From Axinella damicornis (Eukaryota > Porifera > Demospongiae > Axinellida > Axinellidae), in NCBI GenBank assembly GCA_963931865.1, contig OZ007510.1, positions 7,355,399 to 7,419,398 on the forward strand: DNA of 64,000 bases. The letters are read 5' to 3'. The notes beneath the pieces were generated by a model. The model saw nothing but the letters and a program-made list of their open reading frames with translations, ran no database searches and had not been told where the DNA came from. Each line of letters opens with the position of its first letter. Within the stretch, counting starts at the first letter, position 1. The translations under genes were made by a program, and so were the position numbers. This document shows positions 1-64,000 of this stretch, in pieces.

Positions 1-222
1 TAGTTCAAGCATGCTTGCATTTGATGGGACAGGCTGAACTGGGTTAACTCAGCACACACTAGAAAGCATTTCCAATCTCTTCAATTATAAACTGTCTGAG
101 AATGATATTAGCTGAGTCGGCAGACATATTCTCCAGGATCTAGAGACATGTTTTCCACTTTGCACTGTGTTTTGTAGTAGATGTGTTATTCGGCTTTATT
201 GCATCAAAACCCTTGATGGCAC

Positions 223-3200
223 CTTGAAGAGCACACAGCCCATGTTGAATTCAGTATCAGGGTCATCAACGGCACACTGCTCGACCAGAGTCTGTGGATG
301 AAATACCATACCGGTAATACTGTAACATACATACGTACAGGAAGAGAGACATGAGTTAATTTACCTTAGCATTTGGCAGGTCCTCTTCAGCATATTTAAT
401 TGCAGCTTGGAGCTTCACAACCTACACCATGTACCAGCAGATGCGTGTGATTATTTGACAATACCAAACTCATAATACTTGCTCATATTAACATATGCAT
501 ACCTTAGGCTGATAGGCCTGGTTCTCAATCTGGCAGGAGGCCTTCACCGCCTCAGGGAAGGAGCAGGCCTTATAGAGGCACTGTGAATATGAGGAAGGGG
601 GAAATACGTGTGTGTGTGACAGATAAATAGACGCTTGAGAGGAAGCTAATGTAGGGATGGGTGTGCACTTCCATGCTAGGAGAGTGTCTGGAGCATACTC
701 TGAGACCAATTTTGGGGGGTAGTTGATTTTGCCCCTTCTTCCCCCCCCCCCCCCCCCCCCCCCCCCCCCAGTGAGAGACATTACCAGAGTGCAAAGGTAG
801 CTGGAGGTATGCACGCACCAAGTTCAGTACTCAATCAACAGTAACATGTATACCCATGAGCCCATGAGCCCCCTTCGTTGCCGTAGGTGGCTCACGGGCT
901 CCTGGTGTACCTGTGCATAGTAAACTCTGTAGTCGTCCACATCTGGGTGTAACTGCACCAACTGCTCATAGCTGCAGGCAATAAGAAGTAAACACTCGTA
1001 GCCACAGTGAAAGACAGCGCTACTAGCATGACTCATATCCAGTCTTGGAATGACTGGAATCCATTACTACTGGCATTACAATGCTCAAATGCAACACTGT
1101 AGACATATGTGCATAATTCTAGTTCCTTCTCTTCCTTACCACTCTGAGGCTGACTGGAAGTCTTGCAGACGGTAGTAGCAGAAACCAAGCAGTGACAGAG
1201 CCGCTCGAGACTGGTAAGAGTAAAACAAAACAGTACAGATAGGCCTTTTGTTGTACCATGAAACAATTGTATGTACATCTAATTCTCAGAGCTTTAGTTT
1301 GCGTTTTTTCTCTCTCAATGAATGTTCTTATGGATTGCAATAAAAAGGTTACCAAATATAAAATGAAGCAAGAGTGCAGGCAGGGGATGAAAACCATGTG
1401 AGCAGTTCAGAAACAAACAGGAGATTAAAATATTCTGACAAAAGCTCAGGATAAATGAAGTAGACCAGAGAGTGCATATAGCTGATCTTCAGATGAGCAA
1501 CTGCATTATGATGTACATCTGCCATTTTGTGTGGCAGTAGTCTGTCTCATTCCCAGACCCCTTAGCAGGGTCTGGGAATGAGACATAGTATGTAACTCCA
1601 TACGATAGCTTTGGCATGAAATTAGACTCAATTAGACTGGTGGCTTCTGAGTTGACTCCTGCATAGATGGAGTGGAAGGTTCTCTGATACCCATTTATGA
1701 TCGGAAAAGCTATTTGCTGACGTTTCAACTGTCATCATCAGGGCAAAAGCAAAAAGTTGAAACGTCGGCAAAATCTCAAGTTGGTAGGTATCACATTCAG
1801 AGAACCTTCTACTTCGTTTGGAACTATGACATAGAGGTATAACTTTGTGCCAAGATTGGCACAGTTTGGAAACCATTTCTACCAACATTTTGACATCGTT
1901 TGCGAGCCCTTACAGGCTTCTTAACAAGTAGGTGCGAATTGTAGCCCAGCCCTTTAAGGCATTTTGTGCAACTGCTATCTTGCGAGTGATGGAACCCTAA
2001 CAATTAAGTACGGTAGTTTGATGCTCCTTCGCGCCGCTTTGCGGCGCTCATAAGCTATAGACTTGGAAGAGAATGTTGCACTAGGTATGGGCATGTGAAT
2101 GAGATATGAAGCTGAGAATTGTGCCATTGTGGTCAGCATAAAGAGAGCTTTCAAATGATGTCCCTAAAATGATTTCTAATCTCAGTCACATTTTTGTCAA
2201 AAATCGCAGTCGACCAAAGGCTATAATCCATGGTTTTTCATGATTTTGGGTCAAAATTCAACAGACAGCAAAATGGACATCACTGGAATGTTCCATTCAT
2301 GCTGATCACAATGGTGCAAATCCCAGCTTCATATCTCATTCCTAGCTCAAGATACCTAGCATATTAGTCTGCTCTACAACTGCATGCATAGTCTCATTCC
2401 CAGGCCTTCTGCACCACCAGTTCTTGATCGCTTACAGTCTGGAGGTGTAGAAGGCCTGGGAACGAGGCTATGCATGCCCCTCCTTAGTAAGTGGCAACTA
2501 GCACACATGTAGCAAACAAGACAAAAATTGATCTTGGCTGGCTTTGCTGTGTATCCTTGGTATGCTGTCGCTCATCCGGTGTGCTGTTTCTGCCAATTTT
2601 GGTTCGTTGTTCCATTTTTGGCAGAAAAGGCACATCAGTCACCCTACAGATCTAGAACAGGAGTGCTTTTTCTGCCAATTTTGGCATAATTCGGCATGCC
2701 AAAAATTAATGTGCCATAATTGGTAGAAATGGTTTCCAAAATGTGCCAGTTTTGGCATGTGAACATACCTGATGACATAGCTGCAGTCACTCCATTAAGT
2801 TCTAACTATACCTTTGGGTGGCTCTGTAGCTCCATACTGAGGATCTGCACAACATCTGCATACTTCTGCTCTTTGATCTGGCCAGAGAAGAGAGGAGAGA
2901 GAACAGAACACTCCGTCAGAGAACATCAGACACATGCCAAACATAGGTGCAAAGAACGCACGATGAGGACATAATATAAAGCAAAACTATGAGGTACATA
3001 CACAATTCAATCCAACACCAAGAGCGCATAAGTAGATCGCCCGCCCGGACGTATGCGCTCTTGCCAACACAGAATACCCCAAAACCAGGGATACACACAG
3101 TATAAGTTACAGTACAACTTATTTAGCATGCCTGAGATTAAAGACAGTTGCAGCCAAAATAACACCAAGGGCAGCGCTAGTCTCGTTCCCAGACCCTCCT

Positions 3201-3506
3201 CGGAAAAATTTTCTCGAGGAGGGTCTGGGAACGAGACTAGGGCAGCGCTACTTAACTGATACCAAAGAGGACAGCTTATGGAGTGGCCATACTACCTGTT
3301 TTCCATTCAGTAGTACAGTACTCATCATTTGGTGCAATAGCCTCTATCTCATAGGGACTCACATTGGAGAAAAGACGAGGTCTGATGGCCAAATTTGATA
3401 GCAGTGGACCAAACCAGCTATGCAGACACTAATACAAACCAAAGAAGCTCACCATTCCATAAACAGTTTGGGTGTACTGCCCCTCTGGAACCCTCAAGCC
3501 TGCCAT
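223..3506 (-). CDS. IFT70: IFT70/TTC30 intraflagellar transport TPR protein, 5' part (3' end outside window)
   Basis: N-terminal 152 residues of the TPR subunit of ciliary IFT complex B, which helps carry cargo along the axoneme. Seven coding exons join in phase: 3453-3506 (start MAGLRVPEGQYTQTVYGM), 2812-2877, 1140-1210, 911-971, 503-580, 365-421 and 223-291. Diagnostic segments are LGFCYYRLQDFQSASECYEQ (TPR), QCLYKACSFPEAVKASCQ and DPDTEFNMGCVLFK, which match the start of animal TTC30/IFT70. The last donor (GTGCCA) lies at 222 and the next exon is beyond the window edge. The gene is divergent from POLG2, with start codons 190 bp apart. The large intron 1211-2811 holds several foldback elements. 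The family call is from recalled sequence resemblance; I see no break in the frame. Confidence 0.93.
2079..2362. mobile_element. About 285-bp foldback element, copy 1 of 3
   Basis: Inverted ends of about 80 bp: CTAGGTATGGGCATGTGAAT and GATATGAAGCTG blocks at left and their inverses at right. The middle contains TTTTTGTCAAAAATCGCAGT and CCATGGTTTTTCATGATTTT. In IFT70 intron 1. Copies 2 and 3 are at 10788-11103 and 54618-54896. Confidence 0.8.
2389..2470. mobile_element. 82-bp miniature element of the TAGCCTCG family
   Basis: TAGTCTCATTCCCAGGCCTT to its inverse ending GGAACGAGGCTA. The flanks TGCATGCA and TGCATGCC are similar. In IFT70 intron 1. Confidence 0.75.
3019..3063. mobile_element. 45-bp CAAGAGCGC element with 7-bp duplication
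   Basis: CAAGAGCGCATAAGTAGATC ... ACGTATGCGCTCTTG flanked by CCAACAC (3012-3018 and 3064-3070). Confidence 0.75.
3178..3239. mobile_element. 62-bp miniature element, TAGTCTCG subfamily
   Basis: Inverted ends TAGTCTCGTTCCCAGACCCT with an almost perfect hairpin, and a 9-bp duplication GGGCAGCGC on both sides (3169-3177 and 3240-3248). It lies in IFT70 intron 1. Confidence 0.85.
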
Positions 3507-3696
3507 CCTTGACCTTCTTGCTCTTTCCTGCAATCTAGTATCTTGCTTTGGGTGGTTACTTCTCTGCCTCGTTTGTTATTGTTTTGTCATAGAAACGGAG
3601 TGGCAATAAATAGAGTAGCATGTATTGTCTCGTTCCCAGACCGCCGTTTTGTTTGGATATGGGAATGAGACTTATCAACCTGTGACACGTGTCAGC
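3507..3696. promoter_or_regulatory. Probable shared promoter of IFT70 and POLG2, containing a transposon relic
   Basis: 190 bp between divergent starts. Positions 3629-3671 hold a decayed miniature element (GTCTCGTTCCCAGACC ... GGGAATGAGAC). The role is inferred from spacing. Confidence 0.45.
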
Positions 3697-5524
3697 ATGA
3701 GTCGGCCGAAGTCTCGTCTTCTTCATAAGGTTATCTCTCTCTGCAAAAGGCGAGGGTTCATCTTTCAGATCCCAGACGGCGGGGAGAGGGCGTACGATTA
3801 TGGACCTCTTGGGACAGAGCTGAAAAGCAACTTCATCAATGAATGGTAAAGCGTCCTGTATAGCATCAGCAGGGACAGAGCAGTTGAATACCATCTGCAT
3901 GCTCTCTGCCATAATTTTTGGAGGTCAGGAAGAACGTAAGGACAGTGCTGTGAGCGTGGTTTTTGCATACCAAATTATGTTAAAGTAGCTGCTTTTGTTG
4001 CATATTTTCAGCTTACCTGCTTCCAGTCCCACGAAAACGCTGCTTGAGCCATGCCAGTTTGATTTTACTGCTCAGGCCTGGTACAACTATAATCTATAGT
4101 GCATATACGAGATGGAGAGCAGTAGCTTCTGTAACTTTCAAAACGCCAACCACTGTTAGCTGCATATGGAAAGAGGTACTCTTGGTGGAAAGTAGTCACA
4201 TATATTTAGGCAGGGGCGTGCTGGGGACGAAAACGGTTCTCACTTCAGACCACGGTGCGTGCACGGCGAATCTTCATCGGACTCTGACTTTCACGACTAG
4301 TCACACTTACCTTTCCACGTCGAGAGCGAGACGTTCACGGACGATACGGAAACCAGAAAGCAGTGAGTGCAGTGCAAAAAGCACGAAGGTGGTACAAGAG
4401 CCCATCTAGACAACTGGAAAATGACGGTGAAAATTTTTTTCCGCACTTCGCGCGGATTGAATTGGCACTTCCCGCCTCTGTTCACCACTGCACTGGATAC
4501 CTTCGCCTGTAGCCAGATGATATAGCCCCCCCTTAATTTTTCCTGGATCCGCCCCTGTTTGGGAGGAGTTCTGGCCCAAGCAACATAAAACTTAGTATGG
4601 CCTAGCTAGCCGTACAGATCTCCTGCAACCCGTACCTCCAAAATGGCAAACCAGAAGTGGAGGTTGAAGTCGCTGCTGATTTCATATTTCCATTTGGAAA
4701 TGGTCATTCTCAAACCTACTTGCACAGAAGGGGAAATTGAAGGGGCTACATTCTGATTCCTTACTGCTGAGTTCTCTGTCCATTTGCAGGAGGCATGCAG
4801 TTGTGACCTCCACCGGAAATGTCCATGCAGTGGAGTCGAGCATATTTACCCCACAAAGAATTCTGGAAGCCACTAGTGTTGAGCCTTCAAAGGTTAGATA
4901 GATAGACCCCTGCATTGCATACTTAAAACTTGGTGAATAGTCATGCGGCGCACAGTGCCTCAAGCATAGACCAAAGAAGAAATGTGTCCATTCAAATAGT
5001 ACTGGACGGCAGCTGCAAGCCTATAGTGTATACTGATTGATCAATGTGGTATTAACCTAGAAGTAATGTAACAGTTACTCTATTTGGTTCTTGGTTGGAT
5101 CTCTTGGTTGCTGTGAGTCCACTTGTAGGACTTCAAGTTACTATAGCTGTGAAAAGTAGGTGTGCAAGTGGAGGGGGGGGGGGGGGGGCAAGATCACGTG
5201 CACTGTCTTTTGTACGATGTATTTCAAATCGTTCTACTATTTTTTTCTCCTTGGGAGAAAGCATCCTGAAGATTATACTCCAAGTAAGGACTGTATGTGC
5301 CTGTACTGCATGAGCAGTTATGTATGTGACCTGTATCTGCTCTTACCTCTACAGCAAGGTTTATACTGTGCAGTTTCAAGTGAGATGGCCTCAGAAAGTT
5401 CAGGAGAAGACCAGCAGCTGTCCCAGCCTCTATTTCTTAGGCCGAATATCACTCAAGGTGCAATACTGCTTGTGTAGTCATAGTCCTGCTGGACACTACC
5501 CATCATTCATACACATAGCTCATT

Positions 5525-5570
<46 letters not shown>

Positions 5571-8500
5571 TCTATTGTAGGTGGGTAAAGCCAGTATTGG
5601 CAAGGCAATACCAACTTGGCCACTGAACTCCTCCATTCCAGGTGCAGTAATATACTTTCTGGACTGTGCTAAAAGTATGGGACTGAAGCTGCCTTTTGGG
5701 ATTGCAGAAGTGGGTAAGTTCTAAGCAGATCAGTTTACTGAACCACTTTTTGTGAAAGTGCTTTCATGCCTTGTGTATAGGGAAGGTGTTCAGAAATCAA
5801 TCACCCAAACGACACTTCATTTTCACGTGAGTGTCAGTGGTAAGGTACTATAGCATAGTTGTGAAGTGTCCTCATAGTGTGGTTAATCTGCATTTGTCCA
5901 GGAAGCAGGAGTTTGAGCAGGCCGCTCTTCAGTTCTTCTGTCCTCCCAGCGAGCACAGGCAGTGGTACTTCCACTGGCAGAAGAGGAGATTGCAATGGTG
6001 GAAAAGGGTAAGCCTGCAGTATCTCACACCATGTAGTACACACACACCAAGAACGAGGTAGAGTAAGTGATCAATTCTGACGTGCTAGTGCGGAAGATGT
6101 ACATTACCGGAATTAGCTAATCCCCTGTGAATTGTTTATTAATGATCGGATGGTACTTGTGGGCATTTTTGAAAGTTAGATTCACCTGTGCTGTCCACTC
6201 TTCTCTCCAGTTTGCCTGCAATCCAGATCGATTTTCTGTCCAGGAGGTTGCCCAGCCGGACCTCTCCGACCACACCCCACAACACAGTAGCATTCAGGTA
6301 CACAGTTGGTAAACTAACACTTGAGGAGGGGTGTGCCGTTTATCAAAACACCTCAATTAGAGCTCCACTCTCTCCATCCAAACAGCCTGGCCGGACTGGT
6401 TTCGACTCCCATTATGTATAATAGCAGTGTGTCATCAGCATTCTTCAATGGAGCCTGCTGATGATGACCTGCTGCTACACTGTATATAGAAGAAGGTTGA
6501 AACCGGTTTCCTGGGAGAGAGTACACCTCTTAATTGAGCTTTGGAGGTATTTTGATAGCATATTCTATCACTTTACCAGAAAATGATCTTGAAGGGGCCT
6601 TAATTGTGTGAGGAATGGCAACTGCACTCCTGAAGGGTCAAGTGACAGGGCAAGCTCTGCACTCACATTGGTGCCTCGTGCTTGACGTTGTCGAGTGGGC
6701 ATCTAACAGATCATGCTTACAGCTCTTCCCGAGTAACGCTCACGTATGTAACATCACATACTGCCTATGGTGATCAGAGTGAGCAGTGTCGGCCAACAGA
6801 AGACCAGAATTAAAGTGACGCAAATTTAGAGCACCTATGGTAGTGTAGCGCGGTTCCCGAATCGCTAGCAGCAGCAGAGTTCCACCGTCGAGTCATACAA
6901 GGTTATAGCAGCTTCTCACATACATGATACAATATGGGCCTTTATATAGCTACAATGTTGCACCAATCAGGGACAACAATATGTACAATAATTATGAGAC
7001 ACAGCTACACAGACACCCTGACTACTGCACATTGTTTCATTCTCTGCTAATCATAGCAGTGTCGCTACACTGTCCCCCTCCTAGAGTCGTCATACGTCTC
7101 GGATGGCTCCAGCTCGAACGCAATCTGTCCGTACCGAATCGGAGTTTTATGGGCGCGTGTACTTCGACGGGGCGTGTACTTCGACGTGTCCTTCCAAAGA
7201 TCAGACCTTGTTGAGCACAAGTGGCATCCTTGATTTGGGGCTCCAGTATTCCCCACTTCAGATCACTTGACTGCAGCCCTTCCACCCGAGCAGGTGCAAC
7301 ACACTCGGGTAGGCTGATTGTAGTGTCCAGGACAGCACGATACGTCTTTGCTGAGGCTACGCTGCACTCCGTCTTTAGCAAGGGGATCTCATCACCATTC
7401 AGGTAGAGAACATTATCCCTCAGGTCCAGCCTGCAGCCATGCAGCTCCAAAAAGTCCAAACCCAGTATGCACTCGCCTTGGATGTCTGCAATCCACATGG
7501 GATGCACCGCCTCCTGTGAACCTATCCTCACGCGGAGATCCCCTTTTCCAAGAATGGTTGCCTTCTCACCAGTCACTGTGCGGAAGGACTGGCTCACTGG
7601 TTGGATGGTCTGCTGCTGCTGCTCTGGTAGAATATCTGGTCTGATTATGGAGATGTTACTCCCCGTGTCAATTGTGAACTGACAGGAATGTTCCTCCACA
7701 CTACCTGCAACTGACAGATTGTCAGGTCTATGCAATACTCCAGTTTTAAATATATCAGTTAGGGCTTTGGTAGTAGTAGCCGAGCTTCGCCCTCCAAGCT
7801 CGGCTACCAGCCGTTTCCCTGGTCCTGGTGATCAGGGTTGGCTGCAGCAGGTGTCGTGCCCCCAGTAGACTTCTTCCTGCAATTCCTCTGAATATGACCG
7901 GTTCCACCACAGCCCCAGCAGGTGACCTGCTTCTGAGAACGAGTTCTCTGGGGGTATCTCCTTGGTAGGCCTCTCTGTGGCTGTGGCCTCACACTAGTCC
8001 CTGTAGAAAAGAAACGTTGGATTAGATTCAGGCAATGTTGCAATTCTTCCAGAAACTCTGGGCTTGCGCCCGTGATCTTCGTCCTCTCCTGCTGCTGGGA
8101 CTGCAAATCACTTTCACGGTCCAGTTGCGCAGCTCGCACTGACTTCCCTCGCTGTCTGCTTGCCAATTGGTAAGACTCAAGCTCCAATGCAGCTTCCAGC
8201 GCGAGCTGCAAGGTCTCGGGACGGCTCTGCCGAACCTTCAGCTTGATGTCTTCGTCCGTCAGTGAATCAATAAACTGATCCTTGGCCAGCAGTTCTAACA
8301 TCACTGGGGCCGCATCTGCGTACGCCAACCTGGCCAGCCGCTCAATGTCCTCCATTAATTCACCTCCCTTCCCCTTGTTCTGTTTCTGAGTTTCATCCGA
8401 TGAAGCTCAGCTTGGTGTGCCGTTCCAAACCGGTTCTCCAATGCTGTGACGAGGGCCTGGTAGTTGCCACGGCGCTCAGCAGGCAGGTTGGAGAGAACAG

Positions 8501-11500
8501 TCAAGGCAGCTCCCCTCAGGCTCACGGCTAGTAGAGTGGCCTTCTCCTCTTGGTTCCAGTTGTTGAGGTGAGCAAGCATGCCAAACTGGGTCACGTAGGC
8601 GTCCCATGAGGACCGACCATCGTAGAGGGGAGGCCGCTGTGTGGCGCCTGCTCGGCGCACACCGCCACTGTCTGAACCTGTAGAAAGAGGCGAAGAAGAA
8701 GGAATAAATGCAGTGGCTCCAGGCCTCAGTGAAGGGGAAGGCTTGGTCCCTGTCGACGTCTGCTCTGCCTCAGACTGCCTCTGCTGCACCTCCTCCGGCT
8801 GAGAGCTCCTCAACGCTAGCAGCTCGGTCCGGAACTCGGCTTGCAACTCTTTGCGAAGAGATGCCTGGCCCTCCTGCCATTCCTCTGACAGCTGACGGTG
8901 GATCCCCTCAAGGTTTGCCTCGGCACCCTGCAAGCGTCCCTCCATTATCTCCTTGGTCTCCGTTAGGTCATCTTTAATGACGTCCATTCGCTCCTCCGCC
9001 TCGCGCTGCTGCTGTAGGATGAGCTTGCCCTGGAGCTGTTGCTCTTCCATCAGGCGGTTCAGCTGCTCCGACTGCTGCTGGGCCATGGCCTCATGCCTCC
9101 GCCTCTGCTCACCAGCTAGCTCCTCCTGGCGCTGCCATTGTTCCCTGGCTAGCTGCTCCTGGTGCTCCAGCTCTAGCTCCTGGCGCTGCCGCTGTTCCGC
9201 GGCTAGCTGCACCTGCCGCTGTCGCTGCTGCTCCACTAGGCCAACGAGCTTTGCCAATTGCTCCTCCAGCTCCTGCTGCTTGGAGGCCGCCCTCGTAGCC
9301 ATTCCTGCTTCTCCGGACACAGTATTAGCGTTGTTGAGGGTCTGACTTGACGGTGGCGCGATATCGGGATGAAACTATCCCACTTCTGACACCAATTGTA
9401 GCGCGGTTCCCGAAATCGCTAGCAGCAGCAGAGTTCCACCGTCGAGTCATACAAGGTTATAGCAGCTTCTCACATACATGATACAATATGGGCCTTTATA
9501 TAGCTACAGGGCACAATGTTGCACCAATCAGGGACAACAATATGTACAATAATTATGAGACACAGCTACACAGACACCCTGACTACTGCACATTGTTTCA
9601 TTCTCTGCTAATCATAGCAGTGTCGCTACAGTAGTGTTATTATGCTCAATGTGTATTACTCCCTGCTGCCCCCACCATCCTCAGTTCAGGTTTCCCTGGG
9701 GCTCTCATGATGTGGAGAGTGTTACAAACACGGCTGACACCCACCTCAAGAGACTGTCACAAGTACAGGAAGACTCCTCCTCTTCTCTCAAAGTAATGAG
9801 TGGCTCCGAAAGTACTGTATATGCCTCCAAAAACATTGTGCCGGGGAACCTAACCGGAGCTTAAACCTCCATTACTAGGCACAATTCAGTGATAAGTTCA
9901 GCAAGAAAACAGGGCAGTCTGGGTTTAAATAAGGTGATCATGAATCATGGACGAACTTGGTTGTTGGAAGAATTCTCTCTCTCGTCTCTCCCTCGCTTCA
10001 GCGAGCAAAGATGGAGAATGAAAAGACCTTTCCAAGCATGATCTCTCTGTGTGCTGGCATTGACAGAAGTAAGCTGGCATTAGTGTGGAAGGCCAAATGG
10101 TACTAGAGTGAATGTATTTCACCTTCAGCCCCTTCACTCCCACACTCACGCACCGTGTGACACCGGCCGTGACACCAGGCGTGTTGGCTTATCTTTGTGA
10201 TGCCTATACTGAAGCCACCAGACCGTACGGATCAAAGTCAAACTTCAAATTCAGCATTGTGAGTTTAATTGTTCTACTCTATGGAGCTCGACCCATCTCT
10301 TGCTACGCAGGAAGTCGTGGCTTGGTTTTGCATTTGCCCCACCCACAACTTCCTGCACAGCGAGAGGTGGGTCTAATCAGTCTGTTCTTATTGCCTCTAG
10401 TTCTCACCCTCCTTCCCCATACAAAGGCGGTAGAGGGTTCAAGTTTGAAGAAATATCTCCCCATATTGCCTACCTAACCCCCTTAATTACCCTGTGCGTG
10501 CATGGACGAAGTTCGAATGGTTTTGTCCGTGTCTGTTCGTCTGTCCATCCGTCCGTCAGTCCAGTGAAAAAATCTCGCGATGTGCAGGATTAAATTAATG
10601 ATTGCTAAACTGACAATGACATTGCACCTTTACAGTCTTGCACTAGCTGCCACTTGCTGTGGAGGGGCATGCATAGCCTTTCCCAGGCCTTCTACACCCC
10701 GTTTTTACAGTATCCAATAACTAGTGTAAGTGATCAAAGACTGGTGGTGTAGAAGGCCTGGGAGCGAGGCTATATATACTCTAATATGCACCTCGGTATC
10801 TTGGGCTAGGGATGAGATATGAAGCTGGGACTTGTACTGTTGTGACCAGCATAAATGGAGCATTCCAGTGATGTCAAGTTTGCTATCGGTTGAATTTTGC
10901 CCCAAAATCATGGATTATAGCCTTTGGCCGACTGCGATTTTTGACAAAAATGTGACTGAAATTAAAAATCATTTTTAGGACATCATTTGAAAGCTCTTTT
11001 TGTGCTGACCACAATGGTGCAATTCCCAGCTTCATATCTCATTCACATACCCAAGAGCGCATGATGTCATCATGCGCTCTTGACATACCCCATACCTAGT
11101 ACAACATTCTCTTCCAAGCCTGTTCCCAATACCAATTTTGGTTCATTGGTCCATTTTCCATTCAGGTACTGAAGCTCCACACTTGTCTAGCTCCATACAA
11201 AGTTGCAGTTCTCCCAACACAAGAAGACAACCAGAAACTCTGCATGGTAAACACGAGTTGTCCTAGTCTCGTTCCCAGGCCTACCCTGTTTTCTGTTTTT
11301 CAGTTTGTGTTGACAATAATACACAGAAGCAGAGGAACGGGAAGGCCTGGGAGCATTCATCACACGAATGATGTCAGGTGGACACCCAGTAGATATGAAG
11401 GGGGGAGGTGGCCATGTTCGTTTCGGTAGGTCCTGGAGGGCCCAACTGCAGATATATAGTCTAGCCATGGCCGGAGCCTGATCCAGAACTTGCTGAACAG

Positions 11501-12990
11501 ACTATCCCCCCCCTTCACATCCACCTGATGTCATTGACAGTGATGAATTCTCCCATGCCTTCCTTGTTCACTGCTGTTTAGCTTCCATGTGTTATTGTTA
11601 ATGCAAACATGCGTAGGCCTAGGAATGAGGTGTTGTGCCATCAAGAGTTCATTCTAGATTTGAAACACCCAACATTAAGCCAGCATTCAGCCATCCTACC
11701 GATCCCTGGTACTGCACATTTGTGATCTTTCCTTAGTACTGTAGGGTATTAGCAGATGAGCTGAGGCATGTCGGCATCCAGACAACATACAGCGATGTTG
11801 GCTCATTCGAATACAGGCTGGCTGTGTGAGTGATGTTGCCCTAGATTAGCTCTGCAATCAATAACATACTTGAACTAAAGATGCTCAGCAGACCACGTAC
11901 CCCATGCGCTGCCGATCATTCAATACAGCTTGCATGATGAGATAACTAGGGCCTACCGGCAGAATAAGATACCGTAAGTTGTGGCAGTAATGTTAGAAAC
12001 AGGGTGTGGTCAAGATAAATTAGAACAGCTAGCTAATTGTCGACAACTTTTTTCAGCCTCTCGAGTGGATCTCTGGTCTGTGAGTTATGTAGACGCTAGT
12101 ATTTTCTGAATTCTGACACTTCTATTCTGAAATAAGCCTTCAACAAGGCCTTCACTGCTCAAACCGCTTACACTCTACTGCTGCTGCGCATGCGCACGGG
12201 GTAACTGTGGCAGTTTACCAAGCTGACTGCACATCATACCTACTGTAACCCAGGCCTTCTCACCCCCAGCATTTGCAGCACAACGCAGGGGAAAGCCTGG
12301 TAAAACTCATCATGTGCAGTGACATACCTGACATACCTGGACGTTGGCTTCAGACTTAGTGTAGCTGAATTAAGGGCGGCTTTCTGAACTTGCCAAGACT
12401 ACCTGATGTCGACCACTCAGTTGTTCTGTGATCTGTGGTTGCGACCAATAGCACGCACTTGTGAATGTGCCACTCCTCCATCGTCCACCAAATGTCTATG
12501 TATGTCACTGCAAGTCTTAAACATGACAAGTTTTACCGGGGCCTTCCCCCACATTAGCTAATACATGCAAGCAACAAATGCTAGGGAAGCCCTGGTATGA
12601 TGCCATTCTAGGATCTGCACGGTGCTGGTAGTGTACTGTACACCTAGCGACTTCTACTGTAGAATGATCTTCATACTCTGGCCTCCTTCAGGCAAGATGA
12701 AATTGGCACCCCATACCGCATCATAGCAGATGAGGGTACCTTGGAAACTGGTCTGGTAGCACTTCAGCACAGAGACACAACCATAGAGGTACATGTTCGT
12801 CAGGTTGACTACCCTAGTAGGTCTTAGCCTCGTTCCCAGGCTGAGAACGAGAACCTGGGAATGAGGCTAAGTTGGTCTATAGTTGAGTTGTCTTCCATAC
12901 ACAGTCTCTCCTTCTCTGTAGGAACCGATGAATGGTCAAGATGTTCTTCACTCTGTTCAGAGAATGCTACTGGGAGCCAGACTGAACTAG
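3697..12990 (+). CDS. POLG2: POLG2, accessory subunit of mitochondrial DNA polymerase gamma (glycyl-tRNA synthetase-derived fold)
   Basis: Processivity subunit of the mitochondrial replicase, with a class II aminoacyl-tRNA synthetase-like fold and anticodon-binding-like C-terminus. Exons: 3697-3845, 4790-4892, 5355-5457, 5642-5713, 5781-5826, 5902-6007, 6211-6297, 9685-about 9792, 10129-10258, 11166-11246, 11737-11825, 12692-12788, 12922-12990 (stop TAG). Markers: SLCKRRGFIFQ, YGPLGTELKSNFINEWW, RQWYFHWQKRRLQWWKRFA, FRFPWG, VLKLHTCLAPYKVAV, EGTLETGLVALQHRDTTIEE. The RLQWW..FA, VLKLHxCLAP and TLExGL..RDTT patterns fit POLG2 better than true GlyRS, although GlyRS-like residues (YDYGPLG, FRNQ) persist. 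The donor of exon 9685 and its join to 10129 are unresolved: the phases do not match, so a microexon or another donor is needed. An extra exon between 4892 and 5355 is possible. An LTR element fills intron 6298-9684. Confidence 0.85.
6343..6555. mobile_element. 213-bp TA-flanked miniature element in a POLG2 intron
   Basis: TCAAAACACCTC and GAGGTATTTTGA are inverted ends flanked by TA. The inner blocks CAATTAGAGCTC and CTTAATTGAGCTT are also inverted. Tc1/mariner-type. Confidence 0.65.
6844..7069 (-). repeat. 3' LTR of the gag-protease element
   Basis: 226 bp, nearly identical to the 5' LTR. The protease/tail frame ends inside it at 7037. Confidence 0.9.
7037..7818 (-). pseudogene. Retropepsin-like protease frame fused to a Pol tail
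   Basis: The frame is open from the slippery site at 7813-7819 and has an ATG at 7735. It shows the aspartic-protease signature FTIDTGSNISII and the ILGLDFL flap-region partner. A linker follows (VEGLQSSDLKWGILEP, GLIFGRT) that normally precedes reverse transcriptase in Ty3/gypsy elements. It then jumps to an RRSTRP-type C-terminal tail. The catalytic DTG is intact, but polymerase and integrase are deleted. Confidence 0.8.
7777..7819 (-). promoter_or_regulatory. Programmed -1 ribosomal frameshift signal between gag and protease
   Basis: On the minus strand the gag frame reads CAG GGA AAC GGC TGG TAG. The heptamer G GGA AAC (7813-7819) fits X XXY YYZ. A 6-nt spacer (7807-7812) leads to a perfect 11-bp stem (7796-7806 with 7777-7787) around an 8-nt loop. 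The gag stop is the first codon of the stem. A slip to -1 enters a frame that stays open into the retropepsin domain. Confidence 0.8.
7804..9320 (-). pseudogene. gag-like region in two overlapping frames
   Basis: The first frame (9320-8355) has a long Gln/Glu/Arg coiled coil (residues about 15-130) and then a capsid-like segment (FGMLAHLNNWNQEEKATLLA, GNYQALVTALENRFG). The second frame (8355-7804) continues the capsid (ARLAYADAAPVMLELLAKDQ) and ends with a CCHC zinc knuckle (CWGCGGTGHIQRNC). One capsid domain is split at the junction TAATG, where the stop of the first frame overlaps the start of the second. That looks like a frame-breaking indel, although stop-start coupled translation is conceivable. 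The second frame ends in a hairpin with an upstream slippery site (7777-7819). Confidence 0.8.
9397..9630 (-). repeat. 5' LTR of the gag-protease element
   Basis: 234 bp. It matches 6844-7069 except for a 7-base and a 1-base indel, with essentially no substitutions, so the insertion looks recent. On the minus strand it runs TGTAGCGACACTG to CCGCGCTACA. Confidence 0.9.
10674..10772. mobile_element. Miniature element of the TAGCCTCG family
   Basis: TAGCCTTTCCCAGGCCTTCT to its inverse (AGAAGGCCTGGGAGCGAGGC TA), with a less conserved middle. In a POLG2 intron next to a 300-bp foldback element. Confidence 0.7.
10788..11103. mobile_element. Foldback element, copy 2, with a nested 31-bp palindrome
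   Basis: Same family as 2079-2362 in opposite orientation. Its right arm is split by the CAAGAGCGC palindrome at 11052-11082. In a POLG2 intron. Confidence 0.8.
11052..11082. mobile_element. 31-bp palindromic mini-element with 7-bp duplication
   Basis: Two 15-base arms (CAAGAGCGCATGATG and its inverse) around one base. ACATACC flanks both sides (11045-11051 and 11083-11089). Confidence 0.75.
12249..12596. mobile_element. About 350-bp foldback element related to the TAGCCTCG family
   Basis: Long inverted ends: CCCAGGCCTTCTCACCCCCA and GTAAAACTCATCATG at left, their inverses at right. A similar, more decayed copy occupies 22370-22650. In the last-but-one POLG2 intron region. Confidence 0.6.
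12831..12870. mobile_element. 40-bp miniature element of the TAGCCTCG family
   Basis: TAGCCTCGTTCCCAGG to its inverse, with flanks AGTAGGTCT and AGTTGGTCT (8 of 9 match). In the last POLG2 intron. Confidence 0.75.
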
Positions 12991-13268
12991 ACACATGCAC
13001 CATAGTATCATCACCCCATCCAGCAGCTTCCAGCCCCCTCTCTACACATTTCTCTGCTCAAGTCAGGGAGTGGAATATGGAATAATACTGGCAGTATATA
13101 TGATGCAACAGATCACAAAAGATCAGAGTTATTTTCAAACGACACTTGAATCTTGATGTGACATTGTGCAACTTTCAAATGACACTTGAATCTTGATTGT
13201 AAAAACAATGTGACATTTTGCAAGCAAATAATGCTAATCGTATACAAACTAGCCAGCTATCTATATAT

Positions 13269-16200
13269 TTATTTCTTTCGTTTGCCAGTCTGCTTTCCTC
13301 CCTGCATGTGCCCCATTCGACCTTTAGATTTGGGACCACCTGCCTTCGGTTTTCCCGCCTTTGGTTTTCCTCCAGTCCTCTGTTTCTTGACTCGGGACTT
13401 TCCTTCTGCTTCTGCTTTCCTTTTACGGTATGTTCTGTGGGGAGTGGACAATACTGCGAATTACAGTCTTCTGTTCGGTAGCTGCCTCCAAGGACAACAA
13501 AAAATCTCATGAAACGGAATGTACGTAGTGATGGCCTGCACCACTCAAGAGGTGGAGTATGACAGGCCATCGCTAAATTTAATTTGTTCAGAGAACGTTT
13601 CGGCTTCCTAGTATAATAATGTGACAGTTAAAATTTGTCAGTACCGCAGCTTGATCAAGCTCTACATTATTGCAAGTTTGAGCCCCCACCCGGTACTATT
13701 TCCCTTGTGACTATTTGCTTCACAGGCCAGACGTTCATGACACACGCAGGAAAGGAAAAAGAACGTCCGGTCACTACATGACATTGGAGAACGTTCATTT
13801 ACCTTCTGTACTTATTCAAATGAGAGCAAGAACAGATTTGAGAGCTACATGTAGATGTCCTTCACAGTCACAAGCAAACGGCACAAACAACTAGCCTCGT
13901 TCCCAGGCCCGCGCGCCGTTTCGGTTGCACGAAAGAACGCGGAGGGCCTGGTATGTTTCCTCACGTGCGTGACGCTGAGGGTAGAAAGGTGGTAGAAAGG
14001 ACTTAATTGAGCGTAGGCGTACACGACCACAACCTAGCAACCGGCAGCTACCTGCCCACGCGCGCATATAATTATGTGATCTCCAGCTAGCTCTAGCTAG
14101 CGCTAGCGCGTGGTGAATATGTCAACATAATTATTCTTCGATGTATTTTATACTCGAAGCTCATCGTCTACGACCTACCCCTGGACGCCATGAAAGGCAT
14201 TGTTGAGAACGACGGCCAGTAAGCTACTCCGACTCGGGACTGTAGCTGCTACAAACGGCTGAATCCGGCTGCCAGGTGAGTCCATCATCTCATGCATCTT
14301 CAGCTTTAAGCTGACTAGTTTATCAGGCTAGCTATTCAAGCCGTCTATGTCTATATACATTCGGCAAGTATCGTATAGCCTCGTTTCAGGCGCTAGGCTC
14401 GCTCCGAAAAGGCTGCGTGGGTGGGAAAGAGGCTATAAGCGCATGCATGAGACGATGCAGTGCACTAGTACTAGTATACTATCATGCAGCTGATCGTTTT
14501 CCAACAAATAGTAGTTCTTGAGATAACAGATTGGTGAATGCATAGTACCAACAACACAACAACAACAGTGCATCATGGAAGAACAGAAGACATGGTTACA
14601 AAAGCGATATCGAGAAGCACCCCTGGAAGGACCTTGTGCAAAGAAGGTGAAGTTTTCCGATGTTCATGATGACCTTGAGAAGCAATTTGCACCTGGAAAA
14701 TTCAGTCCACATCAGGTTTCACAGGCAATCAAGGAGGCATTTCCTCACTCACTCAGCAAAGCATGTGGCAAAACACGCCAAAAGCACATAATTTTTTGGA
14801 GTTCAACCAGTGACTCCTGACATACAGCTGCCTCACCCTGCCATACCCGGTACAAGTAGCCAACTGTCTTCTGATGCTGCATTGCTGGAGTCCGAACAAG
14901 CTAAAAACAGGGAACTGCAAAATCGAGTGCAACAACTTGAACAGAGAATTTGCACACTGGAACAGTTGGCTGCATGTGTTACTGCCGAGTCACTTGACCA
15001 TCAGATTGTAAGTGTGCTGCAACGCGGCCGGCAAGTAGTGGATGGACCAGACACCCGTGAACATTTCATTTCTCCATTGACACCGTGAGCAGGGAGTTAC
15101 AATCAAATGCTCCGGATGTCTACCAACTCCTGATGACCCTTGGAAAGACGGACCGCAACCGCACTTCAGAGGATGACAGCACCAATGTTGAGCAGCTGCG
15201 CACAATCATGTCGATCTGTACCCTTTTGAAGGCACGATCTGTGAGGGTGAAGGGGGTACAACTGCTGTTAAGACTCATGCTTATAGCACAAGCAACAAAT
15301 CAGCAGGTAACACCCCACCCAAATTATTACTTTAACACAGCACTATAATACCAGTACATTTGTAGCCTCATTCCCAGGCCTGCGCGCCGCATTTGGTTCC
15401 ACGAAAGAACGTACTGCAAGCGATGAAAATCTGGGTGGGGGCCTGGGAACGAGGCTAGTACATTTATACATGTACATGGTTATACAGGTTTTGACAGTCC
15501 TCAACCATGCTGGTGTTTGCCTATCTTACACGACCACCTGGGATTACTTAAGACAGTTTACAGCTGATGCAAACTACTTGCAAGCAGTACGACAAGGGCA
15601 CTGGCAGTGGGTGTATGATAATCTTAACATACATCAAGCAGTCCGCCATGAACGTGAAGGTAAGGTACAAGTATGTAAGTAGGTTTTATGATGAAATAAT
15701 ATGTTTTTGTAGACCGTCATTCGTCTATGCTGAACATCACTTCTCGTCTCGCGGTGAATATTTTCCAGAATGGGAAGTAGACTGGTCGGATACTCAACCG
15801 AAGATGATTCACGACAACTGAAGGAAAGGGCCATGCATTACACAATGCAATTTCTGGTTAGTGAGTTTACAGCACTGGCCGGTCTGAAGGCTCATGTCCC
15901 TTCTCAGAAGCCCCTTCATCCAGCCGAGAAGTCACAAATCATCCCAATGAGCATCTTGTTCAAGAATGAAATCTACAAGACTGCGACGTTGGAAATCCTC
16001 ACTCAGTAAGGTAAGTCGGGGTAATTTCGGTCACGGTTCATTTCCGGTCACTTAGTAGTGAAGGGCTTCTCTATTCTAAAAGCTACGTTTTCAGCCAAAA
16101 CTATGGTGCTGTGCAGATAGAGGCAACACTCAGCTACAACATATCTGTCAGCAAAATCGAGACCTTGCGTCCTTTGCGCTTATCTGCCTAAGTGACCGGA

Positions 16201-19200
16201 AATACCCGCTGACCGAAATTACCCGGACTTACCTTATCTAGAAGATGCCCAGCTAAGTGGAGCTCCATCAGGTGATTAATACAAAAAAGAATGCAATCTC
16301 TATGCTAAACAGGTTTCTTATGACCTCAAAGTAATTTCGTGTAAATTGAACAAGATGTCTGGAATCATGGATATACAACACAACACTTTTGTCATGTCGC
16401 TGTTGCCAGTGACATAATTATTGATATCGTGAACCCTAGTGACTGTCAGACTACTCCACTATAGCTCACCTCTCGTACATACTCAGCCGTCCCTCACGTT
16501 CGTTACTCACGGGTCTGTGCTCCAGCACGAATCTTGCCGTGTAGGGTGGACTGGAGACTCATCCGAGTGCCAGCCATCATATAATGAAGCGCTACTAAGG
16601 GCCTCAGACTGTCTCGCGCCTCTGGATATCGTAGAAATTGGCGCTGGTCGGCTTCGTCCGCGAACGATAGAACTGCCTTCCCGGACTGGTGGGAATACAG
16701 TTCAATACTTGGGGCGTGGGCGAGACAACGTTTGCGGTTTCTTCCGCCCACGTTCATGTCAGGATGACGTTTAGTGACGTCAGTCACGTGAGGAAACATA
16801 CCAGGCTCTCCCCGCTTTTCCGTACTGCAAGCGACGAAAAGCTGGGCGGGGCCTGGGAACGAGGCTAACAAACAACAACCATTTCTTTTCAATCACCGAT
16901 GTCGTAGTGGTACGGTGGTGCAGACACTGTAGTAGTATGCATATGTACTAAGTGCCATATATGATGAGGCAGAGGCAGGTTTGAAATGCCTTCCTAGAAC
17001 AATGCCATTGTCACTAGCTTCATACCCAGGCTCCGCCCACCTGAGGCTACATTCCCACTAGCATCATACCCAGGCTCCGCCCACCCGAGGCTACATTCCC
17101 ACTAGCCTTGTACCCAGGCTCCGCCCACCCGAGGCTACATTCCCACTAGCCTTGTACCCAGGCTCCGGCCAATCTGAGGCTACATTCCCACTAGCTGCTC
17201 CTTGGCGGCGCTTCACAGCACTCAGATGCTCTTACTTTTAGTTTAGTTTATTAAAAGACACCTACCGCTTCTCCTCCTCTGCAAGGTGTGCGTTCACGGC
17301 CTTGTTCACATTGAGCACTCCCTTCTCCTTCTGCTTGGAGAGTTTGGCGAGGATGTCCAGGTTCTTCTGCCGCTCAGCGCCCGAATCTCCCACCACAGGA
17401 GCAAACTGGGAGGTACATGTAAATTGTCAATCGATTAATAATCAACAAGTAAGAGGGCAGATATTCAACAGAATATGGCACTTGTACAATCACATAATTA
17501 TCTGAGTTCACAAAACCAGCCCAGCCAAAGCGTACCCATGCTCCCACCTCTCTACTGTACAAATGACCATACCTTTCTCTTCTTTTCTGCCCTGGGTGTG
17601 GGTTCTTTTGGCTACAGATCAGAGGAAGAAACAACCGTACATGTAGCTGCTTGAGATCAGAGTGATATCTCAAAAGGAGATCACACATTAATGCAGTGAA
17701 GATACAGACACTGATCCACACCAATAGGTGCTGTTCCTTACCAACGAGGGGGTAAACTTTCCTCCGGAAGCAGTTGCAGTTTTCGCTAACCCCAGAGCAC
17801 GAGTGAGCTGCGCATTGAAGAACAAGCTACTCATTTTTTCCCTTTGGCATATCATTTGCAAAGGATACACTTACTATACAGGAAGGAAGATAAATTTAAC
17901 TCGTCTTTCAGTCATGACTGCACTTAGGATGTCTGAGTGCAGTTTTGAGCATGAAAACCCAAGAGAACTGCATCTAGGGTATCTATTACTATACACACCT
18001 ACTCATTGACCAATACCTACACAGAGAATGCCAGCCTGCTGTAGCTGAAAAACTGGTCTTGAACACTGGACTGACTGTTTCTAGGTCCAGTTACACTTGA
18101 AACAAGACCGAGGGCTTTCACAGGACATGGCCATGCTGTTTTGACCCCTCGGGCAAACCCACCCACCTCCCCCCGCCCCAGTCTTTCTGCTTACACAGAA
18201 CTGACATCACAAAATCTCGTGACGGCTCATTGGTAGGTCAAGGGTTAAGGGAATGTTCAACAGTTAACTGGGAAGAAGCAGGAACCCCAAATCCCAACTA
18301 TTCCCACAACTTCCTTCTGCAGTAAAGTATTGTCCTTCTCACACAGAGCCGCTGTGTCACCCACCTCATGTTTCCCCATGTCCTTGGTGTGCGGTGGGGG
18401 CAGGGGTGCTGTGGTAGAGAGAGGGGGGGATGATAGCAATGGAACACGTGTACATGATCATGACGGTCATTTGAGAACCAGCACGCACACCCACACATGT
18501 ATGCACCTTTCATTTTCCCTTTCTGGTTGCGGGCAATGTTCCTCAGTCTCTGGAACTCATTCTTATCCACCCTCTCCCTCTTCTCCTTCCTCTTCTTCTC
18601 AAACTGGTCCACATAAGGATCTGATGGTAAGGGGGTGCCAAAATGGTCAATCAACAAGTACTCAGTCTATTAACCCATCTCTCGTGGCACAGGGAGTTGT
18701 GGGCGGAGTTTATGCAACCTCTTGCGAGGCGAGACATGGGTATAACAAAGGTACAGTATATAGTAACCTGCTTTGTCGGGGATCTCTGTCATCCAGTCAT
18801 CCTTGGTATCATTCACCCTCTTGTAGCCCCACCTTGGCTTCCACTCCTGACCAATCATATCACAGTGAAACCAGGTTAACAACTCAACCGTCTGCACATA
18901 AACGTTAAACTGACACAACAAGACACAATTCTTTTGCTGTAATGCCAAACAATTCTATACATAAGGTTTTTTTTATCATTTTGTCGCAAAACCTGAATAC
19001 CTGAGTCCGCTCGTCAAACAGCATTCTAGATCGCTTTCTCTTATGGATGCCCTAGAATGCAAGTGTTGGTAGGTTGTGTGAAACATGGGTGTTTCGGAGT
19101 GACGACAGATGTATGTTGTACAGGAGCCCATGAAAATGCAACCAACTTACCTTCTCTTTTGCAAAGAGCTCCCATCTGGTGGGAGGTCTGGGCTTCGGGA

Positions 19201-21364
19201 TCTGTACACGGATGGATGAGTGTAATACATGCCATACTGTGGGATGTAAATGGATATTACAGGTGTACTGTACTTACGCGTTTCTCTCGTGGAATGCAAG
19301 TGGAGGGCGTAGGCAGCTGGAGGAGAGAGATTAGGCAGAGATATTACATTGAGCTTAAACGTTGCTTCAGCCTACATAGTCACTGGGGACCTAACTTCCT
19401 TCCCTAGTCTTGCCTTGGTACCAGACCCACTCTGAAGGCTATATACTCCTCAACTATCCAACTTCCTCCCCTAGTCTTGTCTTGGTACCAGACGGCCACT
19501 GTAGGTCTAGAACTACATGTAGGATTACACTCCCCCAACTTCCTCCCCGTCTTGTCTTGGTACATGTATCAGACACCCCTTGAAGGTCTAGTACTAAGAC
19601 TACACTCCCCTAATTACCCAACTTCCTCCCCGTCTTGTCTTGGTACTAAGCGCCCCTGGTACTAAGACTACACTCGGATCTCCCCCAATTACCACACTTT
19701 AACAGGCCATCAGAGTTTTAAGCAATTCAGCATAGAAATGTGACCTACCTGGGCTAGAATGATTCCATCCACTTTTTCAGTGGGTAGCTGTAAGAATAGA
19801 GACAATGGTAGCGGGGTTACTGCTTTGAACTCACTGGACCCAGTACAACATCATATGTACCCTGAATTATACATGTATACATCCTCCAAACAGCTTAACC
19901 CCTACCTTCCAGATGTCATTAATCAGCAGCTGTGTGTTATCCCTCATCAGTTCCTTCAGATACTCCTCCCTCCTCTTCCTAGAGCACCATACAAACCAAG
20001 TGCTAAACTGACAGCTTCATTCTTTGTGCCCTCCTACACAACAAGCTGTGAACGGACAATTAAGGCATGTCCTAGCCTTGACGTCACACACTGTACCACG
20101 CTCCCCCCGTTGTTTTGCAGTGTGGGAGCCAAGGGAACAAGATTACAAGTAGATCTTGATCATGTTGTTGTGTGGCCAGACTGTGTTCAACACCGAAGGA
20201 AAGGGTCTGGGAAATGGCCGTAGAGTGGCTTGTCGCTCAGGAACTTAACCCTTTAGGGCCCATAGCGCCAAAAGGCGCATAATTAGCGTCCTTTCACACT
20301 ATGGCTTCTCACTTCGCGGTGACGGACAGCCTTCGACTAGCACTGTTCCTGGAGTCTTGTCAGTAGTCCCCCTCTGTATAACTACAGAATTAAGGGCGCC
20401 AAGCGTCTGGGCTGGCAGCTGTTACAGGCAGAAACAAGGCCGCCATTGTAAGTTGATCGAACGGTAAGCTAAAAAGCCTTATCTCGCTGTCAGTATCGCT
20501 GTCAGTATACACTTACTTGCAATAACGCTCCTGCTTTGACTTACTGTTGGTCTGCCCTCTCCAGCAATAAAGTAAGTAGCGATGGTCCTCCGCGTACGGC
20601 AAGACAATAGTCGAGTTTTAGCAGCTGGTCGAACGGCGCGATAACCACACAGCTAGCTCAGTTATTGGCTCCACCCAGTGCCTCCGCCCCTTCCTGCCTT
20701 GATGAACGGTGAATGTAATCATTGCTGTTAACAGCCAGGGGCACCCTCCCGAGTTTTGTTGGACGCTGCGCGCCCTGGGCAACGCTCAACGCTGCGTGCT
20801 GATGCCATTTAATGCTGTGGGGGAGATTTCAATATATTTTGGACCCTAAAGAGTTAATTAGGTATGTAATCCAGCCATGACTTTAACAACGGCGATCACC
20901 AAAGTAAGATTTGCAACCTTGCTGAACTCACGATTTCGGTTTTACAGCTCAAGAGTGAAGACACTTCTCGTTCAAGTTCACTCTCCGCTCACACTCAAAT
21001 TTTGCCTTTAACCACACACTTCAGGCATAATGTAACAGAATACTGCACTGTGATAGGTATGCACTCCACGGTGCGGGACAACAAGCTGCTCTATGGCCAA
21101 GTCACAGACTCTTTCCCTAAGAGTGGAACGGGGTCTGGCCACACGAGAATAAGGTTTACCATGTTGATGTACAAGTACAGCAACATCTCATCAAGCTCAT
21201 CACTGACTCATAATCTCTGACACTCACTTCAGAGAGTCCGTGTCAACTGCATTGAGGTCCGTTGCCAAGAGGTTGCCGAGATCAAACTGCAACTCTACTT
21301 CCTTCTCCACTTCAGTTGACGCGTGCTGGCTTTGCCTAGCAGCTAGTACCACGTCTACATCCAT
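13269..21364 (-). CDS. RRS1: RRS1, ribosome biogenesis regulatory protein
   Basis: Nucleolar factor that helps recruit the 5S RNP (RPL5/RPL11) to pre-60S particles. Thirteen exons, all in phase, give 345 residues: 21228-21364, 19906-19978, 19749-19787, 19278-19316, 19151-19201, 19001-19051, 18768-18846, 18507-18620, 18365-18408, 17742-17807, 17573-17611, 17266-17405, 13269-13434. Start MDVDVVLAARQS, then ELQFDLGNLLATD, RDNTQLLINDIWK, IPKPRPPTRWELFAKEK, WGYKRVNDTKDDWMTEIPDK, FQRLRNIARNQKGKMK and FAPVVGDSGAERQKNLDILA, as in RRS1 of other animals. The Lys/Gly-rich tail (QRTGGKPKAGKPKAGGPK) lies alone in the last exon, 3.8 kb away, because the last intron hosts a 3-kb transposon and a tandem MITE array. 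Tail to tail with POLG2 (278 bp) and head to head with LAMTOR2. Confidence 0.94.
15363..15457. mobile_element. 95-bp miniature copy nested in the 3-kb transposon
   Basis: TAGCCTCATTCCCAGGCC to its inverse, with flanks GTACATTTG (15354-15362) and GTACATTTA (15458-15466): a 9-bp duplication with one change. It lies in an intron of the transposon coding region. Confidence 0.8.
16009..16234. mobile_element. 226-bp TA-flanked (Tc1/mariner-type) miniature element interrupting the transposon ORF
   Basis: Ends AGGTAAGTCGGGGTAATTTC and GAAATTACCCGGACTTACCT are inverted repeats, flanked by TA (16007-16008 and 16235-16236). Removing it rejoins an open frame across ILTQ and EDAQLSG. Each end carries a consensus splice donor, AG/GTAAGT, pointing inwards. 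Confidence 0.8.
17006..17191. repeat. Tandem array of four 35-36-bp miniature transposons separated by their 9-bp target duplications
   Basis: Elements at 17015-17049, 17059-17093, 17103-17137 and 17147-17182 run TAGC...CCCAGGCTCCG...GAGGCTA. The spacers are CATTGTCAC (first) and CATTCCCAC (four times). It lies in the last intron of RRS1. Confidence 0.9.
20249..20853. mobile_element. piggyBac-like non-autonomous element, TTAA-flanked
   Basis: TTAA at 20245-20248 and 20854-20857 flank CCCTTTAGGGCCC ... GGACCCTAAAGAG. TTAA flanks with CCCT ends are typical of piggyBac-type elements. About 605 bp, in RRS1 intron 1. No transposase frame seen. Confidence 0.6.
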
Positions 21365-21511
21365 CGCCGTACTATACTAGGTTGCTATCGCCACGTGGGC
21401 AGTATTTTCGGTTCCCATAGTCCTTAAGCTTAGCCTGGGAATGAGACTACGTGTGCCTGGCCACGTGACTACTGACCTTTGACCTTGTCTACGAGATAAC
21501 ATAGGACGAAG
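21365..21511. promoter_or_regulatory. Probable shared promoter of RRS1 and LAMTOR2
   Basis: 147 bp between two divergent start codons. It contains a decayed transposon end (AGCCTGGGAATGAGACTA) and CCACGTG at 21391-ish and CCACGTGA at 21459-ish, E-box-like. The promoter role is inferred from spacing. Confidence 0.5.
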
Positions 21512-21639
21512 ATGTTGAAGCCCAAAGCTCTGATCAAGGTCTTGGAACAGGCCAACACCGGTGGGATTATGTGCACACTGTGAGTGTAGAGCTAGAGTTA
21601 CATGCAAGGTAGTCACATATCAATTACACAGTTAAATTG

Positions 21640-21693
<54 letters not shown>

Positions 21694-24651
21694 GTATGAG
21701 AAACACTTCATGTAGATCTACAGCAGGGTGTTTGAGCATTTCTAAGTGGGTACCCATGTTACAGATTACCAGACAGTGGGGGCAGATACAGCCCTAGCAT
21801 TTGTTCCCAGTAGCAGTTTGCTGACAACAGCGTCAGAAATTTTGAAGGTAGGGTATGCATAACTCAGTCTAGCAGATCTTGTGCTATGGCGAGAAGATCT
21901 GGATTAGGTCCTTGAAGGAGCATAAATTGGAAGAGTTTCTAAAGGAGCTAATGCTGGGGCCGTAAAGTGTTGTGTCCAGAAACACTCTACCATGCAGAAA
22001 CCCCCTCCCTTAAATATGATGACCTCAGCACAACATCACCCAGGTTGGAGGCTTCCCCTACTCTCCTAGATGTTACTGTGAGATCCCGATATCGTTTCTT
22101 GCATTGTCCATGGAGGTGGGCTCTGCATGAGCAGAAGGGTGGACAGGGGGAGGTGGGTGCACAGGTGCCACTCACAGCATGATAGCACATGGCTGTGTTT
22201 GCTCTAGGGTGTAGAAGGCCTTGACATGGTACTGGGTCAGCCAATTCGCACGTGAATGGACTTGGTTTCATGCGGAGTTAGTAAAAAATGTCTAATTACA
22301 GTGGGCGAAGGCCGCATAATATAATTTCCGTGTTTGTGTACTAAATTCATAGCCTTGAGCGTTCCCAGGCCTTCTCACCCCAGCATTTGTCTCGGCTTGC
22401 AGTGCTAACACAGGGGAAGGCCTAGTAAAACTTGTCATAAGCAGGGGCGTACATGGATATGTGGAGGAGTGGCAAGTAAGTGAGCCAATCAGAAAGCTAC
22501 CCCAGAGCTATACAGAAAGAATGCATGTGCCACTCCTCCACATGTTTGTCCATGTACATCACTGTACGTGACGAGTTTTATCTGGCCTTCTCCGCATTAG
22601 TACTGAAAGCAACAAACGTTGGGGTGACAATTTAGGGCCTGAAAACAAGGCTACTAAATTCACTACAAATCCATTGTGGTCCTTAATTGCTTGTGTTAAG
22701 TCATGAGATCTATCAGTATAGTATGGCCACTCCCCCAAAGTGCTCACTCCATTTTAAGCTGCAAAGATCCGAGAGGTTTGCCCTAACTTACTAAATGATG
22801 AGCAATAGAAAGCTAGCTATACTATTGACGAACTAACTTCTGACTTCGTAGGCTCCTGAATTTTGAGGGGTCACTGATGGCATTTGCTGGGAAGAGTGAC
22901 AAGAAAGAGAACATAACAGCAGCCATTGCGGCCAACATCTGGATGTCCAATGAGAGAGGGACCAAGGTCGCCCTGCCTGACGAAACACTACAGTTTATTG
23001 TCCTGGACTGTGCGGTAAGATGGCTGGCTAAATGTATGATAGGGTTTGGAAATTGCAGCTGAAGCAACTTTATATGTACTCAGACCATTAGACATGAAGT
23101 GTCAACTGGCCATAAAGCAGCTGTGTATAAGCAACATTAGCATTACATATCTCTGTGTTGAAGTTTGTTCCCCTCCTGCAGGAAGGAAAAGTAGCCATTA
23201 AGAAAGTGGCTAACCTGCTACTTTGTGTATATGCGCAGGACGGTGTAGGGCTGGGTCTCCTGAAGGCTAAGGTGACCAATGTACTGATAATGCACCATTC
23301 ACTAATTGCCGAGCGGGAAGCGAGGCAACTAATCGTGCAGTGTGGAGGTTGAATCTGAGCTAGTGCGACTATAATTCTAGTCCTGTAATGCATTGGAATG
23401 CAATTATTGTGGCCCCGCACGTAAATTACGCGTTGGACCCCCTGCACACGCGCATATACAACCCACACGCGCACCATGTGATCTCACCTTTGTCGTTTGT
23501 CGATGTCGCTGCTGTTACAAAAAGGATGAGTATGAGTCGGTTTCTGACATGAGACGATGATTGACAAGGCAAAGAGTGCAGCGACATCAAGGGAGAACTG
23601 ATGAGGCAAGGAGGGAGACTGTTTGACTCCATATGTAGCTGTTTGACTCCATATGTAGCTGCTCCAGCTCTGCAAGCCCTGGAGCACCGCGCGCTCGTCC
23701 ACTGATCTGTTTCTCAAGGTTGTAGTTCTCGCACCGTTGAGCCCTCGCAGCAAATAAAATTCAATTGGCCAGCAGGAAACCCGCAACTTTATTCCTGAGC
23801 GTGCCGGTATGTACGTATGTACCACGTACGTACGTACGTACGCACATACGTACATACATTGTACGTATATAGTGAGAAATAGATCCCCCATTCAGAGCCT
23901 CACGCTAATGCGCTCGGCAATCATACAAACCTGGAATTTCATTGCACGTTCCTCTAGCAATGAATGTAGCGAATGCGCGTTACCATAGCATGCTTGGCGA
24001 CAATATTTTCATTTCTGGTTTCCAACCCTTCGTGTTAGTACGGTAAGCCACAAGTGCTGGGACGAGAAGCCCTGTGTACGAGGCCTATGGAGCCACAACG
24101 AGAACTGGCAGCGGTATGGAAGCTGTATGGTTCCAGACAGGATGCCCGAGCATATGGATGAGTTTAACCTTGACTTCCGGAAGTGCCGAGATGTAATTCC
24201 GCTCCTCTTCAAGAGCACAAAAATAGTCAGTGCCAGCCTATCAGGTAGCCTCTGCCACGAAACGATCACAGATTTACCGTCGGTTGCTGTAGCACACATG
24301 ACTGTTGCAGTACATAATACGGATTTCTCACGTGACCTACATGTAGTACAAAATATGGGTTTTTATCAACTACGCTTACGTAGCATTTTCTCATTGACTA
24401 TACTGTACATTATCCTACTGTAGCCTTTAATGTAAGAGAAATGCATCATTCAACTCACTACATAGGGCTCACTCAGGCTTAACCCACTCTCTAGATGAAT
24501 AATTATCTGAGGTTTACATTTTTAGACAACCTTTGAACATTAATGAGTCTGTGGTGTCATTATAGGACACTCTATCCGACTATCTCTCCTGCAGACTGAG
24601 ACTCTCTCAAACTATCTAGAAGGCCCATTGACTCAAATATCCACCTCCTAG
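21512..24651 (+). CDS. LAMTOR2: LAMTOR2 (p14/ROBLD3), Ragulator complex subunit
   Basis: Roadblock/LC7-fold subunit of Ragulator, which anchors Rag GTPases and mTORC1 signalling to late endosomes and lysosomes. Four exons in phase: 21512-21579, 22852-23014, 23182-23271, 24595-24651. They encode 125 residues, which is the usual length of the family. Start MLKPKALIKVLEQANTGGIM, then LLNFEGSLMAFAG, ITAAIAANIW, LQFIVLDC, EGKVAIKKVANLLLCVYAQD, GLLKAK, and last exon TLSNYLEGPLTQISTS. A reading frame that runs past 23271 to 23352 is intron read-through; the short last exon restores the conserved C-terminus. The first intron contains a run of about 50 G. The start codon is 147 bp from that of RRS1 on the other strand, which suggests a shared promoter. 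Confidence 0.95.
21643..21692 (+). repeat. Run of about 50 G
   Basis: In LAMTOR2 intron 1. Other long G/C runs are at 741-769, 5526-5567, 33306-33335, 41098-41120, 41473-41513, 42124-42152, 49142-49175 and 53720-53740. Confidence 0.95.
22370..22650. mobile_element. Foldback element copy in LAMTOR2 intron 1
   Basis: Begins CCCAGGCCTTCTCACCCCAG and has the GTAAAACTTGTCAT and GACATGTT-type inner blocks in inverted order; similar to 12249-12596. The ends are decayed. Confidence 0.5.
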
Positions 24652-25661
24652 CTGATGAGCAGCTAGAGCAATGGGTACAGACTTCCGAGACACTTACTGT
24701 ACAGGAAATATTCATTCTGTGTGTGTATCGTCACTGATGTTATCGTCACTGATTTGTAGTCTCTTTCTGTTATAATTTGAAGTTCTCAGATTGTATCTTC
24801 CACCACTGTTGCATGTTTTGTTGTATGTTTCATTTAGCCATGTAGCTGTAGAATTAAAAACCAATTTTCTGGACTTGGTTGATTGACTGTGAGCATTCCA
24901 GTTTGCAAATCAAATACAATGTCATATACCTGTACCTGCACGCTGTTAACGGAACACTCAAATTCTACTTACGAGAACAAAGGTATACAAATACATAGTA
25001 ACACAACAAAGTAGCACATTAGTGCCTACAAATCCAGGAGGTAGCACATTAGCATATAAACTACTGGCCTTGTGATGAGTCTTGTGATGAGTGGCTAAAT
25101 TAAGTGAATATCCCTTTTAAATACATGACGCAGGACGTCTTTTTCAAACCCCCCCCAAAAGTTTAATGTACATGTAATTGTTACGGCTTCGTTCGCGAAT
25201 TATAATTTCGCTGGATAACTTGCATAGCGCGAAATTTTATGTTTGCATCCAAAACCCGCAAAACTGACGGAATTGAACATTCTCTTGCCATGATTCAAAC
25301 ACACATGCACAGCATATAAAAGTTGCAAGATCTGGTCGTGTGAACCAGAAAGCCGCAAGCAGCAAATTACGTCCGTCATCTTGAGCTCACTCCATTAGAG
25401 CCGCGCTGCAGCACTGAGCCGATGTACGTTGCTATTGCTTCGCCAGACTGCATTAATGCTGTCACGTATAATAAGTTCGCTATTTATTATGTGTAGCATA
25501 GCAAGACAAATCCTGTATGCAGTATTATTGTAGGCATTATACCGTGCATGCATAGTATGTCGTCTACACAATCATTGCAGACAATTTTGGACTACAGTAG
25601 TTGGCTGTTCTTTCTGTCACCCTGGTGTTCCCTTTCACAGGATCCTGTGAAATACTGGAAA
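24652..25661. other. Intergenic region before the 513-aa gene
   Basis: AT-rich. AATTAAAAACC near 24853 may be the LAMTOR2 polyadenylation region, and CATATAAAAG at 25314 may be a TATA box of the next gene. No coding sequence recognised. Confidence 0.4.
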
Positions 25662-28600
25662 ATGAGAGCAATCCTGTACACACTTCTAACGGTAGCAGCA
25701 GTATTGTTTGCTTGCAATGCCAATGCAGCAGGTGCTGAATGCATCAAAGAACTACACGAGCTGGAGGAGTCCCTGCTATCCAGACAGTCCAACATAGACG
25801 CTCTCACTGAAGCATTCTTTCCTGTGAATCGACATGAAAGCAGTGCAATAAATGCCTACTACTACTTCAACGGATCACTGGAGGGATCTAGGGTATGAGC
25901 ACAGCAAAGATGCTAAATTATTACCGCACACAATTTTTTTGGTAGCTACTACAAAACCAATATAGCTACAGCTCCAAACTAAATGAGATGAAGGTGCATG
26001 TGAATCAAGGTTTTGCAAGCATCTAAGCCTCTTAGTGGCTGACCACTAAGCACTTTCCTTTCACAGTGATATACAGTGATGTATACTGATGATTACTTCA
26101 CAGCTGCATACATTGCAGTGTGCACCGCATATATGTGTGTACCTTAAGGAATATTATCAATAGTACAGTCAAACCTCCAATAGTGGACCCTCCGAGATAG
26201 GGACACAATATAATAAACCTCTCTACAAAGGACGCTTTTCAATGTCCCAAATAATTGGTTTGCCTATGGTTCTAATACATTTTGAACCTCCGAGAAGAGG
26301 ACAACCTCTCTACAAAGGACAAAAGACTTGAATTTATATTGTTCCCAAAGTGTCCTTTGTTCGGAGGTTTGACTGTATTACTATTTTTAGGCGGGTGCAT
26401 GTCTTCTCTAAAATTTGAGTTAACTAATTAATATTATAGCTACATCAAAATGAATACTTATGGTTAGAATCTCTAAAATTAGCACCAGACAATATCTGAG
26501 GTATATTTTGTGCTCACAATGCAAACTCCATTGATGTGGCTTTGGTTTACCTCAATTATGTGAATGATTTAGTTAAATGACATGATCACATTCTTTTGTC
26601 TATACAAGAGGAAAGAAACCTCACTGGTTCCCACACTTTGCAGCATTACCACAAGATTGTGAGATGCAGTTGACTGTGCTCATTCTTAGGAAGAAACCTC
26701 ATACTATTTCTGCATTGAAACCACCCCTATACAATTTCCTCCTTTGCAGAAACCTACTTATTACACAAGGAAAACCCTAGCCTCATTTCCAGGCCATTCC
26801 CACTGCCAGTATTTGATTGCTTGCAGTATACAATTATACTGCAAGCGATCAAAAATACTAATGGTCTGAGAACGAACGACTCAACTAGGAAATCCCATCG
26901 ATCACTTACACGTAGCCATTCTTTGCCCCAACGTTAACAGCAACATGCATGTATTCTGGTCCATTACAGTTCATGGTGTCCATACATGCAGGGGCTCCAT
27001 TTGATGTATAGACTGCTAGCTTCGAATTCCTGCATTTCACAAACGTTACAAACATATACGTAGTTGAGCTACCCTAAACCTACTGTATCATGTCATCACC
27101 TCACTTTGCATGCATTCTAGAACCTGGAAGATGAGCAGCACGACTTCTTGTTTCTGTGGACTGCATCACCAGTGAACATCTTCATCAGACCCAGCTTGTT
27201 ACAGCCTCTGTCACTATTCATCTACCAGGATGACTCGAAATCTGCCAGACTCATAATCGATCCAATCTGTGACAGCATTTCAGCAAACTCAACTCTCCTT
27301 GACCGCTCTGGCAATGATCCGTGCTTTGCTCAAGATGGTGAAGAAATCCCCTTGCAAGTTAGACTACTGAACCAACTTACAGCTCAAGTGAGTGTAAAAT
27401 ACTTACATGTATACAATCACCTTCCCAGTATAAAGTTGGTTATAGGGTTTCATTTAGGGGGGTGGGAGCTAGGGGGCATTTGCCCCAACTGAGTCTTTGC
27501 TGTCCCCCATTGAAAGAAACCTGAGAACAAGCTATTATGTAAGCAAGACAACTCATGCCTGCCCCTGCGCTACAATTTCACTCCCCTTGAACAATTTTCT
27601 AAATGAAACACTGTATACCCCAAATTTCTCCCCCTGCAGTTGAAGGGGTACACTCTTGAGCGGGAACCTACATTGGATGAAGACAACAGGGGCTATACTG
27701 CTTACTTCTTTAACCGTAACAATACCAATGAGTTCTGTGTTGTTCTTTCTGAGACGTTCTATCGTAACAACCGCATGCTTATTTTCTTGGCTCTAGTGTT
27801 CTTGGAGTTCTTTGTTGCATTCGGAACACCTGCTGCAATTTATTACGCATATGAGCCCATCAACCGACATTCTAGAAGGAAAGGTTCAAACGTTCAGTAC
27901 TTTCTGTGGTCTATCTTAATTTTGAGTCCAGTATTAGTTGGTATAGTCCTTGGAATAGATCTTTATACTTTGATTGACTTTGGGCTCAGAAGGGAACAAA
28001 GCTCTCAAGGAGACATTGTTGCTAACTTTGCTCTTGCAGGTGCTGCGGTGGTTTTCTTCATGATCTTCGATATTGTGCTTACTAGCTTGCTGGTCTGCAC
28101 TGGGGTCTTGAAGTCTGACTTTACCACCCCGGCATCTCTCAAATTCTTGTGCAGCTGCTTTTGCAAGACAAAATTCTTGCAGAGCATTGCGATTTATTCC
28201 TTCATGCTAGGAGTTCAGCTTCTGGCGTTCCACATGATATACCTCTTTCTTGGACTCATTGCCTCTCCCACTCAGGCTATTTCTATTCTTGCTTTCTACA
28301 TTACAGCTAGCTTCTGCTTGATAACTTGCGTCGCTGTATTCTTGAAGGTTGTGAAAATTCACAAGTCAACACTAGGAGGTTTTAATCAGAACAAGTGTAA
28401 GAATTTCTTCAAACGGCTACTCGGTGTAGTACTTGGAGTGTTATTTCTCGGCTTTGTTGCTTCCTTCATTGCTTTCTTCCTTCAAGTTGTTATTCTTGTG
28501 GGTGACCAAGGTTCGGGTCAGGTGAATGCCTTTGTTGGAGCTCTTGTACCGTCCGTGATTCTTGGAGTGCTAGGTGTTGCCGGAGAGAAGATAGTGGAGT

Positions 28601-28683
28601 TTGAGGGCATGGGAGAAGCTGACAAGAAAGAGGACATAGAAGCAGTGAAAGATGGTGATGCTGAGGTGGGAAACCGGGGATAA
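25662..28683 (+). CDS. Unidentified secreted-then-multipass membrane protein (about 513 aa)
   Basis: Not recognised as a named family. Three exons in phase: 25662-25892, 27121-27387, 27640-28683. The start chosen (MRAILYTLLTVAAVLFACNA) gives a clear signal peptide; an upstream in-frame ATG at 25548 would bury it. An ectodomain of about 170 residues follows (FLFLWTASPVNIFIRPS, NDPCFAQDGEE, FCVVLSETFYRNN). Then come about seven hydrophobic spans, for example MLIFLALVFLEFFVAFGTP, FLWSILILSPVLVGIVLG, FALAGAAVVFFMIFDIVL, LLGVVLGVLFLGFVASF and VPSVILGVLGVAG, and an acidic/basic tail (GEADKKEDIEAVKDGD). The topology resembles a seven-pass receptor or a channel-like protein, but no motif supports either. 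A TATA-like CATATAAAAG lies near 25314. Confidence 0.7.
26777..26885. mobile_element. Miniature element of the TAGCCTCG family (decayed)
   Basis: TAGCCTCATTTCCAGGCC at left, with inner palindrome TTGATTGCTTGCAGTATA / TATACTGCAAGCGATCAA, and a degenerate right end. In intron 1 of the 25662-28683 gene. Confidence 0.6.
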
Positions 28684-29029
28684 TGAGCTCCCACATCTTT
28701 ATATTAGTTAATCACAAGCCAAATCCCAGCCCCTTTGCTTGTATACACATGTAGTTAGCTCATTTTTTAACCAATGACATTCATTTTCACTGACAGTAGC
28801 TACTTCATGAAAGGTTATGTATCAATTGGAGTGTTGGACCCATGCATTCTGTACTCTGAATGTAGTCATTTCCTTGTACACACTGATTAGTTTGGTTCAC
28901 AGTAGGGCTGCATCTTGCATGCATATTCAAATGCTCAAAGTATACTGTTATTGCAACCATACAATGCATGGGTTTCTAATTAGCTAGAGTGCATGGTTGC
29001 AGCAGGTGTGAATGGTATGCATTATCAGT

Positions 29030-29119
29030 ATCCTCGTTCCCAGGCCTGTGTGCCGCTTTCAGTTGCACAAAAGAACTACAAGCAATGAAAAGCTGAGCGG
29101 GGCCTGGGAACGAGGCTAT
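29030..29119. mobile_element. Miniature element of the TAGCCTCG family
   Basis: TATCCTCGTTCCCAGGCC to GGCCTGGGAACGAGGCTA, with flanks CATTATCAG and TGTTATCAG (7 of 9 in register). Confidence 0.75.
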
Positions 29120-29299
29120 GTTATCAGCACATCGAACATTAACCTTATTAGACTGTTGCCTTCTTTGTTGCACCTTTCCTCTAACAATCTCAGCAGGCCA
29201 GGGTAGATTACTTCAGCTTCATATATCATCTGAACCCATAGCCTTTTAAGTGAGACAACCCTCTCTTGTCATTAATTTTATATACTCCTGATTTGCTGT

Positions 29300-29640
29300 G
29301 TAATGTGGGATGTTTGTGGAGTGTGGGACATGAGGAGGGGGGAGTGGGATGTGTGTGGAGTGTGGGACATGAGGGGGGTGTGGGATGTGTGTGGAGGGGA
29401 GGGGGATGGGATGTGTGTGGAGGAGAGTGTGGGATGTGTGGGACGAGTAGAAGGGCTTTTGGATGTATGTGGAGGGGCTGTGGGATGAGTGGAGGGGAGT
29501 ATGGGATAAGGAGGCTGTGGGATGAGTGGAGGGGAGTATGGGATGAGGGGGCTGTGGATGGGGGGACGTGGAGTGTCAGAAGTGTGTGGAGGGGAGTCTG
29601 GTGTGGGACGTGTGTGGAGAGGGAGTGTGGGGACGATACG
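29300..29640. repeat. G-rich degenerate minisatellite
   Basis: Variants of GTGTGGAGTGTGGGATG and GGATGAGTGGAGGGGAGTAT repeat irregularly. It precedes the pyrimidine tract of the orphan Erlin-like exon. Confidence 0.8.
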
Positions 29641-29744
29641 CATTACATTTCCCCCATTCTCTTCCGTTTCTCTCCTCATCCCCCACCCCTCCTTCCATTC
29701 CTCCCCATCCCTCCTTCCTCCCTCCTTCCCTTCCTCCTCCCAAG

Positions 29745-29947
29745 CTCAAACTAACTCCCGAGTTCCTGGAGCTCATGCGGTATCAAGCCATCACCTCCTC
29801 TATTTCGGCCCCAACATACCAAACTTCTTCCTCAGGGACGATGGTACCAGTCCGCAGACCTCCAACACCCCACCACTAGCAGACAAACTGGGGACGTACA
29901 CTGGACTGCCACTGTCCTCTGAGAACAAAAAGACTAGCAGTAGTTAG
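29745..29947 (+). pseudogene. Orphan Erlin-like last exon (ERLIN1/2 C-terminus), with a frame break
   Basis: After a long pyrimidine tract and an AG acceptor, one frame reads LKLTPEFLELMRYQAITS. The next frame then reads YFGPNIPNFFLRDD and LADKLGTYTGLPLSSENKK before a stop. Both parts match the C-terminus of Erlin SPFH/prohibitin-domain proteins of the ER (LTPEYLQLMKY, IYFG.DIPNMF, GLADKL). About ten bases that would join the two frames are missing near 29804. No upstream Erlin exon is recognisable in the window, and the preceding 460 bp is a G-rich minisatellite. Most likely a relic of a duplication, or an assembly artefact. Confidence 0.65.
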
Positions 29948-29962
29948 TTAGGTACAGCATAG

Positions 29963-30015
29963 CCTCGTTCCCAGGCTACCTTGCTGTGCAAGGGGGAGCC
30001 TGGGAATGAGGTCAG
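29963..30015. mobile_element. Short miniature element of the TAGCCTCG family
   Basis: TAGCCTCGTTCCCAGGCT and its inverse (AGCCTGGGAATGAGG), directly after the orphan Erlin-like exon. Confidence 0.6.
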
Positions 30016-31159
30016 GTACAACAGTGTAGTGTTGGTAGGTGGAGTGCTGTGTTTCAGAGTTTTGTAAGCCGTTGATAGCATGGTATTCTTCTCCAGGCAC
30101 GTACAAGCACCCACCATGACCTTTGAACCACGAGGATTATTAGCGTTTACATGGCTATTACATTCACACAGAAACAAACAGACAAATTGTTCATGTAGGC
30201 ATAAGTGATTGTTTTAGAACCAATACAATTTTACTTTCTATACAACATGGAGGAACAATAACAAGCAATAGATACTACCGGTATCACAGTTCTATGCCCA
30301 CTGGATAGGTTGTTTCTGAACTTTCTGTATAAACTAGTTTGTATGGTGTATGGAAGCAGATTAAGGGACTGAATTGCTTGAAGCAGAAGACAAGTGGAGA
30401 ACAGCAGCTAGTGAATTTCCTAATGATTCTCTGATCAGTCGGTAAGTATGATATTACTGTTTGCAGTATTGCTGTACTTTTGATATAAGTAGGGTGATGC
30501 ATAGCAGTTCATACAAATATAATATACTAGCTTGCAACGAAAATGTCCTTTGCCTAGACAGCCTGCTGTAGATTTTGTGGACTTCACCATCTGTATACAG
30601 CTGTTTTGGTCCAGTACAGTCCACTGACCATGCATAATCAAATAATCAGATACAGAGATCTAGCTAGCTATAGAGTCACTGAGTGGCTATAAGCTCATTA
30701 TTATCAGGTACCGTAGGTATATATAGTCCTCCATAGCAACCTCTTTCCATGAAGAACAAAAGAACAAGCCTAGGAGCCTCTCTCCGTGAGGAAAAAAATA
30801 CTACAACAAGCCTAGCGGCCTCCCGGAGGAAAAAAGATCTAGCCTAGCAGTCTCACTCCAGCAACAAGCAAAAAAAAAAAAGGAAGAAAAAAATACAACC
30901 TAGCAACACACCCATCCCTCCGTGACAGGTCAGACACCGAAGTGTGCAGCCTCAGGAGCGTTGGATAGGCGTGTCTGGAATCACAGGAGGGCTAACCTGC
31001 TTTCAACCAGACACCTTTAGCTTCGGTGGTCAGATGGGAACCGGCGTACTCCGGCTGCTAGGCGGGGAAGTCGAGAATCGGTATGTACGGAGGGGCCCGA
31101 CCTCGTACTCGATTATTGGGGAGGCAATGTTCAGACCCCAGTCTGCAAGCGAACACGCC
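30016..31159. other. Non-coding stretch, no gene recognised
   Basis: AT-rich, with A-rich runs at 30790-30895 (repeated AGCCTAGCGGCCTC-like blocks). No splice-supported reading frame. Confidence 0.4.
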
Positions 31160-31280
31160 ATCCCGACTTCCCGCCAAAACTTGTTGCAAATTCAGTATTT
31201 AAACCCCAAACCGGATGTAGCCAGTTGCGCATGCGCACGCACGCCGCCTCAACTTCCCGCCAAAAATCGGTTATTGCAAA
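31160..31280. promoter_or_regulatory. E2F- and NRF1-like site cluster without an assigned gene
   Basis: Two copies of TTCCCGCCAAAA (about 31165 and 31253), each followed by a TTGCAAATT block, flank a palindromic TGCGCATGCGCAC (about 31227). These match vertebrate E2F and NRF1 consensus sites. An open frame runs through it (30944-31357) but is not recognisable. Confidence 0.35.
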
Positions 31281-31778
31281 TTGTGACAATTTGGAAGATA
31301 TTATTAAACACTGAGAACGCTACTTCAACGCGAAGCAGAAGACCAACACACATGTAGCACAGATTTTATAGTAGATTTTATAACTCTTCACCACACCCTC
31401 ACATCTTTAGAAGAGGACATTTGATGGGTAATCCATGTATCTATGTCGAGCTTCCAAACTAGAATGTAAGCTAATGGCTGTTTGGCATTTCTTGATATGA
31501 GTCTCTCTCAATTTTGAAGTCGATTGCAGTGGTGTTGGAAAGTGGATCGTTTACAAGGGCAGCATAATCTGCTCCAACTCATGGGGCATAATGGAGGTTG
31601 GGGGGGGGGGGGCATTGACGTTTACCTCCTGTTACCAGTAAACTGATGACAAGGGAGATGAAGGCAGCAAACAAATGCCTTCCAAATAACCATATTTAAA
31701 ATCACGATGAGTATGAAACCAGTGAACTGTATGTGTCCATTATAAACAAGCTCTGGTTGGGTTAGTGTGAGCGAGCCC

Positions 31779-32353
31779 TAGCCTCGTTCCCAGACCTCCA
31801 CCACAGCTTTTGTCGCTTGCAGTACGAAAATCGCGGAGAAGGCCTGGAAGGGTTTCGCACGTGATGCGTGCCGCCGCTTACGTCACGGATTCCGTTAATA
31901 CATACTCACGGTATTCAACTTGCTATCACCTGTTCCAGAGACGCTACAGAGACCAGACAAACTCCAGAGGAGAGGCAGCTCCTACCTATACAACATACCT
32001 CGATTTGAAACAAAACCGCTGAGAGATGGCTGCAATACAACGGTTATAACTTCGAAGCGCTTTTGTCAGTTCACTCCGTGCAGTGAGCCATCGCTCTGGA
32101 AATACACCACTTCCAACTCAGCACTACTTCGAAGGTAAGACTTCTAGCTTGGATAAGTCGGTGTGGCTCTCTTCTGGCCGTTGACTTGTCTCCGTATGCG
32201 ATCGTGGCTACTGTACTAGTACATAGTGGTCTTGAACGGATGACGTTTATGACGGTTGCGGCACGCATCACGTGCGAAACCCTTCCAGGCCTTCTCCGCG
32301 CTTTTCGTACTGCAAGCGACAAAAGCTGGGGTGGAGGCCTGGGAACGAGGCTA
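31779..32353. mobile_element. 575-bp non-autonomous member of the TAGCCTCG family
   Basis: Inverted ends of about 100 bp (outer TAGCCTCGTTCCCAG, then GCTTTTGTCGCTTGCAGTAC, then CCTGGAAGGGTTTCGCACGT). Perfect 9-bp duplication AGCGAGCCC at 31770-31778 and 32354-32362. The middle about 370 bp is unrelated to the 3-kb element as far as I can see. Confidence 0.85.
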
Positions 32354-32384
32354 AGCGAGCCCCACACTAGCCATAGTTGAGTGG

Positions 32385-32470
32385 TGGTTTCCCAGGCCTC
32401 TGCCCAGATTTTATCTCACAGCGGCTGCGAGAACAAATCTGGGCAGAGGCCTTGGGACGAGGATAAATCT
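32385..32470. mobile_element. Decayed miniature element with a long hairpin
   Basis: CCCAGGCCTCTGCCCAGATT and its inverse separated by about 25 bp; the end bases are changed. It lies directly after the 575-bp element. Confidence 0.55.
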
Positions 32471-32815
32471 ATACTAGGTGAATGTGAGGTGAGTGTGAGA
32501 AAGCTGCATGCATTTTAGCCAAGAAAGATATTGTGAAATCAAAAGTTGTTGAGTCTCGACCCTTCACTCCTCGCGCGAGTGCAAAGATTGCAATGAATAT
32601 TTCAACCCTCCTTCACATTTCATAGCTTGTCATGTCAGTCTTGTTTTCATCGAGCTGTTTCACACGGAATATATAATATTAAATTGCATGCGCCAGATTG
32701 GTATGGGAGACAGATCAACACACGAGGCTAGATTAGATTGTCATCAGAACCATGTTACCATCGCAACAATTTTAATGCTGAGGTAAGCCTTACAGATGGA
32801 TCATCTTTCTCCATC

Positions 32816-33302
32816 ACCCACACATGCAGTGTTCCAAACAGTATGAGAGCAATGTTCCCAACAGCATCAGTTCAGAGACTTCTGGCCCCCTCATCACTGG
32901 CAGAGTCAAGGGGAGAAGGGGAGAGGCCACGCCCACTGCCACCAACCACCATGACCACACGGAGCAGCAGAAGACTGGAGGAAGCGGAGCGTGTTGAAAA
33001 ATGTATGTATTCGTTTCTATGTCCAGTGATTTGTGTTTTACACAATCATTTCAAACGGCATGCCGACATCCAGCACGGAGGTACACAACACTCCACCTCC
33101 TATATACCTCTCCTTCTCTCTCCCACTTCTCTGCTTCGTCCCCCTCCCCTCCCGGGCCCCTCTCCCCTCCTCCTTCCTCCATCCCCTTCCCTCTCCCCCT
33201 CCTCCTTCCTACCTCCCCCCTCCCCTCTCCCTTCCCCTCCTCCCTCCCCCCTCCCTTTGCCTGACTTTTATATATTCACCAGTAACTGTTTATCCCCCTC
33301 CC

Positions 33303-33338
<36 letters not shown>

Positions 33339-33481
33339 CCTCTTCCTCTTTGCAGTCCAAGGTTGAGAAGGAGACAATGATCAGACCGTCAAGTGGAGTA
33401 TTCATAACTTTGGGTAGTTGCGCTTCCTGCAACACAGACAACACACCACTGCTGGAGACCTGTGAGGAGCTAGTAGAGGTA
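32816..33481 (+). other. Candidate exons of an unidentified gene
   Basis: An AG acceptor at 32828 opens a frame with TTRSSRRLEEAERVEK. A second acceptor after a run of C opens SKVEKETMIRPSSGVFITLG, then SCASCNTDNTPLLETCEEL, ending at a GTAGGC donor near 33480. The phases of the two pieces do not join directly. No homology recognised; the minus strand of the second piece is also open. Confidence 0.25.
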
Positions 33482-33926
33482 GGCAGTCCCCGGTAATGAT
33501 ATTTTCTTCCACAGGTCTTAGATAACGAACCTCAAGTTATCAACTAATAAATCACCCAATTCAAGTCAGCCTCACAGAAATCACAAGCTAGCCAGTAGCA
33601 GATAGCTGGCAGTCATTCCCTGCATTAAATTTTTGTACCTTTCCCAGAATGTGTTATTCTAAGCAGGCAGTATACATTCTCGGTTCCCCTTTCATAATAA
33701 ATATAATTATATACTCTGCACTTTCGGAATGCTGTGTGTGCAGCTTACTGTCATGAGTTAGGGCCAGGGCCATTTCTAGATGTGTTTCCTGCACTTCCTG
33801 CCGGACCAATATCCACGTCAAATTATTTTTAAAAGCTCTACAAACCAGGATGCCAGGCATGGATTCCGAATGCTTTGCAAATTGCAATAGCCCTCACCGG
33901 ACTTGTAACGGCTTTTTTATTCTCCG

Positions 33927-34300
33927 AGCAACTCTTGCTCTTCCGTATGTCGTAGTCCTGCTCCTAATACAATGCATACAAAGGTTGAACAGTAGGTTCC
34001 TGTCTTGGATAAGCCTTTCTTCTATGCTTACACTAAACCCTACAAAGACAAATGTCGATTTTGGGTAGGGTTTTGCTTCTTGTTCGCATCCTTCTTTTCA
34101 TTAGCAACTGATTACACGTGCAACTGTGTTAGTAATGGCATTAGCATGGAGTTTTCTTGGTGAATACAAGAAATTGGCTCACAATATATTCTTGAAGCCT
34201 TCTTCATTCTGAATTTGGCTGTGTTTATACAATTGTTGCTGCCAACAATGAATAGAAGCTAGGAATTACTGGGCAGTGCATGGAACTACTTTCATTGGAA
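33927..34300 (+). pseudogene. Fragment of the C-terminal membrane region of the beta-helix/multipass gene family
   Basis: The stretch reads LALPYVVVLLLIQC then RLNSRFLSWI. At nucleotide level it closely follows 40275-40600 of the intact gene (LALPYVVVLLLIQCLQRLNT and beyond), but with internal deletions, stops and frame changes. No signal peptide or repeat region is attached. It shows that the family once had at least three members in this 13-kb stretch. It is bounded on the right by a possible DNA element (34330-35311). Confidence 0.8.
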
Positions 34301-34329
34301 TCCTAGTCTGCCAATTCATGCATGGAGCT

Positions 34330-35311
34330 TTAAGGTAGTAAACATGGGTACCGCGATCTCCGAAACCAAGTTGATGGATAAATGGGCAGCATCAAAGCGG
34401 TACTACACAAGTTTCAGCAATACTTTGCATCAAACTGCTCCCTCTGCTTGAAAATGCCCTAAAACTCAATTTTAAGGCCCTCTACAAAACTGAAAATTTG
34501 GACCCTCTCCAAGGCCCCACCCACACTCTGACCCCATCATCAATACACACACAAAACAGGCCCAAAAACTACGGATGGATTTACCACCTGCTCTCCTCAC
34601 TTGCAGGCTACAGCCCAAAACTCACTGCCACCCTCAAAAACAGAGGTTTGGCTACCCTAGGCTTTCAAAAACAATTCCACGCACACCGACTAAAACCGAC
34701 TCAAGCCAAGGGCTCTCTTCAAAAGGTCAACCTACCCCCTGCAAAACTAGGGATGCTTTTCCACGTTCACCTCTCGGTTACAGAGTTTTGGCCACACATC
34801 TACTCCCTCTCACCAGCCCAGTCCAGCTACCAAACCAGCCAAATTCGCCCTAACACGAAAATGGGCGGGGCCTGTAATGCCGAAAGGTAGAGTACCTTGG
34901 CCAGGGAGCTGTCGGAGGCTGTTCACTTTCCAGGCTGTTCTTCGGCCACTTCAGCAGACCCACAAACATTCCTGCCCACTCCACCTAGCTATTCACACTC
35001 AGATAGCCCATCGCTACATTCAATTAGCTAGAATAGCTCTTTACTTAAAAAAAAAATAAAAAAGAAATAAAAAAAAGTGTTCAAACAAATCTTCAAAGTA
35101 CCGCACGGCCACATCAGAGTGCTGATTTGAAACTTGAAAGGGCCGCTAGCCACATCAAAGAGAGAAGCCCCCCTTGTTTATTCCGGTTGCCGCCATGGGA
35201 AAACGTAAACAGATGAATAACTCTAAATAACCGTATGCGAGTGACGTCATCTCATTTATTATTCATGAGCAAAATTGCGCGATTTCGCCGATGCCGTGCT
35301 TCCTACCTTAA
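34330..35311. mobile_element. Possible 980-bp DNA element
   Basis: TTAAGGTAGTAAACATGG at left and the inverse with three changes at right (right end reads CCTACCTTAA). No recognisable coding sequence; C-rich left half. Target duplication unclear. Confidence 0.35.
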
Positions 35312-35593
35312 GTGGTAGCTTACTGAGTTTCCTCTGTTAACTTCAAACTGCAACACAAGAGCTGGAAATTGCTGCAGGTATTTTAATGGATCCAGGAAGC
35401 TGTAGCTAGTGCGTCGACGTTTATGCTGGTGTATTAGCTAATACAACCAGCTTACTAACTTGCTTTGACACCATCACATGACATAATTGAACCAATTGGC
35501 CCACACTGTAGAATCCTTCTGCCGGTCAGGGGAGATCAACATCTATTTCCATTCACTTGCTTTCTTGCCCATATATGGGTATGTGGACAGACA

Positions 35594-35977
35594 TGCACGA
35601 AGGAAACCAAAACATTGCATAGTGAATGTACCAGTACATTGAACACAAGAATTTTTGTGCACGAAGGAAACCAAAACATTGCATAGTGAATGTACCAGTA
35701 CATTGAACACAAGAATTTTTGTGCACGAAGGAAACCAAAACATTGCATAGTGAATGTACCAGTACATTGAACACAAGAATTTTTGTGCACGAAGGAAACC
35801 AAAACATTGCATAGTGAATGTACCAGTACATTGAACACAAGAATTTTTGTGCACGAAGGAAACCAAAACATTGCATAGTGAATGTACCAGTACATTGAAC
35901 ACAAGAATTTTTGTGCACGAAGGAAACCAAAACATTGCATAGTGAATGTACCGGTACATTGAACGCAAGAATTTTTG
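35594..35977. repeat. 64-bp tandem repeat, six units
   Basis: Units start at 35594, 35658, 35722, 35786, 35850 and 35914 (TGCACGAAGGAAACCAAAAC ...). The first five are practically identical and the last has a few changes. All three minus-strand frames are open through it. Confidence 0.95.
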
Positions 35978-37247
35978 TGGTGTATGTAATGACTCTAGAG
36001 CTAATGGACCAGCATAAAAAAGGTACTCTCCCAATGGCCATATATCATCAGTTTGAATCACGAGTCTGAGAGATGTGGTAATTTACTACGACAGTCGTTT
36101 TATAGTGCTAATGCTATCCGAGTATAGGTAGTCAGTGGATGATCCAGTTGTTGTCAGTGTGAGTTAAATAGTAGTTAGTACATTCGCATGAATGTGTATG
36201 GATGTACAGCTACAAATGTAGCTAGCTGTAAAAAATAGTAGTAATCTCATATGCACCTATACTGTGTAACAGTAATAGCTGTCTCTATATACCGGGTAAT
36301 ATATATATTGTGCAGTGGAGGGAAAGGTTGACAGTGTTGAATACTAGTTCTCAAGCTTCACAGCAGATAATATGTTTAGAATAAACTGAGGATGTACATA
36401 AGCACACATTCTCCAAAACTGTGTGTAATGATGTCACTTTAATTGGTGTTCATGCACGTGGTGCAAACTATAATGTAGCCACATGTACTTGCTTACACTA
36501 TTCGGCTAGTTGGGATACCAATCATGTATGTGTATATGCTTGTATGATGTAGATCTGGCTGGTTACAACCACTCCGATATAGACGTCTAGCTGTCACTGG
36601 AAAAAAAATACCCAGAGTGGTTAATCTGCATTGTTTCAGTGAACTCCCATGCACTGCAGACTAACCAGGTAACACTACCTAACTGGTAAGTACCATGAAG
36701 AGAATGGAAAAACCTGTCTACCATTAACCATTCCAATGAGTCACTCCTTCAAAATCTGTCATGCTTCATAAAAGAACAAACCTTTCCGTAAAAGCAAGGC
36801 AGACACTTGTCTCATAGCTGAAGTATATGATATGCATATGCATGGTACTCCCCCAGTTATCCATCTGTTGTAGCTAATGTATCCATCACCTGCTGGTTAG
36901 TGTGCAGTGCATGGGAGTTCACTGAAACTAGAGTAACCACTCTATGGGTTCCAGTGATTTATAAGTACAGGTTTGGAACTCTGAAGAGGGTGCCAGTAGC
37001 TATGACGTGCAACATACACATAATTATGGTCGTGGTTTACATTACTCCCTCCATATACATAATACATACATGGATTCAACTTCAACATTGGTATTGGTAC
37101 ATACACCAGAAGACAAACACCATATAGGGGAAACCCAGCCAGCATACCACACATGTCATTTTGTTTCAAGCCACATCATGCATGCAGTCCATCAAATTAT
37201 CCTGAAGTAAGAATGATTTGTTTTCTTTTATATAGGTCGCTATCATT
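35978..37247. other. Upstream region of the intact beta-helix gene
   Basis: Holds a foldback element (36594-36957). TTTTCTTTTATATAG at about 37222-37236 is a splice acceptor that leads into the short 5'UTR piece before the ATG at 37248. The upstream non-coding exon was not located. Confidence 0.45.
36594..36957. mobile_element. Possible 364-bp foldback element upstream of the beta-helix gene
   Basis: Inverted arms of about 65 bp, with GTTTCAGTGAACTCCCATGC at left and its inverse at right. Ends TCACTGG / CCAGTGA. No target duplication seen. Confidence 0.5.
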
Positions 37248-40200
37248 ATGGAAGTTCATAGCAACCTTGTGCTACTGATCGGATCAGTACTACTGGCACT
37301 TTCCCTCGGGTCAGATGATGTGGATGGATACTCAAACCTCTATTATGTATGGGCAGAAAATAGCAGTAGCTGTCCTCATGATCCATGTGCGACTCTGACT
37401 AAGTATGCAGAGAATGCCAGTGTCTACTTTGCCTCAGATACACAGATGGTATTCCTTCCTGGTGTGCACATCTTGAAAGCTAATGCATCTGTACATGTCG
37501 AAAACGTATATCAGCTTTCACTAACCAGCAAAGAAAACCATCGCCACGAGAATATGGCAGGTCAATTCCCCACCATTCAGTGTGAGGGTGCAGCCGGGTT
37601 CAGCTTTGTTAACAATGCTCATCTGACGATAGAGCATCTCATTTTTTCAAATTGTGGGCAACTGGTTGCATTCGCAAATGCCACCTATGCAGCTTTGGCA
37701 TTTCATTCCATCTTCTATCTCACTATTAGCGATGTTACAGTACAAAACAGCAGTGGCTATGGGATCTATGCAAGTAATGTACTTGGAATCGCCTCTTTCA
37801 TAATTAGATCAACATTTCGTTTCAATTCTGGTAGTCCAGCGTATAATGGAGGGAACATTGCAGTCTCCTACAGGGATTGCTCAAATCACGGTGCACACCT
37901 TTACATTGACAAATCGGAGGCTCTCTACGGCTACAGTAGTTACCCAAAGGCAAACCTTGTTGCAACGGGAATCTCATTGCACCTGGGGTGCTCAAATGTT
38001 AAAGTGAATATCAATCACACTAAAATGATTGGAAATGTTGCCTCTCGGAAATCTGCAGGTGGAAATTTAGCCATTCTTTACTTCAACAGGACAAACATTA
38101 TCCATAATCATGTGTATGTAAACAATAGCCTTGTCATAAATGGAAGAGGTAATTTTGGCGGCGGACTGTTTGTGTACTTCTATGAAACACCAGTCAATGC
38201 TAGCAACCCTGGAACGACAGTACAATTTCCTGAAGCCCTCTATATCAGTAATACGCACTTTGTTGGTAACAACGCAACTTTGGAAGGTGCAGGGCTATAC
38301 ATTGCTTTGCATGAACCAGTGGCTTTTAGTCACCATCCTGGTCTGATTGCAGTAAGCAACTGCACTTTCAAGAACAATGCTGTCACCACCCACAGAGATG
38401 CAGGTGTTGCAGTCCACATAGTCAACCATTACAGTCTAGGACTGATTGAACACCACCAGATTCAGTTCAGTGTACTATTTTTGCAATGTACATTCTCAAA
38501 CAACGTACTGATGGCCAACAAGGACCCCAATAGCCCTAATTCAGGGAGTGGTGTAGTCTTCGTCACACAATTTCCCTCAAACACCAGTTTCTACAACTGT
38601 ACATTTGAGAACAACTCCGCCACTGCAATAGCTGCTGTGAACAGCTACATCGTACTCAGCGGTGCCATTACAATTCAGAACAACACTGGAATTGATGGAG
38701 GTGGTATCGTGCTGTGTGACAGGTCCTACATGTTTCTAACCCCCTACACTAACATAATCATCGCAAACAACCACGCCCAGCATTCGGGAGGAGGGATTTA
38801 TGCCGAACACCAGTGCTTACAGGCAGAGCCTTTGTGCTTCTTTGAGTTTGTGCAGGTAAACCGAACCTCGCTGGAAACTATTCACATAGAACTGATCAAC
38901 AATACTGCTGGCTATGCAGGGAGTGCTTTGTATGGAGGGTCAGTAGATTACTGTTATATCCCAAATACAGTATTCCAGATGACAGGCATGCAATTATTCA
39001 ACATGATATTCACATTCCAACACTCTCCAGGTGATTTATCATACGTATCATCTGACCCTCTTCATGTTTGCTTTTGCTACAATGGCACACCTGATTGCAA
39101 CATCCCCAGTATTGAAGTGTTCAAATTCCCTGGAGAGATGTTTCAAATTGCAGCAGTAGCGGTAGGCCAAATGCAAGGCACTGTACCAGGAGTGGTGGTT
39201 GCAAAATCTTCAGCCCCAATATCTGACCTCCAAGTTTCACAGCAAGTGAGGAACACGTGCACCCTCCTAAACTACACAGTGTTCTCAAATTCATCGTTCG
39301 AGACTTTATCTCTGACAGTTCAAAGACCATACCTCAACCAAGGAACTCAGTACGAAACCTGGCTAAAAGTATTCCTCAAAACATGCCCCCTGGGTTTTTC
39401 GCTAACAAATGAGAGGCCCTACTTCTGTGGTTGTGATCCTGTTCTTAAAAGGCATGGCATTGTGTGTCATATAGATAACCAAACAATTTATCGCCCAATT
39501 CCCAATTGGATTGGTTATGACCATGGAGGTGGCGGTGTCTTATTTCACAGAGTTTGTCCATCCGATTTTTGCAAAAAGGACTCGGTTTACATCAAAGCTA
39601 CTAATAACTCCTTCAATCAGGATGAACAGTGTGCCTTCAATCGCACCGGCATCCTCTGTGGAGCATGTCCAGAAGGACTCAGTGTTGTCCTGGGAAGTTC
39701 AAGGTGTCTCACCTGCTCAAATTTCTACCTTCTACTGCTCATTCCATTTGCACTGGCAGGATTCTTGCTTGTCATTTTCTTGACGGTATGCAACCTCACT
39801 GTTTCAGAGGGAACACTGAATGGGCTCATCCTCTATGCAAACATCGTCCAGGCAAACCAGGCCATCTTCTTTCCATCCAATGACACCAACACACTTGCAG
39901 TCTTCATAGCCTGGCTCAACCTTGATCTGGGGATTGAGACCTGTTTCTATGATGGCATGGATGAGTATGCAAAGACTTGGCTCCAGTTTGCCTTCCCCAT
40001 TTACATATGGCTGATATCAGGAGCGATTATCCTCCTCAGTCGCAGGTACAACTTTGCCTCAAAATTGTTTGGAAAGAATGCAGTTCATGTGTTAGCAACA
40101 CTCTTCCTGCTTTCATTTGGTAAACAGGTCAATACAATCAATGCTGCCTTGTCTTTCACAGTTATAACCTATCCTAATGAGTCAGAAGTGCCTGTATGGC

Positions 40201-40889
40201 TCTCAGATGGAAACCTACAGTACTGGAAAGCAAAACACCTGGTTTTGTTTGTAGCTGCTTGTGTATTCTTAGCACTTGCTCTTCCGTATGTCGTAGTCTT
40301 GCTTCTAATACAATGCTTACAAAGGTTGAACACTAGGTTCCTGTCTTGGATAAGGAAACTTAAGCCTTTCTTCGATGCTTACACTGGACCCTTCAAAGAC
40401 AAATGTCGCTTTTGGGTAGGGTTTTTGCTTATTGTTCGCATTTTTCCATTTCTAGTTTCGAGTGGTACAACTCTGTTAGTGATGGCATTAGCGTGGAGTT
40501 TTCATGGTGTCTACAAGAAATGGCCTCTCAATGCCCTTGAAGCCTCTTTTGTTCTAAACCTGGGCGTATTTGCCATTACTACTGTCAACTTTCAAAACAA
40601 CAGCAGGATGCAAGAAATTTCTGCAGGTATTTCAGTGGGAATTGCATTTGCAACCTTCATTGGGGTCCTAGTCTACCACACCTACATGAAGTTCAGAAAC
40701 GTGCAAATGTGTCATAATTTGTTCATCCGGTTACAACTGGTATGGGCTCGGTGTACACCGACTACACAATCTATAGAGGCTACTCATACAATGGAAAGTC
40801 CAGTCCGCTCAGATCAACAGCTACCACCATTTGTTCACTTTGATGAAGACCGCGAGCCCCTTCTTGCACGTGAAGATACTGAGAATTAG
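37248..40889 (+). CDS. Large beta-helix-like (Pmp-repeat-like) ectodomain protein with multipass C-terminus, 1213 aa, intact
   Basis: A single coding exon, with an intron acceptor in the 5'UTR about 12 bases before the ATG. A signal peptide (LVLLIGSVLLALSLG) is followed by about 600 residues of degenerate repeats with N-glycosylation sites and FxNN / GGGIY-type motifs (TFKNNAV, TFSNN, TFENNSATA, NNHAQHSGGGIYAEHQ). These resemble right-handed beta-helix and chlamydial Pmp-type repeats. A Cys-rich juxtamembrane part (CAFNRTGILCGACPEGLS) leads to about eight membrane spans (LLLLIPFALAGFLLVIFL, WLQFAFPIYIWLISGAII, LALALPYVVVLLLIQC, ISAGISVGIAFATFIGVLV). The tail ends acidic (HFDEDREPLLAREDTEN). 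Role unknown; surface adhesion or recognition is an inference from topology. A paralog lies 2.2 kb downstream and a fragment upstream. Confidence 0.85.
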   Translation: MEVHSNLVLLIGSVLLALSLGSDDVDGYSNLYYVWAENSSSCPHDPCATLTKYAENASVYFASDTQMVFLPGVHILKANASVHVENVYQLSLTSKENHRHENMAGQFPTIQCEGAAGFSFVNNAHLTIEHLIFSNCGQLVAFANATYAALAFHSIFYLTISDVTVQNSSGYGIYASNVLGIASFIIRSTFRFNSGSPAYNGGNIAVSYRDCSNHGAHLYIDKSEALYGYSSYPKANLVATGISLHLGCSNVKVNINHTKMIGNVASRKSAGGNLAILYFNRTNIIHNHVYVNNSLVINGRGNFGGGLFVYFYETPVNASNPGTTVQFPEALYISNTHFVGNNATLEGAGLYIALHEPVAFSHHPGLIAVSNCTFKNNAVTTHRDAGVAVHIVNHYSLGLIEHHQIQFSVLFLQCTFSNNVLMANKDPNSPNSGSGVVFVTQFPSNTSFYNCTFENNSATAIAAVNSYIVLSGAITIQNNTGIDGGGIVLCDRSYMFLTPYTNIIIANNHAQHSGGGIYAEHQCLQAEPLCFFEFVQVNRTSLETIHIELINNTAGYAGSALYGGSVDYCYIPNTVFQMTGMQLFNMIFTFQHSPGDLSYVSSDPLHVCFCYNGTPDCNIPSIEVFKFPGEMFQIAAVAVGQMQGTVPGVVVAKSSAPISDLQVSQQVRNTCTLLNYTVFSNSSFETLSLTVQRPYLNQGTQYETWLKVFLKTCPLGFSLTNERPYFCGCDPVLKRHGIVCHIDNQTIYRPIPNWIGYDHGGGGVLFHRVCPSDFCKKDSVYIKATNNSFNQDEQCAFNRTGILCGACPEGLSVVLGSSRCLTCSNFYLLLLIPFALAGFLLVIFLTVCNLTVSEGTLNGLILYANIVQANQAIFFPSNDTNTLAVFIAWLNLDLGIETCFYDGMDEYAKTWLQFAFPIYIWLISGAIILLSRRYNFASKLFGKNAVHVLATLFLLSFGKQVNTINAALSFTVITYPNESEVPVWLSDGNLQYWKAKHLVLFVAACVFLALALPYVVVLLLIQCLQRLNTRFLSWIRKLKPFFDAYTGPFKDKCRFWVGFLLIVRIFPFLVSSGTTLLVMALAWSFHGVYKKWPLNALEASFVLNLGVFAITTVNFQNNSRMQEISAGISVGIAFATFIGVLVYHTYMKFRNVQMCHNLFIRLQLVWARCTPTTQSIEATHTMESPVRSDQQLPPFVHFDEDREPLLAREDTEN

Positions 40890-41163
40890 GACAATATATA
40901 ATTGTTGTAGGTTCAGCAATTGAGGACCATTTAGTATACACTGCACCCAGTAACATTGTAGTTTGACCCAGATTCAAAGTTATGCATTCCTGGTACATCA
41001 ATGTATGCTATAATTATATGACCAGATTTCAATAATATATATCACAAGGGGGGACAAAAAGGGGTGATTGAATAGTGCGAGGCGGTGTGCCATTTAGGGG
41101 GGGGGGGGGGGGGGGGGGGGCAAAACATTTTCAAAGGGGGGCATTTCCTGTCTGGGAGCTCAA

Positions 41164-41325
41164 GCATCTGATAGGTAAAGAAGTGACATGCATGTTCTTG
41201 CACTTACAAGCACGCAGCATATTGTTTACTAGATACCTGCTGGCATCTGATAGGTAAAGAAGTGACATGCATGTTCTTAGCACTTACAAGCACGCCAGCA
41301 TATTGTTTACTAGATACTGCTGGTT
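41164..41325. repeat. About 79-bp tandem duplication
   Basis: GCATCTGATAGGTAAAGAAG ... GTTTACTAGATAC occurs twice with small indels, just after a run of G. Confidence 0.85.
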
Positions 41326-41449
41326 ATAGTTACTCCCATGGAGGTTCAGGTTTCTCCACAATTACAACTGGATTAGCTATCTCTCAATCTGAGTGTTTAA
41401 ACTCAGTTTGCATTATAATGTTCCCCAATTCTTCACCTATTATTCTTAA

Positions 41450-41471
41450 CAAGAGTGCGTAAGTAGGTCGC

Positions 41472-41515
<44 letters not shown>

Positions 41516-41550
41516 GAGTACTCCTTGCGACCCATACTTATGCGCTCTTG
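41450..41550. mobile_element. CAAGAGTGCG element with a long run of C at its core
   Basis: CAAGAGTGCGTAAGTAGGTC ... CATACTTATGCGCTCTTG flanked by TTCTTAA (41443-41449 and 41551-41557). The centre is about 41 C followed by GGGAGTACTCC. Confidence 0.75.
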
Positions 41551-42120
41551 TTCTTAATTTTCAGTGTACCTATTATGACAAAATTTAATTTACAGTTAAC
41601 ATTTTCTCATTGTATTACTGAAAGTTGTACTAGTGCATATAGTCCTCTAATGAGGAATCCTAATCGAGCTTTTTAACATATAAGCGGGAATTGTGCAATG
41701 TTCTGGCTATCTCATCTGGAAAGTCTACCATGTTAGCATAATTCTTGATGCTCAGAAGCACCTATTATACTCAATATAATTATATGCTAGCATAATCTAC
41801 CAAGGCCTAGCTGTGAGGAGAAGACAAAATTAGCTAGTTGGCATCGCCATGTGAATGAGACCTTTTTCACGGTTAGTTAATCTAGCTAGCTATAGCACTA
41901 AGGATAGCTTATGAGGTTGTTGCACACCATTTTATCTCAAGATCAGTTTACACTGTTTTGAAATTATTATGCACATCTCTCAAATGCAACTAGAAAAGCT
42001 CTGCAGTACATTTATTGCGGCATCATGCTCAATGTGATACTTATTAGCTAAAAAGATATGGACCTCTGCATGAGATGCATGTGTTCTGTAGTTACTCTGG
42101 ATATTCACTCTTGAGCCTCC

Positions 42121-42186
<66 letters not shown>

Positions 42187-42529
42187 TGGTAGCTATATAT
42201 GGTAGCTATCTGACACCTATGGTAGCTATATATGTGACCTCTGTACCCTACAACAGGAAGTCCACATGCAGCTATACTATGAGTTTACACTAGATCTTGT
42301 GATCTGACAATGAAGGACAATTAATGGTCTTGTGACAGCTGGAACTGCAGTACAGTGTAGACAGACTAGACAACAATTTGTGGGAATCAAGGTAAAGAGA
42401 CTACATACATGACTATATTGCTTGCAATGTCTATGGTCTGTGTAGCTATGTGAGCGATGTGGTGTGGTGGTGTGTTTTTGTGTGATGTAATTGCATGTGT
42501 GTGCATGTGTGGTGTGTGTGTGCATGCAC

Positions 42530-42582
42530 AGTGTGTGTGTGTGTGTGCATGTGTGTTTGTGCATGTGTATGTGTGTGTGTAT

Positions 42583-42646
<64 letters not shown>

Positions 42647-42655
42647 ATATGTATG
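42530..42655. repeat. (GT)n microsatellite
   Basis: Long GT run with GCAT interruptions. A related (CA)n lies at 42153-42184 directly after a run of C. Confidence 0.95.
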
Positions 42656-43084
42656 TGAGGTGTGGGTGTTTTGTGACATCTGTGCAGGTGTGTCTCACAT
42701 GAGTTGTGTGTATGTGTGTGTGTGTGCATGCGCGCGTACACCAGGACTTGTGCACACGTTCAGGTACTAGGCTAGCTGACCTCTTGAATACCTGGCAGCA
42801 GATGTCATTAGTCTGATTCAGGCAACATAACCAGCAAGTGCTAGCTAAAATACGTCGTAAATTTCACCACAGAACATGCCAGGTTCTAGGCCACATTTTA
42901 AGGGAAATTGTACTTCCACGACTGCTCCAATTTTGCTTACACCAGGCTTCATCTAGCTAGCTAGCTAGCTACCTGTGTAATTATGTGGTTTATGTGACAT
43001 GATGGAACACAAGCGGGAGTTGCAAAGTCCCCTTCTGTAATAATAGAAAGTCCTATCTCTACTCTTATAGCTGTGGGCAGCACA

Positions 43085-46000
43085 ATGGCGTCAACAATGG
43101 CCACACCACTGCATCACACACCCACCAGTGCACTCTTCAGCATCCTAATCACTCTTCTTATTAGTGCATGTGCAGCTGAAGTACGCTATGTGAAACCAGA
43201 GAATGAAAATGAAACTAACTGTTATGGTTTGAGCCCGTGCTACCCCCTGGGATACTACGTGGGGAATTCCAGCTCCTACTTCACCTCTGATACCACATTT
43301 CAATTCTTGCCTGGAACACACGTATTGGACAGTGAAACATCTAAAGCGGTGCTTATTGAGAATGTGACAAGGCTCTCTCTGATAGGCAATGCCAGTATTG
43401 GATCTACTGATCACCCACTTTTACCTGCTGAGATCCACTGTCAGGGAACCACAGGATTTGCTTTTGTAAATGCATTTGAATTGACTCTAGAGAACCTTAC
43501 ATTCATTGGCTGTGGCCAGGTGGTTAAATTTTCACTTCTTAATGTAAGCAGCACACGAGCAGCACTGGCGTTTGATATAATTTCTGAACTCCGTATGTAT
43601 GGAATTGTAGTACGTAACAGCAGCGGTTTTGGTATTTATGCACAACGTGTTTTCGGAAACTCCTCCATAGTTAATTCCTCTTTTGCATATAACACTGGTT
43701 CTCCCAACTATGATGGAGGGAATGCCATATTTTGGTATGCCAACTGCCCACAAACAACCGATGCATCCTTGCTATTCATTGGGTTTTCGGAGTTTCTGTA
43801 TGGTCATGCCTCGCACATTAACCCTCTTGCAACTGGACTGACACTGTGGCTGGAATGTACCAACATTGATGTAGACGTAAACAATGTCACACTCATTGGA
43901 AACACAGGAGAAAATAGCAATACAGGAGGAAATCTTGCCATTTTCTACCGCAACGACACTGACATTATTAGAAACTCAGTCACAGTCAGAAACTCTTACG
44001 TTGCCGAAGGAAGTGCCTACTACGGAGGAGGAATGTATGTGTCCCTCCTTGACACACCCACTCACAATGAGAACCCCCGAATTCTTACCTTCCTTCGTGA
44101 AGCTGTAGGCCCACTCACAAACGTGAGCATTCCCGAACTGCTGAGCATTTCCAACAATCGTTTTGTCAACAATCATGCAAGATTTGAAGGAGGAGGGTTG
44201 TACATCATTGTACATGAAGTCATGGGAGCTTATGACCTTATTGGAAGGATTATTGTACTGAGCTGCACCTTTGAAAGTAACACAATGCTGATCGTGAATG
44301 ACGGTGGGATTGCAGCACACATCATCAACAACTACACTCCAGAATTCCTTCCCCATGGAATCCCACAATTTGAAGTTTTGTTCATTAAAAGTACGTTTTC
44401 CAATAATCAGCCAACTGTTACCGAGGGGGCCTCCTCTACCATTTCTTCTCAGGGAAGTGCAGTGGTCTTTATTGTACAAGACCTTCCAGGAACAACGTTC
44501 ATTGACTGTGCATTCACCAATAACAACAGCACTGCAATAACTTCTGTTCACAGCAACCTCATCTTCCAAGGCAATATCACACTCCAAGGTAATACAGGAG
44601 TCAATGGGGAGGCATAATTCTGTGTGACAGATCCTGTATGTATCTTAAGCCCCATACCAACATGAGGTTTACCAACAATCACGCTAAACACTCTGGAGGA
44701 GCAATTTATGCAGAGGATCAGTGCCTCCAATCAAAACCAGCATGCTTCTTTCAGGTCATCCTCAACACATCGCAAGATCTTGATACTATTCATGTTGAAC
44801 TGGCTAACAACTCCGCAGAGTACGCAGGAAGTGCTTTGTATGGAGGCTCAGTTGACTACTGCTTTGTGTTTGGAGCAAAGAAAAGTGGTCCAGATATTTT
44901 TGACAGGGTATTTGAAATCGAACCGTATACTGGTCCTTCAACCGTAACCTCGAATCCTTTTACTGTCTGTTTTTGCAATGAGAACCTGGGTACACCAGAT
45001 TGCAGCATTGAGTCACTTGAAAAAACAGTCTTCCCTGGGCAGAACTTCAACGTGTGTGTGGTGGTGGTAGGACAAAGAAATGGCCCAGCACCAGGAGTTG
45101 TACTTTCAGATTTTCCTAACCGTCCACAAGAGGGAAATTCCCCAACACTTGGTAACCTACAGGATTCCCAGAAAGTTGCTACCACTTGTACCAAGCTCAA
45201 CTACACTGTGTACTCTAGCATTCGATATGAAGAAATAATCCTAGCAGTTCAGCAGACTGATGGGATCCAGAGCTGTATGCATCCCCGGTACATCAATGTA
45301 TCCCTCTACCCTTGCCCAGTAGGGTTTTTGCTGAGGCATAACAGAGCTGATTGCAACTGTGCTCCTGTACTAGCTGATAATGGTGTCAAATGCCGCATAG
45401 ATTACCAGACTATCCACCGCCGTACACCAACGTGGATTGGATACCATTTTGCTGCTGAAAATGTGAGTGACGGTATCATTTTTCATCAGCACTGTCCTCT
45501 TGACTTCTGCAAGTCGTACGACATCAACATCAGTACGAATATTGAGGTGATTTACCAAGATGAGCAGTGCAATTCCAACCGCACAGGCATCCTCTGTGGA
45601 GCATGTCCCAACACACTCAGTCTTGTACTGGGAAGTTCAAAGTGTCTCCCTTGCTCAAACCTTAACCTTCTACTGCTGATCCCATTCGCACTAGCTGGAC
45701 TCCTGCTTGTCGTTTTTTTGATAGCTTGTAACCTTACAGTTTCAGAGGGAACGATAAATGGACTCATATTCTACGCCAACATTGTCCAGATAAACAGTCA
45801 CATTTTCTTCAAGTCTGAGCACGTTACGTTCCTTACTGAGTTGTTAACTGTCTTTATTGCCTGGCTTAACCTTGACCTAGGGATCCAGACTTGTTTCTAT
45901 GACGGCATGGATGCCTACGCAAAGACATGGTTACAATTTGCCTTCCCCATTTATATCTGGCTGATAGCAGGGCTTATGATCTTCCTCAGCAAGAATACCA

Positions 46001-46897
46001 CCATTGCAAAGTTGGTAGGCACAAATGCTGTAAAGGTACTTGCTACACTGTTTCTTCTCTCCTATGCTAAGCTACAACGCACAATCATTGTTGCCTGCTC
46101 GTTCACAATCGTCTCATACTCGAATGCCGAGGAATCTGTGGAGTGGCCTGTGTGGATGCACAATGCCGACATACCTTATCTGCGTGGAAAGCACATTCTA
46201 TTGTTCATTATTGCCGTGGCATTTGGTATTCTTTCCTTGCCGTATACCATCACACTCCTCTTCGTCCAGTGGCTACAGAAGAAATCAAATATAAAAGCTC
46301 TTCCGATGGGTAGAAAAAATCATGCCTATGCTGGACGCTTATGCCGGTCCTTACAAAGACAGGTATAGGTTCTGGACAGGACTCTTGCTTCTCATGCGTA
46401 TCATTATTTTTACGTCATTTGCTGCAAACCTGCAAGGTGAACCTCAACTGAATCTCATGGTAACAACACTTGCCAGTGTCTTTCTCCTAATGCTTGGCTG
46501 GATTTTCACGGATGGGATTTACAAAGTGTGGCCGCTAAACATTCTTGAGTCATCCTTCTTTGCCAATCTTGCTGTGCTTTCAGCAGCAACAGCTTACGTC
46601 ATAAGCGCTGGAGGACCAAGTGAAGCATCCGCTCAAAGTGCGGTAACATATACCTCAGTCAGCATTGCACTTGTAACCTTCATGGGAATACTATTCTACC
46701 ACGTCCATATGCAGTACATAGCACCGAGGCTATCAAACTGTGTGTCACTACCAATAAGGAAGAGGGAGGAGGAAGAAGTCACTGTAACTGAAGGACGCAG
46801 TTCAGACGTACAAGATTCGTACCATTCAGGGCTAATGACATCAGCTAATGAATTTAATGAATATCGTGAACCACTGCTTGCTTATCAAGACAGCTGA
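43085..46897 (+). pseudogene. Paralog of the beta-helix/multipass gene, with two single-base frameshifts
   Basis: Same architecture as the 37248-40889 gene: 5'UTR intron acceptor just upstream, signal peptide (LFSILITLLISACAAEV), Pmp-like repeats (FTNNHAKHSGGAIYAEDQ), the Cys-rich segment (CNSNRTGILCGACPNTLS), membrane spans (LLLLIPFALAGLLLVVFL, WLQFAFPIYIWLIAGLMI) and tail (EYREPLLAYQDS). The reading frame breaks twice. Near 44610 a G run is one base short, so the first frame stops at 44617 and the second resumes by 44638. Near 46300 an A run is one base long; that frame stops at 46368 and the third frame runs 46322-46897. Both breaks are in homopolymers and the rest is open over 3.8 kb. Sequencing error or very recent inactivation both fit. 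Confidence 0.85.
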
Positions 46898-48009
46898 CTT
46901 CAAGGTTAAAATTCTAATCTCGTGTATAATTTCACTGTCTGTTACTTGTAGCTATACAGATTAATTATGGTCATGAGTGGTGTGGCATGATGAAAGCTCT
47001 GTATACTACTCAAATTTTATAATTCTCCGTGTGTCCAAACTGAACAAAGTCATTTTCCCTTTTTTACCTATTGAGTATTGTGCATACATTGGGACGAACT
47101 GTAGAACTGTAGATTTGAATTCAGACACAATTTTCTCCTGCCAGACGCAGCCCAAACTCCACATAGCTACAGACATGATATGTTCTACTGATCCTTTGGC
47201 TACTATTCCTTAAATTGTCCCTATGTAATATACTATACTGTTATTTCAGAACACCCGTTATACGTCCCATTTGTTCTAGTGAAGCGATCAATGTCAGAAG
47301 TAGTCTCGTTCCCAGACCCTCATACGGGTCTGGGCAATGTCAGAAGCTGCAAAAGGAAGCACCATGCAGTTAATTTTGATTGTTGCATTCTACTCTACTT
47401 GGAGGGCTAACATTCTGTCTTAGTCCTAATTCCTTAAAGTTCTGTTGCGGACAAGTGCTATTTTAATCTTGAAACTTTGCGCATGAAAGATCACGGGCAC
47501 GGTGCTGCAATGCACACTCCATTAGCTGTACACTCTCCTTCATGGACATCCCATGTCGCTGGACTACCAACCATTTTTATGCCCATGCACAACTGTGCAT
47601 GTTCCTGGAGCTTTCAGCCATCAGTCACTGCCTTGCTGGAAACCACCCATAACAGTGGGAAAGAATCGAAGTCGGGGAAGTGCACTTCTCCTCCCTCTCA
47701 GCTATAGGTTGTCGGTCTTCAAGCTGGCACATCAATTAGTCTCTGCCAGGTTATGAACTATAGGGTTGGGATTAGCAGCTTGGTTTAGTATTGAAGGTTA
47801 GGGATAACTTATCATAATTTGAGTTCAGTGTTTATTCCACCTACTTACTCTTGTTCCCATACTGGCATGGGAACTAGACTACACCACAACGTTAAGCTCA
47901 CAAAAAACACATAACGCTGTACAGAATCCATAAAACAAGGGATACCTAAAATAAATTAGTGGAGAATTAATTCTTACAAACAACAACAACAGTTGGTCAG
48001 TGAGCTGGA
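46898..48009. other. Spacer between the beta-helix cluster and GGA
   Basis: Contains a small TAGTCTCG-type hairpin at 47302-47333. No supported gene. Confidence 0.5.
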
Positions 48010-49127
48010 TCACAACACCGGGAAGTCAGACACTTCGCCCATTTCAACTACTTCTTGACCGTTGTTGTGGTAGCTAATCCGGTACTTCATCCTAACCTTT
48101 GCCTGCGGGTTGAGAAATATAACATCCTGAAGTATACACATCTGTCTAAATTTCTTATCGGTGCAAAGTGTCTATGCCCACGAGAGATCAAGAAACACTT
48201 AACCTTGTGGTAATCAAATTACAATGTCATTTCTGCTTGCAATGAGTTAAGCAGCAGCATTTCTGTTTCAGCAATCTCCACTCATGATACCATACGCATA
48301 TGCACAGAGAATACCTCGCGCATGTGAGCATAATAGGCGTGGCCTCATGTTGTAGGCCGGCCATGTGTAGTCTGTAAGAAGGCGTGCATGCTTCTCCAGG
48401 CACTGAAACTCTCGGTGTGGTTAGCTCACTGTCGTCTGTGAAGAATAAATGTTTGAGCTGCTGTCTGTGCCGCACTGGCACTGCCATCTCGTCCTACCCA
48501 TCCACGGTGTCAATCGCACGGTGACCAGGATGTACCATTGCATAACTTTACCTGATAAGGTACTTTTTCCCCTGCCAGGAGTGTAATGTGTGTACAGCCT
48601 TGTGCATCAAACCACAAGTCACACTCACTTGGAAGTAATGTATGCTAGGGGTTGCAATCAACAACAGGTGATTAACTAACTCATGTTCTGTACGTACCTT
48701 GGTGGGATTAGCCAAGAGCATGATCTGGGAGATGCTTGGGGGAGGTGAGATGGGATTGAAGGCTCCCAATTCCATGCTAGTTGGAGGCTGCAGCTTCACA
48801 CGCATCACCTGAGGAAGATGACACGTAACTACAGCTGCCCTAAACATCAGCATGGTACTAGTATTCTACCGAAATGTAACTAGAACTCAACATTAGTGTA
48901 GCCTTCAAATTCAAAATACTGTATCTGTGTACACCTTCAATATGTTGGAGTGCAGGTACCTTTGGCACAGCTGCTTGAAATTGAACATTGGTTGCTGGGG
49001 TGACATTAGTGCTGATGATGGAGACCACTATCACCACCACACTCGGAGCAGGGGAGTTCTGTGTGATGGTAAGAGATGTGTGTTTGTGTGTACATGCAAT
49101 TTGTTAGGTGTGTGTGAATGTGTGTGT

Positions 49128-49175
<48 letters not shown>

Positions 49176-52100
49176 CTAGGGGAAAGGAGTCACCTTACCT
49201 TAGCGATGTGGAAAGTCACCGTGATGCCATTCTTGTTCACTACTTGCAACGGAGGCAATGTACCTACAGAAAAACCAACAGAGACCACAACAGCGTAATT
49301 TAAAGTAGAAAAAGAGTCCCCGCATTCTCCAATTTGAATATTCGATAACTCTGTGCTCAATAACACGTGACTATGGTAGCACAGACTACAGTCACCCCCA
49401 CACCAGCAGCTGTCAATGCCATTGCAATGGAAACATGGCGTTTCATTCAGTTGATTTACTTCCTTCTGGTTTCCATGGCAATATACACAGACATGAGAGA
49501 ACCACACACTCAACCAACCTGGCTGTACAGACTCCTGCGGTACAAAGAGATCATTGAGTACTGCCAGTGGGTCAGGCTGACCCCTAGGGCTTCCTCCAGC
49601 AGTACCCGGGGGAGCTACGTGGGCCTGGGAGACCATGGGCTGGACGTTAGCCTTCTGTCCCCCAACGGACGAGACCTGCTGTGTTTGTTGGGGAGTTAAA
49701 CCAAGGGCAGCGAGGTGTCCTAGAAGGTCGGAAGTAGCTGCTGCACTTGCTGCCTGGGACATGGGAGGTTGAGGTGCGTGTGGCTGCTGTTGCTGATGTG
49801 GAAAAGTGACCTGTTGACCCACAGGGAACCCCTGTGGGTGAGGGGGAAACCCCTGCTGTGGGGGAAACCCCTGCTGCAGTGGGGGATAGCCTTGTGAGGA
49901 AGGGGGGAAGCCTTGTGGGGGTGGGGGGATGAGTGGAATGGTGGCGGGTTGAGTGCTGGAGGGCAAGGTGTGAGGTGCGAGTGTGGAGGGAGCGGATGGA
50001 GGGTGCTGGGTAGCTGCAGACACAGCGGTTGTTGATTGGCCGGGCAGTTTTGAGAGCGGGGGAGGAATGTTTATGGGAGGCTGTGGAAGAGACAGCATGT
50101 ACCGTCAGCTACACAATACCATGGCACAGATAAGAGCACATCAAGCCAGCGAAGCCGGCCCGGTGCGAAGCTGGCTTGGTGCAAAGCCGGCTCAGTGGGA
50201 AGTTGGCTTGACACGCTCCTGGTACAGAACAGAGAATTTCAGTTCACTTTGAATCCAGTAATCTCCAGCAACTTATCCAGTACTTTCTCATTTTTCAGTA
50301 ATCCGAGGATTACGCCTTCACCACTGTGTAAATGCTACCTATTGTAATCTCAAAATACTTCACACTGCTGCTGCTCAAAGTGAACTGAAATTGGACAATA
50401 TACATCAGAAGTCCAGCCCTCACCATAGTTTGTGGGGTCGTTTGAGTACCTGAAGAAAATAAGGAGAATAATCGTCTTGTTCGTTCTATAATCATGTTCA
50501 ATTTATAGTCCAGTTCTACCATTGCCAGTACAAACAGGAGTCTGGGAACGAGACTAACTTCATATACTCAACGATTTCACTCTAACTCAAGTATGAGAGC
50601 TACTCACAATCTCTGGATGGAATATGTGATACTCATGTGCAATTGATATCATCTGGAACACCACCAAACCTACCATAACTTCCCAGCAGTCCTATATCAT
50701 CCAGTAGCGAACTTGATGTGCTGACATTAGCCAAATCCTGGCCTGCAGCAGTTGTGGGAGGGGGACCAAAGTTCAAATCAGCTAGATCAATCAAAACGTC
50801 ACTCCCTGTTCCACCTCCCCCACCCCCTGAAGGTGTGGCTGCAGCGGTAGCAGTCGCTCCGGTACTACCAGACACGGCTGTAGTTGTAGAGCTTGCTCCT
50901 GCTCCTGAACCTTCACTTCCAGCTGTGGTGGTGGTGGTGGTGGTGGCAGTTGCACCGCCTGTAGGGCGTAAAACAAATCTCAGGGTCCCCAGAGGGTCAC
51001 ATATACCAATACACCCCAAACCAGGATAGTTGCAGAGTTAGAATTACGAGGCTGCTTCTTTCCCCTTGTGAGGCTACACGTACGAAACAATAACATAACC
51101 AGGATACTCTAGCCTCATTCCCGTACCTTCGCCACTTCCAATCATTGATTGCTTGCATGTGCCAATGGGGGGATAATTCATGTTTGCATCGACTCGTCCC
51201 ATGTGCCCTGACCAACGAGTGGTATTGATGCTGCCTTGCGAACACTCCAACCCCCAGCCCTTGGACGGACATTGTAAGAGCGAGCCTTAAGATCCTTCAT
51301 TGGGCACCACCCCCTGTGTCTACTCTCCGACATTATTGTACGTGGCCGGTTCTCCCAGGCCTTCCTACTCGGTATTTGCATGCAGCAAGCAATTGAAAGC
51401 TGGAGGTGACGAAGGCCTGGTAACGAGGCAGCTGTCCTGGCTAACGAAACATAGTCAGTACCTGTAACTTCGGGTTCACCCATTACTCTCTTGTAGCGAT
51501 CTATGACACGAATGAGGCTGTCGTTGGCCTGCAGGATCTCTCCTATGCCCTCCTCCTTCGGCTTGAGTTCGCTGGCCATGCGGAACAGATTTGGCTGCAT
51601 CTTTTCCAGAGTGGAGTACAGCTCCTAAATGGAGTGGTGGTAGCAGGGTGAGGGATCAAACACAGTGTAAAAGCACTGTAGCCAGCCATATTATCTTTCA
51701 CTGCTCACTTAGAAACGTCTTATACACCACCTGTCTCTGGCTAAAGCTGAAATCCACGACTACTGCTATAAACCCTGAGGCACAATAGGTTGCATTTGCA
51801 TGGGATGTCCTGTGTACGACGTCCACCACGTACCTTTATGAGCAGTCTCTCCTGCTCTCCCCCAGTCTCAGGGTTGTAGTGTGACAGAAGTTCGCTGAGT
51901 AGTTTTGTGTTGTTCTGGATCAGTTCCAATTCCTCGAGACGCTTTTGAAGACGAGTCATTCGCTTTTCGTCCTGAGGAGGAAGTGAGAAGAGGGGAGGGA
52001 AGGAGGAGGGAAAGCAGGGAGGAGGGGGAGTTAAGGCAGGGAGGAGGGGGAGGAGTGGAAGGGAAGGAGGAGGAAGTAAGTTAAAGCAGGGAGGAGGAGA

Positions 52101-55100
52101 GGAGAGGAAGGGAAGGAGGAGGAGGGGGAGGAAAGGAGAATAGAAAACTGAGTGGAGCTATATCTATAACACACACATCCTTTCTCCCAATGAGCACACA
52201 CAGCCCACGTACCCTCCTGACCATCTCCCGGATGAGCCTGTTAGCTGCTCTCAGGTCGTCGGGATTCTTGCTAGCCAGAAGCTTCCGCAGTATCTGGTGT
52301 GGGAGGAAAGGGCTAGCAATAGCAACACACATTTTACTTTGCCATGTGAGATGAGGGAGAGGGAAGGAAGAGGAAAGGAGGAGGGAGAGGAGGTGGGGAG
52401 AGGGAGGAAGTGGAGGAGGTGGAGGAGGGGCAGGAAGTGCAGGAGGGGGAGGGGGAGGAGAGGGAGGAGGGGGAGGAGGGGGAAGAGGGGGAGGGGAAGG
52501 AGGAGGAAAGGATGAGGGGGAGGAGGGAGAAAGGAAGAGGAGGGAACGGGAAGGAGAGGGAAGCAGGGGGAGGAGGAGGGAGAGGAGGAAGGGAATGCAC
52601 AATAAATCCAGGTTTCAAAAGTTTGGTTTTCTCTCTCGGGGCTCATAGCAATACACACATCGGCTATACAGTGCACCTCTGACTGCTTGGGGTCTTCAAT
52701 GAGGGAGATCTGAGGCTTGGCTGGAGTCGCCTCAAGGGTCCTATCTGGAGCTACCGACTCATCAAATATCAACCCTGGATAATGAAATTGCTGATGTGAA
52801 GCATACAATCTGTCCTGACATGCATAGACCATACACAATGGAGTAGAAACCATGAATCTTAATTAAACCGCGATAGGGACAGATCTGGATCTGTCCCTTG
52901 ACTACAGTATGCAACTAGTAGACTTCGGCCATGAATAAGTCACTGTGATGGCTTATTTGAGTGGTGCTAGGCTATATCTCTCAACTGCCTGAGGATTCTT
53001 ATTGGTGAAAGGGTTAAAATCTGCATATGTAATCTTCAAAACTAGGCCTCGTAAAAAGACGACACTAACACACCTTCTCTCTTAAGCATCTCGTAAGCTT
53101 CTTGGATCTTTGGTTCGTGCGGCAGTCCCACCTTCCAGCTGAACAGCAGCTGCTTTATCTTCTTCTGCACAGCTGCCGGGGTCTGGCTGCCCAGGTACTG
53201 TCAAAGCAATGGACAACACATGATTGCCAACCATTACACACTACACACTGCCAACAACCTGAATCCACATACACATGCACATATACGATTGTAACTATCC
53301 AATTCAGGATCAAAAAGTATCACCCTCTATTCTGGACACCCTGGGACCCCAAAAATAAATGTAGTGTCCTGATGCAGTGCTCTCATTACAGGGGTGAATT
53401 CACACACCTAAAGGAGCAGTCGGGACAAACTATCCTGATTACAGAGGTGTCTTTATTTCAGGGGCTAGGAAAAAGACGTGCTCGCTCACGCTCGCCCAGT
53501 AATACACATGTATGCATATATTCTCATAACATGATATCTGTTTCAGAATTAACAGACAATATGTACTTTGTGCATTATGAAACCGTTATAACCAATTTGG
53601 TCATGTCATTACCTCAAGAACAAAGGTGCACAACTGACTTCATTTGCCAAATTCTTATTCTTTGCCTCCTCCCCCGGCCCTTTCCCTTCTTCACCCTACT
53701 CCCTCCCTCCTCCCCTTCTCCCCCCCCCCCCCCCCCCCCCTCTAAGGGGTGTACAGTACAAGACCTCTGAACAACACTAGAATATAATTGCTGCCCACAC
53801 TAGTTTGTGGTGGAGAGTGCACACAAATCACTAGCAATGGCACTAGAGTTGTACTCAACTTTGTTTTGACTACAGAGACCCCAACTGTACACTTCCTGCC
53901 ATAGCAGGTACACATACCAGCACTATATAGACCACACAAAGATTACTAGGGAGGACTACAGATTACTGGGGATTACTAGAGATTACTGGAGATAAGGATG
54001 AAACAGCACTAGACCTCACAAAGTACTCAGACCAACTGAAGACCTCTTCAGAGAGAGGTATAATTACACATACATGTAACAGAGTATTGACCAATGAGTT
54101 TCAGGAGCCCTTGGAATTACTCACCTTAGGGGAGATCATTCGGATGAGCTCGTTGAGGAATCGGAACTTCCCTAGCTCCTGGTGGAACCTCTGCCCACAG
54201 TTCTTCACACATGCCTCCAACAGCTAGAAGAGAAGACAGCACACAGAGATGGTCACCATGAATCTAGTGCCTGAACGAACTATTAGTCAACCTGTTGACT
54301 GAACTAAGGCGGTCAACTACACTTCTTGCATGCCAACCAGTTGAGAGGGCCAGCCTTATTTCATCGCATGTGAAGACTTACCCCACAGCGTGTAAAGATG
54401 CAAGTGTGTTGAAGAAAATGATCTAGTGATGTCATTTGTGCTGTGTACAGCTGCTACATTCTGTCACTTCCCAATTAGTACTCAATTATAGCCATGCAAA
54501 CTGGAAGCCTACTAGGGAAATTCCCAAGTAATTTGAGCCCTACTGATGATATATTACAGATCACACCATGGTTACACCAGCAGTGGGTGGGGCTCACAAC
54601 GATTTGGGATTACTCCTATGCTAGGTATCTTGGGCTAGGAAGGAGATATGAAGCTGGGATTTGCACCGTTGTGATCAGCATGAATAGAGCATTCCAGTGG
54701 TGTCCATTTTGCTGTAATTTGAATTTTGACCCAAAATCATGAAAAACCATGGATTATAGCCTTTGGTCAAGTGCGATTTTTGGCAAAAATGTGACCGAAA
54801 TTAAAATCACTTTAAGGACATCATTTGAAAGCTACTTTCATGCTGACCACAATGGCACAATCCCCAGCTTCATATCTTAGTCATATACCTAGTGAAATGT
54901 TCTCTTCCAAGTCTATTCCCAAAATTTTTGGTTCAATTGGCAAAAATTAGTGACACATCAGTCACCCTATAGAATGGGAGTGCTGTTTCTGCCAATGTTG
55001 GCTTAATAAAATTAGCGTGTCAAAATGTGCGCATTTTGGTAGAAAATGGTTTCCAAAATGTGCCAATTTCGGCACAAAAACATACCTCTATTTAATAGTG

Positions 55101-57255
55101 ATATAACAATAGATTGGGAATTAACCTGTTCCCTCGGCCTGTTGGCTTGCAACTGTTCCCAGAGGTCATTCAGCCATTCTAGGCAGATACGTGACTCTAA
55201 CCACACCCACTAATGAACTTTCAATTAAGGCTGTCACCAAATGCCAACCAGGTGTAGCTGAAATTTAAACTTTTAATGCTGGAAATGGAGGCCCCATATG
55301 GTGAGAGGGCTCATCCATTGATGCCAAACATGACAGAAGTGGCCCTCCTGGTCAAGGCATTTCTACAGCCAAGCCCAGACACAGCCATGTTTTTCGCACC
55401 TTTTTGGTGCACCCACCCACCTCCCCCTGTTCCACCCATTCTGCTCATTAGGGTCACTAGTACTAATTTCAGCACAAGGCCAAAAGCACTAGTTAAAAAG
55501 TACAATCTTTATCCTTCTCATTCCTGTGAGAAAATCTGTTGCTTCTTGTACGTTCAGTATGACTGCCACGAGTGCAGAAAAGGTATGGACATTACAAAGT
55601 ACAGGTTTGAACTTACGGTGAGACTGAGAAGACAGACTTTCTCGTTCGGGCTTCTCAACTTTGGGACGATGATCCTGAGGGAAGTCTGGGGGCTGCAGAG
55701 GAAAGACAACGATGCCAGTTGTGCAAGAGCACATCTCAACGGAACAAAACACTGGAACTCAACGGAACAAAACATGATGGTGTAGCTACAATCGTCATGA
55801 AGCAAGGCTTGATGGAAGTATTTCCCCAACTGTAACACGTCTAATTGCCATGTCACATGTACATGTACATCACTCATAATGATTGCTAGCCACAACACAT
55901 GGAAGCCATCCAGTTCCATGTTTCATCTTCATCACTACCACAGTCCAAAGCTAGCCTCGTTCCCAGGCCCCGTTCCCAGGCCAAGTGTTAGTACTGCAAA
56001 TAATAAAGCTGGGGTGAGAAGGGCTGGGGTGAGAAGGGCTGGGGTGAGAAGGGCTGGGGTGAGAAGGGCTGGGGTGAGAAGGGCTGGGGTGAGAAGGGCT
56101 GGGGTGAGAAGGGCTGGGGTGAGAAGGGCTGGGGTGAGAAGGGCTGGGGTGAGAAGGGCTGGGGTGAGAAGGGCTGGGGTGAGAAGGGCTGGGGTGAGAA
56201 GGCCTGGGGGGGGGGAGGCTACTACAAAGCTGAAACCCTTGCCACCGGACAAGGTCAGTTTTCTCTAGGCCTCTCTAGATGAAGATTACTAGAAATTCTA
56301 TGTTGCTTGAAGTCCGCTGTAAGCCACGGAACAACCCGAGGTCATTTTCTGTTGCTAGCTAGTAGTCTAACACAAAATTAACCCCCATGGCAGGCAAAAC
56401 TAATTGACACAAGTAGGGCTTCAAGGTGGAAGTGGCCAGGATAAATGACCAGTGGAACAGTTCACAGTTTATACAGGAATTGGTCAAAGCTCTAGAGTGG
56501 TACTCACTTCCAGGTCACATTCCGATTCAATTCCTTACCACTCAAGTTCAATCCCAAAGTCTACACAATTCAACTCCAGATGATAAGTTTTACACTATAC
56601 AACACAATGTGTCAACCATATTCGGCCTCTCCAGCTCTTAGTTGCATACATGACCTTTGAACCGCGGTTTACACACACATGTACAGTGCGAGTTCTTCAC
56701 AGCTTCCTCCTGCTATTTTTTCGAAGGCTAGAATAGCAAGCGGCATCAACTGTCCGATCAACATCCATGTTCCAACAGCTTGCATGTTGAGGATTTTCGG
56801 AATGTAATTCTGTTTATGTCAGAAGTTAAATTGAAATAGAACAATGCACCAGCATTCCGGTGCACCGGAACCAAAACGGAATAAGCGGATTACCAGACGT
56901 ACTTTTCCCCTCCTCGTGCGAAAAATCGTCTAGGAACGAGACTACCCCCACCCCTGCACAGCAAACCCTTTCACGAAAGGAATCATTCTAATCCCACTCA
57001 CTCTTACTCTGACCACCAACTCACCCTTCCAGCTGAGCATTGACCTGGTCACAGAAAGCCATGATGAACTCCCAGTCCTCATATTTATTTCTGGGGTTTG
57101 TGGCCTTCTCTGCAAGAACACAACGGGAAAACCGCGAATAAAACCCAAGCTGACAGCCCTCCCCTGCTCTCCCGAATATCACAGCATTCATAAACGGGCT
57201 CAAAGGCAGCGTAAAACAGCTCCTTACCTAACAGTGCTTCAAGAGAGTCGTCCAT
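48010..57255 (-). CDS. GGA: GGA, Golgi-localised gamma-ear-containing ARF-binding clathrin adaptor
   Basis: Monomeric adaptor for trans-Golgi-to-endosome sorting: VHS (cargo), GAT (ARF/ubiquitin), hinge (clathrin) and GAE ear. Sixteen exons in phase, 710 residues: 57228-57255, 57025-57109, 55617-55692, 54125-54223, 53074-53197, 52677-52774, 52213-52293, 51834-51971, 51462-51624, 50674-50958, 50424-50449, 49519-50080, 49199-49263, 48960-49058, 48698-48808, 48010-48102. VHS: ATNPRNKYEDWEFIMAFCDQ, NCGQRFHQELGKFRFLNEL, YLGSQTP. GAT: LLASKNPDDLRAANRLIREM, ELELIQNNTKLLSELLSHYN, ILQANDSLIRVIDRYKRV. The hinge is Ala/Thr/Gly- and then Pro/Gln-rich, with VLIDLADL and LLDDIGLL. GAE: NGITVTFHIAK, TNVQFQAAVPK, ISQIMLLANP, VRMKYRISY. 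Head to head with INTS15, start codons 78 bp apart. Animal GGAs have the same domain order and similar length. Confidence 0.94.
51113..51429. mobile_element. About 317-bp non-autonomous element of the TAGCCTCG family in a GGA intron
   Basis: The left end TAGCCTCATTCCC and right end GGCCTGGTAACGAGG are inverted. An inner pair with GCTTGCATGTG-like and GCATGCAGCAAGC blocks is also visible. In the GGA intron 50959-51461. Confidence 0.5.
54618..54896. mobile_element. Foldback element, copy 3
   Basis: Same arms (GCTAGGTATCTTGGGCTAGG, AGATATGAAGCTGGGATTTG) and middle as copies 1 and 2. In a GGA intron. Confidence 0.8.
55952..56221. mobile_element. Miniature element with an expanded internal 15-bp repeat
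   Basis: TAGCCTCGTTCCCAGGCC at left and GGAGGCTA at right, with flanks GTCCAAAGC and CTACAAAGC (7 of 9). The inside holds about 13 copies of GGGCTGGGGTGAGAA. In a GGA intron. Confidence 0.8.
56010..56205. repeat. 15-bp minisatellite, about 13 units
   Basis: Unit GGGCTGGGGTGAGAA, nearly perfect, inside the miniature element 55952-56221. Its length is a multiple of 3, which creates a spurious AGVRR-repeat reading frame. Confidence 0.95.
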
Positions 57256-57333
57256 CTTCCCTTCCTGTCACGTGGCTCCAGGCTGGTTTAGGAGCTCCGC
57301 CCACATTCTGTGCTCCAATTAGAGTCGCTTGTC
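57256..57333. promoter_or_regulatory. Probable shared promoter of GGA and INTS15
   Basis: Only 78 bp separate the divergent start codons. It contains CACGTGG, GCCACG-like and CCAAT (TCCAATTAG) sequences. The role is inferred from spacing. Confidence 0.5.
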
Positions 57334-60300
57334 ATGGATCACAGCAAGACTGCCAAGAGACCTCAGAGTACAGCGAGTGGAAGGAATGAGCAGCCCAAGC
57401 GCCTGCATCAGTAAATATACAGCATTAATTAAAGTACTAGGTTTAATCAAGGGATTTTGTTGTGATCCACTGCAGTAGGCTGTGTTCCACAAATAGTTTG
57501 TGGACTGGACTGTCAAACAAGAGGCAATTCCCAGAAACAATGTGTTTACTATCAAAAGTAGTCGTATTTCCGACAGCCCTTTCTTATCCCTCAAACACAG
57601 AGAGGGATGAGGTCAGCCTGAGTACTATTGTGTTGACTTCAGGTCTTAAGTCTTGTTCAGTAAGCAGAAGTCTGCTTCCCTCTCCTCCACCCTCTAGAGG
57701 CTCTCCCGGGGGTGGCCACCTGAGACCGGAGTACACCCGAGCGCAGGGAGAGAGCCAGTCGACCACCACCGCCCAGTTGCAGTCCCAGCTACAGCAGCAC
57801 TTTGCCGAGTTGGCTGCCAAGATCCCGCTCCCCGACCTCCTGGGGAGGGTTCGGAACCTTGGCTTCCCCTCCTCCTGTAACTTTGTGCTCAACATGCTCG
57901 AGAGGTATGTACACAACAACGGAGAAGAGGGTAGCACCATACTGTAGATCACTATAGGTCACATAAAATGTTTATTGGCCCTTGCCTGATCAACTGATTG
58001 TTTTGGGGTGTTGCAATTCTGGTATTCCATGTCATTTTTTTGTCTCTCCTTGTGCATCAGATATCTTAGAGGAAGTTTGGCAGGAGAGAAGACCACTCAG
58101 CCCACACACACACTCTTAGCACTGGTGGACACCTTTGTGCTCTGTAAAGCAAAGACTGCATCTAAACTGGAGGTCAAAGGTCAGAAAACGGAGGGTTCCC
58201 TGAGCCCTGTGGAGGAGATGCAGCTGCTGATGTCCATACACTCTCAGCTGGAGCAGCAGCAGAGCCCTGAGCTCCAGTACTGCATCTTCGAGGCCATCTT
58301 TGGGGGAAGTGCAGCAGACAAGCAGGTACCTGCAAAGACAATCTCATTCCCAGACACCGGGATGAATTTGGAAATGAGACTGGATTGCATTGTCCATTTC
58401 CAGGTTTTGAAGGCTATTACTTGTGGGTTCTAATTTAAGCGGAATTAATTGAACCCACAACAAAATATTGGCAGCTATATTTGTATATGTGATGTTACAT
58501 ACATGTACATGTACATTGGGGTGAGCCGTAAGTTACATGTAAGTGCCTACGAAGCAGCCTGGGAATGAGGCTAGCTGTATAGTATGGGCTGGTGGATACG
58601 ATCATACAGTCTATCCACAAGCTGACCTGGACAAGAGAGCATATTTTGCCTATACACAATCTGTATCAGTAATCTCCAGTAATCTATAGTAATTTCCAGT
58701 AATCTCCAGTAATCTATAGTAATTTCCAGTAATCTCCAGTAATCTATGGTAATTTCCAGTAATCTCCAGCAAACTCAGTGATCTCTAGCAGTCTATAGTA
58801 ATTCGATGTTTCACCACCTGCATTGTTTCAACTCAAAAGGGTGACTGCTTTCTGCATGATATTATGTTGCGATATAGTCTTCTACTTCTGTAGGCTACTC
58901 CAGCTTCCAGCCAGCAGTGTGATCTCCTGGGCAAGCTGGTATCACTGTGTGTCAGCCTGGAGAGCAGTGTTGTCCTCTCGTGCATGGCCACATGGATGCA
59001 GGTTCAGCAATTGTTGTTTTAGTTGACTGAAACTAAAAGCATCATACACACTCTCACTCATGCACACCACACACACACACACACACACACATGCACGCAC
59101 ACACATGCACACACATGCAACACACATACGTACATGCACACACACACACGTACACGCACGCACACACACATGCACACTTCACACACTCACACTCTCACAC
59201 TTGACACATGCACACACAGGCCCATCCAAAGGAAGCACTACCCATCGCCGAATCACTCTATTATGACTTCTGTGTCCTCTTACCAGATGCCATGGAGCCA
59301 CTGTTGCAGCTGGCTACCCATTCACCCACTCTTGCCCGGCAGCTCACCATCGCATTCACCACACTCCATCCCTTCCATCTTGGTTAGTACATGCACTGGT
59401 AGTGAGGGGGATCCTTATTCTCCGGCGGTACTGTACCTCCGGCATTACCGTAGTTGCCGAATATTTCGCGTGGCAATAATTTCGCGGTCTAGCCACTAAA
59501 CGTGATACGCAAATATTTCGCGTAGAGAAATTTTCGCTGATTACCTCCCGCGAAAAAAAATTATTACCTGCGATCGCGCCGATGGAGGACGAGTTAGCGA
59601 TCGAGCTGGCTATATACCACGTCTACAGCGAAGCAACTGCCGGGGAAGGGCTACTGTGTGAGCGTGAGCCCAGGAACACGAAAGACAGTAACTGTTATGC
59701 CTTGCGCTAGCTGTGGAGATATATTTCACGTGTATAATATTCGCGGTCTTCCTTCATCCGCGAATACCGCAAAAATTTCCCCACTGCGAAATTAACTGCG
59801 AAATTAACTGCAACTACGGTACTTGCTCATAGTGTGAAAGCATGTGATCTTGTTCTGCCAGCTAAAGTGTGGAACGCATACTTCCTGGAAAAAAATGCCT
59901 GCTTGTCAAGGTGTGGTAATCTACGTTACCAGGTCTCCACTCCAGCTTTTGTCGTTTCATGTAAGCAGCAAACACTCGGGGTTGGAGGCCTGGAAACGAG
60001 GCTACAATCAGTAACCCCCAATGCACTTTAACCCTTGATTGGCTCCATTGCACTTTGACCCAAATGCAACTTTGATCTCACACATTGGTGGAGTCTTTCC
60101 ATGTAAACAAACACGAGCACCTCTTTACCTCCTTTGAAAAAATATCCAAAGAAGGTGAATTTTATCTTCTCTCCTACTGACTACAGTTGGCTCTGCATCT
60201 CAAGAAGTTGTCTTCGCCCATCTTCACCCACCAATCAGAATGCTGGAAATCGTGTCCCATTGGGTGGAGACACTCCCTGAATTCCTGTTTCCCTCCAAAC

Positions 60301-61316
60301 TCTCAGAGAAGTGGTCTGAACTGCCAATGCTCCGTTCCAAACAACCCACCCTACACTCCAAATCTCCCCTACCAGGACTCATGCAGTGGTGTGTATTAGC
60401 CCCGCTGGTTCCCAAAGAGCAGGTGCTGTGTTGTGGCAGCACAAAGGATTCTCAGAAATTGTTGGTGACTTCAAACTCGGATATGGCACCTGGTTTTAAC
60501 AGAAGTAGTGAAATTTCTTCCCAAAGAGAAGACAAGTTTGGGTCCTTGATGGCCAAACTTCACGCTAACATTCTCTCTGTCATTCTGTCGCACTCGCAGT
60601 CCTTTGGCTACAGATCACTGTCAAGCGATGACATAGCAGTTGTCATAGCCACCCTGCTGGCTTTCAGTCAGCAGCTGTCTCAAAGTCGGAGCAGAGGTGG
60701 TGGCACCGGTAATGGTGGTGACGTTTTGTGCGGGATGACCGAGAGTGTGGAGAGGCTGGCCCAGTTTCTACAGATCATGCTCTCCTGTGGAATACTGGCC
60801 TTGAATGCAGGTACGTCCATCTACTGTACTGTGTGCTCATTTCTGTGGTTCTCCAATACAACATAATTAAAGCTGGGAAATATTGGCTAGGTGTATAGCT
60901 TGGGAATGGGCTAGGTAGCCTGGGAACATGGCTAGGTGGCCTAGGAATGAGGCTAGCTAGTCTCAGAATGAGTTAGGTAACCTGGGAATGTGGCTATAAG
61001 ATTGAAGCCAAGGGCAGTGTGGCCGGTAATGAGGATGTTGGGAATGAAGACAACATCAGCTATATAGAAAAGAGGCTATACAGGACAGCTTATAGGAATG
61101 AGGTCACTGCAACTACCTGGGAGTGAGGTTAGGATAGCTTGATCTCAGGTATGGATGGAAACAGCTGGGAGTCTTTCATGATACTGGTGTTCTCGTCTAT
61201 TCCCCTCCGCAGATGATTTGTCCTCTGTTACTTCAACTCTTCCAAAGAACAAACTTTTAGAGATGGTCGTTAGTCACCATCAGCAGTCTGCCATACACAA
61301 AACCAAGAGTTCATAA
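57334..61316 (+). CDS. INTS15: INTS15 (C7orf26 homolog), Integrator complex subunit
   Basis: Subunit of the nuclear Integrator complex, which cleaves and terminates snRNA and promoter-proximal transcripts. Seven exons in phase, 515 residues: 57334-57410, 57698-57904, 58061-58325, 58894-59001, 59220-59382, 60187-60810, 61213-61316. Markers shared with animal C7orf26: VEEMQLLMSIHSQ, CDLLGKLVSLCVSLESSVVL, YYDFCVLLP, RMLEIVSHWVETLPEFLF, PGLMQWCVLAPLVPK, ANILSVILSHSQSFG, ERLAQFLQIMLSCGILAL and DDLSSVTSTLPKNKLLEMVV. Longer than the human protein by about 65 residues, mainly in the N-terminal exons and the Gly/Ser-rich loop (SRGGGTGNGGD). Intron 59383-60186 carries a transposon with a HIRAN-like coding scrap. 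Convergent with RPP21, stop codons 234 bp apart. Confidence 0.9.
58670..58800. repeat. 30-bp tandem repeat built of AGTAATCTCC-like 10-mers
   Basis: CAGTAATCTCC, AGTAATCTAT and AGTAATTTC alternate about four times in INTS15 intron 3. Confidence 0.8.
59066..59219. repeat. (CA)n microsatellite ending at an INTS15 splice acceptor
   Basis: CA-rich run in INTS15 intron 4. The exon at 59220 begins straight after CACACACAG, so the repeat supplies the acceptor. Confidence 0.85.
59446..59821. mobile_element. 376-bp inverted-repeat element carrying a HIRAN-like coding scrap
   Basis: TACCGTAGTTGCCGAATATT at left, and at right AACTGCAACTACGGTA. Many CGCGAAAT blocks. A 42-codon frame at 59582-59710 lies inside. 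In INTS15 intron 5; no clear target duplication. Confidence 0.6.
59582..59710 (+). pseudogene. HIRAN-like domain fragment inside the element
   Basis: MEDELAIELAIYHVYSEATA followed by GEGLLCEREPRNTKDSN resembles the YHVY...GE.L.CEREP.N.KD pattern of HIRAN-domain proteins. Only about a third of a domain remains. Confidence 0.4.
59925..60003. mobile_element. Miniature element of the TAGCCTCG family in an INTS15 intron
   Basis: Right end GGCCTGGAAACGAGGCTA, left end TACCAGGTCTCCAC, inner CTCCAGCTTTTGTCGTTTCA as in other family members. Confidence 0.6.
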
Positions 61317-61550
61317 AATTACACATTCACATTCATGAACATGCACATGTTGGTCCACTAATACAATGTCGTTGTTATGGTTATTGTGAACAATCATCAT
61401 GTGCCCCTACAGAACTTCGGAAGAATATAAAGTTGATTTTCCCAGAGTATACAGTGTAGGTCCCTCTTGCATGGGATCGGGAGAGGTTGTGTCTGGTGAC
61501 GGCCATGAGGACAGCTGCAGTATCCCAGTGGAGAGGTCATCCATTACAGG

Positions 61551-63521
61551 CTAGGTCTTGGTATCAGTGGAATCTCTGTCTTTGTTTTCTTGCTGTGGCT
61601 GTGAACCTGACGGTGTGTAGTGGAATTAAGAGACGGTCCAGACCATGCAGTCTGACTAACATGGACGAACCACGTGCAACTCACCAGGAGGAGGGAGGGC
61701 AATGTTCTCTGGCCTCTCGGACCACAGCTGCTGCTTGCCTTGAGTGAGGAATCGCTTCACAGCCCCACATGTCAGGCACGTGACCACCATGTGCTTTTGG
61801 CGGTGCGCTGGGGAGGGAGTATGAACTGATGATGGTCAGTTTGACTACAGAAGGCGGAACGATGAGTAATGTGCAAAGCAATCGTGCATATTATTGCTAG
61901 GTAGTATTTGGAAATTGTCATGTATATAGAATGGAACGTTTGGCCTCAAAAGGCCTTCAGCCAAAGGCCTGAGGCCAAAATAATCTTAATGTTTATCAAT
62001 TGCTGCAATATTTACACAGCAATTGATCAAGGCCACTTTCAGCTGCATACACAAACTCAACATGACCAGCAGCTCCAGCAACAAAATGACACAGCGACTG
62101 TAGGCAACTGGGCTTATGGAATGCCCAGCTTTTCGTCGCTTACAGTACAGAAAAGCAGGGAGGGCCTAAAACAATGTATCATGTGACTGAATCCTGTAAC
62201 ATGAATGGGCCACACTATGGGACACAGTTTGTGTATTTGTGGTTCACCAGATCCTACGAGTCTTGATTGAGGAAGACAGAGTGGATGTCTCAATTGTGAT
62301 GGCTTGAAACCAGTATGTACACACCTCGTAGCCTCTGAGTGCAGGTCACCCCAGGAACCAGGAGGGAGTCACAGGACTTGCACAGTGATCTCTTGATGCT
62401 GGGATCCCTGCAGGGGGTGAAATTGCCTATTACAAGTGGTGACAGAGACATCTCTATAGCCCAACCACCAAACGAAGTAGCCTGGTCCTCAAACCACTCC
62501 CCAGCTCTTTGTCACTTACAAAAGGTCTGGGAACGAGGCTAGGAAGGGTCTGAGAACGAGGCTAGGAAGGGTCTGGGAATGAGGCTAGGAAGGGTCCGGG
62601 AATGAGGCTAGGAAGGGTCCGGGAATGAGGCTAGGAAGGGTCCGGGAACGAGGCTAGGAAGGGTCCGGGAACAAGGCTAGGAAGGGTCTGGGAACGAGGC
62701 TAGGAAGGGTCTGGGAACGAGGCTAGGAAGGGCCGGGAACGAGGCTAGGAAGGGTCCGGGAACGAGGCTAGGAAGGGTCTGAGAACGAGGCTAGGAAGGG
62801 TCTGGGAACGAGGCTAGGAAGGGTCTGGGAACGAGGCTAGGAAGGGTCCGGGAACGAGGCTAGGAAGGGTCCGGGAATGAGGCTAGGAAGGGTCCGGGAA
62901 CGAGGCTAGGAAGGGTCTGGGAACGAGGCTAGGAAGGGTCCGGGAACGAGGCTAGGAAGGGTCCGGGAGCGAGGCTAGGAAGGGTCCGGGAACGAGGCTA
63001 GGAAGGGTCCGGGAACGAGGCTAGGAAGGGTCCGGGAACGAGGCTAGGAAGGGTCCGGGAACGAGGCTAGGAAGGGTCTGGGAACGAGGCTAGGAAGGGT
63101 CCGGGAATGAGGCTAGGAAGGGTCCGGGAACGAGGCTAGGAAGGGTCCGGGAACGAGGCTAGGAAGGGTCCGGGAACGAGGCTAGGAAGGGTCTGGGAAC
63201 GAGGCTAGGAAGGGTCTGGGAATGAGGCTAGGAAGGGTCTGGGAATGACACCAGGGAGGGTCTGGGTAGCTTTAAGACTGTCCGTGCAAATGGATAGCTA
63301 AGCCACGTAGGTTGTGTATCAGGGCATGTGGTTGACCAACTGAGTAACCATTGTACAGTTGTGCAACCTGGCAAACTAGGTATCCGCATGGAACACAAAC
63401 ATGATGTGGGTCATACGTACATTCGCAGCACCAGTCTCTTGGCGATGGTCCTCATGGTGTGGATGTAAAACCTGGCAAGCTGGGGTTGGCTAGGGGTAGC
63501 TGAGACAGCGGCAAGTGCAGC
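61551..63521 (-). CDS. RPP21: RPP21, ribonuclease P/MRP protein subunit (5' end not in window)
   Basis: Zinc-binding protein subunit of RNase P, which trims tRNA 5' leaders. Exons in phase: 63421-63521, 62325-62407, 61685-61807, 61551-61606 (stop TAG). The run ARFYIHTMRTIAKRLVLR, MDPSIKRSLCKSCDSLLVPG, VTCTQR and CLTCGAVKRFLTQG matches Rpr2/Snm1/Rpp21 proteins, including the two CxxC pairs (CKSC, CLTC) that bind zinc. The N-terminal exon (family pattern with LNxLYQA) is not recognisable in 63522-64000 and is probably beyond the window. The last exon was chosen because a GTGAGT donor at 61684 joins in phase to a TCAG acceptor; reading through instead would end at 61656. Intron 62408-63420 is almost filled by a 23-bp satellite. 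Confidence 0.9.
62478..62541. mobile_element. Miniature element at the edge of the 23-bp satellite
   Basis: TAGCCTGGTCCTCAAACC at left; CCCCAGCTCTTTGTCACTTA inside; GGTCTGGGAACGAGGCTA at right. The satellite begins directly after its right end. Confidence 0.65.
62520..63250. repeat. 23-bp satellite, about 31 units
   Basis: Unit GGGAACGAGGCTAGGAAGGG TCT with C/T and A/G variants. Each unit contains the terminal bases of the TAGCCTCG transposon family (CTGGGAACGAGGCTA) plus GGAAGGG. It fills most of the RPP21 intron 62408-63420. Confidence 0.95.
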
Positions 63522-64000
63522 CTGAGAACAGAGAACACAGAAAGACAGCATTGCAAGTAGGGTGCTCTCAGACTGGGTATGGGGCATGTGGAGGTTAGTT
63601 CAAGCGACTACGTGACTTTTGGTAGAATACAAAGAAACGTGCGGGGGTGTACAGATGGGGGGGTTGTCCAGACACTCCGCAAATTTCTTTGCACAGTTGC
63701 TTGTGAGAAGAAGTTTGCCGGACACTCCTACACTTACTCTACAAGGTATAGGATGGTGGCATTGGTGGGCTTCTCAGCAACTGTGTGAAGGAATTAGCGG
63801 GGCATCCCCACCGTCTGGACACTCCCGCACTAGTACTTAGACTACTCAAAGCCACACCCATCCACGCCTGCATCAGTCATACCGGTATACAGGGTACCGG
63901 GTCACTAGTCTCGGTACCAGACTATTCGCGCACGGTCTGGTACCGAGACTACTTACAATCCCCGGTCACAGCTCTTATAAACTTTAGTGCAGTGCTCATT
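63522..64000. other. Upstream part of the RPP21 intron or 5' region
   Basis: No N-terminal RPP21 exon recognised. It includes the hairpin 63906-63951 and a GGGGTGTACAGATGGGGGGG stretch. Confidence 0.4.
63906..63951. repeat. 46-bp hairpin of the TAGTCTCG type
   Basis: TAGTCTCGGTACCAGAC and its inverse around TATTCGCGCACG. The flanks do not match each other. Confidence 0.6.

Follow-up and report, generated by a model that had tools for sequence, protein, structure and literature searches.

The 2976-bp unit analyzed here is a dead deletion derivative and not the parent of the miniature elements that share its kind of ends. With a probability of roughly 88%, we interpret it as an AcademH-type cut-and-paste transposon that carries internal deletions and is non-autonomous, and whose long relatives would encode a DDE transposase in the form of a DUF6589 protein. 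The unit lies within a window of 64,000 nucleotides from the sponge Axinella damicornis (contig OZ007510.1, positions 7,355,399 to 7,419,398), and the features located in this window are collected in Table 1. Its assignment as a dead, non-autonomous member of the AcademH kind was made because the AcademH traits tested were found in the window copy or its long relatives, and because Mutator and Kolobok elements each differed in a tested feature.

Table 1. Location of the transposon, its parts and the related miniature elements in the analyzed window
Feature	Position	Strand	Details
Whole element, AcademH-like, non-autonomous deletion derivative	13892..16867	+	2976 bp; ends, duplication, homology to long two-gene relative
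Target-site duplication, left copy (acaaacaac)	13883..13891	.	Perfect 9 bp
Target-site duplication, right copy (acaaacaac)	16868..16876	.	Perfect 9 bp
5' terminal 131 bp	13892..14022	+	119-132 bp common to 9/9 compared 372-392-bp miniature copies, 91-98%
3' terminal 84 bp	16784..16867	+	Common to 5/9 compared miniature copies, 97-100%
DUF6589 gene remnant, residues about 3-69 of long relative's model	14587..14790	+	tblastn
DUF6589 gene remnant, residues about 151-233 of long relative's model	15064..15309	+	tblastn
DUF6589 gene remnant, residues about 232-405 of long relative's model	15485..16006	+	Sequence comparison with long relative
95-bp palindromic miniature element, nested in intron of the element	15363..15457	.	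8/9 duplication
226-bp element of another family, inverted ends, TA duplication	16009..16234	.	Inserted in last remaining exon
575-bp miniature element, same kind of ends	31779..32353	.	Perfect 9-bp duplication
62-bp miniature element	3178..3239	.	Perfect 9-bp duplication
45-bp miniature element	12825..12869	.	8/9 duplication
90-bp miniature element	29029..29118	.	7/9 duplication

The termini and perfect flanking repeats described in the original prediction were recovered unchanged, and so was its spliced, damaged coding region, whose exons aligned in turn with a long relative's DUF6589 gene. The pieces of this open reading frame alone gave only E = 0.09 against the DUF6589 profile, with a best score of 11.9 bits, under the curated cut-off of 27. 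The long relative's first 143 bp aligned at 74% with the 5' terminal 131 bp, and its 3' end at 80% with the last 154 bp of the element. On a 6901-bp relative, the stretches that aligned with the element fall within positions 1-2031 and 6746-6901. The intervening DNA, which encodes the helicase and the DUF6589 protein from around residue 417 onward, is missing, and no helicase match was found in the window element. The third gene remnant still holds the predicted first catalytic Asp (codon 15617-15619, motif WVYDNLNIHQ). No RNA family reached its gathering score within the element, and none of four open reading frames in the 3' filler (16433-16892) matched a Pfam family with E ≤ 0.1. The filler (roughly 16236-16713) matched only copies of its own subfamily and, from about 16626 on, a single locus on C4 (L060, C4:1145344), which was found through its end alone and showed no paired end within 9.9 kb and no DUF6589 or helicase match.

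DNA searches of the 226-Mb, 120-contig genome with the coding stretch revealed further copies of this subfamily on C14, C2 and C3. The C14 copy has both ends of the window type and its own perfect duplication (actgtcact), shares 94-97% identity with the window element over common blocks and lacks element positions 719-1043. The C2 copy has the duplication ttgaccttg; since its flanks are common to the C3 copy (98.4% identity over 5,969 aligned columns), the latter represents the C2 insertion duplicated together with its surroundings. The nested 95-bp palindromic element was also observed in all three copies, and the 226-bp insert is absent from the C14 copy, which thus displays the empty site. 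Occupied and empty sites could likewise be compared for an element of 566 bp that sits inside the C2 copy: the window and C14 copies have agaacgcgg only once, and C2 has it on either side of the insert, today with an 8/9 match. The match to the DUF6589 model ended at or before residue 416 of 790 in all four subfamily copies found, all of which are without the catalytic half. Incapable of encoding a complete transposase, the window copy does not fit the role of source element that had been proposed for it as a coding parent.

The long relatives in better condition, 6.7-9 kb in size, contain two genes in convergent orientation, one for a DUF6589 protein and one for a RecQ-type helicase. Three of them, two on C8 and one on C1, are 9050 bp (including a 2.16-kb nested insert), 7387 bp and 6901 bp in length, have terminal inverted repeats of 98-99 bp that are 99% alike, and show perfect 9-bp duplications at two loci and none at the third (C8b). 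Because these copies are 96-99% identical to one another over aligned blocks, they were probably active recently. A second long lineage of 6728 bp was found on C1 near 12.2-12.6 Mb, in three copies that were regarded as one insertion because their flanks are common; the duplication gcttcccac is perfect in one copy and 8/9 in another, and the third has lost the first 9 bases of its 5' end. A further, damaged long element of 5717 bp with an 8/9 duplication is located on C4. The plus-strand gene of a long copy matched DUF6589 (PF20231) with E = 7.7e-65 over profile positions 3-410 of 410, the protein model scoring 219.6 bits against the cut-off of 27. The minus-strand gene matched DEAD and Helicase_C, together with a sub-threshold match to the RecQ zinc-binding domain, and for its first piece the relatives of solved structure were RecQ, BLM, RECQ5 and other RecQ-family helicases. 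In the second lineage, helicase pieces with 40-66% identity have the same orientation, and the C4 element retains remnants. The scripted GT-AG gene model of copy C ended after 499 residues, and therefore a frame break is placed near residue 497; another frame break was detected near residues 24-26 of copy B.

In the protein of the long relative, DUF6589 was the sole Pfam family with E ≤ 0.01, as expected from the original view of a DUF6589-type protein instead of a Mutator transposase. Duplications of 9 bp are usual for Mutator-like elements, and the same length was confirmed here, so a MULE transposase might be held responsible for it. However, the long relative's protein contains no MULE domain. 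Mutator-like identity, extremely unlikely in our judgment, was rejected by this criterion.

Is DUF6589 the enzyme of these elements, or a passenger? A DNA search, in which duplicated insertions were counted once, located DUF6589 in nine independent places: the window, C14, C2/C3, C8a, C1a, C8b, C1b, C4 and a fragment on C9. Eight of these traces are situated between the characteristic ends, in four end lineages, and their duplications are perfect in six insertions, 8/9 on C4 and absent at C8b. The ninth (L061, on C9) is a short stretch, 16-31 residues long and present three times over; none of these ends was found within 9 kb of it, and this trace argues against a perfect association of DUF6589 with the ends. 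The original prediction had left room for the ORF being captured cargo of an element moved by another enzyme, which would agree with the truncation of the window copy and with the incomplete resemblance of both its ends to those of the compared long relative; moreover, the long loci examined were collected through DUF6589 DNA, so same-ended elements with a different gene would escape. Nevertheless, we consider captured cargo very unlikely, given the repeated occurrence of DUF6589 inside such ends, the helicase as the only other gene recognized in the long relatives, and the resemblance of two DUF6589 models to DDE transposases. The opposite pattern, with the ORF lying outside these ends in most copies, was not encountered among the nine traces.

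DUF6589 occurs in many mushroom-forming fungi and at least one sponge; none of the papers searched names the family. The two models, one fungal and one close to a sponge protein, are predicted structures whose best structural matches were the P element and hAT (Hermes) transposases. They share with these an RNase H-like core in which a long insertion of helices precedes the final catalytic residue, although identity is about 9%. The predicted D/D/E set falls on conserved acidic columns in DUF6589 relatives; the window copy keeps the first Asp only, and the second Asp and the Glu belong to its lost half. The suggestion that the transposase is this protein, or else its missing C-terminal half, is thereby supported at the level of structural models. 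While Pfam annotates the family as of unknown function, we read it as a predicted DDE transposase, which is a useful addition of this analysis. P element and hAT duplications are 8 bp long, and neither group is known to carry a helicase gene.

The duplication length was further assessed with elements chosen independently of any gene. Six miniature copies elsewhere in the genome (L003-L008, 382-392 bp) were picked by end sequence alone, and both of their ends match the window element. All six displayed a 9/9 duplication, as originally predicted, and at none of the other lengths between 2 and 14 was the match perfect; the chance of one 9/9 match is about 4e-6 (4 to the power -9). Scripted end pairing over the window and the loci collected by then gave 39 pairs, 14 of them at 9/9, a count favored by the procedure, which kept the partner with the best 9-bp match for each left end. 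By hand, 20 pairs were kept, 19 dropped and six added (L010, two in L028, and copies A, B and C), resulting in 26 rows. Of the dropped pairs, 17 reached no more than 5/9 and were mostly distant ends wrongly paired; the other two were a 34-bp unit at 6/9 and a second copy, at 8/9, of the 95-bp nested unit. Perfect duplications were present in 18 of 26 rows, or 17 of 25 once L010 was removed because it is the same insertion as L003. The remaining eight rows scored 8/9 (four), 7/9, 6/9, 5/9 and 2/9 (one each, the last being copy C); a 1-base gap would align the 6/9 row, and the 5/9 row reaches 9/10 at length 10. The 19-bp terminus TAGCCTCGTTCCCAGGCCC occurs 4,571 times in the genome (2,245 forward and 2,326 reverse), counted as termini and not as elements, and its reversed control pattern gave no match in the genome. 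Right ends outnumber left ends in the window (48 vs 15), mostly owing to a 23-bp tandem array that does not consist of elements.

Among the smaller units of the window, the duplications proposed for the 575-, 62- and 95-bp elements were found as described. The scores given for two others (8/9 and 7/9) also held, but their boundaries had to be shifted, from 12831-12870 and 29030-29119, to those in Table 1. Comparison with nine miniature copies of 372-392 bp showed that five (L004, L006, L007, L025 and L026) possess both asymmetric ends of the window subfamily, with 91-97% identity over 127-132 columns at the 5' side and 97-100% over 84-87 columns at the 3' side, and that the other four (L003, L005, L008 and L011) have its 5' end at both sides. 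Judged by these alignments, the compared copies derive from the window subfamily and do not just have a short repeat in common by chance. The smaller units have only about 17-57 bp in common with the window element or the long relative; the 62-bp unit shares only its short terminus, beyond which no match was obtained at E 1e-4. Because so little is shared, the outer ~18 bp may be sufficient for mobilization.

AcademH is the helicase-bearing lineage of the Academ superfamily, placed in animals and fungi by the title of Kojima 2020 (Mob DNA 11:15). The elements described here resemble it in several respects. First, their ends are inverted and their duplications are 9 bp long (9/9 in the window copy, 9/10 at length 10 in one unit and none in one long copy). 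Second, a helicase gene is carried by the long relatives, although the window copy itself lacks both the helicase and a complete transposase. Third, a DDD/E transposase is predicted from the RNase H-like fold and the D/D/E columns of DUF6589 relatives, which are known from fungi and a sponge. According to passages of PMC10045372, AcademH duplications are 9 or 10 bp and those of AcademX 3 or 4 bp, a difference that seems related to the encoded helicase and nuclease; excerpts of PMC10799480 present AcademH as a source of helicase domains with low copy number in three fungal phyla. A DDD/E transposase is also combined with a RecQ helicase in KolobokH elements, as stated in PMC9587614. The same text gives TTAA-specific 4-bp duplications for Kolobok, whereas those observed here are 9 bp long and of varied sequence; Kolobok and KolobokH were rejected on this ground, and a KolobokH-like origin has next to no chance of being correct. 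The DUF6589/RecQ elements might instead form a superfamily of their own that merely has the same 9-bp habit as Academ. The likeness to AcademH was judged by described traits, and the family name was missing from the papers searched, both of which leave room for that idea; yet the helicase and the 9-10-bp duplications (PMC10045372) and the occurrence in animals and fungi (title of Kojima 2020) described for AcademH speak against it, and we regard a separate superfamily as distinctly unlikely.

Under the AcademH-kind interpretation, complete elements would encode the DUF6589 transposase and, on the opposite strand, the RecQ-type helicase. The transposase would recognize ends of the form TAGCCTCGTTCCCAG... 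and excise the DNA between two of them, and insertion at a 9-bp staggered cut would produce the 9-bp duplications; the helicase may take part in the process. Deprived of the helicase and of the transposase's catalytic half, the window copy, like the miniature copies, would depend on complete elements and be movable only in trans with their proteins, and one or the other long lineage may have moved particular short copies. A broader proposal, rather unlikely but worth stating, is that DUF6589 is the transposase of a RecQ-helicase-bearing class, perhaps amounting to a separate superfamily, where the helicase belongs to the transposition machinery, the 9-bp stagger is characteristic and about 18 bp of terminus suffice across lineages.

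With these findings, a Pfam family whose function was unknown becomes a transposase candidate that can be tested and for which a catalytic triad is proposed. In addition, they offer a source for miniature elements whose terminus recurs thousands of times in the genome, and the long two-gene copies provide a place to study the role of a transposon-borne RecQ-type helicase.

An element and its flanks had been duplicated together in two separate cases: the three loci of the second long lineage on contig C1 (L056, L057 and L058, at C1:12.23-12.62 Mb), and the subfamily copies on C2 and C3 (L028 and L029). Both cases are segmental duplications.

The 226-bp element was found in the window copy and was missing in the C14 copy; it is possibly, at a guess, a mariner-type miniature element. 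The filler stretch gave zero matches when searched against protein and RNA families, and its final part was shared with one C4 locus. Comparison with an uninterrupted copy indicated what looks like an 8-bp duplication for the 2.16-kb insert on C8.

Additional features in and outside the transposon copies (C-numbers denote contigs of the same genome; bare coordinates are window positions)
Feature	Position	Description
226-bp element	16009-16234	inverted ends AGGTAAGTC; TA duplication
Filler stretch	16236-16713	restricted to copies of the window subfamily, except last part
Short tandem repeat	17010-17160	~44 bp (actagcatcatacccaggctccgcccac...); right of the 13892-16867 element
Second array	60896-60996	degenerate; period 21; 4.9 copies; unit similar to that of the 23-bp array
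23-bp tandem array	62524-63266	32 copies
Insert in long copy	L030/L034, about C8:7362157-7364318	2.16 kb; 35-bp perfect inverted repeats
DUF6589 piece	L061:3518-4105 (C9)	16-31 residues; three repeats

The DUF6589 piece on C9 was not near any transposon end. After the ~44-bp repeat, a diverged terminus, TAGCCTTGTACCCAG, was observed at 17103, recurring 44 bp further at 17147. The unit of the 23-bp array includes the 15-bp right terminus of the transposon (CYGGGAACGAGGCTA plus GGAAGGGT), and this array is a minisatellite that apparently arose from a transposon end.
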